From positions 186,001 to 250,000 of the forward strand of contig NZ_JANYGQ010000033.1 of NCBI RefSeq assembly GCF_025359345.1: a stretch of DNA of 64,000 bases. Reading direction: 5' to 3'. The notes below the pieces were generated by a model. That model was not told the DNA's origin and searched no databases. It saw nothing but the letters and a program-made list of their open reading frames with translations. Positions 1-64,000 of this stretch are shown here, one piece after another (position 1 is the first letter of the stretch; every line of letters starts with the position of its first letter). The position numbers were made by a program, and so were the translations under genes. Source of the stretch: Mucilaginibacter sp. (lineage in GTDB: Bacteria > Bacteroidota > Bacteroidia > Sphingobacteriales > Sphingobacteriaceae).

Positions 1-370
1 TCGAACTTAATCTTAACTGGTCGCCGCCGCTAAACATCACCACATCGCATTTGCGTATGCGCTCCAGGTATTCAGGGTTTGACGCATCCTCGCGCTTGCG
101 GATATCCATCACCCCAATAGGGTTTGCCAGCAAATAATTAAAGGCCTCGGTATATTCCTCGCCCACAAGGTCGGGGATTTGCGATGCCGTAGTAATAACT
201 TCAACAATTGAACCTGATTGCTTTGCCGATTCGGTAATTATCCGCCTCAATATTCCCTGTTCAAAAAATTTAAGGTGATCAGGTTTTATCAATTGCTCCT
301 GTGCGCCCAAATTTGTGTTCATGTCAACGGCGCCGCCAATAATTATTAATTTACCTTTCGGGACAGTCAT
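1..370 (-). CDS. cphB: cyanophycinase, N-terminal part (cut by window edge)
   Basis: The reading frame opens at an ATG at 370 and runs off the left edge, giving about 123 residues. It starts with a Lys-Leu-Ile-Ile-Ile-Gly-Gly-Ala strand typical of the class I glutamine amidotransferase-like fold. It carries an ITTASQIP segment and an FSGGDQ motif near residue 115, both characteristic of peptidase family S51 cyanophycinases. The catalytic serine motif would lie beyond the edge. The enzyme cleaves the storage polymer cyanophycin into beta-Asp-Arg dipeptides. It is divergent from cyanophycin synthetase (start at 636) with a 265-bp shared spacer, so storage and mobilisation genes are paired. Family assignment is firm; activity cannot be checked without the C-terminal part. 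Confidence 0.88.
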   Translation of the reverse strand, partial: MTVPKGKLIIIGGAVDMNTNLGAQEQLIKPDHLKFFEQGILRRIITESAKQSGSIVEVITTASQIPDLVGEEYTEAFNYLLANPIGVMDIRKREDASNPEYLERIRKCDVVMFSGGDQLRLSS

Positions 371-566
371 TTTTAGTTAATTAAGTTAGATTAGGCTGAA
401 TGATTGCTTCAGTTGACAATGTTCATTAAGTTTAACTATATTAACTCAATTCAACGTAATCAACTTACTCACGTAATCAACCTTCGCCTATCGCACTACA
501 AATTAAAATAAAAACCGCCATAAACACAGGTTGTTGTAAATAATAATGCCTTTTTTGTGGCAAAAG

Positions 567-597
567 TTTTATTAAACGCTTAAGTTATTTAGTTTTA
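567..597 (+). promoter_or_regulatory. candidate promoter of cyanophycin synthetase
   Basis: TTTT at 567-570 and TAGTTTTA at 590-597 are separated by exactly 19 bases. This fits the Bacteroidota -33/-7 pattern (TTTG, N19, TAnnTTTG) with one mismatch in each box. The predicted transcript would start near 603, about 30 bases before the ATG at 636. This is a pattern match only. Confidence 0.35.
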
Positions 598-635
598 AAA
601 GAAAATTACCCCCAAACATTGATAGCATCATCTTT

Positions 636-3263
636 ATGAAGATAGAAAATATACAAGTATTGCGCGGCCCGAACATCTGGAGTGTTAGTCGTAAAAAATT
701 AATACAAATGCGGCTGAACCTGGAGGACATGGAAGATCGCCCAACTAATACTATTGAGGGTTTTTATGATCGACTGGAGAAACTGATGCCCAGCCTTTAT
801 ACGCATCGTTGTTCGCCGGGTGTTGAGGGGGGCTTTTTTCAGCGGGTTATTGCCGGTACCTGGATGGGGCATGTAATTGAGCATATTGCGTTGGAGATAC
901 AATCGCTTGCCGGTATGGAAACCGGTTTTGGCCGCACCCGCGAAACAAAAACAAAAGGGGTTTACAATGTTGTATTCACCTACCTCGAGGAAAAGGTGGG
1001 CATTTTTGCTGCCGAAAGCGCTGTGGCCATTGCCGATGCTGTTATTAATGGTGAAGATTATGACCTTGACCGCGACATACAGAAAATGCGCGAAATACGC
1101 GAAAATACCCGCCTGGGCCCAAGTACCGGCTCGATAGTGGAAGAGGCCATAGCAAGGGATATCCCCTGGATTAGGCTGAACAACCAGTCGCTGGTGCAAT
1201 TGGGCTACGGCAAAAACCAGGTGCGTTTCCGCGCGACCATGACGGAGAAAACCAGCAGCATTGCCGTTGATATTGCCAGTAATAAGGACGAAACCAAGCG
1301 TTTGCTTTTGGAGCAGGCCATACCCGTTGCCAAGGGGATTACTATATCATCGCTTGAAGGTGTGGACGAAGCTATCCGCAAAGTTGGCTTTCCGCTGGTA
1401 TTTAAACCATTGGATGGGAATCACGGTCGCGGTATCTCCATCAATATCCGCACCCGCGAAGATGCTGTTGCCGCTTACGAGTTTGCAGCCAAAATATCGC
1501 GCCGGGTAATTGTGGAGCGATTTATAACCGGGTACGATTTTAGGGTATTAGTGATTGATAACAAAATGGTAGCTGCCGCTCTGCGCGATCCTGCTCACGT
1601 TAAAGGTGATGGTGTATCGACAATACAACAGCTTATCGACAAAGAAAATACCGACCCGCGCCGTGGTTACGGTCACGAGAATGTGCTTACCTTAATCTCG
1701 ATAGACCGGGACACACTGGATTTGCTGGAAAAGAAAGGCTATACTTTAGAAACTGTGCCAAAAAAAGGCGAAAAGGTTTTTGTAAAGTCGACCGCTAATT
1801 TGAGCACCGGCGGCACATCCGTTGATGTTACCGACCATGTGCACCCGCAAAACATATTTATCTGCGAACGTATCTCCAAAATCATCGGGCTGGATATTTG
1901 CGGCATCGATATTATGGCCGAAAACCTTACCGAACCGCTTACCGAAAATGGGGGTGTGGTTTTAGAGGTGAATGCCGCGCCTGGCTTCCGGATGCACATC
2001 GCGCCAAGCGAAGGCTTGCCGCGCAACGTTGCCGGGCATGTGATAGATATGTTATACCCACCGGGAAAGTCGGCACGTATCCCGATCATCTCGATAACAG
2101 GCACCAACGGAAAAACCACTACGACACGACTGATAGCCCATATTGTTAAAAATAATGGTCATAGGGTGGGTTTCACCACATCCGATGGGGTGTATGTGCA
2201 AAACACGATGATGCTGAAGGGTGATACCACCGGCCCCGTAAGCGCCGAGTTTATTTTAAAGGATCCGACCGTTGATTTTGCGGTGCTTGAAACTGCCCGT
2301 GGCGGTATCTTGCGTGCTGGTTTGGGCTTTGGTTTTTGCGATATTGGCGTAGTAACCAATATACAGGAAGACCACCTTGGGCTTGCTGATATCCACACAC
2401 TGGACGACCTTACCCGCGTAAAGGGTGTAGTGGTTGATGCCATTAAAAAAGATGGCTGGGCCGTGCTGAATGCCGACAACGAATACTGTGTGCGAATGGG
2501 CAAAAATGCGCATTGCAAAGTAGCATACTTTAGCATGCACGAGAATAATCCCATTATTAAATCGCATTGCAAAAAGGGCGGAATTGCCTGCATTTACGAA
2601 AATGGCTTTATCACCATACAGAAAGGCGATTGGAAAATACGTGTGCAGCGTACTACCCTTATCCCCGTAACGTTTGGCGGCACCGTGCCATTTATGATCG
2701 AGAACGTGCTGGCGGCTACGCTGGCAACCTACCTTTACGACTTTAAAACCGACGATATCAAAATATCGCTGGAAACGTTCATACCATCCGCAGCGCAAAC
2801 GCCGGGAAGAATGAACATCTTTAATTTTAAAGATTTCCGCTTTATGATCGACTTCGCCCATAACCCGGCAGGCTTTAGGGGCATCAAAGCGTTTTTAGAC
2901 CATATAGATTCGCCACTAAAAATAGGCATCATTGCCGGTACCGGCGACAGGCGCGACGAAGATATCCGCGAGTTGGGCAAGCTATCAGCCGAGATGTTCG
3001 ATTATATCATCATCCGCCAGGAAAAACACCTGCGCGGCCGTACGGCAGAAAATATTGTGGGCCTGCTTATTGAAGGCATTAACTCCGTTGATAAAAATAA
3101 GACCTACGAAATTGTGCCGAATGAGATTGACGCCATTAAACACTCAATGAGTTTGGCACGGCCGGGGACGTTTATAGTTGCTTTAAGCGATGTGATTGAT
3201 AACGCAATTGAAACCGTGCAGAATTACCAGGAACAGGAGAGGAACGGAACGTTTAATATGTAG
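636..3263 (+). CDS. cphA: cyanophycin synthetase
   Basis: This enzyme makes multi-L-arginyl-poly-L-aspartate by ATP-dependent addition of Asp to the backbone and Arg to the side chains. The 875 residues match the usual length of CphA (about 870-900). Three parts are seen: an N-terminal domain (about 1-165), an ATP-grasp domain (about 215-475, with the VFKPLDGNHGRGI nucleotide-binding strand), and a Mur-ligase-like domain with the P-loop GTNGKT at residues 489-494. In the third part a DFAHNPAGF segment lies near residue 738. The gene is divergent from cyanophycinase, and a 60-residue gene follows 26 bases downstream. No obvious defect is seen. Confidence 0.96.
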   Translation: MKIENIQVLRGPNIWSVSRKKLIQMRLNLEDMEDRPTNTIEGFYDRLEKLMPSLYTHRCSPGVEGGFFQRVIAGTWMGHVIEHIALEIQSLAGMETGFGRTRETKTKGVYNVVFTYLEEKVGIFAAESAVAIADAVINGEDYDLDRDIQKMREIRENTRLGPSTGSIVEEAIARDIPWIRLNNQSLVQLGYGKNQVRFRATMTEKTSSIAVDIASNKDETKRLLLEQAIPVAKGITISSLEGVDEAIRKVGFPLVFKPLDGNHGRGISINIRTREDAVAAYEFAAKISRRVIVERFITGYDFRVLVIDNKMVAAALRDPAHVKGDGVSTIQQLIDKENTDPRRGYGHENVLTLISIDRDTLDLLEKKGYTLETVPKKGEKVFVKSTANLSTGGTSVDVTDHVHPQNIFICERISKIIGLDICGIDIMAENLTEPLTENGGVVLEVNAAPGFRMHIAPSEGLPRNVAGHVIDMLYPPGKSARIPIISITGTNGKTTTTRLIAHIVKNNGHRVGFTTSDGVYVQNTMMLKGDTTGPVSAEFILKDPTVDFAVLETARGGILRAGLGFGFCDIGVVTNIQEDHLGLADIHTLDDLTRVKGVVVDAIKKDGWAVLNADNEYCVRMGKNAHCKVAYFSMHENNPIIKSHCKKGGIACIYENGFITIQKGDWKIRVQRTTLIPVTFGGTVPFMIENVLAATLATYLYDFKTDDIKISLETFIPSAAQTPGRMNIFNFKDFRFMIDFAHNPAGFRGIKAFLDHIDSPLKIGIIAGTGDRRDEDIRELGKLSAEMFDYIIIRQEKHLRGRTAENIVGLLIEGINSVDKNKTYEIVPNEIDAIKHSMSLARPGTFIVALSDVIDNAIETVQNYQEQERNGTFNM

Positions 3264-3289
3264 TTATTTGCCAAGATAATAATTACATT

Positions 3290-3472
3290 ATGGATAATAA
3301 CTATGGAGGAATGACGGTAAACGAACGTCTGTGGGTTAGTGGCTTAATGGAACAATTTGATTCTGCAGTTCGCGAAAAAAATGCAGATAAAATCATAAAA
3401 ATATTGAAGAAAGTTGAATTAACCGAGCCGAACATAACCGACATTCTGAGGCAAAAAGGTTTGATTGAATAA
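3290..3472 (+). CDS. small hypothetical protein (60 aa)
   Basis: This short gene starts 26 bases after cphA on the same strand and probably shares its transcript. The product is soluble, without a signal peptide or membrane segment. It has a mixed-charge helical composition and a C-terminal half (KIIKILKKVELTEPNITDIL) that looks like two helices. I do not recognise the family. The reading frame has normal codon use, which makes it more likely real than random. Its position suggests, but does not show, a link with cyanophycin metabolism. A nested inverted repeat follows the stop codon. Confidence 0.6.
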   Translation: MDNNYGGMTVNERLWVSGLMEQFDSAVREKNADKIIKILKKVELTEPNITDILRQKGLIE

Positions 3473-3486
3473 ACATCGTTTGTTTA

Positions 3487-3547
3487 GCTGCCGCTAGCTT
3501 AGTCCAAATGAATCCTTCTGAACGATTTGGCGTAAACTCGCGGCAGC
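3487..3547. repeat. nested inverted repeat after the cphA operon
   Basis: GCTGCCGC at 3487-3494 pairs with GCGGCAGC at 3540-3547. Inside that loop CCAAAT at 3504-3509 pairs with ATTTGG at 3525-3530. An AT-rich stretch with a T run (3559-3566) follows. It could end the cphA transcript, but the T run is too far from the stem for a classical terminator. Confidence 0.5.
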
Positions 3548-3605
3548 GTTAATTGTAACTTTTTTATTCCACCCCTTATAAAATTCATTAAAAGTTAAAT
3601 TTTGT

Positions 3606-3613
3606 TACTTTTG
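3606..3613 (+). promoter_or_regulatory. candidate -7 promoter box (TACTTTTG, followed by CGC)
   Basis: This is a perfect match to TAnnTTTG, 14 bases before the lipoprotein ATG at 3628. No clear TTTG lies at the -33 distance. If it is used, the transcript leader would be under about 15 bases long. Confidence 0.4.
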
Positions 3614-3627
3614 CGCAAATTTAACAA

Positions 3628-4269
3628 ATGAGAGAGATTTACAAGATCGGGATTACATTCGCAATAATTTTAATTACCGTATTAACATCGTGCAAAAAAG
3701 AAACCACGCCAATACAACAATCAACTACACTTTATCTTAAAAGCATTACACCCAAGGGGACGGTAGCCTATACGAAATATGGGCAGATAACCGGGCAACC
3801 GTTTGTGGACAGGTCGGCAGAAGCGGTTGGCCTTAATGTGTTTTATCCCCCGCAATTGAGTAAGGATTATGTAACCTTTAGGACAGACGGGCTTTTTCAG
3901 TGGGGCAGTGATTCTTTCCACTATGTAAAAACAAACGATCGTTTTGTGTTTAGCGCTTATACAGAACCAGTGGATTCAACGAACCTGGCGGTTGTATACG
4001 CTCCGTTTTTCAAGGAGCCGGCGACATCCGTTCTTCCCAATGGAAATGTTTATGCTTCGCGTATAGTTGTTGCCAATGGGGACATGTCGGTGTTGCATAT
4101 AAGCTACATGGTACTTGGAATTTTACATAGGGATAGTTTAACCAACGTGATAACACGCCGGGAACAAACTATTGTTCATAATGAATTTAACCGGGATGGC
4201 GCCAAAACACTCGGGAAAAACGACACGCTTGCTGTGAGGAACTATACGTTTGACTATGTAAAAAAATAG
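3628..4269 (+). CDS. hypothetical lipoprotein
   Basis: The 213-residue product begins with a lipoprotein signal peptide: basic N-terminus, hydrophobic stretch, then LTSC with Cys22 as the predicted lipidated residue. It is therefore expected at the outer membrane or periplasmic face. The mature part is beta-rich, has no motif I recognise and no further cysteine. It has its own candidate -7 box just upstream and a strong bidirectional hairpin downstream, so it is probably a single-gene transcript. Convergent with the YitT gene. Function unknown. Confidence 0.8.
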   Translation: MREIYKIGITFAIILITVLTSCKKETTPIQQSTTLYLKSITPKGTVAYTKYGQITGQPFVDRSAEAVGLNVFYPPQLSKDYVTFRTDGLFQWGSDSFHYVKTNDRFVFSAYTEPVDSTNLAVVYAPFFKEPATSVLPNGNVYASRIVVANGDMSVLHISYMVLGILHRDSLTNVITRREQTIVHNEFNRDGAKTLGKNDTLAVRNYTFDYVKK

Positions 4270-4368
4270 ATGTTGCATACATGGGCGGCAGCAATGCATG
4301 GCGGACGGATTTTCTTGTTTTTATAACAACTCATGGACGGCAAAACAGAAGAGTAAGCAGTTTTTATC

Positions 4369-4410
4369 AAAAGTGCTGACACTAATTTGTCAGCACTTTT
4401 CGCATTTTTT
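4369..4410. terminator. bidirectional terminator hairpin
   Basis: A perfect 13-bp stem (4369-4381 with 4388-4400) encloses a 6-base loop and is flanked by T runs on both strands. It lies between the convergent lipoprotein gene and the YitT gene and should end both transcripts. It is the main content of the 309-base gap 4270-4578, along with the TGTTCC array at 4486-4525. Confidence 0.8.
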
Positions 4411-4485
4411 AGCATCGCAGATAGGGTAAAAGGTGCCTTATTAATGCGGAAAGAGGTTTTTTGCTGTCCTGTGCACACTATTCAC

Positions 4486-4525
4486 TGTTCCACCCTGTTC
4501 CTTATGTTCCACTGTGAACAGGAAC
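4486..4525. repeat. phased TGTTCC / GGAAC array
   Basis: TGTTCC occurs at 4486, 4496 and 4505, followed by GAACA at 4516 and GGAAC at 4521. The copies are about one DNA helical turn apart. CCTGTTC at 4494-4500 can pair with GAACAGG at 4516-4522. Similar arrays lie at 9676-9713 and 56700-56750. Confidence 0.55.
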
Positions 4526-4578
4526 GCAAAACTATACTATAGCACTGGAATAGAGTTACAGGCGGACATCGGTTTCAG

Positions 4579-5448
4579 TTAATGCCTCGCCCTCTTCTTT
4601 AACACACCACCGGCAGCTTCTTTTATAGTGCTGGTAAACACAAATGCCTTAGCATCAATTTCGTAAACCACGTTGCGCAGGCGCCGAACCTCGAGGCGGG
4701 TTACTACGGTGAAGATAATATCAACCGGGGCGCTAACGTCGAAGCTGTCTTTTAAAAAGCCGCGCTCGCCTTTGTAGATGGTTATGCCACGGCCAAGAGT
4801 CATTACCAGTTCGCGTTTTATTTGCTCGCTCTGACCCGAAATGATAGTCACGCCGGTATATTCCTCCAGCCCCTCGATAACAAAACTGATGGTTTTAGAT
4901 GCAGTATAGTAAGTTAATATAGAATATAGTGATGTTGGCAGTCCGAGCTTAATGGCAGCTATCAGGAAGATAACGATATTGATGCCTAATATTATTTCGC
5001 TGATGGTAAAGGCAATCCGCTTGCCGGTATAAAGGGCCAGCACTTCGATGCCGTCTAGTGCACAGCCGCCTCGTATGGCCAACCCAACACCGATTCCCAT
5101 AAATACCCCGCCGAAAATTGACGTAAGCAACTTATCGGAAGTTACCAGCGGATAATTTATAAACGACAAACAAAGCCCAAGGCCTATGATCGCGATAACT
5201 GTTTTTATAGCATACGTTTTGTTTATCTGGAACGCCCCCATAATAATAAATGGGATATTGGCTATTACGATTACATAGGCGATGTTCCAGTGGTAAAGCT
5301 CGTGCAACAGCAGCGATATACCCGTTACCCCGCCATCAAAAAAACTGTTGGGGACTAAAAAACTTTTTAGTGCAAAGCCGCAAAATAAAATACCGATAAC
5401 AACATAAAGTGTGTCCTGCAACCATGATGGCAATTGTAAATTCTTCAT
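4579..5448 (-). CDS. YitT family membrane protein (DUF161 + DUF2179)
   Basis: The 289-residue product has about five to six membrane helices in residues 10-200, including the Gly-rich GGVFMGIGVGLAIRGGCALDG segment that marks the YitT_membrane family. The C-terminal soluble DUF2179 domain is at about residues 222-282. Family length is typical (about 280-290). Members are widespread inner-membrane proteins of unknown transport role. The gene lies 3 bases downstream of an HD-domain hydrolase on the same strand, so the two are almost certainly co-transcribed. Confidence 0.9.
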   Translation of the reverse strand: MKNLQLPSWLQDTLYVVIGILFCGFALKSFLVPNSFFDGGVTGISLLLHELYHWNIAYVIVIANIPFIIMGAFQINKTYAIKTVIAIIGLGLCLSFINYPLVTSDKLLTSIFGGVFMGIGVGLAIRGGCALDGIEVLALYTGKRIAFTISEIILGINIVIFLIAAIKLGLPTSLYSILTYYTASKTISFVIEGLEEYTGVTIISGQSEQIKRELVMTLGRGITIYKGERGFLKDSFDVSAPVDIIFTVVTRLEVRRLRNVVYEIDAKAFVFTSTIKEAAGGVLKKRARH

Positions 5449-5451
5449 CTG

Positions 5452-6030
5452 TTATTTTACCTGTGCTTTTATGCGCCCTAAGTTAGCATCCTTTTTAGCT
5501 TGCCGCAAATTATTGGCGGTTTTGGTAAAATAATGATGCCTTTCCATAAATGCTACCTGTTTACGGTTCCATTCGTCCATATCGCCGACTGTACCAAAAA
5601 ACGAGTTCTCTAAAAAAAGCTGGTTGGCAATAAAAGAAAAATCATCCCGGCCAAGATAATCCAAATCAGCATCGGCCAAGATTTCTTCCAGGTGATTTTT
5701 TGGTGATTGCGGTAAACGGGTTGCCATTATCATTCCGCAAATTTTATCTATTTCGTTGGTGTCATAACCAAATTTCGGCAATGTTTCGCGGGCAATGCGG
5801 CACGATTCTTCTTCGTGCCCGGTTGCCTTAATTAAAAAACCGCTATCGTGATAATAGGCGGCAGTTAAAAGTAGGGTCATTTCGTCGCCGGAAATTCTAT
5901 CGGCAAGGGCAAGGCGCTTAGCGGCTTCATACACGTCAATGGTGTGTGATGCATTATGATAATTCAGATACTCCGGTAGCTCGTCATTCAATTTATTAAT
6001 AATATAGTTACCGGCATCATCCAATTGCAT
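5452..6030 (-). CDS. HD-domain phosphohydrolase
   Basis: The 192-residue cytoplasmic protein carries the HD superfamily metal-binding pattern: a first His in YHNASHTIDVYE (about residues 24-35), the YYHDSGF His-Asp doublet (about 58-64), and a later Asp in ADADLDYLG. These residues support a metal-dependent phosphohydrolase. The substrate (nucleotide, cyclic dinucleotide or other) cannot be read from the sequence. It is the first gene of a two-gene unit with YitT. A 106-base spacer separates it from the divergent histidine kinase ORF, whose preferred start is at 6173. Confidence 0.85.
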   Translation of the reverse strand: MQLDDAGNYIINKLNDELPEYLNYHNASHTIDVYEAAKRLALADRISGDEMTLLLTAAYYHDSGFLIKATGHEEESCRIARETLPKFGYDTNEIDKICGMIMATRLPQSPKNHLEEILADADLDYLGRDDFSFIANQLFLENSFFGTVGDMDEWNRKQVAFMERHHYFTKTANNLRQAKKDANLGRIKAQVK

Positions 6031-6084
6031 ACAATAAGGGTTTTTGCGGCTAATATATTAAATGTTTTATTTGCCCTGCACCCC

Positions 6085-6092
6085 TATATTTG
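6085..6092 (+). promoter_or_regulatory. candidate -7 box (TATATTTG) of the first histidine kinase
   Basis: A full TAnnTTTG match lies 81 bases upstream of the preferred start at 6173. A TTTG occurs only 11 bases upstream, so the -33 box is uncertain. Confidence 0.35.
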
Positions 6093-6172
6093 TTTATTAG
6101 CCGATTATTTAGTTACTTGATGGAAAATGTACATCGATGGTATATTTACTCACTACCGACAGATTTAATTTA

Positions 6173-8212
6173 ATGAAGATATTTTACCTGGTTTTATTTT
6201 TTATACTATCCATCGCATCTGCAAATGCACAAAAGATTGATACGGCCAACATAAATGTGGACAGCCTTGTACGTGTCGCCCTGGCTGATACTACCAAAAT
6301 AAACCCTACACCAAATAAGGACAGCCTTTTCAGGTTGCTGCCTTCGGCAAAACCTATTGCCAAAAGGTTAAAGCTTGTTTATCAAATTATCAATAATGGC
6401 ATTGATTTTTCGGTACAGGGGTTAAACTATCATTATAAAATACTCAATTGGGCAAAAAAAAATAACGACCTGGTAACCGAGGCCGTTATTACCGCCGAGC
6501 TAGGCTATAACATTGTTGAAAATGGCGACAAGGATGCAGGCGTAAAAATGTGCTTTGCGGCATTAAAAACTGCCGAACAAACCGGCAATAAACAGGCCAT
6601 TGGCATTGCGTACGGTAACCTGAGCATTTGCTACGGAGACAATAACCTGGCGCTGAGCAAAACATATATAGAAAAGGCGCTTCGTTTTTCGCAGGCTGCC
6701 AACGATACCATGAGCACTGCCTACGCGCTGGGGAATTTAACGCTCTACTATTTGCAGCTTCATCAGCCAGGGCCCGCTAAAAAATTTGCTTTAACGTTTA
6801 TCAGGTGGTGTGTTGATAATTACAAAAGCGAGGTGCCGCGTGCGCTGATAACCTTAAGCTGGTTTATGCCCGATGAAACTAAGCTTAAGTATTACAGGGC
6901 CGCAGCCACAATCGCCGCAAAAAGGCGCGACACTTCAAATACTACAGAAGCTTTGATTAATATTGGGCGCTACTACTTAAAGAGCAACACGCGCGACTCG
7001 GCATTGTTTTATGCGCGAAAGGTTTATCAAATGTCGAAAGGCTCATCGTTGGGCACCTTGCTTGCTCCAACGCTGTTACTTTCAAAATGCTTTCCCGGCA
7101 AGGCTGACAGTACACTTAAATACACAGTTGAATATTACACCATACGCGACAGCCTGAAAAACTTTAACAAAGCCCAGCGCGCCCAGGCGCTGGCGTTTGC
7201 CGACGAACAAAACCGGCGTGAAGTTGAAGCTAAGCAGGAAAAATACGTTGCCGACCTTGAGCTTTATGGCCTTGGCATTGTAGCCGTCTTTTTGATTTTG
7301 CTGGCGATTATTTTATGGCGCGGCAGCAGGCGAAGAAAAATAGCCAATGAACTGCTTCAGGAGCAAAAAGACCAGTTAGAGGAAACCTTAAACGAACTGG
7401 AAGCTACGCAAAACCAGCTCATCCAGTCCGAAAAAATGGCCTCACTTGGCGAGCTTACTGCGGGAATTGCCCACGAGATACAAAATCCGCTGAATTTTGT
7501 AAACAATTTTAGCGAGGTGAGTATGGAACTGGTTGACGAAATGGAGTTGGAGTTAAGTAAAGGCGATAAAGATGAAGCGATTTCAATTGCCGCTGACATT
7601 AAACAGAACCTGGAAAAAATACGCCACCACGGCCTCCGCGCCGATAGCATTGTAAAAGGCATGCTGCAGCACAGCAAAGCCGGCAGCGGTACCAAAGAGT
7701 CCACCAATATAAATAACCTGGCATCCGAATTTATGCGCCTGGCCTACCACGGCCTGCGGGCAAAAGACAAAAGCTTTAACGCCGAAATGGTAATGCACCT
7801 TGACTCCGACCTTCCACTGGTAAATGTTGTTCCACAGGATATTGGCCGGGTATTGCTTAACCTGTTTAATAATGCTTTTTATGCGGTTCAGCAAAAGCAA
7901 AAAACAGCCGGCGACGATTATAAACCCACTGTGGAAGTATCAACCAGCTTGTTTACGCCTCCGTCAGGCAGCCAGGGTATTTATTTGCGGGTTAAAGACA
8001 ACGGCACAGGCATAGCTGATGACATCAAAGAAAAAATAATGCAACCCTTTTTCACCACCAAACCAACCGGCGAAGGCACAGGTTTGGGCCTTAGTTTAAG
8101 TTATGATATAATGGTAAAAGGTCATGGTGGCAAAATTGATGTTGACAGCGAAGAAGGCGAATACACCGAGTTTGCGGTTTGGCTGCCCTTAAATAAAGTT
8201 ACAAACGCATAA
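6173..8212 (+). CDS. sensor histidine kinase with periplasmic TPR region (HK1)
   Basis: An in-frame ATG lies at 6137. I prefer 6173 because it places a normal signal peptide (residues 1-18, ending ANAQ) at the N-terminus, giving 679 residues. Residues about 20-350 form TPR-like helical pairs predicted outside the membrane. One membrane helix (about 366-384) leads into a coiled coil, then the dimerisation/phosphoacceptor domain with His434 in [19 protein letters not shown]. The ATPase domain has [16 protein letters not shown] and [20 protein letters not shown]. All catalytic motifs are intact. Its kinase core closely resembles those of four more kinases downstream. Ligand unknown. Confidence 0.93.
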
Positions 8213-8269
8213 TAATAAACAGTTAAAGTTTTAATATTTAACTTTAGTTCGTAATATCTACATAACAAC

Positions 8270-9601
8270 ATGAATGTTTTCTATTTCCTGGCAGCTTTTT
8301 TACTGGTACGGCGCTTAGTAAAGCGTTATAAATTCACGCCATTGTTCCCCAAATGGCAGGGAATGTTTAAAACAGCCACCTGGATTTTACCCGTGGTTTA
8401 TATTGCAAACGCCATTTGGCTTGATAACTATGAAGCTTTTGCAGATATTTTGGGCGCAGGGATGCTGTTCGGGATGCTATGGTATATAGACAACGAACCG
8501 GATTTTGTTACACAAAAACCATACTTGCAAGCAAATTATCCGTTGGTAGCGGTTGGCGTTATCAACGGGCTTACCCTATTAATTGCCGAAAGCTTTCACG
8601 ACAAACATGAGAATTATTTTCAATTTGCCACGCTTGCGGCTTTTGTTTGGATTTTTGGCAAATGGGCTACCTCAAACAAGCAGGATGAAGCCCTCCGCAT
8701 AGCGGCAGAACGCAAGGCAGAACTGGAAGCATTGGTAAATGAACGCACCGCAGAGCTTGTTAAACAAAAAGAAAACCTGCAGGATATTGTTGAGGAACTG
8801 AAAGCCACCCAGGACCAACTGATACAATCAGAAAAAATGGCATCGCTGGGCGAGCTTACCGCAGGGATTGCCCACGAGATACAAAACCCGCTGAACTTCG
8901 TAAATAATTTCAGCGAGGTAAGTATGGAGTTGATTGACGAGATGGCCGAAGAGCTGGAAAAAGGCGACAAAGATGAAGCTATGGCTATAGCTGCCGATAT
9001 TAAACAAAACCTTGAAAAAATACGTCACCATGGGCAGCGTGCCGATGGGATTGTGAAAGGCATGTTGCAGCATAGTCGCGCCAGCAGCACCACCAAAGAA
9101 CCAACCGATATAAACAAGCTGGCCGACGAATACCTACGCCTATCGTACCACGGATTGCGGGCGAAAGACAAATCATTCAACGCGCATTTGGAAACCCACC
9201 TGGCGCCCGATTTGCCTATGGCTAATTTAGTGCCACAGGATGTGGGCCGCGTATTGCTGAACCTTTTTAACAATGCCTTTTACGCTGTGCAGCAAAAGCA
9301 CAAAGCCTTAGGGGGCGATTTTAAACCCACCGTTGAAGTAAGCACCTTAGCCCCACCACCTACCAAAGGAGCGGCGCCAACGCTGGTGATAACCGTTAAA
9401 GATAATGGTACCGGCATCCCCGATGATATTAAGGAAAAAATAATGCAACCGTTTTTCACTACCAAACCCACGGGCGAAGGCACTGGGCTTGGCCTGAGTT
9501 TAAGTTACGATATTGTGGTAAAGGCACATGGCGGCAAGCTTGATATTGAAAGTAAGGAAGGCGAGTATACCATATTCACCATAAGGTTGCCTTTGAAATA
9601 A
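8270..9601 (+). CDS. sensor histidine kinase with short multi-helix membrane region (HK2)
   Basis: The 443-residue product starts with four or five hydrophobic helices (within residues 1-135) and has no sizeable extracytoplasmic domain. A coiled coil follows (about 140-190), then the phosphoacceptor His202 in [19 protein letters not shown] and a complete ATPase domain. It probably senses a membrane or intramembrane cue, or works through partners. It lies 57 bases after HK1 with no terminator seen between them. TAACTTTA at 8239-8246 could act as a -7 box for a separate start. The kinase core is a close paralogue of HK1. Confidence 0.93.
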
Positions 9602-9675
9602 TATTGATTTGATGAATTATGATATGCCCTCGTTATTTAGGTGAGGCAAAGTGCAGGTTTGGGTTATATGCAGCA

Positions 9676-9713
9676 AGCGTTCCATTTTTTTTAGCGGAAC
9701 ACCCGGAACGCTG
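9676..9713. repeat. inverted repeat with phased GGAAC units
   Basis: AGCGTTCC at 9676-9683 pairs with GGAACGCT at 9706-9713. A further GGAAC at 9696-9700 lies exactly 10 bases before the last one. It sits in the 212-base gap between HK2 and the FIST gene and resembles the arrays at 4486 and 56700. The rest of that gap shows nothing else I can name. Confidence 0.5.
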
Positions 9714-9813
9714 TGAAACATGTTGATTATCAGTTGTTTTAAATTGCTCCGATTGGTCCTTATACTAAACTCATGTTATTTTAGCTAATCAAATTAATAG
9801 TGCGCCCTATAAT

Positions 9814-10953
9814 ATGAAAGCAAAATCGATAAAAGGAACATCAACCGAAGAAATTGAAAGGGCCCTGGCGCACAGCCTGCTCGACGGTTTTAAACCAACA
9901 CTGGCTATCGTTTTCCTTTCCATCAGGCAAGACCACCTTGCCATCTGTAAATTATTGAGCGATGCAGGTATCAGCATTTTTGGTGCCACAACTAACGGCG
10001 AATTTATTGATGAAGAGCCGGGAAGCGGTTCGATAGCCATACTATTAATGGATATGGACCGGGACTACTTCACCATTATGTTTGATGAATATCCCGAAAA
10101 AAACTACAGGGAAAAAACAGCTTCAATGGCAAAAAAAGCGTTAGAGCGGTTTGCCCGCCCGGCGTTTCTTATTTCATGCAGTCATACAGAAACCGATGCT
10201 GAAGCGCTGCTGCTTGGTTTTGAGGATATTGTCGGCAAGCATGTAAACGTATTTGGCGGGGCGGCCGGCGATGATTATTCGTTTTCAGAGCAATTAGTTT
10301 TTGCCAATTCGGCCGAAAGTAAAAGGGGTATGGTTGTGCTGGTGCTCGACGAAGATAAAATAGCCATTAAAGGGCGGGCAACCTGTGGCTGGAAACCCGT
10401 TGGCACTTTAAGGACCGTTACAAAAAGCGAGGGCAATCACGTTTACACGGTAGACAACATACCCGTATTGGATCTTACTGCAAAATATGGCGGTATCGAA
10501 AATGTCTCGCCCGATAACAAAACCCTGATAATTGAGATCGCGTCGACACTGCCCCTGCAATTGCAACGGGAAAATGGTGACCCTGTTATGCGGCCTGGGC
10601 TGTTGATCGACTGGGCCGACCATTCCTTTTATTGCAGTGGTACGGTACCGCAAGGCAGCAAAGTGCGGTTTTCGTTGCCGCCCGATTTTGATGTAGTTGA
10701 AGAAGTGATCAAAAATTGCGAGGACTTGAAAGCCAAAGAAATGCCCGAAGCCGATGCCGTAGTGGTTTTTAGCTGTGCCGGCAGGTTAATGGCCCTGGGC
10801 CCCATGATACAAAAGGAGATTGAAGGAATAAAAAATGTATGGAATGCACCCATGGCTGGATTTTTTTCAAATGCAGAGTTGGCAAGGGCAACCGGCGGGA
10901 ATTTGGAGATGCATAATTGTACTACATGCTGCGTGGCATTAAAAGAAAAATAA
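9814..10953 (+). CDS. FIST domain sensory protein
   Basis: The 379-residue soluble protein matches the FIST_N plus FIST_C layout: an N-terminal half (about 25-220) with the GATTNGEF and NVFGGAAGDD turns, and a C-terminal half (about 230-370) with the MAGFFSNAEL segment and a closing CTTCC cluster. FIST proteins are ligand-binding sensor domains, proposed to bind amino acids or similar small molecules, usually found near kinases or cyclases. Here it stands alone, 20 bases upstream of the largest histidine kinase, and appears to open the operon 9814-21063. I infer that it feeds a signal to the following kinase. It has no signal peptide, so it should act in the cytoplasm. Confidence 0.9.
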   Translation: MKAKSIKGTSTEEIERALAHSLLDGFKPTLAIVFLSIRQDHLAICKLLSDAGISIFGATTNGEFIDEEPGSGSIAILLMDMDRDYFTIMFDEYPEKNYREKTASMAKKALERFARPAFLISCSHTETDAEALLLGFEDIVGKHVNVFGGAAGDDYSFSEQLVFANSAESKRGMVVLVLDEDKIAIKGRATCGWKPVGTLRTVTKSEGNHVYTVDNIPVLDLTAKYGGIENVSPDNKTLIIEIASTLPLQLQRENGDPVMRPGLLIDWADHSFYCSGTVPQGSKVRFSLPPDFDVVEEVIKNCEDLKAKEMPEADAVVVFSCAGRLMALGPMIQKEIEGIKNVWNAPMAGFFSNAELARATGGNLEMHNCTTCCVALKEK

Positions 10954-10973
10954 ATTATCAGTTTGTACAAAAA

Positions 10974-13900
10974 ATGAACCAGCATTTACAAAAGATCCAG
11001 GACTATATACAGCAGGCAGAAAGCCTAACCGCCGAAGAAAAAGCAACCCTTGGCAATGCTGTAAAGGCCACAGACTCTGAATTGACCATTACGGAATTTA
11101 AACTTGAAAGAACCGAGAAAGTAAAAAGAACAACGGCCATCCTGCTGGAAGAAACCATCGAGGAGCTTGAACATAAAAGAAAAGCTGTTGAAGATAAAAA
11201 TCATGAACTGGAGATAGAAGCTGCTTTGGAAAAAGTACGGTCGTCGGCATTAGCCATGCGGGTGCCGGGCGATATGCTTGACGTTTGCCGTATAATTTGT
11301 GAACAGCTAACGATATTGCAAATCAATGATATCCGGAACGTGCAGACGGCAATATTTAATGATGCAAAAAATACTTATATAAACTATGAGTATTACCGGC
11401 TATACGATAAAACGTTTATTACGGAGATCGACTACGGCCGTCATCCGGTTCAAAACGCATTCGCAAAAAAAATGCTTGCCGGCCCCGGATTGCTTTTCAC
11501 TCACTCATTTGAAGGGGCCGAACTTAAGAAGTGGATAGCTTATCAAAAGGAAAGCGGCCAGTTTGTCGACCCGCATCTCGACGAAGTAACTGCATTAAAC
11601 TATTATTGGTTTTCGCTGGGGTTGATAGCCTGGGGCATAACGTTCTATACCCCTATAAATGAAGCCGAGCTCGAAATAATAAAGCGCTTCCGCAATGTTT
11701 TCGACCTCGCCTATCGTCGTTTCGCTGATATACAGTTGGCGGAGGCACAAGCCCGTGAGGCACAAGTTCAATTGGCTTTAGAACGCGTTCGGGCACGTAC
11801 CATGGCTATGCACAGCAGTAATGAGCTGGCTGAAGCATCGCGTTTACTGGAACAGCAGGTAGCAGCTTTGGGAATAAAAACCTGGGATTGCGCTTTTAAC
11901 ATTTTCAGAGAAAATGACTCCCTGGAATGGTTTAGTAATTTGCCCGCATACATTGTACCAAGGGAAAATGTGTGGAAACGGTACTATGACGCGTGCCTAA
12001 GAGGCGAAACGCTTTATATAAAGGAATTTGCAGGTGAGGCCTGTACCGCACACTACGAATACATGGCTACTATACCTATTGTAGGTGAAGCCTTGTTAAA
12101 AATGAAAACTGCGGGCACCCCTTTTCCAACTTACCAGCTGGACCATGTAGCCCCGTTTAAATACGGCTACCTGATGTTTATTACGTTTGAGCCGGTGCCC
12201 GAAGCCCACGATATTTTCAAACGTTTTGCCAGGGTTTTTGAACAAACCTATACCCGCTTCCTCGACCTGCAAAAATCCGAAGCGCAAACCCGCGAATCGC
12301 AAATTCAATTAGCCCTGGAAAGGGTTAGAGCCCGGACTATGGCTATGCACCATTCCGCTGAGTTGGCCGATACAGCTTCTGTTCTTTTCGAACAAATAAA
12401 AGAGCTGGGATTTGAAACCTGGTCGTGTGGGTTTTGCATCTGGAAAAAAAATGACCTGTCTGAAGTATGGATGGCTGCGGATTCCGGTGGCCTGCTACCC
12501 CCAATGCTGATCCCGTACAAGGAAGAACCCACGCATCGTGATATATATATAGCCTCATTACGCGGAAAGGCTCATCACGAAAAAATATGGGAGGGAGATG
12601 AGCTGGCTGAACACTATAAGTTCCTGCGGACTATACCTTCTGTTAAGGAAGCAATAGAGATATTGGAAGAGTCTGGGCTGGCGCTTCCGTCCAGGCAGTG
12701 CTATTATGTCGGCTTTTTCAATCAGGGTTATTTACTTCTTATCACCAAAGAGCCAGCACACGGTATTGGTGATTTAAGCAAACGATTTGCTTCGGTGTTT
12801 GAGCAAACCTATACCCGCTTCCTCGATTTGCAAAGGGCCGAAGCGCAGGCAAGGGAAGCGAAAATAGAAGTAGCGCTGGAACGTACCCGTACCCAAAGCA
12901 TGATTATGCAGCACTCCAGCGAACTGGACGATACCTTGCGTGTTTTTCACGAACAGGTTTTACACCTCGGTATCCATTCTGCGTTTTCATTCTTATGGCT
13001 GCCTGATGAGGAAAAAGACCGCCACGTATTTTGGGCGGCATGGGCCGAAAATGATTCAAAAACTTTTGAAAGCAAAGCGATAGATTATCCGCTCGACCGG
13101 AGTGAACCGGCTACGGCCCAATGTTTAATTGATTGGAAAGGTGATGAGTCTGTTATTTCCTACCATGTGCCCCCTGCGGGCGTGAAGAGTTATTTTGCCG
13201 CTTGGCAAGAACTTATAGCTGGAGTGGAGCAATTAACGCCACGGCATTTTGACGGGGGCTTGTACTACGTTGAGGCCTTTATGAAATATGGCTGCTTTGG
13301 GGTATTGGTTAAAAATGAGTTACAGGAAGAGCAGAAAAAAATATTAGCCCGGTTTGCTATTGAATTTGAACGAACCTACACCCGTTTCCTCGATCTGCAA
13401 AAGGCAGAGGCCCAGGCTCGCGAATCGAGAATTCAATTGGCGCTGGAGCGTGTACGCGCCCGTACCATGGCGATGCAGCGCAGCAAAGAGCTGGCCGAAA
13501 CGGTGTTTGTTTTGTTTCAGCAGTTTAAAGAGCTGGGTGAAAATCCCGACCAGGCCACCATCGGAATTATTAACGAAGAGGAGGGTGTAATTGAGTATTG
13601 GGTTACCATGCATGGCAACCTGAATAACCTTGCGTATAGATTCTCTATCGACGAGCCCAATGTAACGCGCAAAATATACGATGCCTGGAAAAAGAACCAA
13701 AGATCGCTCACCATCGACCTGAGTGGCAACGCACTCATTGATTTTATGCACTACCGGGCCGGTACCGGGGGCGCACCTGTTAATGCCAATGAAAAACGTC
13801 GCGTTATTAATGTGGCAATATTTTCAAAAGGCCTGATTAATGTGCAATATGCCGAACCCCGTCCGGCGGAGAGCATTATGCTCCTGGAGCGTTTTGCAAA

Positions 13901-15371
13901 GGTGTTTGAACAAACCTACACCCGTTTCCTTGATTTGCAAAAAGCAGAGAGCCAGGTAAGGGAGGCCCAAATTGAAGCAGGCCTGGAACGTGTACGCAGC
14001 CGCACCATGGCTATGCAAAAGAGCGATGAACTGGCACAAACGGCGGTGGTAGTTTTTAAACAGCTCATCAGCCTTGGCATTCAACCCAATCGTTTATTTA
14101 TCGGCATAATTCATGATTATAGCGGCGATATAGAACTGTGGGCAACTGCCGAAGATGGCAGTAAAATCAGCACAAAATTTATGGGAAATATTAACCGTAA
14201 TAAATCGGTTAATAAAATGTATAAAGGTTGGAAGGCGCATAAAAAATCCATCACCATTGATATGCAGGGAAAAGAGTTGAAAGAATACTTCGATTACCTT
14301 GGAAATGAGCTCAAAGTGCCTTTTAAACTTGGGCTTTCGCAAAAAAGAAGAGTGCAGCTTATAACCTATTTTTCGCAGGGCCTTATCGGCATAGCTTCGC
14401 CTGAACCTCAGCCTGCCGAAACGGTTAATTTAATGGAGCGCTTCGCTGGCGTGTTTAACCTTACCTATACCCGCTTTAACGACCTTAAAATAGCCGAAGC
14501 CCATGCTATACAGGCCGAAGAAGATCTGATTAAATTACAGACAGAAAAAAAACGCGCCGAAGAAGCCTTAACCAATTTACAGTCCGCTCAAAAGCAACTC
14601 ATCCAATCTGAAAAGATGGCTTCGCTTGGTGAACTTACAGCCGGCATAGCCCACGAGATACAAAACCCGCTCAACTTCGTAAATAATTTTAGCGAAGTGA
14701 ACCGCGAGATGATAGACGAACTGGCGGAAGAGCTGAAAGCGGGCAATATTGATGAGGCCCTGGCTATTGCCGCTGATATCAAACAAAACGAAGAAAAAAT
14801 AAATCACCACGGCAAACGCGCTGACAGTATCGTAAAAGGTATGCTCCAGCACTCACGCTCAAGCGCCGGTGAAAAACAGCTTACCAATCTTAACGCCATT
14901 GCCGATGAGTTTTTTAAACTATCCTACCACGGTTTGCGTGCAAAAGACAAATCGTTCAACGCGGAACTCATCACCAAATTTGATGAAAGCCTGCCGAAAG
15001 TATACGTTATTCCCCAGGATATCGGGAGGGTAATGCTCAACCTTTTTAACAATGCTTTTTATGCTGTAAATCAAAAAGCAAAGACCGCAGGCCCTGATTA
15101 TAAGTCGACCGTTGAGATAACCACTTTTGCTCCCCCTTCAGGGGGCTGGGGGGCTATAGTGCGCGACAACGGCGTGGGTATGCCGCATCATATCAAAGAA
15201 AAGATAATGCAGCCATTTTTTACCACTAAACCTACGGGTGAAGGGACTGGGTTAGGCTTAAGTTTAACTTATGACATGGTTGTAAAAGTGCACGCCGGCA
15301 CCATTAACGTTGAAACGGCAGAGGGTGAATTTTCTGAATTTACAGTTACACTACCGCTAAACCAAGGCTGA
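10974..15371 (+). CDS. giant cytoplasmic histidine kinase with six tandem sensory modules (HK3)
   Basis: The open frame begins at 10917, inside the FIST gene. The ATG at 10974, 20 bases after the FIST stop, gives a cleaner 1465-residue protein. No signal peptide or membrane helix is seen. An N-terminal coiled coil (about 1-80) is followed by six repeats of about 180-190 residues. Each opens with a helix of the form ALERVRARTMAM plus a Ser-x-Glu-Leu turn, and most close with FEQTYTRFLDLQKAEAQ. They resemble degenerate GAF-like modules joined by signalling helices. The kinase core follows, with His1227 and full N, G1 and G2 boxes. The stop overlaps the next start by 1 base (TGATG). Confidence 0.92.
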   Translation: MNQHLQKIQDYIQQAESLTAEEKATLGNAVKATDSELTITEFKLERTEKVKRTTAILLEETIEELEHKRKAVEDKNHELEIEAALEKVRSSALAMRVPGDMLDVCRIICEQLTILQINDIRNVQTAIFNDAKNTYINYEYYRLYDKTFITEIDYGRHPVQNAFAKKMLAGPGLLFTHSFEGAELKKWIAYQKESGQFVDPHLDEVTALNYYWFSLGLIAWGITFYTPINEAELEIIKRFRNVFDLAYRRFADIQLAEAQAREAQVQLALERVRARTMAMHSSNELAEASRLLEQQVAALGIKTWDCAFNIFRENDSLEWFSNLPAYIVPRENVWKRYYDACLRGETLYIKEFAGEACTAHYEYMATIPIVGEALLKMKTAGTPFPTYQLDHVAPFKYGYLMFITFEPVPEAHDIFKRFARVFEQTYTRFLDLQKSEAQTRESQIQLALERVRARTMAMHHSAELADTASVLFEQIKELGFETWSCGFCIWKKNDLSEVWMAADSGGLLPPMLIPYKEEPTHRDIYIASLRGKAHHEKIWEGDELAEHYKFLRTIPSVKEAIEILEESGLALPSRQCYYVGFFNQGYLLLITKEPAHGIGDLSKRFASVFEQTYTRFLDLQRAEAQAREAKIEVALERTRTQSMIMQHSSELDDTLRVFHEQVLHLGIHSAFSFLWLPDEEKDRHVFWAAWAENDSKTFESKAIDYPLDRSEPATAQCLIDWKGDESVISYHVPPAGVKSYFAAWQELIAGVEQLTPRHFDGGLYYVEAFMKYGCFGVLVKNELQEEQKKILARFAIEFERTYTRFLDLQKAEAQARESRIQLALERVRARTMAMQRSKELAETVFVLFQQFKELGENPDQATIGIINEEEGVIEYWVTMHGNLNNLAYRFSIDEPNVTRKIYDAWKKNQRSLTIDLSGNALIDFMHYRAGTGGAPVNANEKRRVINVAIFSKGLINVQYAEPRPAESIMLLERFAKVFEQTYTRFLDLQKAESQVREAQIEAGLERVRSRTMAMQKSDELAQTAVVVFKQLISLGIQPNRLFIGIIHDYSGDIELWATAEDGSKISTKFMGNINRNKSVNKMYKGWKAHKKSITIDMQGKELKEYFDYLGNELKVPFKLGLSQKRRVQLITYFSQGLIGIASPEPQPAETVNLMERFAGVFNLTYTRFNDLKIAEAHAIQAEEDLIKLQTEKKRAEEALTNLQSAQKQLIQSEKMASLGELTAGIAHEIQNPLNFVNNFSEVNREMIDELAEELKAGNIDEALAIAADIKQNEEKINHHGKRADSIVKGMLQHSRSSAGEKQLTNLNAIADEFFKLSYHGLRAKDKSFNAELITKFDESLPKVYVIPQDIGRVMLNLFNNAFYAVNQKAKTAGPDYKSTVEITTFAPPSGGWGAIVRDNGVGMPHHIKEKIMQPFFTTKPTGEGTGLGLSLTYDMVVKVHAGTINVETAEGEFSEFTVTLPLNQG
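11206..14500 (+). repeat. six tandem signalling-helix/GAF-like modules inside HK3
   Basis: The repeated ALERVRxRTMAM helix begins near 11221, 11778, 12314, 12875, 13442 and 13979, a spacing of about 537-567 bases. Copies 2, 3, 5 and 6 are most alike. Copy 1 (ALEKVRSSALAM) and copy 4 (ALERTRTQSMIM) have diverged. The bodies between the helices differ more than the helices do, as expected if each module binds something different or some are purely structural. Confidence 0.85.
15132..15145. repeat. in-frame C5-TTCA-G5 palindrome in HK3
   Basis: Five C, TTCA and five G form a hairpin inside the ATPase-domain coding sequence of HK3, encoding the Pro-Pro-Ser-Gly-Gly turn. The surrounding 40-odd bases are nearly identical to those at the matching site of HK5 (19381-19394). 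Confidence 0.7.
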
Positions 15372-17497
15372 TGAAAAAAATATACCTCGCGTTATTACTG
15401 TTGTTGATTTTGCCGGTAAACGCCCTGGCCCAGCAAGTGCCGGACAAGGTTTTTAAGCTGGATAAATTATCCCAACAGGATATTTTGCCACAGGGTTGGA
15501 AAATTAGCCCCGGCGATAACCCGCAATGGGCACAGCCCGGGTTTGATGATCATAAGTGGGCAAATTGCGATTCATTATTGGAGCAAATAATACTGGATAG
15601 TAAAAGTGACCACTTCTGGCTCAGGCTGCATTTATTTATTGACAGTAGTTTAAAGACAACGGATTTTGCATTTGTAATTTACCAGAACGTCGCTTCTGTA
15701 ATTTACGTTGACGGTAAGCCCGTTAAAAGCTATGGTTCCCTTGTTGAGCCGGTAAAAATGTATGACCCACTTGGTTATCCTTTACCGGTAAAACTGTCCG
15801 CAGGCAGCCATGTTGTTGCTGTTCAGTTAGTCGCCAGCAAATTCCTTTTAAAATACAGGGATATTGGCAGCCTTTATCTCACTTTTAGCCTTGAGATTAA
15901 TGTCAAAACAAACGCCGAAAATAATCATGCGATAGTTACCGCTATAGACAGGCAATTTAGTGATCATAACTTGCTGCTTATTGGCATGTTCTTCATCCTT
16001 ACCATTACGCATCTTGCCTCATATCTGTATTATCGTAAGCAAAGGGCACACCTCTATTATGCCATAATAACCTTCATATTGCTTTTTGCCACCTATACCA
16101 ATTTTACAGTCACTGGTCAGCATTCGCCCGTGGTGATATTTTGGCTTAGTTTGATCGCCTTTTTGGGCTTTATTGGTTTCGTTTTCCTGCCCTTAACCAT
16201 TTATGAGTTATTTGATTACCGGGGCCGACTGGTTATTAAAATAATTTTATCTTTTTCCGTTATTTGCGTTTCTTTTATTTGGATAAACACTACTTACGCC
16301 TATTACCTGCTTTTTTATGTTACGCCGCTGGTTAATGCACTGGAGTGCCTGCGCATTGGAATTTGGGCGTTAAAAGCTAAAAAAAGCGGAGCGCTTTTTA
16401 TAATTGCCGGAAGCTTATTGTTTCTGTCGTTGCTGGTTTTGTCAAATTTAATTCCGGGCGATTGGGGCGAACTGCTGTTTATGTTTTCGCAGATAAGTCT
16501 GCCGGTTGGGATGACAGTTTTCCTGGCAATAAGGACAGCAATCACCTATCGCTCACTCGAAACAAAGTTGATAGAAGTGCAGGAACTATCTCACCAAAAT
16601 ACAAAATACCAGCTCGAAAAGCAGGAACTGCTGGCAGGGCAAAACGAAAAGCTGGAACAACAGGTAGGTGAGCGCACTGCACAGTTAAGTCAATCGTTAA
16701 CTGAACTTAAATCGGCCCAGTCCCAATTGATACAATCGGCAAAAATGGCTTCTCTAGGCGAGTTAACCGCAGGCATAGCGCACGAAATTCAAAACCCGCT
16801 AAACTTCGTAAACAACTTTAGCGAAGTAAATACCGAGTTAATAGATGAAATGCAGGAGGAAATTGACAAAGGCGATTTTGAAGAAGTAAGGGCGATAGCA
16901 AACGATATCAAAGAAAATCAGCAAAAAATAAACCAGCATGGCAAGCGTGCGGATTTTATTGTAAAAGGGATGTTGCAACACAGCCGCACCAGTACAGGCG
17001 AGCGGCAATTAACCAATATAAATACGCTTGCCGATGAATTTTTAAAACTGTCGTACCACGGTTTGCGGGCGAAAGACAAGACCTTCAACACCGAATTAGT
17101 TACGAATTTTGATGATAAACTTCCAGGTGTAAACGTTGTGCAACAGGATATTGGGCGGGTATTACTTAATTTGTTTAACAATGCCTTTTATGCGGTAAGC
17201 CAAAAACAAAAAAAAGCAGGTAATAACTATAAGGCTGAGGTGTCGGTAACCACCTCTTTAGAAAACGGGCAGGTAATTGTTAAAGTAAAAGACAACGGCA
17301 TTGGCATTCCAGATGACATTAAAGAGAAGATCATGCAGCCATTTTTTACAACCAAACCAACGGGTGAGGGCACAGGATTGGGATTGAGTTTAACTTACGA
17401 TATGGTGGTGAAGGGGCATGGGGGACTTATAAAAGTTGATAGCATTGAGGGCGAAGGCTCGGATTTTATTATTTATTTACCAGTTAACACACATTGA
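15371..17497 (+). CDS. sensor histidine kinase with jelly-roll ectodomain and 7TM-like region (HK4)
   Basis: The 708-residue protein has a signal peptide (1-21, ending ALAQ). An extracytoplasmic beta-sandwich (about 25-190) contains [16 protein letters not shown] and IYVDGKPV strands, like sugar-binding jelly-roll domains found before 7TMR-DISM regions. About seven membrane helices (about 198-392) lead to a coiled coil, phosphoacceptor His471, and a complete ATPase domain ending in [20 protein letters not shown]. The start overlaps the HK3 stop by 1 base and the stop overlaps the HK5 start by 4 bases, so translation is probably coupled. The ectodomain suggests a carbohydrate-type ligand, but that is inference. 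Confidence 0.92.
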
Positions 17498-19611
17498 AGT
17501 TGAAACAAAAGCTATTCCTGTTGTTGATATTACTCCCAATTGTAATGTTTGGTCAAAAAAACAGCACAATAAAAGTAGACTCCTTAAATGGTAATGGGTT
17601 TTTACTGGATAAAGGCTGGAAATATTTATTGGACGACAAACCGGAATATGCTAATATCGACTTCAACGACACCTCATGGAAGTCTGTTGATCCTACCCGG
17701 GATATTTTTGATTTGCCACAAATTCCAAAAACAGGAAAGATATTCTGGCTTCGCCTGCATCTGTCTATAGACAGTTCCCTTAATAATCAACTGGTGATGC
17801 TAATTAAGCAGTCGGGTGCTTCGGCGATATATTTAAATGGAAAGTTAATTCACCATTTCGGAATTTTGAGTAACAACGCGGAAAAAGTAGAGGCTTTTGC
17901 TCCTGCTAACAACCCAGTATCATTCCCGGTTTTAAATCAAGAAATTCAAGTATTAGCAGTACGGTATGCATTTCAGCCGGGCATTCGCTATACAACCATT
18001 TTTCAGGTTTCAAACAAATGTTTGGCAATCAAATTGGTATCCATCGACAATGGCACGCAAACGCTATCTGAAGGGCCTGTTAACCTGCAATATAACATAG
18101 CACTTGCATGTATATTTGCTGTTCTCTCCTTGCTTTATTTTACCTTTTATTTGTCGTATACCAAACAAGTAATAAATCTGTATTTTTCGATATACGCATT
18201 GCTTTCGGTCGTTAACTACGTACTCGCAATCATAATAATGAATTCCCATTACATTGCTTCATGGTATTGGGCCGAAAACTTTTCACTTGGTATAAATGTT
18301 GTAAGTCTTCTATTTCTATTGGTTGCCATTTATAAACTCATTGATCAAAAAGCAGATGTGTTTTTCTTCGGCTTGCCTATATTCGGTGTTATATGCATAC
18401 CATTTGCATTGTTTGAATATAAATGGGGATGGCTGGTTTTTGGCGGTGGATTTATCCCATGTATGAGTGCTGATGTGTTAAGAATAGCGATCAAAGCCGT
18501 CAGAAAAAATAAAAGGGGAGCGTGGATCATTACTGTCGGGGCCTTCATCTTCTTCTTTTTTTGGCTGCTCTTTTTAGGGGCATCTGCAACTGGTTCAGGA
18601 GAGTATCTTCCTTATTTTTTCGCTATATCACAATTAGGTATCCCTCTCTCTGTTTCCATTTATATCGGTTTTGATTTCGCCCAAACTAACCTTGTATTAG
18701 AAAGAAAATTGGTTGAGGTAGAAAACCTTTCTGCCGAAAAACAGCAAATACTTGCTACGCAGAATGAAACCCTGGAGCAACAAGTAACCGCGAGAACATC
18801 AGAACTTGAATACTCATTTAACGAACTGAAAGCGACCCAAACCCAGTTGGTGCAACGTGAGAAAATGGCCTCACTGGGCGAACTCACCGCCGGCATAGCC
18901 CACGAAATACAAAACCCGCTGAACTTTGTAAACAACTTTAGCGAAGTAAATACCGAGTTGATAGATGAAATGCAGGAGGGGATTGATAAAGGCGATTATG
19001 AAGAGGTCAAGGCGATAGCAAACGACATAAAGGAAAATCAGCAAAAAATAAACCAGCATGGCAAACGGGCCGATGCCATTGTGAAAGGCATGCTCGAACA
19101 CTCCCGTAACAATAGCGGGCAAAAGGAACCTACCGACCTGAATGTGATAGCTGAGGAGTTTATGCGGCTATCCTACCATGGCTTAAGGGCAAAAGATAAA
19201 TCCTTCAATGCTGAATTGATCACTCATTTTGATCCAGGTCTGCCCAAAATAGAAGTGGTGCAGCAAGACATTGGGAGGGTGATGCTCAACCTGTTCAACA
19301 ATGCTTTTTATGCAGTAAACCAAAAGGCAAAAACTGCAGGCTCAAATTATAAACCCACTGTCGAAATAAAGACTTTTGCTCCCCCTTCAGGGGGCTGGGG
19401 CGCTATAGTGCGCGATAATGGCATTGGCATACCAGACGCGATCAAAGAAAAGATCATGCAGCCGTTTTTTACCACTAAACCCACAGGCGAAGGAACCGGC
19501 TTAGGTCTGTCATTAAGTTATGAAATTGTAGTAAAAGCGCATGGAGGCAAACTTGAAGTGGAGAGCGAGGATGGAAAGTACACTGAGTTCAAAATATCGA
19601 TACCCATATAA
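17494..19611 (+). CDS. sensor histidine kinase with jelly-roll ectodomain and 7TM-like region (HK5)
   Basis: This has the same architecture as HK4: signal peptide, beta-sandwich ectodomain (about 25-190), seven-helix membrane region (about 195-395), coiled coil, phosphoacceptor His470 and full ATPase domain. The start is a TTG at 17494 within the TTGA overlap with HK4. The first in-frame ATG (codon 18) falls inside the signal sequence, so the TTG (or the TTG two codons later) is needed to keep the signal peptide intact. Between the N and G1 boxes lies a [14 protein letters not shown] segment, encoded by a GC-rich palindrome shared with HK3. HK4 and HK5 look like a tandem duplication whose sensor halves have diverged. 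Confidence 0.91.
19381..19394. repeat. in-frame C5-TTCA-G5 palindrome in HK5
   Basis: This is the second copy of the palindrome seen in HK3, at the same codon position. HK1 has a degenerate version at the equivalent site near 7962, and HK4 lacks it. Confidence 0.7.
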
Positions 19612-19636
19612 ATTTTAATACCTATATTTAACAGCC

Positions 19637-20020
19637 ATGAAAATATTAGTAGTTGACGACGAAGCCGATGTGCAACCCCTTTTTATACAGCGCTTTCGTA
19701 AAGAAATAAAAAACAACGAAATTGAATTTACCTTTGCCCAATCGGGAGAAGAAGCGCTTAATGTTTTACATAATGCACACTCAGAAATTGTGCTGATCTT
19801 ATCGGACATAAACATGCCGGGTATGAGCGGGCTTGAATTGCTTACCCATATACGTCATGATTTTCATAATCCGCCGCCCCCGCCGGTTGTAATGATGATT
19901 ACTGCTTACGGCGATGAGGAAAACCACAGGCAGGCTATGGAAAATGGCGCCGACGATTTTTTAACAAAGCCCCTGGATTTTAATTTATTAAAAGAAAAAC
20001 TTAAAACATTTGGTGAATAA
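19637..20020 (+). CDS. single-domain response regulator
   Basis: The 127-residue protein is a lone receiver domain. It has the acidic pair in VVDDEAD (Asp7-Asp8), phosphoacceptor Asp57 in LSDINMPG, a Thr/Ala switch position in MITAYGD, and the conserved Lys111 in LTKPLDF. No output domain is present, so it should act by protein contact, as a phosphate relay, or as a sink for the five kinases. It starts 25 bases after HK5, and its TAA overlaps the next ATG by 1 base. Confidence 0.95.
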   Translation: MKILVVDDEADVQPLFIQRFRKEIKNNEIEFTFAQSGEEALNVLHNAHSEIVLILSDINMPGMSGLELLTHIRHDFHNPPPPPVVMMITAYGDEENHRQAMENGADDFLTKPLDFNLLKEKLKTFGE

Positions 20021-21063
20021 TGGCTAAGATATTAGTGGTTGATGATGAGGCCGACTTGGAGTTATTAGTAAAACAAAAATTTCGCCGTAAAATACGCGAA
20101 AACGTTTATGAGTTTGTGTTTGCCCAAAATGGTGAAGAAGCCCTTGAGCGCGTAAAAGAGCACCCGGACCTGGATGTTATATTAAGCGATATAAATATGC
20201 CCGTAATGGATGGGCTGACGCTGCTAAGCCGCCTGCCCGAAGCCAACCCAATGGTGAAAGCGGTAGTGGTATCGGCCTATGGCGATATGCAGAATATACG
20301 CACCGCCATGAACCGCGGGGCTTTCGACTTTGTGTGCAAGCCCGTTGACTTTGAAGACCTTGACCTTACTATGGAAAAAACCATAGTGCACGTGCGCCAA
20401 CTGCAGGAGACCATGAAGGCCATTAAAGAAAACAACATCCTAAAGATGTATGTTGACGAAAACGTGCTGAACTTTATGAACCACAAGGAGTTTGAAGGCA
20501 GCCTGATGAAAAACGAGCTGATTGACGCTACCGTAATGTTTATTGACGTGTGCGGTTTTACCGCCATTACCGAACAGGTTCCTGCCAACACTGTGGTTAC
20601 GTTGCTTAATGGCTTGTTTGATAATATTGTTAAGGAAATTCTTGCCCAGGGAGGTCATGTCGATAAATTTATGGGCGATGCCGTAATGTCGGTTTTTCGG
20701 GGCGATTACCATTTAGATAAAGCAATAGATGTGGCACTGGTGGTGCGCGAACAGCTAAAAAACATGCCTGAAATAAAGCTTGGGGATATATCCTATAAAC
20801 CGGAAGTATCGATCGGCATCAATTCCGGCGAAATGGTATCGGGGAATATCGGTTCTGCCTCGTTAAAACGGCTTGATTACACTGTAATAGGCGATACCGT
20901 AAACCTGTCGCAGCGCCTGCAGTCAGCGGCTAAAGCCGGGCAGATAATTATTACTGAAGAAGTTTACCACAAAGCCAAAGAATCGTTCAAATGCGAGAAG
21001 ATTGGCGAAGTTGTGCTTAAAAATAAAGCTAAACCGGTTACCATTTACGAGGTGATTGAATAA
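20020..21063 (+). CDS. response regulator with class III adenylate cyclase domain
   Basis: The 347-residue protein joins a receiver domain (1-120; phosphoacceptor Asp57, Lys107) through a helical linker to a class III nucleotidyl cyclase domain (about 165-347). All expected catalytic residues are visible: metal ligands Asp176 (FIDVCGFT) and Asp220 (FMGD), the purine-selecting pair Lys216 and Asp286 that favours ATP over GTP, and the transition-state residues Asn295 and Arg299 (NLSQRL). It should make cAMP when its receiver is phosphorylated. As the last gene of the operon it is the only clear output of the kinase block. No cAMP receptor gene is in the window. Confidence 0.94.
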   Translation: MAKILVVDDEADLELLVKQKFRRKIRENVYEFVFAQNGEEALERVKEHPDLDVILSDINMPVMDGLTLLSRLPEANPMVKAVVVSAYGDMQNIRTAMNRGAFDFVCKPVDFEDLDLTMEKTIVHVRQLQETMKAIKENNILKMYVDENVLNFMNHKEFEGSLMKNELIDATVMFIDVCGFTAITEQVPANTVVTLLNGLFDNIVKEILAQGGHVDKFMGDAVMSVFRGDYHLDKAIDVALVVREQLKNMPEIKLGDISYKPEVSIGINSGEMVSGNIGSASLKRLDYTVIGDTVNLSQRLQSAAKAGQIIITEEVYHKAKESFKCEKIGEVVLKNKAKPVTIYEVIE

Positions 21064-21104
21064 TTTGCTTCAAAAAGTTTCTGTGTTGTGCTTTTGATAG
21101 GACT

Positions 21105-21884
21105 CTACTTTAGTTCAAGGTTTAATTTCTTGATATAAATATCTATCTCGGCATCGCCCATCCCATATATTTTTTCGGTTTTCCAAAACTCCAGGTAAAT
21201 TTCAGGTTTGGTTCTTATCCCGGATTGGTAGATGTCAAGCAATGTTTGTTCTATATAATTTAATCCGTTTTCGTTTATCTCGAGCCGATTAAGCTGTGCC
21301 TGTAAAGCAGGCTTTAAAAAATGATGGCTGCCCCAAAATTCAGTGGTGTCAATAAATTTACGCAGCACTTTCGCATCCTTACTTACATAAGCTTTCCACG
21401 CGGCTGCTGCTATGGTAAAGTCCTCCTGACTAAGTTGTTCCTGTATGTTATCAAACAGGTATTCCAATTCTTCACCATTTAGTTCGCCCATGCCCCTGAA
21501 ATCTGCTTTGCCGGGAAAGTCGCCGGGGCAAATCAAATACACAGCGGGTAATGACAGGTCTGTTTTTTGTTCCATGTAAGCCAGTACGCCCAATAGGTTG
21601 GCCTGGCAATGCAAATCAAACTCAAACCATAGATTTACTTCATCATATTGCCCGTTAAGTTTGCTTAACTCGTCGAGCATTTTATGTTGATAGCCTTCGG
21701 TTTGTTCGTTAAACGTTTTGTTGATCCATTCTTCGCGGTTATGCCAGAAACTGGCTGCTGAAATATTTTCTTCAACCGGGCCCTCTGAAAGCACCTCGCG
21801 CCAAACCATAATATTGCCTTCAATACCTGTTTGCTCGAAACCATATCGCGTAGAATCGCCGTTGAGAATGTGGAGAATGCTCAT
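21105..21884 (-). CDS. DUF1835 domain-containing protein
   Basis: The 259-residue soluble protein opens with the HILNGDSTRYGFEQTG strand-turn typical of DUF1835 and a WREVLSEGP segment near residue 30. It ends in a helical region like the DUF3658 partner domain. Members are found across Bacteroidota and Firmicutes; the function is unknown. It is convergent with the cyclase gene with 41 bases between them, and divergent from the quinone oxidoreductase. CAAAACTA at 21912-21919 (TAGTTTTG on the minus strand) may be its -7 box. Confidence 0.85.
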   Translation of the reverse strand: MSILHILNGDSTRYGFEQTGIEGNIMVWREVLSEGPVEENISAASFWHNREEWINKTFNEQTEGYQHKMLDELSKLNGQYDEVNLWFEFDLHCQANLLGVLAYMEQKTDLSLPAVYLICPGDFPGKADFRGMGELNGEELEYLFDNIQEQLSQEDFTIAAAAWKAYVSKDAKVLRKFIDTTEFWGSHHFLKPALQAQLNRLEINENGLNYIEQTLLDIYQSGIRTKPEIYLEFWKTEKIYGMGDAEIDIYIKKLNLELK

Positions 21885-21970
21885 GTTTTTTAATATTTAA
21901 GGGGGCAATAACAAAACTATGATTTTGAAATGAAAAACATTCTGAAAGTGTTTAAAGTTATATTAGCCTG

Positions 21971-22954
21971 ATGAAAGCCATAGTAATAACCCAACCCGGC
22001 GGCGCTGATGTTTTGCAGCTTGCAGAACGACCGGTGCCCGAATATGCGCCAACCGACGTCCTGGTAAAAGTGCACGCAGCGGGCGTTAACCGGCCCGATG
22101 TTTACCAGCGGAAAGGAAACTACCCGCCGCCACAAGGCGCACCGGCTGATATTCCTGGTTTGGAAATAGCCGGGGTGGTTGAGAAGGTTGGGGCCGAAGT
22201 TAGCCGCTGGAAAGTTGGCGACAAAGTTTGTGCGCTGGTAATAGGCGGCGGCTATGCAGAATATTGCAGCGTGCCCGAAGGACAATGCCTGCCGGTGCCG
22301 GGTAATTTAACGTTTGAAGAGGCAGCATCGCTACCCGAGACATTTTTTACCGTTTGGAGCAATGTTTTTGACAGAGGGCAATTAAAAGGCGATGAAACGC
22401 TGCTGGTACACGGCGGTTCAAGCGGCATTGGGGTTACTGTTATCCAAATGGCAAAAGCTTTGGGACATACCGTTTATACAACTGCCGGCAGCGACGAAAA
22501 GTGCCGGTTTTGTGAGAAACTGGGCGCCGCAAAAGCCATAAACTATAAAACAGAAATCTTTCCGGATGTTATTAAGCAGCTTACCAACGGCAAAGGGGTT
22601 GATGTTGTTTTGGACATGATTGGCGGTGACTATACCCCGGGTAACCTTGCTTCATTGGCTGATGAAGGCCGCCTGGTGTTGATTAACGCCATGAACGGCA
22701 AGGATGTACAGGTTGATCTGTCAGTTGTGATGCGAAAACGATTAACTATAACAGGTTCTATGCTGCGCTCGAGGGAGGTGGCTTTTAAAGCAGAGATTGC
22801 TAATAACCTCGAAAAAAATATCTGGCCTTTAGTTTTATCGGGAGATATAAAGCCCGTAGTTTATAAAACTTTCCCTGCCGAAAAGGCTGCTGATGCGCAC
22901 CGGCTGATGGAAAGCAGCGGGCATACCGGGAAGATAGTGCTGAGTTGGTATTAG
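21971..22954 (+). CDS. NAD(P)H quinone oxidoreductase, PIG3/zeta-crystallin family
   Basis: The 327-residue protein is a zinc-independent medium-chain dehydrogenase/reductase. The N-terminal catalytic domain has AAGVNRPDVYQRKG and PGLEIAGVV. The Rossmann domain has LLVHGGSSGIG near residues 146-156, which binds NADPH. The zinc-ligand cysteines of alcohol dehydrogenases are absent. The closest subfamily by motif is PIG3 (TP53I3-like), which reduces quinones. It stands alone between a divergent DUF1835 gene and atpD. Confidence 0.92.
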   Translation: MKAIVITQPGGADVLQLAERPVPEYAPTDVLVKVHAAGVNRPDVYQRKGNYPPPQGAPADIPGLEIAGVVEKVGAEVSRWKVGDKVCALVIGGGYAEYCSVPEGQCLPVPGNLTFEEAASLPETFFTVWSNVFDRGQLKGDETLLVHGGSSGIGVTVIQMAKALGHTVYTTAGSDEKCRFCEKLGAAKAINYKTEIFPDVIKQLTNGKGVDVVLDMIGGDYTPGNLASLADEGRLVLINAMNGKDVQVDLSVVMRKRLTITGSMLRSREVAFKAEIANNLEKNIWPLVLSGDIKPVVYKTFPAEKAADAHRLMESSGHTGKIVLSWY

Positions 22955-23070
22955 TGCTGGTTTGCAGCATTAAAAACAAAAAAAATCTCCATATTTAACA
23001 AAAAAAAGTTGCGAACTAATAGCCGGAAACTGCCTGCTAAATATTCAGTCAAAAAATCTTACTTCTCCTA

Positions 23071-23101
23071 TTTTAATATTTGTTTATAAATCATAACTTT
23101 G
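23071..23101 (+). promoter_or_regulatory. promoter of atpD (TTTT, N19, TAACTTTG)
   Basis: TTTT at 23071-23074 and the full -7 box TAACTTTG at 23094-23101 are separated by exactly 19 bases, as in Bacteroidota promoters, and CGC follows. The transcript should start near 23107, giving a leader of about 67 bases before atpD. It lies in the 219-base gap after the oxidoreductase gene. Confidence 0.6.
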
Positions 23102-23170
23102 CGCTCCGAAACAGGCGGTATTTTTATGATATCTTTTGTTTTGTAATAAATACTTAAAATTACCAGGTAA

Positions 23171-24679
<1,509 letters not shown>

Positions 24680-24688
24680 GAATTAGAA

Positions 24689-24755
24689 TCAAGAGCCAAG
24701 AGTCAAGAACCAGGAAGAAAACTCCAAGTCTTGATTCTTGACTCTTGGCTCTTGA
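24689..24755. repeat. 21-bp perfect inverted repeat between atpD and atpC
   Basis: The arms 24689-24709 and 24735-24755 are perfectly complementary over 21 bases, with a 25-base loop. Each arm is itself repetitive, built from CAAGAGT/CCAAGAG-like units. No T run follows: the sequence goes directly to the atpC ATG at 24768. So it is not a standard terminator and may instead shape message processing or relative expression. It may also be a genome-wide dispersed element. Confidence 0.85.
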
Positions 24756-24767
24756 CTCTATAAAAAT

Positions 24768-25022
24768 ATGACATTAGAAATCCTTACTCCCGATAAAACT
24801 GTTTACGAAGGTGAAGCTACCTCGGTAACTCTTCCTGGTACTTTGGGATATTTTGAAATACTGAATCACCACGCGCCAATTATCTCTACTTTAGAGGATG
24901 GCAAAGTAACTATACGTGGCGGCAGTGCCGGCAAAGAGGAAACTTTGTTTATAAAAGGCGGTGTTGTTGAGGCTTCTAACAATAAAGTTGTTATCCTGGC
25001 CGAAGGGATTCAGCAAAAATAA
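24768..25022 (+). CDS. atpC: ATP synthase F1 subunit epsilon
   Basis: The 84-residue product matches the N-terminal beta-sandwich of the epsilon subunit (TLEILTPDKTVYEGEATSV, LPGTLGYFEILNHHAPI). It lacks the C-terminal helical hairpin found in 130-residue versions; this short form is common in Bacteroidota. It links the rotor to F1. Downstream of atpD on the same strand, separated by 88 bases with the inverted repeat. A terminator follows at 25049. Confidence 0.96.
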   Translation: MTLEILTPDKTVYEGEATSVTLPGTLGYFEILNHHAPIISTLEDGKVTIRGGSAGKEETLFIKGGVVEASNNKVVILAEGIQQK

Positions 25023-25048
25023 TTGCCCTTTCCCTAATTTAAAATATA

Positions 25049-25082
25049 AAATCCCTGGTCGTTTGGCCGGGGATTTTTTTTT
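25049..25082 (+). terminator. terminator of atpD-atpC
   Basis: A stem of about 11 bp with a short loop (AATCCCTGG... pairing with ...CCGGGGATT) is followed immediately by a run of nine T. It lies 27 bases after the atpC stop. Confidence 0.8.
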
Positions 25083-25102
25083 GATGTGTAGATGACGCGT
25101 CG

Positions 25103-25138
25103 ATTTGAAGATTTGAAAATGTGCTAATTTGAAGATTA
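25103..25138 (+). repeat. dispersed ATTTGAAGAT-type repeat, copy 1
   Basis: This 36-base AT-rich stretch is built from ATTTGAAGAT and ATTTGAAAATG units. About 32 of the 36 bases match the reverse complement of 43143-43178. It lies between convergent atpC and miaE. Confidence 0.7.
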
Positions 25139-25198
25139 AGACTTTGGCCATATATGAATTCAGGAGCCTCATTTTCAAATCGACGATCATCAAATCAT

Positions 25199-25798
25199 TC
25201 ATCCATGTATCGTCTCCGCCTTTCCGTAATTCTTTACCACTTGTGCCTCAAATTCGAGGTATTGTTTCCATCGTGCATCTACATCAATATCCACGGCATA
25301 TTTTTTTGCCAGGCGGATGAACATGGCATAATGGGTAGCTTCGCTTATCATCAGCTCGTGGTAGAAGGTGGATAGTTGTTCGTCATTAATGTTTTCAGAA
25401 AGTACTTTAAACCGCTCGCAACTGCGGGCTTCAATCATCGCGGAAAACAGAAGCCGGTCTATCAGTTGCGCTTCGCGACCACCACCAATTACAATGAACT
25501 TACGCAACTCGTTTACATAATTATCCTTGCGTTCGCGGCCCAATACAAAGCCACGTTGGAGTATTATGTCGTGTACGCGTTTAAAATGATCCATTTCCTC
25601 CATCACCAGCATGGTCATGTCCTGCACAAGGTCTGATAGATTGGGGTTCTGCACAATAAGCGTTATGGCGTTACTGGCAGCCTTTTGTTCGCAGAAGGCA
25701 TGGTCGGTCAGCAACTCTTCTATATTGCTTTCCACAACGTTTTTAACCCACAGTGGGTCGGTCGGCAATTGCAGCTTAAGGATTGTTTTCTCGCTCAC
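25199..25798 (-). CDS. miaE: tRNA-(ms2io6A)-hydroxylase
   Basis: The 199-residue helical protein belongs to the MiaE non-haem diiron monooxygenase family, which hydroxylates the isopentenyl group of ms2i6A37 in tRNA. The ferritin-like metal ligands are visible: Glu in FCEQKAAS, the EEMDHF Glu/His pair, Glu in MIEARSCERF, and EATHYAMF. Length is normal for the family. It lies 84 bases downstream of nadD on the same strand and may be read through from that operon. The role in this organism is assigned by family only. Confidence 0.93.
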   Translation of the reverse strand: MSEKTILKLQLPTDPLWVKNVVESNIEELLTDHAFCEQKAASNAITLIVQNPNLSDLVQDMTMLVMEEMDHFKRVHDIILQRGFVLGRERKDNYVNELRKFIVIGGGREAQLIDRLLFSAMIEARSCERFKVLSENINDEQLSTFYHELMISEATHYAMFIRLAKKYAVDIDVDARWKQYLEFEAQVVKNYGKAETIHG

Positions 25799-25882
25799 AG
25801 GGTAAAGATAAGCGTTTGAATTGAATGGTTGATTGGGTTAGATCAGGTTGATTAAGTTAAAACGGAAACACCGGCTTATTAT

Positions 25883-26458
25883 TTACCGTCCATAAAGGTT
25901 CTTGCTCTCAATAAAGTCCAACACAACATCAGGTACAAAATATTGCACGTTTTTTTTGTCTTTAAGCGATTGCCGGATAAAGGTCGCCGATAGCTCCATC
26001 AACGGGGTCATGGTGATGGTTACCGATGGGTGTGTGGCCAAATCGGTGTTTTCATAGCCGGGGCGGGGGTAAACAAATATCTGGTAGTCGCGCAGTATCA
26101 GCTTGTAGTTTTTCCATTTGGGTAACGACACCAGGTTGTCTGAACCCATAATCAGCGCAAACTCATGCTGCGGGTACTTTTCTTTTAAATGGGCAAGGGT
26201 GTCAATGGTATATGATGGTTGGGGCAACTTTAACTCCACATCGCTAACCTGTATGTTTTTAGAGTTGTCGGTAGCCAGTTTACACATCTCCAGCCGGTCG
26301 TAGGTATTTATCAGGTCGCCGTACTTTTTTAGTGGATTTTGAGGAGATACAACCAACCACACTTTATCAAGTGTTGTGTAATTTGCCATGTAGTTGGCAA
26401 TAATAAGGTGCCCTACATGCACCGGGTTAAATGAACCAAACAGTAGTCCTATTTTCAT
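25883..26458 (-). CDS. nadD: nicotinate-nucleotide adenylyltransferase
   Basis: The 191-residue enzyme transfers AMP to nicotinate mononucleotide in NAD synthesis. The nucleotidyltransferase signature GSFNPVHVGHL lies at residues 8-18, and the second signature is present as ELSATFIRQSL near the C-terminus. It lies between gmk and miaE. The 65-base gap from gmk contains an inverted GTTCATGGTT-type repeat. yicC-gmk-nadD order is common in Bacteroidota and supports the assignment. Confidence 0.96.
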   Translation of the reverse strand: MKIGLLFGSFNPVHVGHLIIANYMANYTTLDKVWLVVSPQNPLKKYGDLINTYDRLEMCKLATDNSKNIQVSDVELKLPQPSYTIDTLAHLKEKYPQHEFALIMGSDNLVSLPKWKNYKLILRDYQIFVYPRPGYENTDLATHPSVTITMTPLMELSATFIRQSLKDKKNVQYFVPDVVLDFIESKNLYGR

Positions 26459-26465
26459 TCTTGTT

Positions 26466-26520
26466 CATGGTTAATTGTGTTAAATGTTACCGGATGATTC
26501 AATGATAAACCATCAACTAT
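26466..26520. repeat. GTTCATGGTT-type inverted repeat between gmk and nadD
   Basis: GTTCATGGTTA near 26463 faces AACCATCAACTATGAAC near 26506-26522, an imperfect inverted repeat. The same words recur at 35781-35859, so this is a dispersed family at gene junctions. Confidence 0.5.
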
Positions 26521-26523
26521 GAA

Positions 26524-27099
26524 CTATCTCACCGAAAGAAAATCGCCCACCAATTTCTCCGCCTCTGCACACGCCGTTTGAAGATCGTAATTTTTCAGGA
26601 TAATATCAAATTGAGGCGCGTAATTCAATTCTTTTTCGGCTTTTATAAAGCGTTCGGCAAGTTTTTCCTGGCTGTCGGTGCCACGGCCGGCCAAGCGTTC
26701 TTTCAGCACTTCTAATGAAGGCGGCTGCACAAATATCGCCAACGCCTGTTCTTCGTACTTGCGTTTAAGGTGGAGACCACCCTCTACATCGATATCAAAT
26801 ATCACTGTTTTGCCTTTTTGCCAAATCCGTTCAATTTCTGTGCGGAGGGTGCCATAAAAAGTGCCGTTATACACTTCTTCAAACTCAACAAACTGTTTTT
26901 TGGCAATACGGTGCAAAAATTCCTCTTTGCTTATAAAGTAATAGTCTTTGCCGTTTACTTCTTCGCCGCGGGCATTACGTGTAGTTGCCGAAATGGAAAA
27001 CTCAAGTTCAGGCACTTTTTTAAGCAGGTGGTGTACTATAGTTGTTTTGCCTGCGCCCGACGGTGCCGAAAATATAATGAGTTTACCTGAAGGGTTCAT
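26524..27099 (-). CDS. gmk: guanylate kinase
   Basis: The 191-residue enzyme phosphorylates GMP to GDP. The P-loop SAPSGAGKTT lies at about residues 10-19. The GMP-binding strand SISATTRNARGEEVNGKDYYF follows near 35-55, and the lid region has RLAGRGTDSQEKLAERF. It lies in the yicC-gmk-nadD cluster; a 76-base repeat-rich spacer separates it from yicC. Length and motifs are typical. Confidence 0.97.
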   Translation of the reverse strand: MNPSGKLIIFSAPSGAGKTTIVHHLLKKVPELEFSISATTRNARGEEVNGKDYYFISKEEFLHRIAKKQFVEFEEVYNGTFYGTLRTEIERIWQKGKTVIFDIDVEGGLHLKRKYEEQALAIFVQPPSLEVLKERLAGRGTDSQEKLAERFIKAEKELNYAPQFDIILKNYDLQTACAEAEKLVGDFLSVR

Positions 27100-27109
27100 A
27101 TTTGTTGTA

Positions 27110-27185
27110 AAGTTTGAATGTTGAAATGTTGTAAAGTTGATTTTTTTAACATTTCAACCTTACAACGTTGCAACATTACAACACG
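27110..27185. repeat. GTTGTAAAGTTG-type inverted repeat between yicC and gmk
   Basis: GTTGTAAAGTTG words on one side face CAACCTTACAAC and CAACATTACAAC words on the other, forming a long imperfect inverted repeat around a T run. Related words occur at 34030-34082 and 45793-45860. Confidence 0.55.
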
Positions 27186-28051
27186 TTTAGTAGTTGTTCT
27201 TTTATTTTTTCAAGCTCTTCTTTCATCCCGACTACCAGCTTTTGCATATTGGCGTCGTTAGCTTTTGAGCCGAGGGTGTTTACCTCACGGCCAATTTCCT
27301 GCGATATAAAGCTCAGTTTTTTGCCATTTGCGTCATCGTTTTTCAACGTTTCAATAAAGTAGTCGCAGTGCGTACGGAGGCGTATTTTTTCCTCGGTGAT
27401 ATCAAGCTTATCTATGTAATATATCAATTCCTGCTCAAAGCGGTTTTGGTCAATGGCTTCGCGGCCAACTGCTTCACTTAAAAACTGGTTAAGTCGTTCC
27501 TTTATTACTGGTACGCGTTTCGGCTCTTCAATTTCAACCAGTTCCAGGTTTTTCATGATGATACCTATGCGGTATTTCAAATCTTGTTCAAGTACATTGC
27601 CTTCGTCGCTTCTGAACTGTTGAAATGCAGCCAGTGCCTGTTGGTATGCTTTTTCGGCAACCTTCCATTCTTCCTCCGATGCTGTTTCCTCTTCGTATTT
27701 TACAACTTCGGGAAGGCCAAGGGCAAGCTGTAATAAATTACTGGTGGGCTCATTCAAATCAAGACTAACAGCCTTTAATTGTTCAAAATAATGCTTAAGC
27801 AATTCTTTGTCAATTCCGGCTGCATTGCTGGTGGTGTTTGCCTTTTCAACATTTACCGACAGGTTTACCTTGCCGCGCTCAATTTGCTTGCTGCAGTCAT
27901 TACGCAGCTGGAATTCTTTTTCAGCAAAAGTTTTTGGCAAGCGAAGCGATAGCTCAAGGAATTTACTGTTCAGGGATTTTATTTCGACAGTATATTTTGC
28001 CCCATCAGCGTCGATGCTGGCAATTCCATAGCCGGTCATGGATTTTATCAT
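27176..28051 (-). CDS. YicC family endoribonuclease-like protein
   Basis: I place the start at 28051 (MIKSMTGYG), the usual start of YicC proteins, giving 291 residues; an upstream in-frame ATG at 28144 would add an unlikely tail. The N-terminal domain has SLNSKFLELSLRLP, and the C-terminal DUF1732 part has ELIYYIDKLDITEE and FISQEIGREVNTLGSKAND, both family hallmarks. E. coli YicC is linked to RNA decay. A minus-strand -7 box lies only 3 bases before the ATG, which could mean a leaderless message. Confidence 0.93.
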   Translation of the reverse strand: MIKSMTGYGIASIDADGAKYTVEIKSLNSKFLELSLRLPKTFAEKEFQLRNDCSKQIERGKVNLSVNVEKANTTSNAAGIDKELLKHYFEQLKAVSLDLNEPTSNLLQLALGLPEVVKYEEETASEEEWKVAEKAYQQALAAFQQFRSDEGNVLEQDLKYRIGIIMKNLELVEIEEPKRVPVIKERLNQFLSEAVGREAIDQNRFEQELIYYIDKLDITEEKIRLRTHCDYFIETLKNDDANGKKLSFISQEIGREVNTLGSKANDANMQKLVVGMKEELEKIKEQLLNVL

Positions 28052-28054
28052 GCG

Positions 28055-28062
28055 CAAAGATA
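28055..28062 (-). promoter_or_regulatory. candidate -7 box of yicC (TATCTTTG, then CGC-ATG)
   Basis: The minus strand reads TATCTTTG followed by CGC and then the yicC ATG at 28051. The match is perfect, but no TTTG lies at the -33 distance. If used, the message would have almost no leader. Confidence 0.4.
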
Positions 28063-28169
28063 GGTGTTTTAGTCGGAAACTCCGAGTAGTCATGGCCACC
28101 TGCCACAAAATTGTAATTCTCAACTGTATATTCTTAGTCGCCAATTGCCCATCTATAAAAAGCTAAGTG

Positions 28170-28200
28170 TTTGATTGAATGATAATTTCAATTAACTTTA
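28170..28200 (+). promoter_or_regulatory. promoter of the 28225 gene (TTTG, N19, TAACTTTA)
   Basis: TTTG at 28170-28173 and TAACTTTA at 28193-28200 are separated by exactly 19 bases, the standard Bacteroidota spacing. The transcript should start near 28206, 19 bases before the ATG. Confidence 0.6.
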
Positions 28201-28224
28201 TTTTAAACTTTAACCCGCACAGCA

Positions 28225-28731
28225 ATGAAAACCACGCTAATGTTGGCACTGCTGCTTTTAACAAGCGTAGTCCAAACTAAGAGAGATGCCGCCACATTTA
28301 TTACTACCGCTCAAATTAACCAGCTTTTGGGTTGCGACGTAAAAGATGCCCCCAGCAAAATGGGAGGTAAGTATTGTTCACGCCGGTCGGCGGACAATAA
28401 AACTGAAGTTATTGTACAATATGTTGACTTCTATACGGTTAATGGAGCCGCGTCTATGTTGAAAAGTGCATACGATGGTAATACGCAGAGTATTGCAAAA
28501 GGGGGAGTAGCAACGGGTTTTTATAAGGATATAAAAGGATTTACAGAGGGGGGTGAATCAGCATTTTACATGACAGCCCCCGGCGATCAGTATTCGCCCG
28601 GTAACGCGGTACGCACCCAATTTGTGCTTGGTACATGCATGATAACCTTTGATACCAAAGGCATCGAACGCGGCAAAGTGATTCCTAAACTTGGTGAGAT
28701 ATACAAGATAATAAAAGGGAATTTTAAATAA
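28225..28731 (+). CDS. hypothetical secreted protein
   Basis: The 168-residue protein has a short hydrophobic N-terminus (residues 1-17) that looks like a signal peptide, without a clear Ala-x-Ala site. The mature part contains two cysteines early (LLGCDV, KYCSRR) and one late (GTCMITF), beta strands and a Gly-rich stretch. I do not recognise a family. It has a good promoter match and no neighbour on its strand close enough for an operon. Function unknown. Confidence 0.75.
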   Translation: MKTTLMLALLLLTSVVQTKRDAATFITTAQINQLLGCDVKDAPSKMGGKYCSRRSADNKTEVIVQYVDFYTVNGAASMLKSAYDGNTQSIAKGGVATGFYKDIKGFTEGGESAFYMTAPGDQYSPGNAVRTQFVLGTCMITFDTKGIERGKVIPKLGEIYKIIKGNFK

Positions 28732-28875
28732 TTGCTCAAACTCCGGCAGTTGTTTTAACGTGGTTTGAATTTAACCTGGTCAAATTTGGTACGGTTAATG
28801 CTATTACGCTGGCATGTTGCTACAATTAGTGGGTCTCTTTAACATTTTTTCACATTTGCTTTCAAATACAATCTT

Positions 28876-28883
28876 TAAGTTTG
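28876..28883 (+). promoter_or_regulatory. candidate -7 box (TAAGTTTG) of the 28901 gene
   Basis: TTTG at 28855-28858 and TAAGTTTG at 28876-28883 are 17 bases apart. This would start the transcript near 28889 and supports the ATG at 28901 rather than the upstream in-frame ATG at 28814. Confidence 0.45.
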
Positions 28884-28900
28884 CGGCCGGAATAGTTTAC

Positions 28901-29659
28901 ATGCGCTGCAGATATATCATATTGGCATTTATTTGTTTGTGCCTTGGCCTTAATGCCTCGGCGCAGGATAGCTTTGTGCTTAGGGGGGTAATATCCCGTA
29001 ACATAAGTGTAGAGCGACTTGCGCAGGTATTAATTACCAACTTACGCACAAAAAATGTGATGATGAGCGATGAGCTGGGGTGGTTTTCTATTAACGCTGC
29101 TATTGGCGATACGCTGCTGTTTAATAAAAACAACTATACCGATCTGAAGGTGGTAGTTAAAGAAAAAGGCGACATCCCGGTTTATATGCAGCCGGTTATT
29201 CAGCTCGACCAGGTAACAATTAACGGGCAATCGAAAAAGCAGGAGTTGAATGATGTAATGAAGGACTACCACAGGCAGGGAATTTATTATAACGGGAAGC
29301 CGCCGGTACTGTCATTTCTAACATCGCCATTAACAGGCTTATATGAATTATTTGGAAAGGGCCCCGGCCAGGCCCGCCGCTTTGCAGCTTTCTCAAAAGG
29401 AGAGCTCGAATTTGCTGAAGTAAGGCGCCGCTATAACAGGGCAATGGTAATGCGGGTAACCAGTACCGATAGCACTACTGCTAAAGGTTTTATGGAATAT
29501 TACACCCCAAGCTACGAAGATCTGAAACAGTGGAACGATTACGAACTGATAAAACAGGTTAAGAAAAACTTCGAATATTATGAGAAGGCGCCTGACAGGA
29601 AGCAGTTGGAGCAATTGAACCGCCCGTCTTTAACACCAAAAGAAGAAAAACCTTTATAA
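28901..29659 (+). CDS. secreted protein with carboxypeptidase-like regulatory (CarboxypepD_reg-type) domain
   Basis: I prefer the ATG at 28901 because it gives a proper signal peptide (MRCRYIILAFICLCLGLNASAQ region) and a promoter box lies between it and the earlier ATG. The 252-residue product then has a beta-rich domain (about 25-110) like the CarboxypepD_reg-like domain that precedes TonB-dependent receptors: FVLRGVISRN, VLITNLRTKN, GWFSINAAIGDTL, and VTINGQSKKQ. The C-terminal half is helical and charged, without a known fold. No outer-membrane barrel follows, so this is a stand-alone member. Confidence 0.75.
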   Translation: MRCRYIILAFICLCLGLNASAQDSFVLRGVISRNISVERLAQVLITNLRTKNVMMSDELGWFSINAAIGDTLLFNKNNYTDLKVVVKEKGDIPVYMQPVIQLDQVTINGQSKKQELNDVMKDYHRQGIYYNGKPPVLSFLTSPLTGLYELFGKGPGQARRFAAFSKGELEFAEVRRRYNRAMVMRVTSTDSTTAKGFMEYYTPSYEDLKQWNDYELIKQVKKNFEYYEKAPDRKQLEQLNRPSLTPKEEKPL

Positions 29660-29705
29660 ACCGAAAGAAATTTCTTTTTACTATTCTTTAGGGTTGGGTT
29701 GCTGA

Positions 29706-30431
29706 TCAGATCCCTAAACTTTCACAGGCCTTTTCCGCAGCTAGTTTTTCCGCGTTCTTTTTACTGAACTCTTTACCCTGGCCCATTACCTCGCCATCAA
29801 TAATGGCCTGTATGGTAAATAACTTACTATTTTCGCCTTCAAGGTTGCCAACCAGGTAAAATGTAATGTCTTTACCGTGACGCTGGCACCACTCAATCAA
29901 CTTGCTTTTAAAGTTTGTTTCGGTTTGCTCAAGTGTGCGGATGTCAACATGCGCTTTGATGATGTGATTCACCAAAAAGTTCCTGGTAAAGTCGTAGCCT
30001 TTGTCGAGGTATACAGCACCTATAAGCGCTTCAAAGGCATCGCCAAGTAACGAACCCTGGCGCGATGAGTTGAGCATGCGGCTATCGTATTCAATCAGCT
30101 TATCAAAGCCCAATTTTCGTGCAAGCGCGTTAAGGTTATTGCGGCTAACTATTTTGGAGCGCAATTCGGTTAAAAAGCCTTCGTCCTCATAAGGATAAAG
30201 TTTAAAAAGTACTTCGGCAACAACACTGCCGAGCACTGCATCGCCTAAAAACTCAAGCCTTTCGTTGCTGTTTTTAACTCCCTTTTTTATGTTTTGGGCA
30301 ACAGATTTATGACGAAAGGCAAGTTTGTATAACGACAAATTGCCCGGTACAAAACCGAGCAAATTTTTTAAAACCTTTACGTATTTTCTGTTGGGAGATA
30401 GGTATAGTTTGTAAAAACGACTTATAGGCAT
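29706..30431 (-). CDS. rnc: ribonuclease III
   Basis: The 241-residue enzyme cleaves double-stranded RNA. The signature NERLEFLGDAVLG lies near residues 56-68, with catalytic acids Glu59 and Asp63 in it. A second acidic site is in LLGDAFEALIGAVYLD, and a C-terminal double-stranded RNA-binding domain spans about 170-240. It is the third gene of an acpP-fabF-rnc unit, 8 bases after fabF, an order common in bacteria. Confidence 0.96.
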   Translation of the reverse strand: MPISRFYKLYLSPNRKYVKVLKNLLGFVPGNLSLYKLAFRHKSVAQNIKKGVKNSNERLEFLGDAVLGSVVAEVLFKLYPYEDEGFLTELRSKIVSRNNLNALARKLGFDKLIEYDSRMLNSSRQGSLLGDAFEALIGAVYLDKGYDFTRNFLVNHIIKAHVDIRTLEQTETNFKSKLIEWCQRHGKDITFYLVGNLEGENSKLFTIQAIIDGEVMGQGKEFSKKNAEKLAAEKACESLGI

Positions 30432-30439
30432 CCAGTTAA

Positions 30440-31693
30440 TTATTCTTCGTACTTTTTAAATATCACAGAAGCATTGTGCCCGCCAAAACCAAATCCATTG
30501 CTTTGTGCTATTCTCACTTCGCGTTTTTGTGCCTTGTTGAACGTAAAATTAATTTTTGGATCAAAAGCCGGATCGTCGGTAAAATGGTTAATGGTTGGTG
30601 GAATTATACCGTTTTTAACAGCTAAAATAGCAGCAATTGCCTCAACAGCGCCAGCAGCTCCCAAAAGGTGCCCGGTCATTGATTTGGTTGAGCTGATATT
30701 TATGCGGTAAATGTCGTCGCCATAAACATCCTGTATAGCTTTCACTTCCTGCGGATCGCCGATAGGGGTTGATGTGCCGTGAACGTTTACATAGTCAATG
30801 TCGGCCGGTGTAATACCTGCATCTTCCAAAGCGTGGCGCATTACCAGCGCAGCACCTAATCCTTCAGGATGGGGAGCCGTCATATGGTAAGCATCTGCAC
30901 TCATGCCACCGCCAATCATTTCGGCATAAATTTTCGCACCGCGTCTTTTTGCGTGCTCCAATTCCTCCAAAATAATGGTTCCTGCACCTTCGCCAGCTAC
31001 AAAGCCATCCCTGTCCAGGTCAAACGGACGTGAGGCTGTTGCCGGGTCGTCATTACGGGTCGAAAGGGCATGCATGGCATTGAAACCGCCTATACCAGCT
31101 TCATTAATAATAGCTTCAGAGCCACCGCTGATAAACATATTAGCTTTACCCAGGCGGATATAGTTAAATGAATCTATCAGCGAATTATTTGACGATGCAC
31201 AGGCAGATACAGTTGAAAAATTTGGTCCCCGCAAACCGTATTTGATAGAGATATGCCCGGGGGCTATATCAGCAATCATTTTTGGGATAAAGAACGGGTT
31301 AAAACGTGGTGTGCCGTCGCCTTTGGCAAAATTCACAACCTCGTCTAAAAACGTTTTTAAACCACCGATACCTGAACCCCAGATAACCCCAATGCGGTTA
31401 ACATCAAGCTTGTCAAAATCCAGTCCGGCGTCTTTTACCGCTTCTTCTGTAGAAAATAATGCGTATTGAACAAAAGGATCAAGCTTCCGGGCGTCTTTGC
31501 GACCCAAAAAAGCGTCTGCATCGAAGTTTTTTACTTCACATGCAAATTTGGTTTTGAACTTTTCGGTATCAAAACTCTTAATTAAGGCAGCGCCACTCAC
31601 ACCATTTATCAATGATTCCCAATATTCGGGAACGGTATTGCCAATTGGGGTGAGTGCTCCAAGCCCGGTTACAACAACTCTTTTAAACTCCAT
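30440..31693 (-). CDS. fabF: beta-ketoacyl-ACP synthase II
   Basis: The 417-residue condensing enzyme extends acyl-ACP in fatty acid synthesis. The active-site triad is visible: Cys in VSACASSNNS, His in VNVHGTSTPIGD and His in TGHLLGAAGAVEA. The C-terminal GFGFGGHNAS loop is typical. It lies 21 bases downstream of acpP, its substrate carrier, and 8 bases upstream of rnc, so the three genes share a transcript. Length is normal. Confidence 0.97.
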   Translation of the reverse strand: MEFKRVVVTGLGALTPIGNTVPEYWESLINGVSGAALIKSFDTEKFKTKFACEVKNFDADAFLGRKDARKLDPFVQYALFSTEEAVKDAGLDFDKLDVNRIGVIWGSGIGGLKTFLDEVVNFAKGDGTPRFNPFFIPKMIADIAPGHISIKYGLRGPNFSTVSACASSNNSLIDSFNYIRLGKANMFISGGSEAIINEAGIGGFNAMHALSTRNDDPATASRPFDLDRDGFVAGEGAGTIILEELEHAKRRGAKIYAEMIGGGMSADAYHMTAPHPEGLGAALVMRHALEDAGITPADIDYVNVHGTSTPIGDPQEVKAIQDVYGDDIYRINISSTKSMTGHLLGAAGAVEAIAAILAVKNGIIPPTINHFTDDPAFDPKINFTFNKAQKREVRIAQSNGFGFGGHNASVIFKKYEE

Positions 31694-31714
31694 TTACTAG
31701 GTTTGGGGGAGTTC

Positions 31715-31951
31715 TTATTTAACGTTTTTTTCAAGGTAAGCAACAGCCTGACCTACTGTACCGATAGTTTCGGCCTGGTCATCAGGTATAGCCACGTTAA
31801 ATTCCTTTTCAAACTCCATGATTAATTCCACGGTGTCCAACGAGTCAGCACCAAGATCATTGGTGAAGCTAGCTTCGGGTGTTACTTCACTTTCGTCAAC
31901 ACCTAATTTTTCTACGATAATAGCTTTTACTCTTGAAGCGATATCAGACAT
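31715..31951 (-). CDS. acpP: acyl carrier protein
   Basis: The 78-residue acidic protein carries the phosphopantetheine attachment motif [10 protein letters not shown] with its Ser near residue 37. It is the carrier for fatty acid intermediates and heads the acpP-fabF-rnc operon. A possible -7 box (TACTTTTG on the minus strand, 32097-32090) lies upstream and overlaps the start of the divergent IPExxxVDY gene. Confidence 0.98.
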
Positions 31952-32089
31952 AGTCTTACAGTTTAAATGATTAAATAAAATTCAGTGCAAAGGAAAAATA
32001 AATTCTGTTAATTATCAAATCTAAAAACATTTGCATTATATGCAACAATATTTTATTGCATCTGTTTCGATTTTGTATTTTTACCGGCG

Positions 32090-32097
32090 CAAAAGTA
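32090..32097 (-). promoter_or_regulatory. candidate -7 box of acpP (TACTTTTG, then CGC)
   Basis: This is a perfect TAnnTTTG match on the minus strand, followed by CGC like the boxes at 3606, 23094 and 28062. It ends one base before the ATG of the divergent gene at 32098, so the two promoters overlap. The -33 position is AAAA, not TTTG. Confidence 0.4.
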
Positions 32098-32523
32098 ATG
32101 ATTTTGAACAGGAAATTTTTAAAGTTTGAGATCGATCTTGATTTTGTTCTCATTGCGGTTACCACATCACTAAAAGACTATCGCGTTTGTTATCTCATTA
32201 ACAAGGCTTTAAGCTTTAATTTGATAAAAATTCCCGACCTTGAAGTTGATATTCATCATGGTGCTGAGCCTGTTTTATTCTCCATATACCACTATAATTG
32301 GGAGGCCAGCGAGACGGATTTTTACTTTATCGGCAATAAAGGGTCGGATGGTTACCTGGTACCGGAGATGCGAAAGGCGGATTATTTTTTGTTGATAAAA
32401 AATTATATTGATGAAAATGATCTGGAAAGCCTTATTTCGGCCATTAATAAGGTGCCCGAAATTGTTGCCGCAGTAAAGATTGATCCTAAAAAAATAAAAT
32501 CACGCGAAAATCTCTTATTTTAG
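32098..32523 (+). CDS. IPExxxVDY family protein
   Basis: The start at 32098 is preferred over the in-frame ATG at 32056 because family members begin just before the FLKFEIDLDFVLIAVTTSLKDYR segment. This gives 141 residues. The protein is small, soluble and confined to Bacteroidota; function unknown. It has the family core CYLINKALSFNLIKI followed by DLEVDI and a FSIYHY strand. It is divergent from acpP and lies 66 bases before pyruvate kinase, so it may be co-transcribed with pyk. Confidence 0.85.
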   Translation: MILNRKFLKFEIDLDFVLIAVTTSLKDYRVCYLINKALSFNLIKIPDLEVDIHHGAEPVLFSIYHYNWEASETDFYFIGNKGSDGYLVPEMRKADYFLLIKNYIDENDLESLISAINKVPEIVAAVKIDPKKIKSRENLLF

Positions 32524-32589
32524 CGCAAATTTTTAAAAGTGTTATAGGTACACTCAACACGCCTGTAAGCCAGTATTAACCCTACAAAT

Positions 32590-34023
32590 ATGAAATTATA
32601 TTATAACCGAACTAAAATTGTTGCCACAATGGGCCCCGCTTCGGCAAAAAAAGATGTTTTGCTGGCCATGATCCAGGCTGGTGTTAACATTTGTCGCTTA
32701 AACTTTTCGCACGGTAAAGCGCAGGACCATAAAGCAGTAATTGATACTATTCGCGAAATAAATGCAGAATATAAAACCAACGTTGGCATATTAGCCGATT
32801 TGCAGGGCCCAAAAATCCGCATTGGCCTGGTTAAAGATGGCGGCATACACCTGGTTAACGGAACCTCAATAAATATTACCACCCACGAGCTTATAGGTGA
32901 CGATAACCAGATATACATTACCTACCCCACATTTCCACAGGATGTAAAAGCCGACGAAATTATTTTGCTGGATGATGGTAAAATACAAATGCGGGTTATC
33001 AGCACCAACAGGGTGGACACGGTTGTTTGCGAAGTGGTGCATGGTGGCATTTTAACATCGCGCAAGGGCGTTAACCTGCCAAATACCAAGGTGTCGATCC
33101 CAAGCTTAACCGAAGAAGATATTGAGAACCTTAAGTATGCGTTGGAATGGGATGTTGATTGGGTGGGTCTTTCGTTTGTGCGTACCGGCCAGGATATACT
33201 GGAACTTAAAAAGATTATTGCCGAAAGCGGTAAAGCCGCCAAAGTAATTGCCAAGGTTGAGAAGCCGGAAGCTATTGATAATATAGATGAAATTATAGCT
33301 GCTACTGATGGCGTTATGGTTGCCCGCGGCGACCTTGGCGTTGAAATGCCGCTTGAAGAAGTGCCTTTGTTACAAAAAATGATTGCCCGCAAATGCCGCC
33401 TGGCATCAAAACCGGTAATTGTGGCAACGCAGATGCTGGAGTCGATGATAACCACCCCGCGCCCTACCCGTGCTGAAGTGAATGACGTGGCCAACTCTGT
33501 GCTTGACGGTGCAGACGCAGTAATGCTAAGCGGTGAAACGTCAGTAGGGGAGTTCCCGGTTATAGTTATTGAAACTATGGCCAAAATTATACGTAACGTT
33601 GAAGAACTGGGGTATCCTTTCAACAGCAAGAGTGACGTTACAGATGCTTCGTCGCCCGATTACCTGAGTAATGCGCTTTGCGGATCGGCAGTGTACCTGG
33701 CCGAGCACACCAATGCAGCCGGTATCGTTTCTATGACTACCTCGGGCTATACTGCCTTTGAAATATCGAGCTATAGGCCAAAAGCAGGTACCTATATCTT
33801 CACTGCCAACAAGCACCTGTTAAATGCATTAAGTTTGTTATGGGGTGTACATACTTTTTATTATGATAAAGATGAAAGTACCGACCAAACTATTGCTGAT
33901 GTAAACAATATGCTTAAAGAAGCCAGCCTGGTACAGGAAGGTGATGTGGTAATTAACACAGCGTCGGTGCCAATTTCGAAAAAGGCGAAAACAAATATGC
34001 TGAAGGTTACTGTGGTTGATTAA
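32590..34023 (+). CDS. pyk: pyruvate kinase
   Basis: The 477-residue glycolytic enzyme makes pyruvate and ATP from phosphoenolpyruvate and ADP. It begins with RTKIVATMGPAS. It has the catalytic Lys segment IAKVEKPEAIDNIDEI, the metal-binding MVARGDLGVEMP and the ATQMLESM loop. Length and domain order (A, B, A, C) are standard. A strong terminator follows at 34051. Confidence 0.98.
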   Translation: MKLYYNRTKIVATMGPASAKKDVLLAMIQAGVNICRLNFSHGKAQDHKAVIDTIREINAEYKTNVGILADLQGPKIRIGLVKDGGIHLVNGTSINITTHELIGDDNQIYITYPTFPQDVKADEIILLDDGKIQMRVISTNRVDTVVCEVVHGGILTSRKGVNLPNTKVSIPSLTEEDIENLKYALEWDVDWVGLSFVRTGQDILELKKIIAESGKAAKVIAKVEKPEAIDNIDEIIAATDGVMVARGDLGVEMPLEEVPLLQKMIARKCRLASKPVIVATQMLESMITTPRPTRAEVNDVANSVLDGADAVMLSGETSVGEFPVIVIETMAKIIRNVEELGYPFNSKSDVTDASSPDYLSNALCGSAVYLAEHTNAAGIVSMTTSGYTAFEISSYRPKAGTYIFTANKHLLNALSLLWGVHTFYYDKDESTDQTIADVNNMLKEASLVQEGDVVINTASVPISKKAKTNMLKVTVVD

Positions 34024-34050
34024 GGCTGTTGTAAGAGTTATAAATATTAT

Positions 34051-34090
34051 AAAGGTTGTATAGTTTAAGCTATACAACCTTTCTTTTTTA
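34051..34090 (+). terminator. terminator of pyruvate kinase
   Basis: A perfect 13-bp stem (34051-34063 with 34070-34082) and 6-base loop are followed by CTTTTTT. The stem is built from GGTTGTATAG, words also found in the inverted repeat at 45793-45860. The rest of the 463-base gap 34024-34486 is AT-rich, without a credible ORF or RNA gene, except for the palindrome at 34453-34474. Confidence 0.85.
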
Positions 34091-34452
34091 ACGCCTGTAA
34101 CGTTTGAAATTTTTACAATCTTAGTAAATCTCAGCCTTGCAAGCTTTTACTTTAAGCTTATCTAATTTGGCGAAATAGTAATCCCAGCAAATTCTTAATG
34201 TTGTCATATTGTAACTTTTTTGTTATCAAATAGACTACAATAACGAAGCCAAAGTTTAATTAGTATTAACAATTATAAATGGATTGTACCAATCAACCGG
34301 CATTGTGTGATTTGAATCGCTATGGTGTTTGGTATTTATAGACAGTGAATTACATTCCTGCAAGGTGTTTTTTCCACATTACACTACCCATCCTATCAAC
34401 TTTATAAACAACTTTAAAAATCAATTTAAAAAATCTGCACATTTGCATATCT

Positions 34453-34474
34453 GCATTCCGCACGTGCGGGATGC
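34453..34474. promoter_or_regulatory. 22-bp palindrome centred on CCGCACGTGCGG
   Basis: An 11-bp half-site and its complement match at 10 of 11 positions around the centre 34463/34464. It ends 12 bases before the ATG of the phosphoserine phosphatase fusion. CACATTTG at 34437-34444, close to a -7 box, lies just upstream, so the palindrome may be at the very start of the message or may be a repressor site. Confidence 0.5.
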
Positions 34475-34486
34475 ATCAAATCAAGA

Positions 34487-35779
34487 ATGGATCAATACTT
34501 TATTATAGATTTCGACAGCACCTTTACACAGGTTGAGGCTTTGGACGAACTGGCCCGCATTTCACTGAGACACCACCCCGACCGCGAAATCATATACAAA
34601 CAAATAGAAGACTTAACCAATGCCAGCATGGAAGGCCGGCTGTCTTTTACCCAAAGTTTGGAAAATCGGGTTAAACTTCTGCAAGCCAACCGCGAGCATC
34701 TGAAGCAATTAATTACTCACTTAAAGAAAAAAGTTTCCACGTCGTTTAGCCGTAATACCGTATTTTTCAAAAATCATGCAGATGAAGTACTGATTGTGTC
34801 AGGCGGATTTAAGGAATTTATAATACCTGTGGTAACTGAGTACCACATAAAAAAGGAAAATATTTACGCCAATACCTTCGTGTTTGATGCCGATGGTAAC
34901 ATTATCGGCTACGACCGCGAAAACCCGCTAAGCCAGGAGGGCGGCAAGGTTAAGCTGCTAAAAGAATTAAACTTACCGGGCGATATATACGGTATAGGTG
35001 ATGGCTATTCGGATTTTCAATTGAAAGAATCTGGAATGATTAAGAAGTTTTTCGCTTTCACCGAAAATATCGAGCGCAAATCCGTTGCGGAAAAAGCCGA
35101 CCATATTACACCCAGTTTCGACGAGTTTTTGTTTATCAATAAGTTGCCGCGGGCAATATCATACCCTAAAAATCGCATTAAATGTTTGGTGGTGGGCGAT
35201 GTAGAGGAAGAGGCCCTGGCTCAAATGAAAAAGGAAGGCTATAACATCCGCCATCGTGATAGCATAGACGAAAAATACCTTGAAGAAGCCGGCATATTAT
35301 TTTGTGACGAGGCACATCAGCCTACGCCGGACCAAGTGCAAAATGCAGGCCGGTTGAAGGTAATCGGTATTTTCGGTAGAATAAATAGTCGCAAACTTGC
35401 CGAAACTGCATGCGAAAACGGCGTTATCATTTTTGACGACCCCAAGAACAATCCGCGTAATGATGACTTTATCCCCAAAAGGGTAATGGCATTTATGAAC
35501 GAGGGAAAAACCCATACCAGCTGCAATTTCCCAGATTTGCAGCCGCCGCGCGTAAGCAATGCACACCGCTTAATACACATTCACAAAAACGTGCCGGGTA
35601 TATTGGCTAAAATCAACGACGTGTTTGCCCGTCACAATATTAATATAGTAGGCGAGTTTTTGGTGACCAACCCGCAAATAGGCTACGTTATCACCGATGT
35701 TAACACAGGATATGATACAGAAGTGTTAAACGAATTGAAAGCGATAGAACATACCATTAAGTTTAGGTTGCTATATTAG
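34487..35779 (+). CDS. phosphoserine phosphatase fused to a SerA remnant and ACT domain
   Basis: The 430-residue protein has an N-terminal HAD phosphatase domain (1-215) with every motif: DFDST nucleophile at residues 8-12 (Asp8, Asp10), VSGGF, a GGK lysine and GIGDGYSD. The middle (about 225-345) resembles the substrate-binding half of 3-phosphoglycerate dehydrogenase (ENGVIIFDDPKNNPR, RLKVIGIFGRI) but the NAD-binding Rossmann core is missing. The C-terminus (about 355-430) is a SerA-type ACT domain (HRLIHIHKNVPGILAKIND). It should hydrolyse phosphoserine and may be controlled by serine; dehydrogenase activity is not expected. The gene stands alone, 463 bases after pyk. Confidence 0.85.
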   Translation: MDQYFIIDFDSTFTQVEALDELARISLRHHPDREIIYKQIEDLTNASMEGRLSFTQSLENRVKLLQANREHLKQLITHLKKKVSTSFSRNTVFFKNHADEVLIVSGGFKEFIIPVVTEYHIKKENIYANTFVFDADGNIIGYDRENPLSQEGGKVKLLKELNLPGDIYGIGDGYSDFQLKESGMIKKFFAFTENIERKSVAEKADHITPSFDEFLFINKLPRAISYPKNRIKCLVVGDVEEEALAQMKKEGYNIRHRDSIDEKYLEEAGILFCDEAHQPTPDQVQNAGRLKVIGIFGRINSRKLAETACENGVIIFDDPKNNPRNDDFIPKRVMAFMNEGKTHTSCNFPDLQPPRVSNAHRLIHIHKNVPGILAKINDVFARHNINIVGEFLVTNPQIGYVITDVNTGYDTEVLNELKAIEHTIKFRLLY

Positions 35780-35780
35780 A

Positions 35781-35859
35781 GTTCATGGTTGATAGTTCAT
35801 AGCCGTTACAGCCAAACTGCATATTGCCGCGTCGGTTTTGCCATGAACTATGAACCATA
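35781..35859. repeat. GTTCATGGTT-type inverted repeat
   Basis: The arm at 35781-35802 matches the complement of 35842-35859 at about 16 of 19 positions, with a third related word to about 35870. It fills the spacer between the convergent phosphatase fusion and universal stress protein genes. It shares words with 26466-26520. Confidence 0.65.
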
Positions 35860-35861
35860 AT

Positions 35862-36335
35862 CTATGAACTAAATGGCACCACCAGCACCGGTACTTCTGA
35901 ATGACGCACCACGTGTTCGGCTACACTTCCCATTAGCAACCTGTCGAGCCCGCTGCGGCTGTGGGTACCTATAACTACCAGGTCGGCGCCAAATTCTTTG
36001 CTGCAATTGATTATGCCATCGGCGGTGGAGCCATATTCCGTAAAGTGTGTTACCGGCATGTCGGCGCCAAATTTTTTAATAATGTTTTCTACAATCGTGC
36101 CCGCATGACTTTTCTGGATGTCCATTATTTCCATATCTTCAGCTATTGTAGAGGCCATACCTGCGCCCAATAAAGGGTCGATTCCTGCGGAGGTTTGAGG
36201 TATCAGCATTGGTTCAATAATATTTACCACACCAACTTCGGCATTAAATTTATGTGCTAAATCAAAACCATATTCGGCGGCATGGTCGGCGTACTTGCTG
36301 TCGTCTATGCCTATAAGTATTTTGCTGATTTTCAT
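35862..36335 (-). CDS. universal stress protein (UspA family)
   Basis: The 157-residue single-domain protein starts with the ILIGIDDSKYADHAAEYG strand-helix. It ends with the ATP-binding loop GTHSRSGLDRLLMGSVAEH, matching the G-x2-G-x9-G-S/T pattern of ATP-binding UspA proteins. It is cytoplasmic and probably involved in stress or growth-arrest responses. It stands alone on the minus strand, convergent with the phosphatase fusion and divergent from the dioxygenase gene. Confidence 0.93.
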   Translation of the reverse strand: MKISKILIGIDDSKYADHAAEYGFDLAHKFNAEVGVVNIIEPMLIPQTSAGIDPLLGAGMASTIAEDMEIMDIQKSHAGTIVENIIKKFGADMPVTHFTEYGSTADGIINCSKEFGADLVVIGTHSRSGLDRLLMGSVAEHVVRHSEVPVLVVPFSS

Positions 36336-36452
36336 ATCTGGAAGGATTGGCTATAAATATAACAACAAACGGGCAACAATAAGTTTTGTTTATACTGATA
36401 TTTTAACCCAGTCGCTTAAGCCTATCGACTCCCGACTTAGAACTTTTCTTCC

Positions 36453-36460
36453 TACATTTG
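36453..36460 (+). promoter_or_regulatory. candidate -7 box (TACATTTG, then CCC-ATG)
   Basis: A perfect TAnnTTTG match sits 3 bases before the ATG at 36464, the same geometry as at yicC. No -33 TTTG is seen. It implies a leaderless message if used. Confidence 0.35.
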
Positions 36461-36463
36461 CCC

Positions 36464-37420
36464 ATGCATTTCTCTCCCGAAATTGAAGAACGCCTGGCAC
36501 AGCTGCAGGAAAAATATGAAGCCATGGGACAGGACATGGTGTCCTATCTTGATGGCTTGCTTTTCGCCGACTTTTTAACTTATTGGGATTATATCCACCT
36601 GGATACCCTTTTAAGCTTGCAAAGCCCAAAAACGCCGTTCCCGGATGAGGAGATTTTCATCATGTACCACCAGATTACCGAACTATATTTTAAGCTGGTA
36701 TTGCATGAGTGTAAGCAGATCACGGCAGCGCAGCCTTTAACCCCGGTATTTTTTACAGCCCGGCTGAAGCGCATCAACCAATACTTTGAGGCTTTAACAA
36801 CATCGTTTGGTATTATGGTTGATGGTATGGAGAAGGAACAGTTTTTAAAGTTCCGGATGTCACTCCTTCCGGCAAGCGGCTTCCAGTCAGGCCAGTACAG
36901 GATGATTGAAATTTATGCCACCGACTTCATAAACCTGGTTGCTAAAGATAAACGCGCGGAGTTAGGGGCCGCATCTATTGAAGAGCAGTTTGAGTATATC
37001 TACTGGAAGTTTGGAGCAACGGAACTTTCAACCGGTAAAAAAACCTTAACGCTTAAACAGTTCGAGAAAAAATATGCTGCAACCTTCATCAGTCTCGGCA
37101 AGGCCAATGCCACGAGTAATTTTTATTCGTTATATCATCAATTAAAAGCCAATGGATTGGCTACGCCGGAACTTGAGGCGGAGTTAAAACAGCTTGACGT
37201 AAATGTAAATGTAAACTGGCCGCTGGTGCATTACAAATCGGCCGTACGGTACCTTAACCGTGAGCCGGAAGAAATTAAAGCAACTGGCGGCACTAACTGG
37301 CAGAAATACCTGCCTCCCCGTTTTCAGAAACGTATCTTTTATCCATCGCTTTGGAATGAACAGGAGTTTGAAAACTGGGGGAAGGCCTGGGTCGAGAAAG
37401 TGCTCAAAGAATTCAGGTAG
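36464..37420 (+). CDS. tryptophan 2,3-dioxygenase family protein
   Basis: I take the ATG at 36464; a TTG two codons upstream is open but unlikely. The 318-residue protein has family landmarks: YLTYWDY-like FLTYWDYIHLDTLL near residue 35, FIMYHQITELYFKLVLHE with the haem-proximal region, and SGFQSGQYRMIEI. Tryptophan 2,3-dioxygenases open the indole ring of Trp using haem and oxygen. Here the usual ELWFK is ELYFK. No other kynurenine pathway gene is nearby, so the substrate is assigned by family only. Confidence 0.87.
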   Translation: MHFSPEIEERLAQLQEKYEAMGQDMVSYLDGLLFADFLTYWDYIHLDTLLSLQSPKTPFPDEEIFIMYHQITELYFKLVLHECKQITAAQPLTPVFFTARLKRINQYFEALTTSFGIMVDGMEKEQFLKFRMSLLPASGFQSGQYRMIEIYATDFINLVAKDKRAELGAASIEEQFEYIYWKFGATELSTGKKTLTLKQFEKKYAATFISLGKANATSNFYSLYHQLKANGLATPELEAELKQLDVNVNVNWPLVHYKSAVRYLNREPEEIKATGGTNWQKYLPPRFQKRIFYPSLWNEQEFENWGKAWVEKVLKEFR

Positions 37421-37561
37421 ATTAACTAATGGATTTTAACCGGGCATCCTGACAAAATTCATTTTCCAATTGTAAAAAAAATCGGCAATGGCTTGTGAAT
37501 CATCTACTATGAGCAAAAATTTTCCTACCTTGCCATTTTTCGAATTAAATACACTAAGGCC

Positions 37562-38626
37562 ATGACCGAAACGCTGGACATCAAAATCACTAAAACCAAT
37601 CATTCCCGTTTACAAGAAACGGATTTCAGTAACTTGCCCTTTGGGCGCACATTTTCAGACCATATGTTTGTTGCCGATTATATTGACGGCGAATGGAAGA
37701 ATTTTGAAATTGTGCCTTACGGCGAAATTGGTTTAAGTCCTGCTATTTCGGCATTACACTATGGCCAGGCATTTTTTGAAGGTATAAAAGCTTACAAGCA
37801 TGCCGATGGGCAGGTTACTATTTTCCGCCCGGAAAAAAACGCTATCCGCTTTAACAAATCAGCTGAGCGTTTGTGCATGCCTGCGCTGCCCGAAGAAATA
37901 TTTATACAGTCAATAGCCGCAGTTGTAGATATCGACCGCGATTGGGTGCCGTCAAAAGCACATCACGCTTTGTATATAAGGCCGTTTATGTTTGCTACCG
38001 ACCCTTATTTGGGTGTAGCACCATCAGCCACCTATAAATATATGGTATTGATTGGTCCGGTTGGTCCGTACTTTTCAAAAACCCTGAGGGTTAAAATTGA
38101 AACACATTACACCCGCGCTGCAGAGGGCGGTATGGGTTATGCAAAGTCGGCCGGAAACTATGGCGGCAGTATGCTGCCAGCCAAAAAGGCCACAGAAGAA
38201 GGCTTTGACCAGTTGATTTGGACCGACGCCAAAAACCATGAATATGTGGAGGAAATGGGTGCTGCAAACGTAATGTTTGTGCTTGACGGAAAACTGATAA
38301 CACCATCAACCCGCGATACCATTTTAGATGGCGTAACCCGCGATACTGTATTAACCCTTGCCCGCGAATGGGGTATGGAAGTTGAAGAACGCCGTGTATC
38401 TGTTGCTGAAATTATTGAAGGGGCGAAGACCGGCAAACTACAGGATGCTTTTGGCGCAGGTACTGCCGCTACCATTGCTCCGGTAGGATCGATAAGCTAC
38501 AATGGTGAAGAATATTTTTTAAGCGATCCAAAAACCCGCGAATTTTCGCAAAAAGTATTAAGCGAACTTGATGCCATTAAATACGGTCGCGCTGCTGATA
38601 CACATGGATGGAATTATATGGTGTAA
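37562..38626 (+). CDS. ilvE: branched-chain amino acid aminotransferase
   Basis: The 354-residue fold-type IV PLP enzyme matches the BCAT group II family: HYGQAFFEGIKAYKHADG, YIRPFMFATD, and AKSAGNYGGSMLPAKKA, which contains the probable PLP lysine. It transfers amino groups between Leu, Ile or Val and 2-oxoglutarate. The length is standard for this subgroup. Transcribed alone; a terminator-like inverted repeat with a T-rich tail follows, and clpS is convergent. Confidence 0.95.
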   Translation: MTETLDIKITKTNHSRLQETDFSNLPFGRTFSDHMFVADYIDGEWKNFEIVPYGEIGLSPAISALHYGQAFFEGIKAYKHADGQVTIFRPEKNAIRFNKSAERLCMPALPEEIFIQSIAAVVDIDRDWVPSKAHHALYIRPFMFATDPYLGVAPSATYKYMVLIGPVGPYFSKTLRVKIETHYTRAAEGGMGYAKSAGNYGGSMLPAKKATEEGFDQLIWTDAKNHEYVEEMGAANVMFVLDGKLITPSTRDTILDGVTRDTVLTLAREWGMEVEERRVSVAEIIEGAKTGKLQDAFGAGTAATIAPVGSISYNGEEYFLSDPKTREFSQKVLSELDAIKYGRAADTHGWNYMV

Positions 38627-38650
38627 TTAGCACCAATGATTAGAGACCAG

Positions 38651-38700
38651 AGGTCGGAAATCAGGAAAGAACAATCCTGGTTTCTGACCTTTTCTTTTTC
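38651..38700 (+). terminator. terminator of ilvE
   Basis: AGGTCGGAAATCAGGA (38651-38666) pairs imperfectly with TCCTGGTTTCTGACCT (38675-38690), followed by a T-rich tail. It lies between convergent ilvE and clpS. Confidence 0.7.
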
Positions 38701-38713
38701 ATAGCCTTAAACG

Positions 38714-38995
38714 CTACTCTACGCTTACGGTTAAACCTTCCTGCTGCAAAATTTTGCGGTAAACTTCCACTTCGGTAAACGAGCCTTCCAAAACCGCGCA
38801 TTTACCTTCGTTGTGAACTTTCCACGCGATCTTTTCGGCCTGCGATTCTGAGTAGTCGAGGTACTTCATCATACAAAAAATCACGTGGTCGAACGTATTG
38901 TGGTCGTCGTTCCATAAAATGAGGCGGTGCATTTCCTTTAGCCCCGCCAAAATTTCCTCAAGGGTGAGGGTTTCTTCCTGTACTTCAGTTGGCAT
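38714..38995 (-). CDS. clpS: ATP-dependent Clp protease adaptor ClpS
   Basis: The 93-residue adaptor has the ClpS fold landmarks: LILWNDDHNTFDHVIFCMMK near residues 30-50, where Asn-Asp and the following residues shape the N-degron pocket, and KVHNEGKCAVLEG, which contacts ClpA/ClpC. It delivers N-end-rule substrates to the Clp protease. The clp ATPase and protease genes are not in the window. Confidence 0.95.
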   Translation of the reverse strand: MPTEVQEETLTLEEILAGLKEMHRLILWNDDHNTFDHVIFCMMKYLDYSESQAEKIAWKVHNEGKCAVLEGSFTEVEVYRKILQQEGLTVSVE

Positions 38996-39079
38996 ACGTA
39001 ACTACAAATTTACTCAAAATCTATAATAAAGCAGTCATAATAATGTTCTATTGCGGCTTTAAACCCATAATTTTATTTC

Positions 39080-39913
39080 ATGAAAGCATATATCCCCTAC
39101 ATTGCCTATAGCCTGCTTTTACAGGCAACAACTTTACGGCTAAACGCCCAGCCAATTACAACGTTACAAGCTCCGCCCACTAATATTATGATAGATGGCT
39201 CCATCAAAGAGTGGGGCGATAGCCTGCGGTATTATAATACCGAAAAGCGGATTAACTATGCCATTGCCAACAGCAAAGACACCTTATATATGGCCATGCG
39301 TGTTAACGATCGTAGCGAGCAAATCCGAATATTAAAGGCCGGTGCTACCTTCAGTATTAACACCAAAGGGAAAAAGAAAGAAAGCTTTAGTATTACATTT
39401 CCGCTGGCAACAAACGGAAATGTATCGCCATTAAATCCCCCAACAGATGGCGATGGCAAGCAAAATCATGAGGCCTTAATGCAGGCTGTTTTGACCGTGT
39501 TGCGCGGTATAAAAGCCGATGGCTTTAAGGATATTGAAGATGATATGATTACCACCAGCAACACTTATGGTATAAAAACAGCCTTGGATTACGACGATAA
39601 GGGTTACCTTGTTTGTGAAGCAGCTATTCCGCTTGCGCTTTTTCACGCAGCAGCCGATGCAGAAAAAAACGAATGGGCATTCAACTTTAAAATAAACGGC
39701 ATAACCAAGCCTGCAACGCAGGGCGAAGGAGAGGGCGGTGGCCGCGGCGGCCGCGGTGGCGGTGGAATGGGTGGCGGAAGTCGTGGAGGTCACGGCGGCG
39801 GTGGCGGCAGAGGGAGCCGTGGCGGAGGTACGGGGGGCGCCGGCGGAAGCTCAGACCGTAGTGCATTGTTTGCATCTGAAGATTTTTGGGAGAAGTTTTA
39901 TTTGTCGAAATGA
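39080..39913 (+). CDS. secreted protein with CBM9-like domain and Gly/Arg-rich tail
   Basis: The 277-residue protein has a signal peptide (1-24, ending LNAQ). A beta-sandwich follows (about 30-110, IMIDGSIKEWGDSLRYY and DTLYMAMRVND) resembling family 9 carbohydrate-binding or related domains. A second beta part runs to about 210. Residues 215-257 are almost only Gly with regularly placed Arg, Ser and one His, then a short hydrophilic C-terminus. I do not recognise the whole protein. The tail could be disordered, adhesive or matrix-associated. GC content rises sharply in that stretch. A good terminator follows. Confidence 0.75.
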   Translation: MKAYIPYIAYSLLLQATTLRLNAQPITTLQAPPTNIMIDGSIKEWGDSLRYYNTEKRINYAIANSKDTLYMAMRVNDRSEQIRILKAGATFSINTKGKKKESFSITFPLATNGNVSPLNPPTDGDGKQNHEALMQAVLTVLRGIKADGFKDIEDDMITTSNTYGIKTALDYDDKGYLVCEAAIPLALFHAAADAEKNEWAFNFKINGITKPATQGEGEGGGRGGRGGGGMGGGSRGGHGGGGGRGSRGGGTGGAGGSSDRSALFASEDFWEKFYLSK

Positions 39914-39977
39914 AATTGATGGTCAGATGGGTGAATATGCTGATGTCTCAGCTGTTTAATAATATCATTATCATGCC

Positions 39978-40002
39978 GGCTGTGTCGTCACAGCCTTTTT
40001 TT
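39978..40002 (+). terminator. terminator of the Gly-rich protein gene
   Basis: GGCTGTG (39978-39984), loop TCGT, CACAGCC (39989-39995), then seven T. It is a textbook intrinsic terminator on the + strand, 5 bases before the end of the convergent channel gene. Confidence 0.88.
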
Positions 40003-40006
40003 ATCG

Positions 40007-41008
40007 TTAACTGCTTATCCCCACCCGCGTCGCTTCAAAAATAAACCAGGCGTTGAGCAAGAGGTAACAGCCCAGCAAAACCTGGGCACTAATAAAATCG
40101 AACCTTTGCGATTTGGCCAATTCGTTGCGTTTAACAAGTTTTAGCGACCATGCTGTACAAATGATAACTGTGAGGATAAAGAACAGCGTAATTCCATGCA
40201 GCATATCAACTAAAGTAAATGTGGTTGATTCGGGCAGCGATGAGTCTACAATATATTTATTACCGATGACAGCAAATAGTGCTCCTACGCTTAATCCAAA
40301 ACGAGAGTCGATACTGTCGGCATGGATATAAAAGCACATATAGGCAATCAGGAAGGCCACGTACATGCCGAGGAACATTTTCCAGAACAATCCCATTGCC
40401 GCCCGGTCGATTTGCACCCTTACTTTGAAGTTGCTGTATTCGGTATGGGGCTTTGGTTGGCTGTCATCGCCAAACGCTGTTTCATATTTTTTTATGCCGG
40501 TTGAAATGTCGAGGCTGTCTATATCCCATCCCCTTAATGTAAAACGGGGATCGAAATGCTTGCCCAGTGTGTCGGCGGCAAACACCAGCGATTTGGAATC
40601 ATACTGTGAGTTTTCGATGGAAAAGCGAAGTTTTTGCTTGTCGAACGGAAAATTATTAACCGCCCACGAATCTTTCATCACACACTGAAGTTTCATCAGC
40701 AGGTATATTTTATTGTCGGATGAATCGACGGTTGAATAGGAGGTAATGACAGACTTTGCCTGCGGCACCTCCAGGTTATGCAGAAAATCAAAACTCTTGT
40801 TCTTGTATTTTAGCCACAACCAAAGGGTAATGTTATACTCTTTATCTTTAAAATTGATGTCGTGAATGCTGGTGATGTAAACGCCGGTGCGTACCGTGTC
40901 GGGATGTTGGGCGAATACTGTTGAATAGGACAGCAACAACATCGCCAGCGTAGTTGCAGCAATAAACTGTTTCACAATTAGTTTTTTAACTTTTAGCTGA
41001 AGTGGCAT
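40007..41008 (-). CDS. pentameric ligand-gated ion channel (Cys-loop family) homologue
   Basis: The 333-residue protein has the layout of prokaryotic pLGICs: signal peptide (1-34), a beta-rich extracellular domain (about 35-200) and four membrane helices at about 208-229, 234-255, 264-290 and 308-327. The family hallmark FPFD lies at 120-123 in a loop without the animal cysteine pair, as in other bacterial members. An Arg (residue 202) lies at the junction before the first helix. The second helix (RFGLSVGALFAVIGN) would line the pore. It lies alone on the minus strand. Ligand and ion selectivity are unknown. Confidence 0.82.
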   Translation of the reverse strand: MPLQLKVKKLIVKQFIAATTLAMLLLSYSTVFAQHPDTVRTGVYITSIHDINFKDKEYNITLWLWLKYKNKSFDFLHNLEVPQAKSVITSYSTVDSSDNKIYLLMKLQCVMKDSWAVNNFPFDKQKLRFSIENSQYDSKSLVFAADTLGKHFDPRFTLRGWDIDSLDISTGIKKYETAFGDDSQPKPHTEYSNFKVRVQIDRAAMGLFWKMFLGMYVAFLIAYMCFYIHADSIDSRFGLSVGALFAVIGNKYIVDSSLPESTTFTLVDMLHGITLFFILTVIICTAWSLKLVKRNELAKSQRFDFISAQVLLGCYLLLNAWFIFEATRVGISS

Positions 41009-41124
41009 CAGCTAAAAATAGCCTTTTTATTTGAAAAGTAATGTACACGGGACCGCGCAGCTATCTTATGAGCCCCAAAGTTGGCAAATCTAACCTGGTC
41101 AAACTTTCCTTACTCATTCGTACC

Positions 41125-42999
41125 TTATTCCACCACTCTTACTTTCAAAAAGCTTGGGTTTGCCTTTGATGTGTAAACCCGGTGTGTTGCTTTTTTAAAG
41201 GCAGCGCTGTCGCATTTCATAATATCCACAAAAGTTTGCGGGTTGCGGTCAATCAGTGGGAACCAGGTGCTTTGTACCTGCACCATTATTTTGTGGCCTT
41301 TTTTAAAGGTATGTAATACATCCTGCAGTTCCCAATTTACCGGGGTAACTTTGCCCGGGGTAAATGGTTCCGGTTTTTCAATTGAGACACGATACTTGCC
41401 GCGGATAGGCTCGCTGCGCACCATTTGCTGGTACCCGGCCATCTTTACGTCCTTGCCGGTAAATTTATTGTTGCTGGCGGTATCAGGATAAACATCCAAA
41501 ACTTTCACCACAAAATCGGCATCGGTGCCGGTAGTTGATACTTTTAGGTTTGCCCAAATGTTGCCGGCTATAGTAACGTCCTTGTCCAGTACATCTGTTG
41601 TATAGTTTAGCAAATCTTTACGGTCGGCTAAAAAGCGTTGGTCGGCGGTCATGTATTCGCGGTCCATGTCCATGCTTTTATGATTCAGGAACGGTATCGG
41701 GTTGCTAGGATCTGATACATATTCATCATAACTCTCTTTGCTGTCTGCAGGGGCATTAAACGACAGTTTCCCGCCGGGCAGTAGATACAGTTGCTTTTCT
41801 TCGGCCTCTTTTGGTGGCCAGGTTTTATACTCTTTCCATTTGTTTACGCCCGTTTCAAAAGTATTGACCGGGGCAATGTTCATATCTGTACCTTTCAGGT
41901 AATGACTAAAGAATTTAAATTCGATATCGTCCCTATAATGCGGGCCGGTTGGGCCGCCAAAATCAACGTCGCCCAGGTGGTCGCCTGCGCCGCGTGCCCA
42001 GCCGCCGTGTACCCACGGGCCCATGGCAAAGTAAATTGGTGTTTTAGGATTTCGCTTTACCAGTGTTTTGTAGGTGTTTATAGCACCGTATAAATCCTCG
42101 GCATCGTACCAGCCGCCCGTAACTAACACAGCGGTTTTAATATCGTGCAGGTGATATAACACATTGCGGTCTTTCCAATGCTGGTCGTAATCCGGGTGGT
42201 CCATCATTTCGTTCCACAGGCGGATGGTATCTTTATAATACTTGTCGTTGGTGTTTTTCATTGGACCCATCTTCAAAAAAAAGTCGTATCCGTCATTAGT
42301 GCCCGGGTTAAACCGACCGCCGCGACGTTGGGTTGGTTTATCATCCTGCTTGTTGGTAAAACCTGGGTAAAACCCAAAGTTGGCTACCAAAAAGAATGCA
42401 CCATTGTGCCAGCCGTCATCGCGCCATAAATCAGACATAGGCGCCTGGGGTGATGCCGCTACTAAAGCCGGGTGGCGGCTTAACAAGGCAGCGGTTGTAT
42501 AAAAACCAGGGTACGATATACCCCAAACACCCACTTTCCCGGTATTGTTCGGTATGTTTTTTAGCAGCCAGTCGATGGTATCGTAAGTGTCGGTGCCTTC
42601 ATCAACATCGGTATTGCTGCTGTGGTCTTCCTTTTCGGGCATCATTTCCTCAAACATACCTTCGCTCATATAGCGGCCGCGCACATCCTGGTAAACAAAA
42701 ATATAACTGTCGTGCATAAAGGCAGGGGAAGGACCCAGGTTGCCTTTATACTTATCGGCGCCGTATGGGCCCACGCTGTAAGGGGTCCGGTCCATCATAA
42801 AAGGATATTTCTTCGATTGGTCCTTAGGTACGTAAACCGAAGTGAACAGCTTTTTGCCATCACGCATCGGGATTTGATATTCGTATTTTGTGTAGTTGTC
42901 CTTTACGTACGTGGCTTCGGCGTTGTTGCCGCTTGGCTGGGCGAAGGTTATGGAGGCTAAAAGCGTAAAGCAAAAAGCAAGAAGTAAAAGTTTTTTCAT
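41125..42999 (-). CDS. CocE/NonD family hydrolase (X-Pro dipeptidyl-peptidase-like)
   Basis: The 624-residue protein has a signal peptide (1-20, ending TFAQ), an alpha/beta-hydrolase domain and a C-terminal jelly-roll domain. The nucleophile Ser sits in GVWGISYPGFY, near residue 170. An Asp in GGWYDAEDLYGAIN and a His in MGPWVHGGWARG complete a plausible triad. Family members include cocaine esterase, glutaryl-7-ACA acylase and alpha-amino acid ester hydrolases; the natural substrate here is unknown. It is predicted to be periplasmic, and lies downstream of pgk but separated by a terminator. Confidence 0.93.
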   Translation of the reverse strand: MKKLLLLAFCFTLLASITFAQPSGNNAEATYVKDNYTKYEYQIPMRDGKKLFTSVYVPKDQSKKYPFMMDRTPYSVGPYGADKYKGNLGPSPAFMHDSYIFVYQDVRGRYMSEGMFEEMMPEKEDHSSNTDVDEGTDTYDTIDWLLKNIPNNTGKVGVWGISYPGFYTTAALLSRHPALVAASPQAPMSDLWRDDGWHNGAFFLVANFGFYPGFTNKQDDKPTQRRGGRFNPGTNDGYDFFLKMGPMKNTNDKYYKDTIRLWNEMMDHPDYDQHWKDRNVLYHLHDIKTAVLVTGGWYDAEDLYGAINTYKTLVKRNPKTPIYFAMGPWVHGGWARGAGDHLGDVDFGGPTGPHYRDDIEFKFFSHYLKGTDMNIAPVNTFETGVNKWKEYKTWPPKEAEEKQLYLLPGGKLSFNAPADSKESYDEYVSDPSNPIPFLNHKSMDMDREYMTADQRFLADRKDLLNYTTDVLDKDVTIAGNIWANLKVSTTGTDADFVVKVLDVYPDTASNNKFTGKDVKMAGYQQMVRSEPIRGKYRVSIEKPEPFTPGKVTPVNWELQDVLHTFKKGHKIMVQVQSTWFPLIDRNPQTFVDIMKCDSAAFKKATHRVYTSKANPSFLKVRVVE

Positions 43000-43030
43000 T
43001 GTCAGTTATTAACGCTTAAAAGTAAGCATT

Positions 43031-43063
43031 AAAACAAAAAAGACAACCTCTTTGGGTTGTCTT
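43031..43063 (-). terminator. terminator of pgk (minus strand)
   Basis: AAGACAACC (43040-43048) pairs with GGTTGTCTT (43055-43063) around a 6-base loop. Read on the minus strand, TTTTTTGTTTTA follows the stem. It separates pgk from the hydrolase gene. Confidence 0.75.
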
Positions 43064-43088
43064 CATAAAATCGTTACGAACCTGATGT

Positions 43089-43178
43089 GTTAATTTGATG
43101 ATTTGTCAATTTGAAGATTAGAAAGACAGACTATTCAATCATCATCTTCAAATTAGCTCATTTTCAAATTATCAAATT
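43089..43178. repeat. ATTTGAAGAT-type repeats, copy 2 (inverted to 25103)
   Basis: Positions 43143-43178, read on the minus strand, match 25103-25138 at about 32 of 36 bases. A second set of ATTTGATGATT/ATTTGAAGATT words at 43095-43120 faces it, so the region can fold back on itself. It touches the pgk stop codon. Confidence 0.7.
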
Positions 43179-44368
43179 CAATCATTAATCGCCTTCACTC
43201 CAGGTAATTCCTTACCTTCCATGTACTCGAGCAGGGCGCCGCCGCCGGTTGATACATAACTCACGTCGTCAGTCATGCCAAACTTGGCCACTGCTGCGGC
43301 AGAGTCACCACCGCCGATAAGCGAAAATGCGCCATTGTCTGTTGCCGTGGCTACCGCATCGGCAATTGCTTTTGTGCCCACCAAAAATTTCTCCATTTCA
43401 AAAACACCCATCGGGCCGTTCCAGAGTATGGTTTTTGATTCTTCAACAACTTTGCTGAATAGTTTAATAGTTTCAGGCCCGATATCAAGTCCCATCCAGT
43501 TGTCCGGGATTTTGCCTGTTTTTGCAATATCAGTTTTTGCATCGTTCGAAAATGCATCGGCAATAACATTATCTACAGGTAACAAAAGGGTCACACCTTT
43601 TTCTTTTGCTTTTTTAACCAGGCTAAGTGCCAGGTCAAGTTTGTCGGCTTCAACTAATGATGTACCAATGGTACCGCCATCGGCTTTAGCGAAAGTGTAA
43701 GCCATGCCACCGCCTATTATAAGGTTATCTACTTTATCCAGGAGTTTTTCTATCAGCTCGATCTTGTCAGATACTTTTGAACCACCCATAATGGCCGTAA
43801 ATGGCTTTGGGGCATTGTTTAATATTTTTTCAGCGTTTTGTAATTCGGCAGCCATCAGGTAGCCAAAGTATTTGGCATTAGGGAAAAATTGTGCAATTAT
43901 AGCTGTCGAAGCGTGCGCGCGGTGCGCGGTGCCAAATGCATCGTTAACGTATATGTCGCCCAGCTTTGAAAGCTTTTCGGCAAAATCCTTGTCTCCTTTT
44001 TCCTCTTCTTTGTAAAAGCGCAGGTTTTCGAGCAACAGCACTTCACCTTTACCCAGGGCCTTTGCTTTGCTTTCGGCGGCAGCGCCAATACAATCATCAG
44101 CAAACTGAACTTGTTGGCCCAACAAATCAGATAAATGCGAAACTATATGCTTCAGTGAATATTTTTCCTCAGGTCCGCCTTTTGGCCTGCCCAAGTGCGA
44201 CATCAGGATAACTGCGCCGCCATCGTTCAATATTTTTTTTATCGTTGGCAATGCTGCCGTCATCCGGTTATCATCGGTAATGTTATAGTTTTCATCAAGA
44301 GGAACGTTAAAGTCAACCCTTATGAGGGCTTTTTTTCCTGAAAAGCTAATTTGATCTACTGTTTTCAT
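43178..44368 (-). CDS. pgk: phosphoglycerate kinase
   Basis: The 396-residue glycolytic enzyme transfers phosphate between 1,3-bisphosphoglycerate and ADP. The N-terminal signature [12 protein letters not shown] lies at residues 14-25, [17 protein letters not shown] near 57, and the nucleotide-binding end [19 protein letters not shown] near the C-terminus (read here as [12 protein letters not shown]). Length is standard. Transcribed alone with a terminator downstream. Confidence 0.98.
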
Positions 44369-44479
44369 AATGTTTGATGCAAATGGTTAATGCAAGCGAT
44401 TTTTCGAGCCGCCAAATTCAGCATTTTAATTCCAAATTGGAAAGTAAATGTTAAAAAGGTGTTTTAATTAATAAAAACA

Positions 44480-44917
44480 TCACTGAATTTTAACATACAT
44501 TACATAATGAGGACCTATGTTGGGTACTTCAAACTCAGAGGAAATTGTTTCAAACCCCATATTCAAATAAAATTGGCGGGCACTTTTACGCGCATTACAC
44601 CACAAATAATTTGCTTTTTGCCCGCGCAGATAAACTATGGCAAAATTTAACAACTGGTTACCCAGGCCTCTGCCCCGGTATTCATCAACTGTAGCCATGC
44701 CGCGTAACTGGTACCCAACGCCTGTAAACTCTCCATAAGACTGCGGATGAAAGGACGCTATGCAAACAAGTTCATCACCAACGTAATAGCCCAAATGAAA
44801 TGCACCGGGTAACATGTCAGTTGGAAAAATGCATTCTTCGTGGCTTAGTTTCGCTTCGCGCAAAACATTGTTTCGTATGGCTAATAGTGTATCATCAATC
44901 TTAATAAACTTAATCAT
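44480..44917 (-). CDS. GNAT family N-acetyltransferase
   Basis: I place the start at 44917 (MIKFIKIDD), giving 145 residues; the in-frame ATG at 44956 adds a hydrophobic tail that is not typical. The acetyl-CoA binding motif appears as MATVDEYRGRGLGNQLLNFA, and a LWCNARKSARQFYLNMGFE segment is typical of the family. It resembles small GNAT proteins of unknown substrate. It lies upstream of pgk on the same strand, 111 bases away. Confidence 0.85.
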   Translation of the reverse strand: MIKFIKIDDTLLAIRNNVLREAKLSHEECIFPTDMLPGAFHLGYYVGDELVCIASFHPQSYGEFTGVGYQLRGMATVDEYRGRGLGNQLLNFAIVYLRGQKANYLWCNARKSARQFYLNMGFETISSEFEVPNIGPHYVMYVKIQ

Positions 44918-45125
44918 AGTTTTTAAAAATAACTCCCGCGAGGCAAAAATGGGCAATTTTTCCCCAACTGTGCTAACTTATCGCCACGGGTTAATGCTAC
45001 CACAAACGCGGCCTCCGGGTAAATAAGTGCCATTTCGGCGTCAATAGGCGGTTTTTTACAGCTTCGGCAAAAATAGCACAAGTATTGCATTAATATTTAC
45101 GCAGGGCCTATAGAATCACAATTTT

Positions 45126-45773
45126 ATGAAAACAGTATTTTCGTTATTATTAATTTCCGTTATTCTTTGGGGCTGCAGCAAGAAAGCTGATGTAACGCCT
45201 GTAAAATCAACAGATACGAGCAAAACTGCCGGCCCTACAAATCCCATTTCGGCAAAACCAGATTCGACTGTAAAATTAACAAAGGACGACACCGCACATA
45301 TGGCCGCCTTTATTATCTATGCCCAAAAAGTTAAAACCAACGTATCGGGCAAAACCCTGGTGATGGCGTTTGACGAAAATGTAAATATATTTTTACTGGC
45401 TGAAGGGTATCAAAAGACTTCAGCCATACATTTGAAAGAGGACTGGAAAAAAACGGCGCTGGCAGCTTTTGATTTTACAACGGTAAACCAGGACGGCCAA
45501 ACCACATTTAACTCAATAGATGATAACTTAAACAATGTGAAGTTTAAGACTATTTCAGATACCACCATAAACGGGGTTCCTGTAAAAAAAGTTAACGTTC
45601 ATCGCAAACTTACTTTTTCAAAAGTTTACGGGTCGGCACAGCTTGCAACTGATCAGCAAAACCTGCTTCTTGCCAAAACCGATGAGTTGATTACTTTTTC
45701 ATCGTACACTTATTATAATCAGAAAAACTACCCTGTTACCAGCGCTGTGGCATATGTGCAGTATGTGAAGTAA
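45126..45773 (+). CDS. hypothetical lipoprotein
   Basis: The 215-residue product has a lipoprotein signal ending in LWGC (Cys17 lipidated). A low-complexity linker rich in Lys, Thr, Ser and Pro (about 18-50) precedes a beta-rich domain with no recognised family. It is probably anchored in the outer membrane. The size and layout recall the lipoprotein at 3628, but I see no clear sequence similarity. It is convergent with gap across a 22-bp inverted repeat. Confidence 0.8.
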   Translation: MKTVFSLLLISVILWGCSKKADVTPVKSTDTSKTAGPTNPISAKPDSTVKLTKDDTAHMAAFIIYAQKVKTNVSGKTLVMAFDENVNIFLLAEGYQKTSAIHLKEDWKKTALAAFDFTTVNQDGQTTFNSIDDNLNNVKFKTISDTTINGVPVKKVNVHRKLTFSKVYGSAQLATDQQNLLLAKTDELITFSSYTYYNQKNYPVTSAVAYVQYVK

Positions 45774-45792
45774 GTTGTAAATGTTGGGAAAC

Positions 45793-45860
45793 GTCGTATA
45801 GGTTGTAAAAGTTGAAGATATGAATTGCTCAACAGCTGCAACTTTTATAACCTATACAAC
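45793..45860. repeat. 22-bp inverted repeat between convergent genes
   Basis: Arms 45793-45814 and 45839-45860 match as complements at 20 of 22 bases. The unit (GTATAGGTTGTAAAAGTTG) shares words with the pyk terminator and the spacer upstream of gmk. It reaches the first base of the gap stop codon and may serve as a two-way terminator, although T runs are weak. Confidence 0.7.
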
Positions 45861-46852
45861 TATCCTTTCGCGATAAGCTCCACCAAATCAGCAAGGCGGC
45901 CCGAGTAGCCCATTTCGTTATCATACCAGCCCACAACTTTTACCAGGCCACCAACTATCGAGGTAAGCTGAGCGTCAAAGATGCAACTGTGGGTGTTGCC
46001 TAATATATCAGTCGATACGATTGGGTCTTCGGTGTATTCCAAAACATTCTTCATTGCGTCCTCTGCCGCGTGTTTAAAGGCTATGTTTATAGCTTCAACG
46101 GTAGGCTGTTTTTTGAGGCTGCAGGTAAAATCAGTTAGTGAGCCATTTAGCACAGGTACTCGTATTCCCGCCCCGCCGAGCCGACCCTCCAAATGCGGGA
46201 AGATGGCCGTTATGGCTTTAGCAGCCCCGGTTGTAGTTGGTATAATTGAACCGGATGCGGCCCTTGCCCTGCGTAAATCTTTGTGCGGCGCATCGTGCAG
46301 GCTTTGATCGCCCGTCATGGAGTGCACGGTGGTGATATAACCATCAATAATGCCCCAGTTGTCGTCAAGTATTTTAACCATGGCCGCAACATTATTAGTG
46401 GTACATGATGCGTTTGATAAAATTGTCGACGTCAGGTCTATTTGCCCATCGTTAACCCCAAGTACAACCGTAGGTATACTCTTATCGGTAGCGGGGGCCG
46501 ATATAATTACCTGCCTGGCCCCGGCTGCTAAGTGCTGCTCGGCACCCTGCTTTGAGGTGAATTTCCCGGTTGATTCTATTACCAAATCGATATCCAGCTC
46601 TTTCCACGGCAAATTTGACGGACTGGCTTCTGTAAGAATTTTTATAGGCCGGCCATTAACAATTAAATGGCTTTCATCAAAATCAACTGTCCCTTTAAAG
46701 CCACGGTGTACCGAATCGTATTTAAAAAGGTGTGCGAGGGTTTTGGTATCAGTAAGGTCGTTAATGGCAACAACCTCTATGTTTTCCCGGGTTAAAATAT
46801 TACGTAAAAAAACACGGCCTATACGCCCGAAGCCGTTTATGGCAATTCTCAT
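45860..46852 (-). CDS. gap: glyceraldehyde-3-phosphate dehydrogenase, type I
   Basis: The 330-residue enzyme has an NAD-binding start INGFGRIGRVFLRN (residues 4-17), the active-site Cys in SNASCTTNN near residue 150, and the anion-binding TVHSMTGDQ and DLRRARAASGSIIPT segments. It catalyses the oxidative phosphorylation step of glycolysis. CAAATTTA at 46874-46881, a -7 box on the minus strand, lies just upstream. It lies downstream of the sugar-phosphate transferase gene but behind a terminator. Confidence 0.98.
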   Translation of the reverse strand: MRIAINGFGRIGRVFLRNILTRENIEVVAINDLTDTKTLAHLFKYDSVHRGFKGTVDFDESHLIVNGRPIKILTEASPSNLPWKELDIDLVIESTGKFTSKQGAEQHLAAGARQVIISAPATDKSIPTVVLGVNDGQIDLTSTILSNASCTTNNVAAMVKILDDNWGIIDGYITTVHSMTGDQSLHDAPHKDLRRARAASGSIIPTTTGAAKAITAIFPHLEGRLGGAGIRVPVLNGSLTDFTCSLKKQPTVEAINIAFKHAAEDAMKNVLEYTEDPIVSTDILGNTHSCIFDAQLTSIVGGLVKVVGWYDNEMGYSGRLADLVELIAKG

Positions 46853-46873
46853 AGTAGCGGTTTATAAAGGCAA

Positions 46874-46881
46874 CAAATTTA
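46874..46881 (-). promoter_or_regulatory. candidate -7 box of gap (TAAATTTG)
   Basis: This is a full TAnnTTTG match on the minus strand, 22 bases before the gap ATG. The -33 box is unclear. Confidence 0.4.
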
Positions 46882-46940
46882 CGGTTTAACAATCAGAGAC
46901 AAGAAAGAACCGTGGCAATAGGATTTTAATATTACAATAA

Positions 46941-46968
46941 AATAAAAAAGCCGGGATATTTCCCGGCT
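46941..46968 (-). terminator. terminator of the sugar-phosphate transferase gene (minus strand)
   Basis: AGCCGGGA (46949-46956) and TCCCGGCT (46961-46968) form an 8-bp GC-rich stem with a TATT loop. On the minus strand it is followed by TTTTTTATTTTA. Confidence 0.8.
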
Positions 46969-46997
46969 CCGTTGTTGTTGTTATTTATTGCTTGCAA

Positions 46998-48101
46998 TCA
47001 AACAAATAAATTCCGGAGTGCCAGGCTTTCGCGTTCTTTTGAGCGCAGGAAAAAGGTAATCAGCCAATTAAACGCCATGGACATTAATACAATTAAAATA
47101 ATAAGTACTGTATTGCCATATTCTTTTAATAACAGTACCATAAATATGGTTAAAATATTAGCGGCAGTTAAAATAAGCGTAGTTTGTAAGTGGCTGAAAC
47201 CCAGTTTTAACATACGGTGATGTATGTGGTTACGATCAGCCACAAAAGGCGAACCGCCGTTGGCAATACGCACAACAAAAACCCTGATTGTATCAAATAT
47301 CGGGCCTATTAAAATGGCAACTGCCAGTGCCGGGGCTTCGTAGATTCCGGGTAGCTTGTTAGGGGTAAGCATATTTACCTGTATAAACTTTAATGCCATC
47401 ACTGCCGATATTAAGCCAATCAGCAATGAGCCGGTATCGCCCATAAATATTTTAGCGGGGGTTATATTAAAGCGTAAAAAGCCTAAAATTGAGCCAGCCA
47501 TTGCAAATGAAACAGCCGCCAACTCATACTGTTTAATGTATATGAATAATATTGCAAAGGCGCCGTTTGCTGTGATTCCGGTAGTTGCGGCAAGACCATC
47601 GATACCATCAATTAAATTGAAAGCGTTAACAACCAGCAGGATTATTAAAATTGACAGACCTGCGCTTACTACGTAAGGCATCTCGTAAATTCCAAATACA
47701 CCATACATGCCTGTAAGGCGGATATCGCCCAGTATCACCAATATGGCACAAACAACAAATTGTATTACAAATTTTGTGTTAGAGTTTACACCCGAAAGAT
47801 CGTCTTTTATGCCCATCGCAAATAATATAATACATGCAGTGAGCAAGTAATTTATCGGTAACGATTTATCTGTCATGCAAAACAGGAGCGAAGTAATAGT
47901 AAAACCAACAAAAATAGCTACCCCGCCAAGCCTTGGTATACCGTGGTCATGCTCTTTTCTGAAATGTCCAAGGTCATCGTATAGGTGGCGAAAGCGGGCT
48001 ACGTGTAAAATTGATGGGATTGCAAATGAAGTTATCAGCAGGGATACGGCGATAATGAAAATGTAATATATAAATGTGTAATTATGTAGAAAATCCATCA
48101 T
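46998..48101 (-). CDS. undecaprenyl-phosphate sugar-1-phosphate transferase (WecA/TagO/MraY-like)
   Basis: The 367-residue integral membrane protein has about ten to eleven helices and the polyprenyl-phosphate transferase motifs: IPRLGGVAIF near residue 55, AMGIKDDLSGV near 96, NAFNLIDGIDGLAA near 160, and FMGDTGSLLIG near 216. A His-rich loop (DRNHIHHRMLKLGFSH) near residue 290 is also present. It transfers a sugar-1-phosphate, probably GlcNAc or a related sugar, onto the lipid carrier, starting polysaccharide assembly. It is downstream of a GT2 gene on the minus strand and divergent from the export operon. Confidence 0.93.
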   Translation of the reverse strand: MMDFLHNYTFIYYIFIIAVSLLITSFAIPSILHVARFRHLYDDLGHFRKEHDHGIPRLGGVAIFVGFTITSLLFCMTDKSLPINYLLTACIILFAMGIKDDLSGVNSNTKFVIQFVVCAILVILGDIRLTGMYGVFGIYEMPYVVSAGLSILIILLVVNAFNLIDGIDGLAATTGITANGAFAILFIYIKQYELAAVSFAMAGSILGFLRFNITPAKIFMGDTGSLLIGLISAVMALKFIQVNMLTPNKLPGIYEAPALAVAILIGPIFDTIRVFVVRIANGGSPFVADRNHIHHRMLKLGFSHLQTTLILTAANILTIFMVLLLKEYGNTVLIILIVLMSMAFNWLITFFLRSKERESLALRNLFV

Positions 48102-48215
48102 CTTTAATCGTTTACGCTAATTATACAATAGTTAAATTTGGTGAGTGCAAGTAAATAACAATTGTTAAGTTACCCATCCACTTATTATTAACATATTAAC
48201 ATTATTTCATACTGA

Positions 48216-48962
48216 TTAAAAGTATTGAGTTATCTTACGTATCGGCTTAACTATTAATGCTATAAAAGGGAGCCTGATACCGTTATTCCTCATGGCCTTC
48301 AAATCAAAGAACATTCCTTTTACGCGGGCGGTTATGCTTTTGTTGCTCTTTCCGCCTAATTTCATCTTAATTATTATTTTTTTTAAATAGTGTGTAGTTA
48401 ACTTATTGACATACAGATATCTGGTCATTAATTCATAGTCTGCTGCAGTCCCGTAATCAAGGCGATAAAGGCCGAATTGATCAAATAAATTGCGTCTGCA
48501 ATAAAACGTTGGGTGTGGTGGCATCCATCCGAATTCGAGCTTTCTGCGCGAAATTTGTCCCGAGCGCCATTTTCGGACTACAGCGTCTTTTTCGTTTATA
48601 TAATCAAGATCGCCATAAATAATATCTGCATTATATTTGCGGAAAGCATCTGCAATATGGCTTAATACCGAATTATCGGTAAAATAATCATCGGCATTCA
48701 ACATGCCAACAATATCCCCGGTGGCTAATTTGATGCCTTTGTTCATCGCATCGTATATCCCGAGGTCCGGCTCCGAAACAAAATGATTTACATAATGTGC
48801 ATAATTATTAACGATGTTGATAGTTTTATCCGTCGAACCTCCGTCGATAATTATATATTCGATGTCGGTATAATTCTGGCTTTTAACTGACTCAATGCAG
48901 CTTTTTATAGTGCTTTCGGCGTTAAAACAAACCGTTATTATAGATATTTTTAAATCGTGCAC
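48216..48962 (-). CDS. family 2 glycosyltransferase (WcaA/WcaE-like)
   Basis: The 248-residue protein is a GT-A fold inverting transferase: ISIITVCFNAESTIKSCIES at the start, IIIDGGSTDKT near residue 37, and the metal-binding ADD in GMLNADDYF near 87. The acceptor part has MPPHPTFYCRRNLFDQFG. No membrane helix is seen. It probably adds an early sugar to the carrier lipid. Its start is next to a palindrome that contains back-to-back -7 boxes for this gene and the divergent export operon. Confidence 0.93.
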   Translation of the reverse strand: MHDLKISIITVCFNAESTIKSCIESVKSQNYTDIEYIIIDGGSTDKTINIVNNYAHYVNHFVSEPDLGIYDAMNKGIKLATGDIVGMLNADDYFTDNSVLSHIADAFRKYNADIIYGDLDYINEKDAVVRKWRSGQISRRKLEFGWMPPHPTFYCRRNLFDQFGLYRLDYGTAADYELMTRYLYVNKLTTHYLKKIIIKMKLGGKSNKSITARVKGMFFDLKAMRNNGIRLPFIALIVKPIRKITQYF

Positions 48963-48988
48963 GTAGTGGGATTGGGTGTTTATGACGG

Positions 48989-49006
48989 CAAATTTATGTA
49001 AATTTG
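48989..49006. promoter_or_regulatory. 18-bp palindrome made of two divergent -7 boxes
   Basis: TAAATTTG on the minus strand (48996-48989) and TAAATTTG on the plus strand (48999-49006) lie back to back with two bases between them. The predicted transcripts would start near 48983 and 49012, reading into the GT2/transferase pair and the export operon. The -33 regions are poor matches, so a regulator may be needed, or the palindrome may be an operator. Confidence 0.5.
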
Positions 49007-49045
49007 GGTCGATACCTGGTAAACATTAAGCATGCCGTTAATTTT

Positions 49046-49828
49046 ATGCATAAATTAATCTATAGTTTTTCAGTTTTGGGTTTGCTATTGGTATTTGCTT
49101 CGTGCTCCACCACGCAATATCAGGTGCTCTTTCAGCAAAAGAAATCGCTTACCGACACCGCCTATCAAATGGCCGATGCTACCGGTGAATATCATATTAA
49201 GTCGCAGGATATTTTACAGGTTAGAAATTTACAGGACACCAAATACCTTGTTGATAACTCGGCCAAAAACAATGTGAATAACAATGTTTTAAATAGCCCT
49301 ACAGATAACCAGAATTTCCAGGTTGATGATGAGGGGTTTGTAATATTGCCGGCGATAGGCCGCATAAAGGTGGCTGGCTATACCAGGGGCGAGGCGCAAA
49401 AGCTGGTTGAAGATGCTTATCGCAAAAGCGTTTTAGTAAACCCCATCATCGAGCTTAAAATAGTAAACCTTAAAGTGATAATGTTAGGCGAAATACGTTC
49501 GCAGGGCAGTTTTCCGTTAACCAAGGATCATACCAGTTTGATTGAAATGATTGGGGCTGCGGGTGGTATTACAGAAAAAGCAAGCGAAAGTAATGTTAAA
49601 ATTATACGTGGTACCGAAAAAAATCCAAAAGTAATTTTGGTGGACCTTAGCAATATTCAATCTATCAACGACCCGCGAACTATTCTGCAAAACGGGGATA
49701 TTATTTACGTTGCGCAAAACAAGCGCGCTACACGCACCGATAACCTGCAAAGTTTTTCAACCGTTTTTCAGCCTATCCTTTTGTTGTTTAATACAGCCTT
49801 AATTGTTCTTACACTTATTCGTCATTAA
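49046..49828 (+). CDS. polysaccharide export outer-membrane lipoprotein (Wza/OPX family)
   Basis: The in-frame ATG at 49004 overlaps the -7 box, so I use 49046, which gives a lipoprotein signal peptide ending FASC (Cys19) and 260 residues. The Poly_export domain (about 45-130, YHIKSQDILQVRNLQ, FVILPAIGRIKVAGYTRGEAQ) is followed by a SLBB domain (about 140-220, VIMLGEIRSQGSFPL). A C-terminal hydrophobic helix (about 237-257) is typical of OPX proteins and would span the outer membrane. It forms the exit channel for the polysaccharide with the following co-polymerase gene, which begins immediately after its stop. Confidence 0.94.
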   Translation: MHKLIYSFSVLGLLLVFASCSTTQYQVLFQQKKSLTDTAYQMADATGEYHIKSQDILQVRNLQDTKYLVDNSAKNNVNNNVLNSPTDNQNFQVDDEGFVILPAIGRIKVAGYTRGEAQKLVEDAYRKSVLVNPIIELKIVNLKVIMLGEIRSQGSFPLTKDHTSLIEMIGAAGGITEKASESNVKIIRGTEKNPKVILVDLSNIQSINDPRTILQNGDIIYVAQNKRATRTDNLQSFSTVFQPILLLFNTALIVLTLIRH

Positions 49829-52264
49829 ATGGAAGAAACAGATAAGATTAAGCCCAGATTACCCAGCCAGGAGATAGATTATTTAAAAATAGTGAAAATA
49901 CTCCTAAGCCGTTGGTATTGGGTTGTAGGATCGCTTGGAGTTTGCCTGATAGTTGCTAATGTGTATTTGTGGTACACCCCTAAAACCTACGCTACGGGAG
50001 CAACCCTGAAGTTTGAAGAAAAAAAGTCAGAAATATCTGACCTTATAAGCGTTCCTGGTGTTAACGATCGGGGAACAGTTTCGAAAATTCAAAGCGAAAC
50101 AGTTGTTTTACAGAGCTCCGCGCTTTTGCTTAATGCAATTAAGCATCTTGACTACCGGATTAGCTTTTTCGTAGTTGGCAGGGTGCTTAACCGTACAAGC
50201 GAGTTATATCCGCAAAAGCCGCTGGATATAGCGCTTGTAAAATTTGATAGCCTGAACTTTTTTCACGACCTTATTACCTTTAGGCCCATTAATAGCGGCA
50301 ACTTTAGCATCAGTCACAAAGTATCGGGGCGCGATGTTAAAATCAACTGCAAATACAATACGCCATTTACCATCGGGCCTACTGCTTTTAGCATTAAATA
50401 CCCGGGATATATGCCCAATACGGCCTTATACCTTTTTAAGTTAAACGCCCCGGAAGATTTTATAGGCAGAGTTCGGGGTGGGCTTCACACGGCCGAAACT
50501 GCCAAAAACTCGAGCATAATTTCGCTGCAGGAAGTAGATTCAAACCCCCAGTTTGCGGCCGATGCTTTAAATGCCGTAATGAAGGAATACCTTAACTACG
50601 ACCGTAACCAGCGCACGCAGTCGGCCTCGCAAATGATAAAATTTATTGACAGGCAGTTGGATTTCCTTGCAGGCGAGGTAAAGGGATCGGAAAAATCGAT
50701 TCAGGATTATCAAAATAAAAAAAAGATAATGGATGTTTCGACGGCTTCAACACGCGCAATTAACAAGGCCACCGAACTTGAGTCGCAAAGTTCATTGTTG
50801 AAAATTGAACTGCTTGCTATAGATCAGCTTAAACAAGACATAGTTAAATCTGACAATAATGAGCTTCCTAACTTTAATATGGGCGGCGCAGAGTATAACC
50901 AGCTAAACGCAGCAATTACAAGCCTTAATACGCTTATAACGGACAGGAAAATTGCATTAAAGACTTTCACCAGCAACTCGCTGACCGTACAGGACATTAA
51001 TCAGCAGATATTACAGGTTAAAAATAACATCTTAAACAGCCTGGCATCAACACACCAGTTAATAGCCAATAAAATAGATTACCTGCAAAAACAATTGGGC
51101 CCTGTAAATCAACAGTTATCAGAACTGCCTTCGGCAGAGCGTGACATGGTTAGCTTAAAGCGCGATTTTGATATTAATGATAAAGTTTATTCATTTCTTT
51201 CGGAAAAGAAACTCGACGCACAGATAAGCAGCGCCGGAATTTTGCCCGGTGCCACTATAATTGATTTAGCCCAACCCAATTTTAGTCCAATCTCACCAGA
51301 CGAACACGGGGTAAGACGCTCTGCAGAAATTTTTGGCCTTGCCATAGGGTTGGGGTTAATTATCCTGATAAGGATACTAAACCCTTACATTTATGATAAA
51401 GAGACTATTGAAAGCCTGACGACAATACCCATAATAGGCGTGATACGAAAATTTCCCGAGGAAATTGATGAGTACAGCACACAGATTTTAGCAGTGAGCA
51501 AGCCTAAATCAATTTTCGCCGAGTCGGTGCGGTCGGTCCGGACCAATTTAAGTTTCCTTGCGTCCGAAAAGAAGAGCAAAATTATCTGCATTACATCGGA
51601 AGTGGCAGGCGAGGGGAAATCATTTGTCGCAGTGAACCTTTCAAGTACTTTGTCGCTTATCGACAAAAAAGTAATTTTGGTTGCTGCGGATTTGCGGCGG
51701 TCAAAACTGCATAAAACATTCCACGTACCAAACGATCTTGGACTGAGCAATTACCTGGCAAACCAGTGCACCGCTAACGACGTAATTTCGCACTCAAATC
51801 AAGAGAACCTTGATTTTATAGTTTCGGGCCCTATCCCGCCCAATCCTTCGGAGTTATTGCACTCAGTCCGGATGACTGAGTTGATTGCCGAGCTTACTTC
51901 GAGGTATGATATAGTAATGATTGATACCGCACCGATAGGACTGGTATCTGATGCAATACCTTTAATTAGGGCCAGTGATGTCAACTTGTTTGTTATTCGT
52001 TCGGGTAAATCAAAATTTTACGCCGCTACTGTTCCCCAACGGATTGCGCAGGAGTATCACCTGGACAACACTGTAATTGTACTTAACGCGTTTGCCCAGG
52101 ATTTGCTGCACTCCAGGTATTATACCACCAAGTTTACGGGCGAAAATTATGGAACTAAATATTATTATTATTCCGACTACACCGGATACGAAAGTTCGGG
52201 CTACTATATTGATAAGGATGAAGACAAATGGTGGCGCATAAAAAACTGGTTTAAAAAAGGCTGA
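49829..52264 (+). CDS. polysaccharide co-polymerase with tyrosine autokinase domain (Wzc-like)
   Basis: The 811-residue inner-membrane protein has a Wzz domain with helix one (about 30-50) and a long periplasmic coiled-coil region (GNVR type, about 250-470). A second membrane helix (about 495-515) leads to a cytoplasmic BY-kinase with Walker A in SEVAGEGKSFVAVN near residue 590, Walker A' in VILVAADLRRSKLH and a Walker B-like VMIDTAP. The C-terminus is a Tyr cluster (about 770-800) that would be autophosphorylated. It controls chain length and export together with the Wza-like protein directly upstream. Confidence 0.95.
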   Translation: MEETDKIKPRLPSQEIDYLKIVKILLSRWYWVVGSLGVCLIVANVYLWYTPKTYATGATLKFEEKKSEISDLISVPGVNDRGTVSKIQSETVVLQSSALLLNAIKHLDYRISFFVVGRVLNRTSELYPQKPLDIALVKFDSLNFFHDLITFRPINSGNFSISHKVSGRDVKINCKYNTPFTIGPTAFSIKYPGYMPNTALYLFKLNAPEDFIGRVRGGLHTAETAKNSSIISLQEVDSNPQFAADALNAVMKEYLNYDRNQRTQSASQMIKFIDRQLDFLAGEVKGSEKSIQDYQNKKKIMDVSTASTRAINKATELESQSSLLKIELLAIDQLKQDIVKSDNNELPNFNMGGAEYNQLNAAITSLNTLITDRKIALKTFTSNSLTVQDINQQILQVKNNILNSLASTHQLIANKIDYLQKQLGPVNQQLSELPSAERDMVSLKRDFDINDKVYSFLSEKKLDAQISSAGILPGATIIDLAQPNFSPISPDEHGVRRSAEIFGLAIGLGLIILIRILNPYIYDKETIESLTTIPIIGVIRKFPEEIDEYSTQILAVSKPKSIFAESVRSVRTNLSFLASEKKSKIICITSEVAGEGKSFVAVNLSSTLSLIDKKVILVAADLRRSKLHKTFHVPNDLGLSNYLANQCTANDVISHSNQENLDFIVSGPIPPNPSELLHSVRMTELIAELTSRYDIVMIDTAPIGLVSDAIPLIRASDVNLFVIRSGKSKFYAATVPQRIAQEYHLDNTVIVLNAFAQDLLHSRYYTTKFTGENYGTKYYYYSDYTGYESSGYYIDKDEDKWWRIKNWFKKG

Positions 52265-52276
52265 ATGCAATAAAGT

Positions 52277-52792
52277 ATGACTTTATTAACAAATAAAGAT
52301 ACCGCCAAATGGTACCCGGTTTATACTAATCCACGTGCCGAAAAACAAGCTTGCCAGGCATTAGTGAGCAAAGGCATTGAAACCTACCTGCCGTTACACC
52401 GCCAACTTAAGCAGTGGAGCGACAGGAAAAAATGGGTTGAAGAACCCTTTATTAAATCGTACTTGTTTGTGCGGATAAATGAGCACGAACAAACAGAAGT
52501 ATTAATGACAAAAGGCATAGCCCGGTTTATATATTTTTCGGGCAGGATAGCATCAATGCCCGACCGGCAGATTGATGAACTTAAACTATTGATGGCAAGC
52601 CCCTATGAGTTGGAGGTTACCGCGGAGCATTTGCAGCCAGGGGAGAAAATTGTAATTAAAGCGGGCCCGCTTAAAGGGCTCACGGGCGAAATAATATCAT
52701 ATCGCTCACAAAAACAATTGGCATTGCGCCTTGAAAACCTGGGTTATTCCATAGTGGTTTATGTGGCATCATCTTTACTTGAAAGATTTTAA
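52277..52792 (+). CDS. UpxY/NusG-like transcription antiterminator
   Basis: The 171-residue protein matches the Bacteroidota UpxY family: a NusG N-terminal domain (WYPVYTNPRAEKQACQAL, residues 10-27; KSYLFVRIN) and a C-terminal KOW-like part (GEKIVIKAGPLKGLTGEIISY). UpxY proteins let RNA polymerase read through long polysaccharide operons. It lies third in the operon, after the export genes and before the sugar genes, rather than first. A 146-base gap follows, the largest in the operon. Confidence 0.9.
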   Translation: MTLLTNKDTAKWYPVYTNPRAEKQACQALVSKGIETYLPLHRQLKQWSDRKKWVEEPFIKSYLFVRINEHEQTEVLMTKGIARFIYFSGRIASMPDRQIDELKLLMASPYELEVTAEHLQPGEKIVIKAGPLKGLTGEIISYRSQKQLALRLENLGYSIVVYVASSLLERF

Positions 52793-52938
52793 AGCAGATA
52801 CTATAACGTTACGTACTGGTTGATATTTCGGTTTTTAGCCGGAATACATCTTAGTAATAATACTTAAACACCTGATTGATAATAAGTTTCAATTTTAAAT
52901 TGTGACTTACGAAGCGAAGCTATGAATAAATATAACCT

Positions 52939-54726
52939 ATGTGCAGGATTGCCGGAATAATTTCAAAACAGCTTTCAACTGCCGAGATTAGTAACAGCGT
53001 ACAGATAATGTGCAATGCATTGAAACATGGCGGGCCGGAAGATGAAGGCATATTTTTAGCAGAGAAGGTAAATATGGCTTTTGGCCACCGCCGCCTTTCA
53101 ATAATTGATTTGAGCCAGAATGGCCATCAGCCGATGGCAGATATGCAAAAGCGAGCCTGGATTACTTTTAACGGCGAAATTTATAATTATCCCGACTTAA
53201 AAAGGGAACTATTAAAGTTAGGTGTGCAATTCCATTCGGAGAGCGACACCGAAGTTATTTTAATGGCATATTTGCATTGGGGCACAGCAGCGTTTGCGAT
53301 GTTGCGTGGCATGTTTGCATTTGCGCTATATGATGTAGATAAAGCAGTAACTTACCTGGTTAGAGATTCGACGGGGATAAAACCACTTTATTACCATGCG
53401 GCTAACAGGCAGTTGATTTTTGCATCAGAAATTAAAGCCATTAAAGCAGCAAACCCCACAATTGGACCCGACCAAACGTGGCCGGTAAGATTCTTGGCCC
53501 TCGGCCATATACCAGAACCATATACAACTTTAAAGGATGTATTCAGCCTGGAAAAGGGACACTTTTTAGCCTGGAAACATGAGGAAAATAGCTTCACGAT
53601 AAATTCATATATCAATACTCAACAGGTAACCGCGTATATAACAGACATTGAGACAGCGCGGCAGCAAATTCATGACTGCCTAAAAAAAGCAATAAAGCGC
53701 CAGCTTATATCTGACGCGCCTTTAGGGGTTTTTTTGAGCGGAGGGATTGATTCAAGCCTGATTTCGCTACTGGCGAATGAAGAAACCGAACATCTCAAAA
53801 CAATTTCTATTTATTTTAATGAGAAAAACTATGATGAGCGTGTTTATCAGAACACAGTATTGGGTAAACTGAAGGGCGAAAAGCTTGCACATCTGGTACA
53901 ACAGGCCGATTTTGAATCGAACTTTCCGCACATAATTTCGGATATGGATATGCCAACTACTGATGGCATTAATACTTGGTTTATAAGCAAGTACGCACGC
54001 CAGGATGACTTAAAGGCAGTGCTGTCGGGCGTTGGAGCGGACGAGCTTTTTGGCGGCTACCCATCATTTAACAGGATCGGATACCTGCAATATCTTCGAA
54101 AAATACCGGCTGCTTTACTTGGCGCAACCAACCTCCTCGGCGCCGATAGGTACCGGAAAATTTCCTTTCTAAAACACAATCATCCGTTGGCTGATTATCT
54201 TTTGTTGCGCGGGCTGTTTGTTCCTGACGATATTGCCAGAATACTTGACGCAGACGTAAGGCAGGTTAATGAAATTTTGTTTGGTGAAAATTTAATACCC
54301 GATTTGGGGCCTTATGATAAAGAACACGCCGCCTGGTTTGAAACCAACATCTATATGCAAAACCAATTGCTGCGTGATACCGATGTGCTGAGCATGAGTC
54401 ACGGACTTGAAGTAAGGGTGCCGTTTTTAGACGAAGATTTTCAGTGCCTGGTAAACAGCATTTCGCCCGAGATAAGATTTAACCAGCATCAACCCAAAAA
54501 GCTGTTAATTGATAGCTTCAATGGCCTGCTGCCCGAGACTATTTGGAACAGGCCCAAAATGGGCTTCACCTTTCCTTTGCAGGAGTGGATGAGCAAGCAT
54601 ACAGAAATAAGTAATGCCAATTTATATAAAGGAAAATTGGCGCAAGATGTGGTTAAAAAATTTAAAAAAGGCCAGTTGCATTGGTCAAAAATATTCGCCC
54701 TGTACCAAATTCAATTGAATGATTAA
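52939..54726 (+). CDS. asparagine synthetase-like amidotransferase (AsnB family)
   Basis: The 595-residue enzyme starts with MCRIAGI, whose Cys2 is the N-terminal nucleophile of the class II glutaminase domain (1-210). The synthetase domain has the ATP pyrophosphatase loop VFLSGGIDSS near residue 260 and SGVGADELFGGY. In polysaccharide loci such proteins often amidate a sugar carboxylate rather than make asparagine; location supports that, but it is inference. It overlaps the following glycosyltransferase gene by 8 bases. Confidence 0.93.
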   Translation: MCRIAGIISKQLSTAEISNSVQIMCNALKHGGPEDEGIFLAEKVNMAFGHRRLSIIDLSQNGHQPMADMQKRAWITFNGEIYNYPDLKRELLKLGVQFHSESDTEVILMAYLHWGTAAFAMLRGMFAFALYDVDKAVTYLVRDSTGIKPLYYHAANRQLIFASEIKAIKAANPTIGPDQTWPVRFLALGHIPEPYTTLKDVFSLEKGHFLAWKHEENSFTINSYINTQQVTAYITDIETARQQIHDCLKKAIKRQLISDAPLGVFLSGGIDSSLISLLANEETEHLKTISIYFNEKNYDERVYQNTVLGKLKGEKLAHLVQQADFESNFPHIISDMDMPTTDGINTWFISKYARQDDLKAVLSGVGADELFGGYPSFNRIGYLQYLRKIPAALLGATNLLGADRYRKISFLKHNHPLADYLLLRGLFVPDDIARILDADVRQVNEILFGENLIPDLGPYDKEHAAWFETNIYMQNQLLRDTDVLSMSHGLEVRVPFLDEDFQCLVNSISPEIRFNQHQPKKLLIDSFNGLLPETIWNRPKMGFTFPLQEWMSKHTEISNANLYKGKLAQDVVKKFKKGQLHWSKIFALYQIQLND

Positions 54727-55840
54727 AAGGGTAATCCTGTTTTCGTTGCAAACATTCAGCACTACCGGCGGCATCCAAAAAATGACACGGACGCTTGCCC
54801 ATTCACTGCATTTACTTGCCTTGCGTAAAAACTGGGACTTCTGCCTTTGGTCGGCATATGATTCTGATAGTGATTTAATGCCGCAATACCTGCCCGCAGA
54901 AAAGTTTACCGGCTTTGGCACTAACCGTATGGCGTTTGTATTAAAAACTATAACCGGGGCCAAAAAACCCGACGTTATTATTATCAGCCACATTAATCTT
55001 GCCCTTGTTGGCCTGCTTATAAAAATTATTAATCCTAAATGTAAGATATGGTTGATTGCGCACGGCATTGAAGTATGGCGTCCGTTGTCAGTATTAAAAA
55101 ATGCTTTTTTAAGGCGATGTGATAAAATTATATGTGTAAGCGACTTTACAAAGCAGCAGATGATAAAACGGCATAAAACCGACGCTGAGTTATGCGAAGT
55201 GCTTAACAATGCAGTTGACCCTTTTATTAAATTACCGGAAACGTTTACAAAACCCGACAGGCTGTTAAACAGGTACCGATTACTAAGTACTACTCCTGTT
55301 ATTTTTACGCTGACGCGCCTGGCATCGACTGAGCAGTATAAAGGGCACGACCAGGTTATAAAAGTTATAAGTAGATTGAAAGATAAATACCCGGGGATAA
55401 AGTATATTCTTGCCGGCCAATATGACCATAAAGAAGAAATCCGGATACAGAAGCTTATAAGTGAGGCCAAGGTTGAGGAGCAGGTAATACTTACCGGTTT
55501 TATTGCCGAGGAAGAAATTCCGGATTATTTTTTACTGGCCGACCTTTTTGTTTTACCAAGTAAAAAGGAGGGGTTTGGAATTGTTTTTATTGAAGCGATG
55601 GCTTGTGGCTTACCTGTTATTTGCGGTAATGCCGATGGAAGTGTAGATGCCATTTGTAACGGTGAACTTGGGACGGCAGTAAATACCGACGATTTGCCCG
55701 AGTTAGAAAACGCGATAACAGAGTATTTAAATTGCCCGCTAACTACCGCAAAACGGCAGCACTTGCAGCAGGAATGCTTGCGGCACTTTAATGAAACCGA
55801 ATACATAAACAGGCTTGAAAAAATGTTGACTAATGATTGA
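54719..55840 (+). CDS. family 4 glycosyltransferase
   Basis: The 373-residue GT-B fold retaining transferase has the donor-binding half with LTRLASTEQYKGHDQVI near residue 200 and the EX7E-type segment KKEGFGIVFIEAMACGLPVI near 280-300. The N-terminal half has SLQTFSTTGGIQKMTRTLAH. It overlaps both the amidotransferase and the ABC permease genes by 8 bases, indicating translational coupling. The sugar donor is unknown. Confidence 0.93.
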   Translation: MIKRVILFSLQTFSTTGGIQKMTRTLAHSLHLLALRKNWDFCLWSAYDSDSDLMPQYLPAEKFTGFGTNRMAFVLKTITGAKKPDVIIISHINLALVGLLIKIINPKCKIWLIAHGIEVWRPLSVLKNAFLRRCDKIICVSDFTKQQMIKRHKTDAELCEVLNNAVDPFIKLPETFTKPDRLLNRYRLLSTTPVIFTLTRLASTEQYKGHDQVIKVISRLKDKYPGIKYILAGQYDHKEEIRIQKLISEAKVEEQVILTGFIAEEEIPDYFLLADLFVLPSKKEGFGIVFIEAMACGLPVICGNADGSVDAICNGELGTAVNTDDLPELENAITEYLNCPLTTAKRQHLQQECLRHFNETEYINRLEKMLTND

Positions 55841-56696
55841 AGCACCTCCCGACAAGTGGGATATTGAATTAACCGCCGAAAACAACCTGCTTGATTTAAA
55901 GCTGAAGGATGTATGGCATTACCGCGACCTCCTTGTGTTGCTGGTGCGGCGCGATTTTGTATCATTTTACAAGCAAACTATATTGGGCCCATTGTGGTTT
56001 TTTATACAGCCGCTGTTTACTACCATTATTTACACGTTTGTATTTGGCAGCCTTGCCAATATATCAACGGACGGGCTTCCGCAGCCGCTGTTTTATTTAG
56101 CCGGCATTACCGCGTGGAATTACTTTGCCGACTGCCTTACCAAAACCTCCAGCGTGTTTACTGCAAATGCGGGGCTATTTGGCAAAGTGTATTTTCCACG
56201 ACTTATTGTGCCGTTAAGCATCGTGGTATCAAACCTAATCCGATTTGGGGTGCAAATGGCCTTATTTGTTTTAATGATGATAATTTATTGGGTTAAGGGC
56301 GCTTCCTTTCACCCTAATGCATACCTGTTACTATTTCCGTTCTTGCTGATTTTGATGGCAATGCTGGGCCTGGGGCTGGGCATGATAATTTCGGCGATGA
56401 CCACTAAGTACCGTGATTTGACATTCCTGATCACCTTTGGTATACAACTGATGATGTATTTAACCACCGTTATTTACCCGCTGTCAACAGTAAAACAGAA
56501 ATACCCGCATTATCAATGGATGGTGGAATACAACCCCATGACATCAATTATTGAGGCATTCAGGTACGGCTTTTTGGGGCAGGGTACTTTTACTATGCTG
56601 TCATTAGCTATAACAACTATTATCACGATAGTAATTATGCTATTAGGTATCATCGTTTTTAACCGGGTTGAGCGCAATTTTATCGATACCGTATAA
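55833..56696 (+). CDS. polysaccharide ABC transporter permease (Wzm-like)
   Basis: The 287-residue membrane protein matches the ABC-2 export permeases of O-antigen and teichoic acid systems: an N-terminal amphipathic part with LKDVWHYRDLLVLLVRRDFVSFYKQTILGPLW (around residues 24-55), then six membrane helices. It carries the polysaccharide across the inner membrane with the ATPase encoded 75 bases downstream. The gap between these two otherwise coupled genes holds the phased GGAACA array. Confidence 0.95.
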   Translation: MIEAPPDKWDIELTAENNLLDLKLKDVWHYRDLLVLLVRRDFVSFYKQTILGPLWFFIQPLFTTIIYTFVFGSLANISTDGLPQPLFYLAGITAWNYFADCLTKTSSVFTANAGLFGKVYFPRLIVPLSIVVSNLIRFGVQMALFVLMMIIYWVKGASFHPNAYLLLFPFLLILMAMLGLGLGMIISAMTTKYRDLTFLITFGIQLMMYLTTVIYPLSTVKQKYPHYQWMVEYNPMTSIIEAFRYGFLGQGTFTMLSLAITTIITIVIMLLGIIVFNRVERNFIDTV

Positions 56697-56699
56697 AGT

Positions 56700-56750
56700 G
56701 TTCCACGAAACATGTGGAACAGCCTGGAACACTTTGGAACAGTTGGAACA
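56700..56750. repeat. phased TGGAACA array between wzm and wzt
   Basis: GTTCCAC (56700-56706) pairs with GTGGAAC (56714-56720). TGGAAC then recurs at 56715, 56725, 56735 and 56744, a spacing of 10, 10 and 9 bases. It occupies most of the 75-base gap. Confidence 0.6.
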
Positions 56751-56771
56751 CCTCACATTTAATAAATTTTA

Positions 56772-58073
56772 ATGTCCGTAGTAATTAAGGTTGAAAATTT
56801 ATCAAAAGCTTACCAGTTAGGCGATATCGGTACAGGCACCATTAGCCGCGACCTGGAGCGCTTTTGGGCAAAAATGCGGGGGAAAGAAGATCCTTTTTTA
56901 AAAATAGGTGAGGTAAATGACCGCGCTGTTAAAGGTGAAAGTGATGTGGTTTGGAGCCTGAAAGATATAAACTTTGAAATTCAACAGGGCGACGCAGTAG
57001 GTATTATAGGGCGAAATGGCGCTGGCAAAAGTACGCTGCTTAAAATTTTAAGCAGGGTTACGGCCCCTACAACGGGCTCGGCAAAATTAAAGGGGCGCAT
57101 AGCCAGCTTGTTAGAAGTTGGTACCGGCTTTCATCCCGAATTAAGCGGCCGGGAAAACATTTATTTAAACGGCGCCATACTAGGCATGCGCAAAGCTGAA
57201 ATTAAAAGAAAGTTTGACGAGATTGTTGATTTTTCGGGTGTTGAGCGTTATGTGGATACCCCGGTTAAACGCTATTCATCGGGTATGTACGTACGGTTGG
57301 CTTTTGCTGTTGCCGCACATCTTGAAAGCGAGATTATGATTGTTGATGAGGTGCTGGCGGTTGGCGACGCCGAGTTCCAGAAAAAGTGCCTCGGCAAAAT
57401 GGGCGATGTAAGTAAAGGCGAGGGAAGAACAGTACTGTTTGTGAGCCATAACTTAACTGCCATAACGCGCCTTTGCAGCTCATCAATGCTATTGCGGAAC
57501 GGCCTGCTGATAGACCATGACGCAACTCATAAAATTATCACCAACTATTTGAGCACCGACGAAGTATCAACCTCCTTCATGCAATGGGAAATTGGTAATG
57601 CCCCGGGGAACGGCGTTGCCCGTATTCTAAGTGCCGGGGTATTTGATGAAAGCTACGAGGTGTATGAGTATATCGACATCCGGAAACCTGTGATAATTAA
57701 AATGGAGTATGATGTATTGGTTGACGATGTTAAATTAACCCATGCGTTTGTTTTTTATAATGAGCACGGCATACGTCTATTTGACTCGCATGATGTTAAC
57801 TCTGCCTGGAGCAGCAACTCGGTGCGAAAAAAAGGCAGATATACTGCGGAAATGTTGATACCCGGCAATTTCTTTTCAGAAGGCAAAGTGAAAATCAGTC
57901 CGGCGGTCATCACCTCCGACCCCTTTGAGCTGCACGCCTATGCCGAAGATTCTATCTCGTTTTTAGTAAAAGACAGCATGGATGGCGACTCGGCCAGGGG
58001 TGAGTATGCCGGTAGCTATGGAGGGGTAATTAGACCATTGTTTAACTGGAAAGCTGATTTTACAGGGCGATGA
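56772..58073 (+). CDS. polysaccharide ABC transporter ATPase with carbohydrate-binding C-terminus (Wzt-like)
   Basis: The 433-residue protein has an ABC domain: Walker A GRNGAGKST near residue 80, signature YSSGMYVRLAFA, Walker B IMIVDEVLAVGDAEF, and a switch His in FVSHNLTAI. A C-terminal beta-sandwich (about 290-433) of the Wzt_C type binds the polysaccharide end in related systems. An N-terminal insertion of about 40 residues precedes the Walker A strand, as in O-antigen exporters. The gene ends in a 4-base overlap (ATGA) with the oxidoreductase. Confidence 0.95.
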   Translation: MSVVIKVENLSKAYQLGDIGTGTISRDLERFWAKMRGKEDPFLKIGEVNDRAVKGESDVVWSLKDINFEIQQGDAVGIIGRNGAGKSTLLKILSRVTAPTTGSAKLKGRIASLLEVGTGFHPELSGRENIYLNGAILGMRKAEIKRKFDEIVDFSGVERYVDTPVKRYSSGMYVRLAFAVAAHLESEIMIVDEVLAVGDAEFQKKCLGKMGDVSKGEGRTVLFVSHNLTAITRLCSSSMLLRNGLLIDHDATHKIITNYLSTDEVSTSFMQWEIGNAPGNGVARILSAGVFDESYEVYEYIDIRKPVIIKMEYDVLVDDVKLTHAFVFYNEHGIRLFDSHDVNSAWSSNSVRKKGRYTAEMLIPGNFFSEGKVKISPAVITSDPFELHAYAEDSISFLVKDSMDGDSARGEYAGSYGGVIRPLFNWKADFTGR

Positions 58074-59164
58074 GAATTTTGATTATAGGTGCGGGTCTTT
58101 TTGGCACATCAGCAGCCAATATATTGGCTGATAAAAATAACCAAATTGATTTGATTGAGGCTGAAAGCGATATTATGCAATTAGCATCAAGGGTTAACCA
58201 TAACCGGATACACCTTGGCTACCATTATTTGCGCAGCATCCAAACAGCCGAACAAAGCATCGAGGGCCTGTTGTCATTTTTATTTAATTATGGTAAATCA
58301 GTAATTCATCAATTGCCCAATTACTATGCCATTGCAAGGGAAGGGAGCAAAACCACGCCTGCCGAATTTGTTAGCTTTTGCGACAATGTTGGTATTGGTT
58401 ACGATAACGAATATCCTGATAGTAAATTCTTAAACAGGGATAAAATTGAAGAATGCTTTAAAGTACCCGAACCGGTTTGGGACTACGAAAGATTAAAGAA
58501 AATCATTAAAAGCAATCTGAAAAAATCTAAAATCAACCTGCTGCTGGGCACCGAATGCACTAACCTAAAACAGCTGCCTGATAAAACCTTTGAAGCAACA
58601 TTTAACAATGCAGTAAAGCATTACGACGTTGTAATAAACACTACTTATTCAAACATCAATAAAATAAATAAATACCTTGGGGTTGAGCAGAAAAGGCTGC
58701 TTTTTGAAAATGTGATTATCCCGGTTTTTAGATACCCTACACCGGCAAAGGGCTTAACAATTATGGACGGGCCGTTCTGCTCAGTAATGCCACGGGGCAG
58801 GGTAAAAAACGAATTCCTGCTTTACCATGTGAGGCAGTCTGTTACCCAATCGCAGCTGGCAATTAATAACCCCGGTTTTGGGATAAGCGATATTTTAGAC
58901 AAGGATGCGGAAAGTGTCATTTACCAACAATCTGCATTGTTTATGCCGTTTTTAAACGACGCAGTACACGCAGGGTATAATAAAACCACCAGGTTGGTTT
59001 ATGAAAACTGCGATGACGCGCGTATAACCGAACTACATGTTTACCCGGAAGTGAAAAATTACTTTTCGGTACTATCAGGCAAGGTTACAACCTGTATACA
59101 GGTGGCACTAGAAATTAAGCATATACTGCAAGGCAAACAAAAATTAAAAAGGGCAAAAATATGA
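58070..59164 (+). CDS. FAD-dependent oxidoreductase
   Basis: The 364-residue protein begins with the dinucleotide-binding fold ILIIGAGLFGTSAANIL and the acidic ribose-binding end LIEAE near residue 35, as in DAO-type flavoproteins. The segment HNRIHLGYHYLRS resembles the FAD-contact region of that group. A later cluster, GPFCSVMPRGR, may contribute to the active site. The substrate is not clear. Its position, with 4-base overlaps to Wzt and the methyltransferase, suggests modification of a sugar or terminal residue. Confidence 0.85.
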   Translation: MRILIIGAGLFGTSAANILADKNNQIDLIEAESDIMQLASRVNHNRIHLGYHYLRSIQTAEQSIEGLLSFLFNYGKSVIHQLPNYYAIAREGSKTTPAEFVSFCDNVGIGYDNEYPDSKFLNRDKIEECFKVPEPVWDYERLKKIIKSNLKKSKINLLLGTECTNLKQLPDKTFEATFNNAVKHYDVVINTTYSNINKINKYLGVEQKRLLFENVIIPVFRYPTPAKGLTIMDGPFCSVMPRGRVKNEFLLYHVRQSVTQSQLAINNPGFGISDILDKDAESVIYQQSALFMPFLNDAVHAGYNKTTRLVYENCDDARITELHVYPEVKNYFSVLSGKVTTCIQVALEIKHILQGKQKLKRAKI

Positions 59165-59697
59165 AACTCCACTTAGGCTCGGGCAAAAACGTTAAAGAAG
59201 GGTATATTAATATTGACAAGTATGTTGACTTTCCGGGTGTGGAAAAGCTGGATATATTTAATTTGCCTTATGCCGATGACTCTGTCGACGAAATTTTATC
59301 AGAACATTTGGTGGAGCACATAGGGTTTAAGGACGAAGAAAGGTTTTGGCGGGAATGTGCAAGGGTATTAAAGCCCGGTGGAAAGCTGGTAACAGAAACG
59401 CCGGATATGGAATGGTTATGCAAACAGTTTTTAGAAGCTGAAGACTCGTTTAAGGAGTTTTATAAAGTAGGTGCCAAAGATCATTACTTTGGCAACGGCC
59501 GGTCGGTTGAGCAGCGCTGGGGAATGATAACCACCCACTTTTTTGGCAATCAAAACGGTGATGGGCAGTTTCATTATAACGGCTATACCAAACAAAAACT
59601 AATACGTATTGCAGATATGATTGGCTTAAAAGACTGCACTGTTGTGAAAATATTTAATAAAGGCGCGCAGGCACTGGTAGCCACCATGATAAAATAA
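59161..59697 (+). CDS. SAM-dependent methyltransferase
   Basis: The 178-residue class I methyltransferase has the SAM-binding start LHLGSGKNVKEGYINID, an acidic LDIFNLPYADDSVDEI and the motif EHLVEHI, then ARVLKPGGKLVTETPD. It resembles the small methyltransferases found in polysaccharide loci. It overlaps its neighbours by 4 and 1 bases. A terminal methyl group could be the mark read by the Wzt C-terminal domain, but this is speculative. Confidence 0.88.
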   Translation: MKLHLGSGKNVKEGYINIDKYVDFPGVEKLDIFNLPYADDSVDEILSEHLVEHIGFKDEERFWRECARVLKPGGKLVTETPDMEWLCKQFLEAEDSFKEFYKVGAKDHYFGNGRSVEQRWGMITTHFFGNQNGDGQFHYNGYTKQKLIRIADMIGLKDCTVVKIFNKGAQALVATMIK

Positions 59698-60347
59698 TGA
59701 AGGAAGATGTTTTGATTTTTGGCGGCAACAGCTTTTTGGCGAAAGCCTTTAATGACAAATACAAAGATGCCTACGCCATACATAACGTTTACCGCAACGA
59801 CCAAACCAAACAGCTGAATTTCGACTTTGAAAGCGATGATACCGAAAGTATAAACAATAAACTAAATGGCAATTATAAAGCTGTGTTATTTTTCCAGGGG
59901 TTAAACCCGTCGGTTGGCGCAAAAGATATTGACGTTGAACATTTTTCAAGGATGTTGAAGGTAAACCTTGTTACCCCCACGCTGCTCATAAAAAATTTGG
60001 CCGGCAAATTAAGTGAAGGCGCATTGGTATTATTTATATCGTCAGTCGCCAAAAAGAAAGGCAGCTATGACCCTGCATATGGAAGCGCCAAAGCCGGGTT
60101 AATTGGCCTGATGCATAGTTTGGCAAATGCCTATAATCAACTAAGGTTTAATGTTGTTTCATTGGGCCTTGTTGAAAATTCGCCGGTTTTTAATAATATG
60201 ACGGAAGATTTCAGGCAGAAACATGCCGGCAGGATGTTTAATGATGAATTTATTAAGGTTGAAGATGTAATAAACATTGTAGCCGAACTGATAAATAATA
60301 AAAGCATAAACAGGGCAGATATTGAAATAGATGGCGGATACAATTAA
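59697..60347 (+). CDS. short-chain dehydrogenase/reductase
   Basis: The 216-residue SDR has an atypical cofactor loop (LIFGGNSFLAKAF), an FQGLNPS segment in the place of NAG, a catalytic Ser in LFISSVAKKKG and the Tyr-x3-Lys pair in PAYGSAKAG. The DGG end (IDGGYN) is typical of classical SDRs. It is shorter than most (about 250). It overlaps the methyltransferase by 1 base and the next GT2 by 17 bases. Probably involved in sugar synthesis or modification. Confidence 0.88.
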   Translation: MKEDVLIFGGNSFLAKAFNDKYKDAYAIHNVYRNDQTKQLNFDFESDDTESINNKLNGNYKAVLFFQGLNPSVGAKDIDVEHFSRMLKVNLVTPTLLIKNLAGKLSEGALVLFISSVAKKKGSYDPAYGSAKAGLIGLMHSLANAYNQLRFNVVSLGLVENSPVFNNMTEDFRQKHAGRMFNDEFIKVEDVINIVAELINNKSINRADIEIDGGYN

Positions 60348-61299
60348 TCATCAGCCTTTGGTAACCGTTGGCATTTGCTGCTATAACCGAGAAGAGGGTT
60401 TTAAGCACACTTTACAATGCATAACCAACCAAACATATAAAAATCTTGAAATAATTATTTCGCAGGATTTTAATGAAACGCTTGATTTCGGCCCTATTGC
60501 CAGCGCGGCCCACGACGAAAGAATAACATTTTATAAACAACCAAAGCGGTTATCAATGTATAACAATTTTTGCTTTTTGCTTGAAAAGGCAAATGGCCAA
60601 TATTTTATGTGGGCCGCTGACGACGACTGGTGGGCGCCTGAGTTTATTGAAAAAATAATAGCGTCGCTGCTTGCCAACCCTGCGGCCGTTGCCGGGTTCT
60701 GCGATTTTATGGAGGTTGATGAGGACAATAACAGGATTACATCGTACCCAAACCATCTGCCCCTGTTACAGGAATTTGTTACCGGTAATGATGTTAAGCG
60801 GGTGAAAAATTATATAAACCAGTTTGAAGGTTTCGGTAAGGCAAATCTTTTTTATGCCATATTTAAAACCAGCGTATTACGCTCGCAACAGGTAATTGAT
60901 ATTTTAAAAAAAGGCGATTTGCCAGGGGATATGCTGATTAACCTGGCAGTATTACTGCAGGGCGAACTGGTTGTTGTACCCCAGCTACTGCGTACATGCA
61001 CATATACACCTGTTAAGGGTTATATACAGGAGACGCATGTCCCAAGGTTAAAAAACCTGTTATTTATAAAAGTAAATTTTGGCGGATTGCGGTACCTGAA
61101 GAAAAAATGGAGCGACTATCTTTACAGCCATTTTGCCGTTATCCGAAACTCGGGGCTGGACTTTCCCCAAAAAGTCAGCATATACCTTGCTGTAATAAAG
61201 AAAATAGCGCTTTTCTATTATGATCTGCTTTGTATTAATGTTTACCTGAGGGGCTATAACATATTTTCTAAAATGAGAAGGCAAAACACGCTTAGTTAA
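60331..61299 (+). CDS. family 2 glycosyltransferase
   Basis: The 322-residue GT-A protein begins with VTVGICCYNREEGFKHTLQC, has EIIISQDFNE near residue 37 and the metal-binding region as WAADDDWW near residue 92. It overlaps the SDR gene by 17 bases. A cluster of aromatic and basic residues near the C-terminus may associate with the membrane. Donor and acceptor unknown. Confidence 0.9.
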   Translation: MADTINHQPLVTVGICCYNREEGFKHTLQCITNQTYKNLEIIISQDFNETLDFGPIASAAHDERITFYKQPKRLSMYNNFCFLLEKANGQYFMWAADDDWWAPEFIEKIIASLLANPAAVAGFCDFMEVDEDNNRITSYPNHLPLLQEFVTGNDVKRVKNYINQFEGFGKANLFYAIFKTSVLRSQQVIDILKKGDLPGDMLINLAVLLQGELVVVPQLLRTCTYTPVKGYIQETHVPRLKNLLFIKVNFGGLRYLKKKWSDYLYSHFAVIRNSGLDFPQKVSIYLAVIKKIALFYYDLLCINVYLRGYNIFSKMRRQNTLS

Positions 61300-61307
61300 A
61301 TACTTGC

Positions 61308-61973
61308 ATGTCGTTAAAAAGCTATTTGAAGAGAATTTTGGGTAAATTGGTTAAAAAATCAACAGAGGCAACGTGCAACCCGGAACCCGTGTTAAACTAC
61401 TCTTTTCACAACAGCACTATGGGCCACAACTGTGCTATAGGTAAGGATTGTTACGTTTATAATACAAACATTGGCGATTATACTTATCTAAGCTCGGCCG
61501 TATCGGTAATGAATACCGCGATTGGTAAGTTTTGTTCTATTGCTCAGGGCGCTTGCATAAGTTTGGGCATGCACCCATCGTCAGAATTTGTAAGCACGCA
61601 CCCCGCTTTCTTTTCCCTAAACAAACAAAACGGCATGACGTTTAGCGATCAAAATTATTTTGCAGAAATGGGCGAAACCAAAATAGGCAATGATGTTTGG
61701 ATTGGGGTTAATGCGATTATTATGGATAACATTACAATAGGCAATGGAGCCATCGTCGGCGCCGGGGCTGTTGTAACGCATAATATCCCGGCGTATGCCA
61801 TTGCTGTTGGGATACCGGCAAAAGTTATAAAATACCGGTTCGAAAAAGACGAGATAGAATTTCTTGAAAATTTTAAATGGTGGGATAAAGAGCACGATTG
61901 GCTAAAAAATAATTTCAAGGATTTGCACGATATTAAATTGTTTATGAAAAAGCATGCAGCCGTTGGTGATTAA
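61308..61973 (+). CDS. sugar O-acetyltransferase (left-handed beta-helix, CatB/LbetaH type)
   Basis: The 221-residue protein shows hexapeptide repeats: IGKDCYVYNTNIGDYTYLSS, IGKFCSIAQGA, IGNDVWIGVNAIIM and IGNGAIVGAGAVVTHNIP. The catalytic His is probably in GMHPSSEFVSTHP near residue 90. It should transfer acetyl from acetyl-CoA to a sugar hydroxyl. Its end overlaps the fucosyltransferase-like gene by 20 bases. Confidence 0.92.
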   Translation: MSLKSYLKRILGKLVKKSTEATCNPEPVLNYSFHNSTMGHNCAIGKDCYVYNTNIGDYTYLSSAVSVMNTAIGKFCSIAQGACISLGMHPSSEFVSTHPAFFSLNKQNGMTFSDQNYFAEMGETKIGNDVWIGVNAIIMDNITIGNGAIVGAGAVVTHNIPAYAIAVGIPAKVIKYRFEKDEIEFLENFKWWDKEHDWLKNNFKDLHDIKLFMKKHAAVGD

Positions 61974-62847
61974 ACTACAAGGCGGGCTTGGCAACCAAAT
62001 GTTTCAATATGCATTTGGCTTATCAGTTGCTAAAAAAATGAACGCACAATTGTATCTCGATTTATCTTTTTACAATCAAAACCACGGCCTTACGCCGCGA
62101 AGCTATGCCCTGGAGGTTTTCGGAGGCCAAACAAAAATTGCTGAGCGTAAAATTGTCGATAGTTTTTTTCGTCCCGGTTTATTGCAAAGGGTACTAAAAA
62201 AAGCCGGGTTGGATAGGCATACCCTATACCGCGAAAAAACGATGCGGTTTGACAAAAGTGTATTTGATATAACTCCACCAGTATACTTTGAAGGCTTTTG
62301 GCAAAGCGAGCAATATTTCAATTCGATAGAAAACGAAATAAGAAGTGCTTTTGCTTTCAAAAAGCCGTTAAACACGCAATCCCAAAAAATTGCCGGCGAA
62401 ATTGCGCAACAACAGCATCCGGTTAGCATACACGTGCGCCGGGGGGACTACGTAACCTCAGCAAGTACAAATGAATTGCACGGCATTTGCTCAATTGCTT
62501 ATTACCAAAAGGCTATTGCTTTAATTAAGCAAAAGGTAACAAACCCAACATTCTACTTTTTTTCGGACGATGCAGAATGGGTGGCCAAAAACCTCATTGC
62601 CACCGACGATAACGCAGTACTGGTACAACATAACGAGGGCGATGACAGCTGGCAGGATATGGCCTTAATGAGCAAGTGCCGCCACCATATTATAGCTAAT
62701 AGTAGCTTTAGCTGGTGGGCTGCCTGGCTTAACCCAGGTAGTGAAAAGATGGTTATTGCACCCGCTAATTGGTTTGCGGCAAAGGTATCTAATTTAGATA
62801 CTTTGGATTTAATCCCTAAAAATTGGATACAACTACCCAATGACTGA
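61954..62847 (+). CDS. family 11 glycosyltransferase (alpha-1,2-fucosyltransferase-like)
   Basis: The 297-residue protein has the GT11 motifs: LQGGLGNQMFQYAFG at residues 8-22, SIHVRRGDYV near 153, FFSDDAEWV and ANSSFSWWAAWLNP near 250. These features are typical of GDP-fucose-dependent alpha-1,2-fucosyltransferases. GDP-fucose synthesis genes are not in the window, so the donor is assigned by family. It overlaps the acetyltransferase by 20 bases and the next gene by 8. Confidence 0.92.
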   Translation: MQPLVIKLQGGLGNQMFQYAFGLSVAKKMNAQLYLDLSFYNQNHGLTPRSYALEVFGGQTKIAERKIVDSFFRPGLLQRVLKKAGLDRHTLYREKTMRFDKSVFDITPPVYFEGFWQSEQYFNSIENEIRSAFAFKKPLNTQSQKIAGEIAQQQHPVSIHVRRGDYVTSASTNELHGICSIAYYQKAIALIKQKVTNPTFYFFSDDAEWVAKNLIATDDNAVLVQHNEGDDSWQDMALMSKCRHHIIANSSFSWWAAWLNPGSEKMVIAPANWFAAKVSNLDTLDLIPKNWIQLPND

Positions 62848-63778
62848 ACCATTAGTATCTGTAATTATGCCTGCCTTTAACGCGGGGCAATTTATTGCAG
62901 AGGCAGTAGATTCGGTTATCAAACAAACTTTTACCGGTTGGGAGTTAATTATCGTAAACGATGGCTCGACAGATGATACCCAAGCCATTGCCGAGCGATA
63001 TGTTGCGGGCGATGCAAGAATTAGACTGGTAAAACAGCAAAATAAAAAATTAAGCGCCGCGCGCAACACCGGGATAGCAAATGCAAAAGGCGAATGGGTT
63101 GCATTTTTGGATGCCGATGATTTTTGGGTCGCCGGGAAACTGGAAAAGCAATTGGTTGCCGCGGGAAAATACCCCGCAGCGGGCGTTGTTTTTAGCGATG
63201 GCTTTACCTATTATAATAACGACGTAAAAACGGCACAACCCTATGGTACCATTGCTGGTTACTTTGCGCCTGCCGATATTTACAAATTGGAATACCAGGG
63301 TAATTACATTCCTGTTTTATCGGTACTGGTAAAAAAAAAAGAACTGGATACAGTGGGCCTGCAGGACGAAAAACTGCGCGCGTGCGAAGACTGGGACTAT
63401 TGGCTACGACTGGCCTTACAGGGCGTTGGGTTTTACGGAATGGAGGAAAAGCTGTTCTACTACCGCAGGCATGCCGCCAATATGTCGAACGACAATAGTT
63501 TAATGAGCTTGGCTAACGCGACAATCTTTATTAAAAATTTTAAGCCGGAATTGTTACCGGCCGAAGATATTAAGCGTGTTACAGGTTTTATAAACCGGAC
63601 CATTTGCAGCCTTATCAAGCCAGGTAAAATTAACGAGGCACTGTTTTTGAACAATGGCATGTATAATATTACAGGCAGCGGCCTTAGGAAATGGGGCTCT
63701 TTTATTATGGAAAAGCTGGGTAAACAATCATACTACCCTGTAAGATTGATTTTTAAAATGGATAGGATACTGACCTGA
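62840..63778 (+). CDS. family 2 glycosyltransferase
   Basis: The 312-residue GT-A protein has VSVIMPAFNAGQFIAEAVDS at the start, IIVNDGSTDDT near residue 37, the KLSAARNTGIANAKGEWVAFLDADD region near 75-98 with its metal-binding DADD, and ACEDWDYWLRLAL near 190 as the catalytic-base region. All motifs are intact. It overlaps the GT11 gene by 8 bases. Donor unknown. Confidence 0.93.
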   Translation: MTEPLVSVIMPAFNAGQFIAEAVDSVIKQTFTGWELIIVNDGSTDDTQAIAERYVAGDARIRLVKQQNKKLSAARNTGIANAKGEWVAFLDADDFWVAGKLEKQLVAAGKYPAAGVVFSDGFTYYNNDVKTAQPYGTIAGYFAPADIYKLEYQGNYIPVLSVLVKKKELDTVGLQDEKLRACEDWDYWLRLALQGVGFYGMEEKLFYYRRHAANMSNDNSLMSLANATIFIKNFKPELLPAEDIKRVTGFINRTICSLIKPGKINEALFLNNGMYNITGSGLRKWGSFIMEKLGKQSYYPVRLIFKMDRILT

Positions 63779-63786
63779 TATTGACG

Positions 63787-64000
63787 ATGAGACAGGCCCT
63801 GAAAGACATGATCGGTAAAATTATCACAAAGCTTAAGCGGGTTTACGAGGGGTATAAGTTGAAGGTAATATACAATAACCCCAACATAAGCATTGGAGGC
63901 AGCCTTATAATAGAAGAATATTTTTCGGCCTCGATACCTGCCGGTAACTTCGCTCTAAAGCTTGGTACGGGCGTTCATTTTAAAAAGTATTGCGCTATTT
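63787..64000 (+). CDS. probable acyltransferase, N-terminal part (cut by window edge)
   Basis: An ATG 8 bases after the GT2 stop opens a frame that runs off the right edge (71 codons). The start has a basic helix, then short strands (NNPNISIGGSLIIEEYFSA, LKLGTGVHFKKY) with the periodic Ile-x-Ile-Gly and Val-x-Phe pattern that often leads into a left-handed beta-helix acyltransferase. The assignment is tentative because the repeats lie outside the window. It continues the polysaccharide operon. Confidence 0.55.
   Translation, partial: MRQALKDMIGKIITKLKRVYEGYKLKVIYNNPNISIGGSLIIEEYFSASIPAGNFALKLGTGVHFKKYCAI

Follow-up and report, generated by a model that had tools for sequence, protein, structure and literature searches.

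Which kind of protein is encoded at 40007-41008 on the minus strand of the 64,000-nucleotide stretch of Mucilaginibacter DNA analyzed here (the window), and what might it bind and conduct? The original prediction took it for a prokaryotic relative of the Cys-loop receptors, i.e. a pentameric ligand-gated ion channel (pLGIC), a superfamily of which, to our knowledge, only a handful of bacterial members have been studied functionally. A pLGIC in the Bacteroidota is not new as such, having been reported since 2004, when three ART-LGIC versions were mentioned by Tasneem et al. (PMC549065) from Cytophaga hutchinsonii, a member of the same phylum, one of the three being described there as having simple architecture. 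That paper was the only one found in the open-licence literature for Cys-loop receptors together with Cytophaga; nothing on these channels in Bacteroidota was evident from title or start of abstract among the matches listed, and no open-licence paper joined Mucilaginibacter with a ligand-gated ion channel. The present analysis goes beyond the original prediction in two respects: the protein belongs to a branch of the superfamily that is largely missed by Pfam, and this branch retains the carboxylates of the amine site of ELIC.

Identity of the protein

A scan of 84,980 species genomes found 132 relatives; the 80 best were kept and, together with the window, make up the tight group of 83 orthologues (83 open reading frames in 81 loci) used throughout. 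Forty-seven orthologues, 60–79% identical to the window protein, were chosen for alignment and with it form a narrow profile of 48 sequences (A1). The parts of the gene and protein are as follows.

40007-41008, minus strand: open reading frame of the pLGIC homologue, ATG start, 333 aa
40910..41008, minus strand: signal-peptide-like N terminus, residues 1-33 (by eye)
40400..40909, minus strand: predicted periplasmic ligand-binding ectodomain, residues 34-203 (best PF02931 stretch 93-176; beta strands of the model)
40769..40771, minus strand: E80 in the loop A region, aligned with ELIC E77 and invariant in 83/83
40640..40651, minus strand: FPFD Pro-loop (beta6-beta7), residues 120-123, invariant in 83/83 orthologues and free of cysteine
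40604..40615, minus strand: loop B, E132-N133-S134-Q135, with E132 aligned with ELIC E131 (alignments)
40433..40486, minus strand: loop C, Y175-x-T-x-F-G-D ... Y191-S192, a branch signature (alignments of orthologues and distant relatives)
40325..40396, minus strand: M1 helix, residues 205-228 (model; the usual M1 proline is G214)
40238..40312, minus strand: M2 pore helix, residues 233-257, containing DSRFGLSVGALFAVIGNKYIVD (model and alignment)
40130..40213, minus strand: M3 helix, residues 266-293 (model)
40013..40120, minus strand: M4 helix, residues 297-332 (model)

The features on which the original prediction was built were all recovered. A signal-peptide-like N terminus is present in the translation, judged by eye, and is the least conserved part among the 83 orthologues, with 0 of its 33 positions invariant. 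The ectodomain is beta-rich, strands of the model running from residue 38 to 202, and FPFD stands at 120-123 without the cysteine pair: the disulphide that would flank the Pro-loop is absent, residues 110-224 of the window protein are free of cysteine, and the ectodomain has just one cysteine, C109, conserved in 78 of 83 orthologues. Four membrane helices are seen both in the translation and in the model, joined between M3 and M4 by a link of only about 3 residues, and the second helix (233-257) is predicted at the place of the pore-lining M2.

Profile searches also placed the protein in the superfamily. The Pfam profile Neur_chan_LBD (PF02931) matched with 26.4 bits, 0.4 bits over its curated cut-off of 26 (E 5.4e-6), with no match to Neur_chan_memb (PF02932) at E up to 1, and NCBIfam TIGR00860 and NF033918 matched at E 1.1e-13 and 2.4e-12, both below their curated cut-offs. 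Against PDB sequences the best E was 3.7e-12, or 3.1e-17 with the 48-sequence profile, and the 60 matches listed of 161 were pLGICs or pLGIC chimeras; among those listed the top single match was a GLIC-glycine receptor chimera, with GLIC the best natural bacterial match. An AlphaFold2 model built from the 48 sequences (pLDDT 84.2, pTM 0.67) had a beta-sandwich followed by four helices. Foldseek ranked a glycine receptor first (E 2.8e-20, TM 0.77), followed closely by GLIC entries, and the best VIA-align match was GluCl (Z 23.9, rmsd 2.3, 283 residues), with GABA-A receptors, glycine receptors and GLIC-GABA-A chimeras within 1 Z of it. The model matches these structures over nearly all of its mature length at Z about 23–24. 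Whole-length matching at this level extends to animal glycine, GABA-A and GluCl receptors in spite of only 12–18% identity (rows shown). Cys-loop cysteines, a long M3-M4 loop and a loop B aromatic are features of the animal receptors, and the window protein has none of the three.

The most conserved pLGIC residues were tabulated by Jaiteh et al. 2016 (Table 1, PMC4795631), where the Pro-loop motif is [F/Y]PxD with Pro at 100%, the M1 position is Pro in 77% or Gly in 5%, and the M2-M3 loop Pro is found in 88%. The residues in that table are all present in the window protein and are met by most relatives. F120, P121, F122 and D123 occur in 83/83 orthologues, and P and D in 21/21 distant relatives; the beta9 core aromatic is W161 in 83/83 and W in 17, F in 3 and Y in 1 of the distant relatives; the pre-M1 arginine, R202, which would form a salt bridge to the Pro-loop Asp, is invariant in the 48 A1 sequences and found in 21/21 distant relatives; P259 of the M2-M3 loop is found in 83/83 and 19/21; and the M1 position is G214, the minority Gly form as opposed to the usual Pro. 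Superfamily membership and a predicted four-helix pore domain are thus demonstrated by sequence and fold prediction together, and on these grounds and the conserved residues the window protein is almost certainly a pLGIC homologue.

Genomic setting

The nearest named relative of the window protein is 84% identical in the best segment. In the 4 closest of 6 orthologue pairs computed dN/dS was approximately 0.02–0.06, the other 2, which are those including the window protein, being saturated in dS, and the channel reading frame is under strong purifying selection. A gene for a CocE/NonD-type hydrolase lies on the same strand at 41125-42999, with its stop 116 bases before the start of the channel reading frame. 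Convergent with the channel gene is a reading frame at 39080-39913 (plus strand) for a secreted-looking protein of 277 aa with a Gly/Arg/Ser-rich C-terminal part, for which a Pfam scan at E up to 1 gave no family. Elsewhere in the window, at 34487-35779 (plus strand), there is a protein of 430 aa with an N-terminal HAD phosphatase domain (SerB-like by eye) and a C-terminal ACT domain, with no Pfam match in the approximately 180 residues between the two.

It had been remarked at the outset that no adjoining gene hints at a ligand, and Pfam scans of orthologue neighbours bore this out. When 857 reading frames from 81 loci (the window stretch and 80 others) were clustered, no neighbour family recurred in more than 7 loci. 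In the Pfam scans (E up to 1e-5) the most frequent family upstream, an Hsp70/MreB-like protein, turned up in 5 of the 70 neighbours scanned, and the most frequent one downstream in only 3 of 67. These scans covered 70/81 upstream and 67/81 downstream references, with repeated rows of L097 and L103 removed by hand; rows omitted were L039, L060, L064, L068, L070, L076, L084, L099 and L108 upstream and L039, L043, L048, L049, L064, L084, L090, L092, L095, L096, L099 and L108 downstream, many of them, not all, near-duplicates of rows retained. Gene neighbourhood was accordingly rejected as a guide to the ligand, no neighbour being conserved.

Relatives and their detection

Named hosts among the best 80 of 132 relatives were mostly Sphingobacteriaceae (Mucilaginibacter, Pedobacter) and Chitinophagaceae. 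A match was found in 29 genomes of a 201-genome sample of the host family, strong in 27, in 49 of 300 genomes sampled from the order, and in 22 of 395 Bacteroidota genomes sampled from the phylum; matches in G031 and G074 (E 3e-4 and 6e-4) and in G081 (27 profile positions) were too weak or too short for membership. Presence was patchy even within the genus, at 17 of 35 genomes. Further afield, distant relatives occur in other Bacteroidota, and tblastn recovered distant members on plasmids of Azospirillum (8 records) and Streptomyces (2 records), with E values as low as 1e-36; searches with one Azospirillum and one Streptomyces protein recovered the same ten. In a tree, 12 close rows grouped together (100/99), apart from GLIC and ELIC; distant rows were long-branched and their branching order is not trustworthy. 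The 21 distant relatives used for comparison below include seven from one genus and hence are not independent.

There were other channel genes of note. The window's own genome also encodes a divergent second pLGIC belonging to this branch (L002, contig C37, 15693-16553), 23% identical to the window protein and matched by the profile at E 3.4e-30, which adjoins a reading frame resembling, by eye, an ABC-transporter permease subunit. Two orthologue loci hold tandem channel-gene duplicates (L103, 6010-8088, and L097, 4869-6918), and the products of these could form heteropentamers. Spread by phage was considered as well: a search of 50,697 phage records gave no match (E up to 0.01), and the 17 pattern matches in viral contigs contained 0 relatives of the channel, so a mobile or viral origin via phage is unsupported.

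Detection by Pfam was poor among the distant members. All 8 scanned failed the Pfam pLGIC cut-offs, one of them, from Streptomyces, going unmatched even at E 0.1, and the Neur_chan_memb match to distant member L157 was weak (E 0.016, below cut-off). That the distant members are nonetheless real pLGICs rests on their sequences, namely the Pro-loop P and D and the pre-M1 Arg in 21/21 and the M2-M3 Pro in 19/21. In the same 395 Bacteroidota genomes there were 22 carriers by the family profile and only 2 by PF02931, a comparison that overstates the gap because the first look of the whole-genome search is stricter than hmmscan. Run with PF02931 on the window's own genome, this kind of search missed the window protein itself and gave no match in the control genomes either, and that run is uninformative on absence; in the 395-genome search the control likewise matched in 0 of 14 genomes. 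The genome found by both profiles, G609, has a member (L159, not among the 8 distant members scanned) that passes PF02931 when neighbouring matches are summed (29.9 bits). The other PF02931 hit, in Bacteroidota genome G480 (L163, E 3.5e-13), is a pLGIC of another type. On the strength of the 22 carriers against 2, the data suggest that Pfam-based counts of prokaryotic pLGICs are too low in Bacteroidota; the distant members may be covered by resources other than Pfam.

Candidate binding site

ELIC, from Erwinia chrysanthemi (PDB 2vl0), is the natural comparison for the pocket. Crystals of ELIC soaked in bromopropylamine located the amino group close to E77 and E131, and according to the same account alanine mutants of E77, E131, F133, Y174, F187 and I79 lost the cysteamine response; F133, Y174, F187 and I79 are assigned to the principal side and F19, Y38, V40, R91 and N103 to other parts of the pocket (Zimmermann and Dutzler 2011, PMC3119659). 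Alignment with GLIC and ELIC, which had been proposed as a check on the original prediction, matched both carboxylates of the ELIC amine site. The pairing of E77 with E80 and of E131 with E132 was agreed by MAFFT, HMMER with a wide profile and hhalign; with the narrow profile A1, HMMER likewise matched E131 to E132 but left the ELIC E77 stretch uncovered. Near E80 the alignment crosses a gap of approximately 20 residues, owing to the compactness of the ectodomain and its lack of a W-x-P motif.

The likeness to ELIC includes the fold, Pro-loop, pre-M1 Arg and an Asp in M3 and, in the pocket, the two carboxylates and the pairs F19-Y44, Y38-W63, Y174-Y175 and F187-Y191, with V40-W65 and R91-S92 also aligned; the proteins differ at F133-S134, I79-P82 and N103-L104. 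Nine of the 11 ELIC pocket equivalents are invariant in the 83 orthologues, compared with 39 of 168 ectodomain positions (hypergeometric 3.4e-5, or 4.3e-4 without Y44 and W63), in a test that takes positions as independent and for conservation that may be partly structural. The aromatics Y44, W63, W65, Y175 and Y191 and the carboxylates E80 and E132 are invariant in 83/83. Two of the nine invariant positions differ from ELIC, F133 being replaced by S134 and I79 by P82, and the cage therefore differs from that of ELIC. The loop B aromatic is absent, S134 occupying its place in 83/83, and for this reason the window protein is not classed as an ELIC-type receptor. It also differs from ELIC in having no W-x-P, a shorter beta2-beta3, an extra T-x-F-G-D in loop C and a Gly-rich M2, and by the wide profile ELIC (82 bits) is no nearer to it than GLIC (97 bits).

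The same pocket is recognizable in the distant relatives. In 21/21 of them positions 80 and 132 are acidic and both W65 and G180 are conserved; Y175 is kept in 20, an aromatic Y or F stands at position 191 in 19, and D181 is matched by D or E in 18. Acidity in at least 19 of the 21 is confined to four ectodomain columns, E80, E132, D146 and D123, the last being the universal Pro-loop Asp. The acid pair is absent from L163 and from GLIC (Gloeobacter, PDB 3eam), which has R and I at the positions of E80 and E132 and a loop C without the G-D motif. By an ungapped count from the Pro-loop, PDB chains 6fl9_A, which we take to be sTeLIC, and 9ftg_A, presumably a DeCLIC-type channel, have D at the loop B acid position; the triggers of sTeLIC and of the DeCLIC-type channel are pH and calcium. 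The loop B acid alone was therefore dropped as a mark of an amine receptor.

Pore

M1 and M2 are the best conserved segments of the protein, and in M2 12 of the 25 positions are invariant in the 83 orthologues. Numbered by alignment to GLIC in the usual M2 prime scheme, the residues facing the pore are D at -2', R at 0', G at 2' and 6', F at 9', G at 13', Y at 16' and D at 19', with N-K at 14'-15'. G242, F245, G249, N250, K251 and Y252 are invariant in 83/83; Gly occupies 2' in 80/83 and 6' and 13' in 83/83 each; R236 at 0' is invariant among orthologues; and -2' is acidic in 80/83 (D in 75, E in 5, G in 3). What most sets the pore of the close family apart is Gly at 2', 6' and 13' together with aromatic rings at 9' and 16'; in GLIC the 2' and 6' rings are T/S. 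Distant relatives keep this pore only partly, with G at 6' in 11, F at 9' in 13, G at 13' in 8, K at 15' in 8 and Y at 16' in 10 of 21.

Discussion

The channel would, as we predict with high confidence, be assembled as a homopentamer in the inner membrane with the ectodomain facing the periplasm, and the protein is very probably a pLGIC subunit whose interface pocket would serve as the binding site. The ligand would sit at the interface of neighbouring ectodomains, held between the aromatic cage (Y44, W63, W65, Y175 and Y191) and the carboxylates E80 and E132, the spot at which agonist amino groups are held in ELIC. Loop C would move on binding and pull via a coupling zone formed by FPFD, R202 and the M2-M3 loop, so opening a cation pore gated by the rings of 9' Phe and 16' Tyr. 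An acid pair with an aromatic cage suggests, without being proof, that the ligand is a cation, most simply an amine, and the likeliest class would be small cations, primary amines in particular. Because one of the two acids also occurs in two further bacterial channels of solved structure, we put assignment to the small amines, made from sequence, at somewhat below an even chance.

An alternative explanation, possible but on balance doubtful, is that the same channel is gated by metal or pH, the acidic pair (with D146 or D181) binding calcium or titrating as in DeCLIC or GLIC. Two conserved acids and the G-[DE] of loop C would suit a cation site, the loop B acid recurs in 6fl9_A and 9ftg_A, and no conserved neighbour gene points to amine metabolism; but a pure metal site would not need a cage of five aromatics invariant in 83/83, and proton-gated GLIC lacks both acids. 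The preferred reading, a small cationic ligand, may be carried further. The branch, broad and largely missed by Pfam, extends through several Bacteroidota families and onto plasmids of Alphaproteobacteria and Actinomycetes; the pocket shared by nearly all its members, with acids at 80 and 132, W65 and Y-x-T-x-[F/Y]-G-[D/E] in loop C, could mean that one small cationic ligand class gates the whole branch, a rather unlikely generalization as matters stand.

Regarding the pore, cation selectivity is probable judging from the residues lining M2, the acidic -2' ring pointing that way as in GLIC. Selectivity for anions has some basis in the invariant R236 at 0', given that glycine receptors have R there (as was also seen in the alignment of PDB sequences), and in the GLIC-glycine receptor chimera as best PDB sequence match among those listed. 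It is nevertheless unlikely, as anion channels have Pro at -2', where 80/83 orthologues are acidic, and R at 0' is found in ELIC too, a cation channel. It is also conceivable, though very improbable, that the protein is shaped like a receptor but conducts nothing and signals otherwise, or that its pore carries something other than small ions, and the unusual pore, with Gly at 2', 6' and 13' where GLIC has polar or larger rings and with F9' and Y16', would fit this, as would G214 at the M1 proline position; the conservation of M2, however, argues for a working pore, and dN/dS is low.

In the cell such a channel might be used as a receptor for an outside or periplasmic solute. Bacterial members were proposed as chemotaxis receptors by Tasneem et al. 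2004 (PMC549065), an idea with which one locus fits: on plasmid pAB510b of Azospirillum sp. B510 (L161, 4779-10723) a distant member annotated as a hypothetical protein directly precedes genes annotated as chemotaxis protein CheW, an MCP four-helix-bundle protein and a mechanosensitive channel, and the fit applies to Azospirillum sp. B510 only. The pAB510b record also holds a second match to the query.

For the family, the finding means that a conserved branch is at hand in named Mucilaginibacter and Pedobacter strains as an alternative to ELIC and GLIC, and the conserved acid pair makes the question of its ligand concretely testable. If a single small cationic ligand class does gate the branch, amine-gated channels would be common in bacteria and not the curiosity of one plant pathogen.
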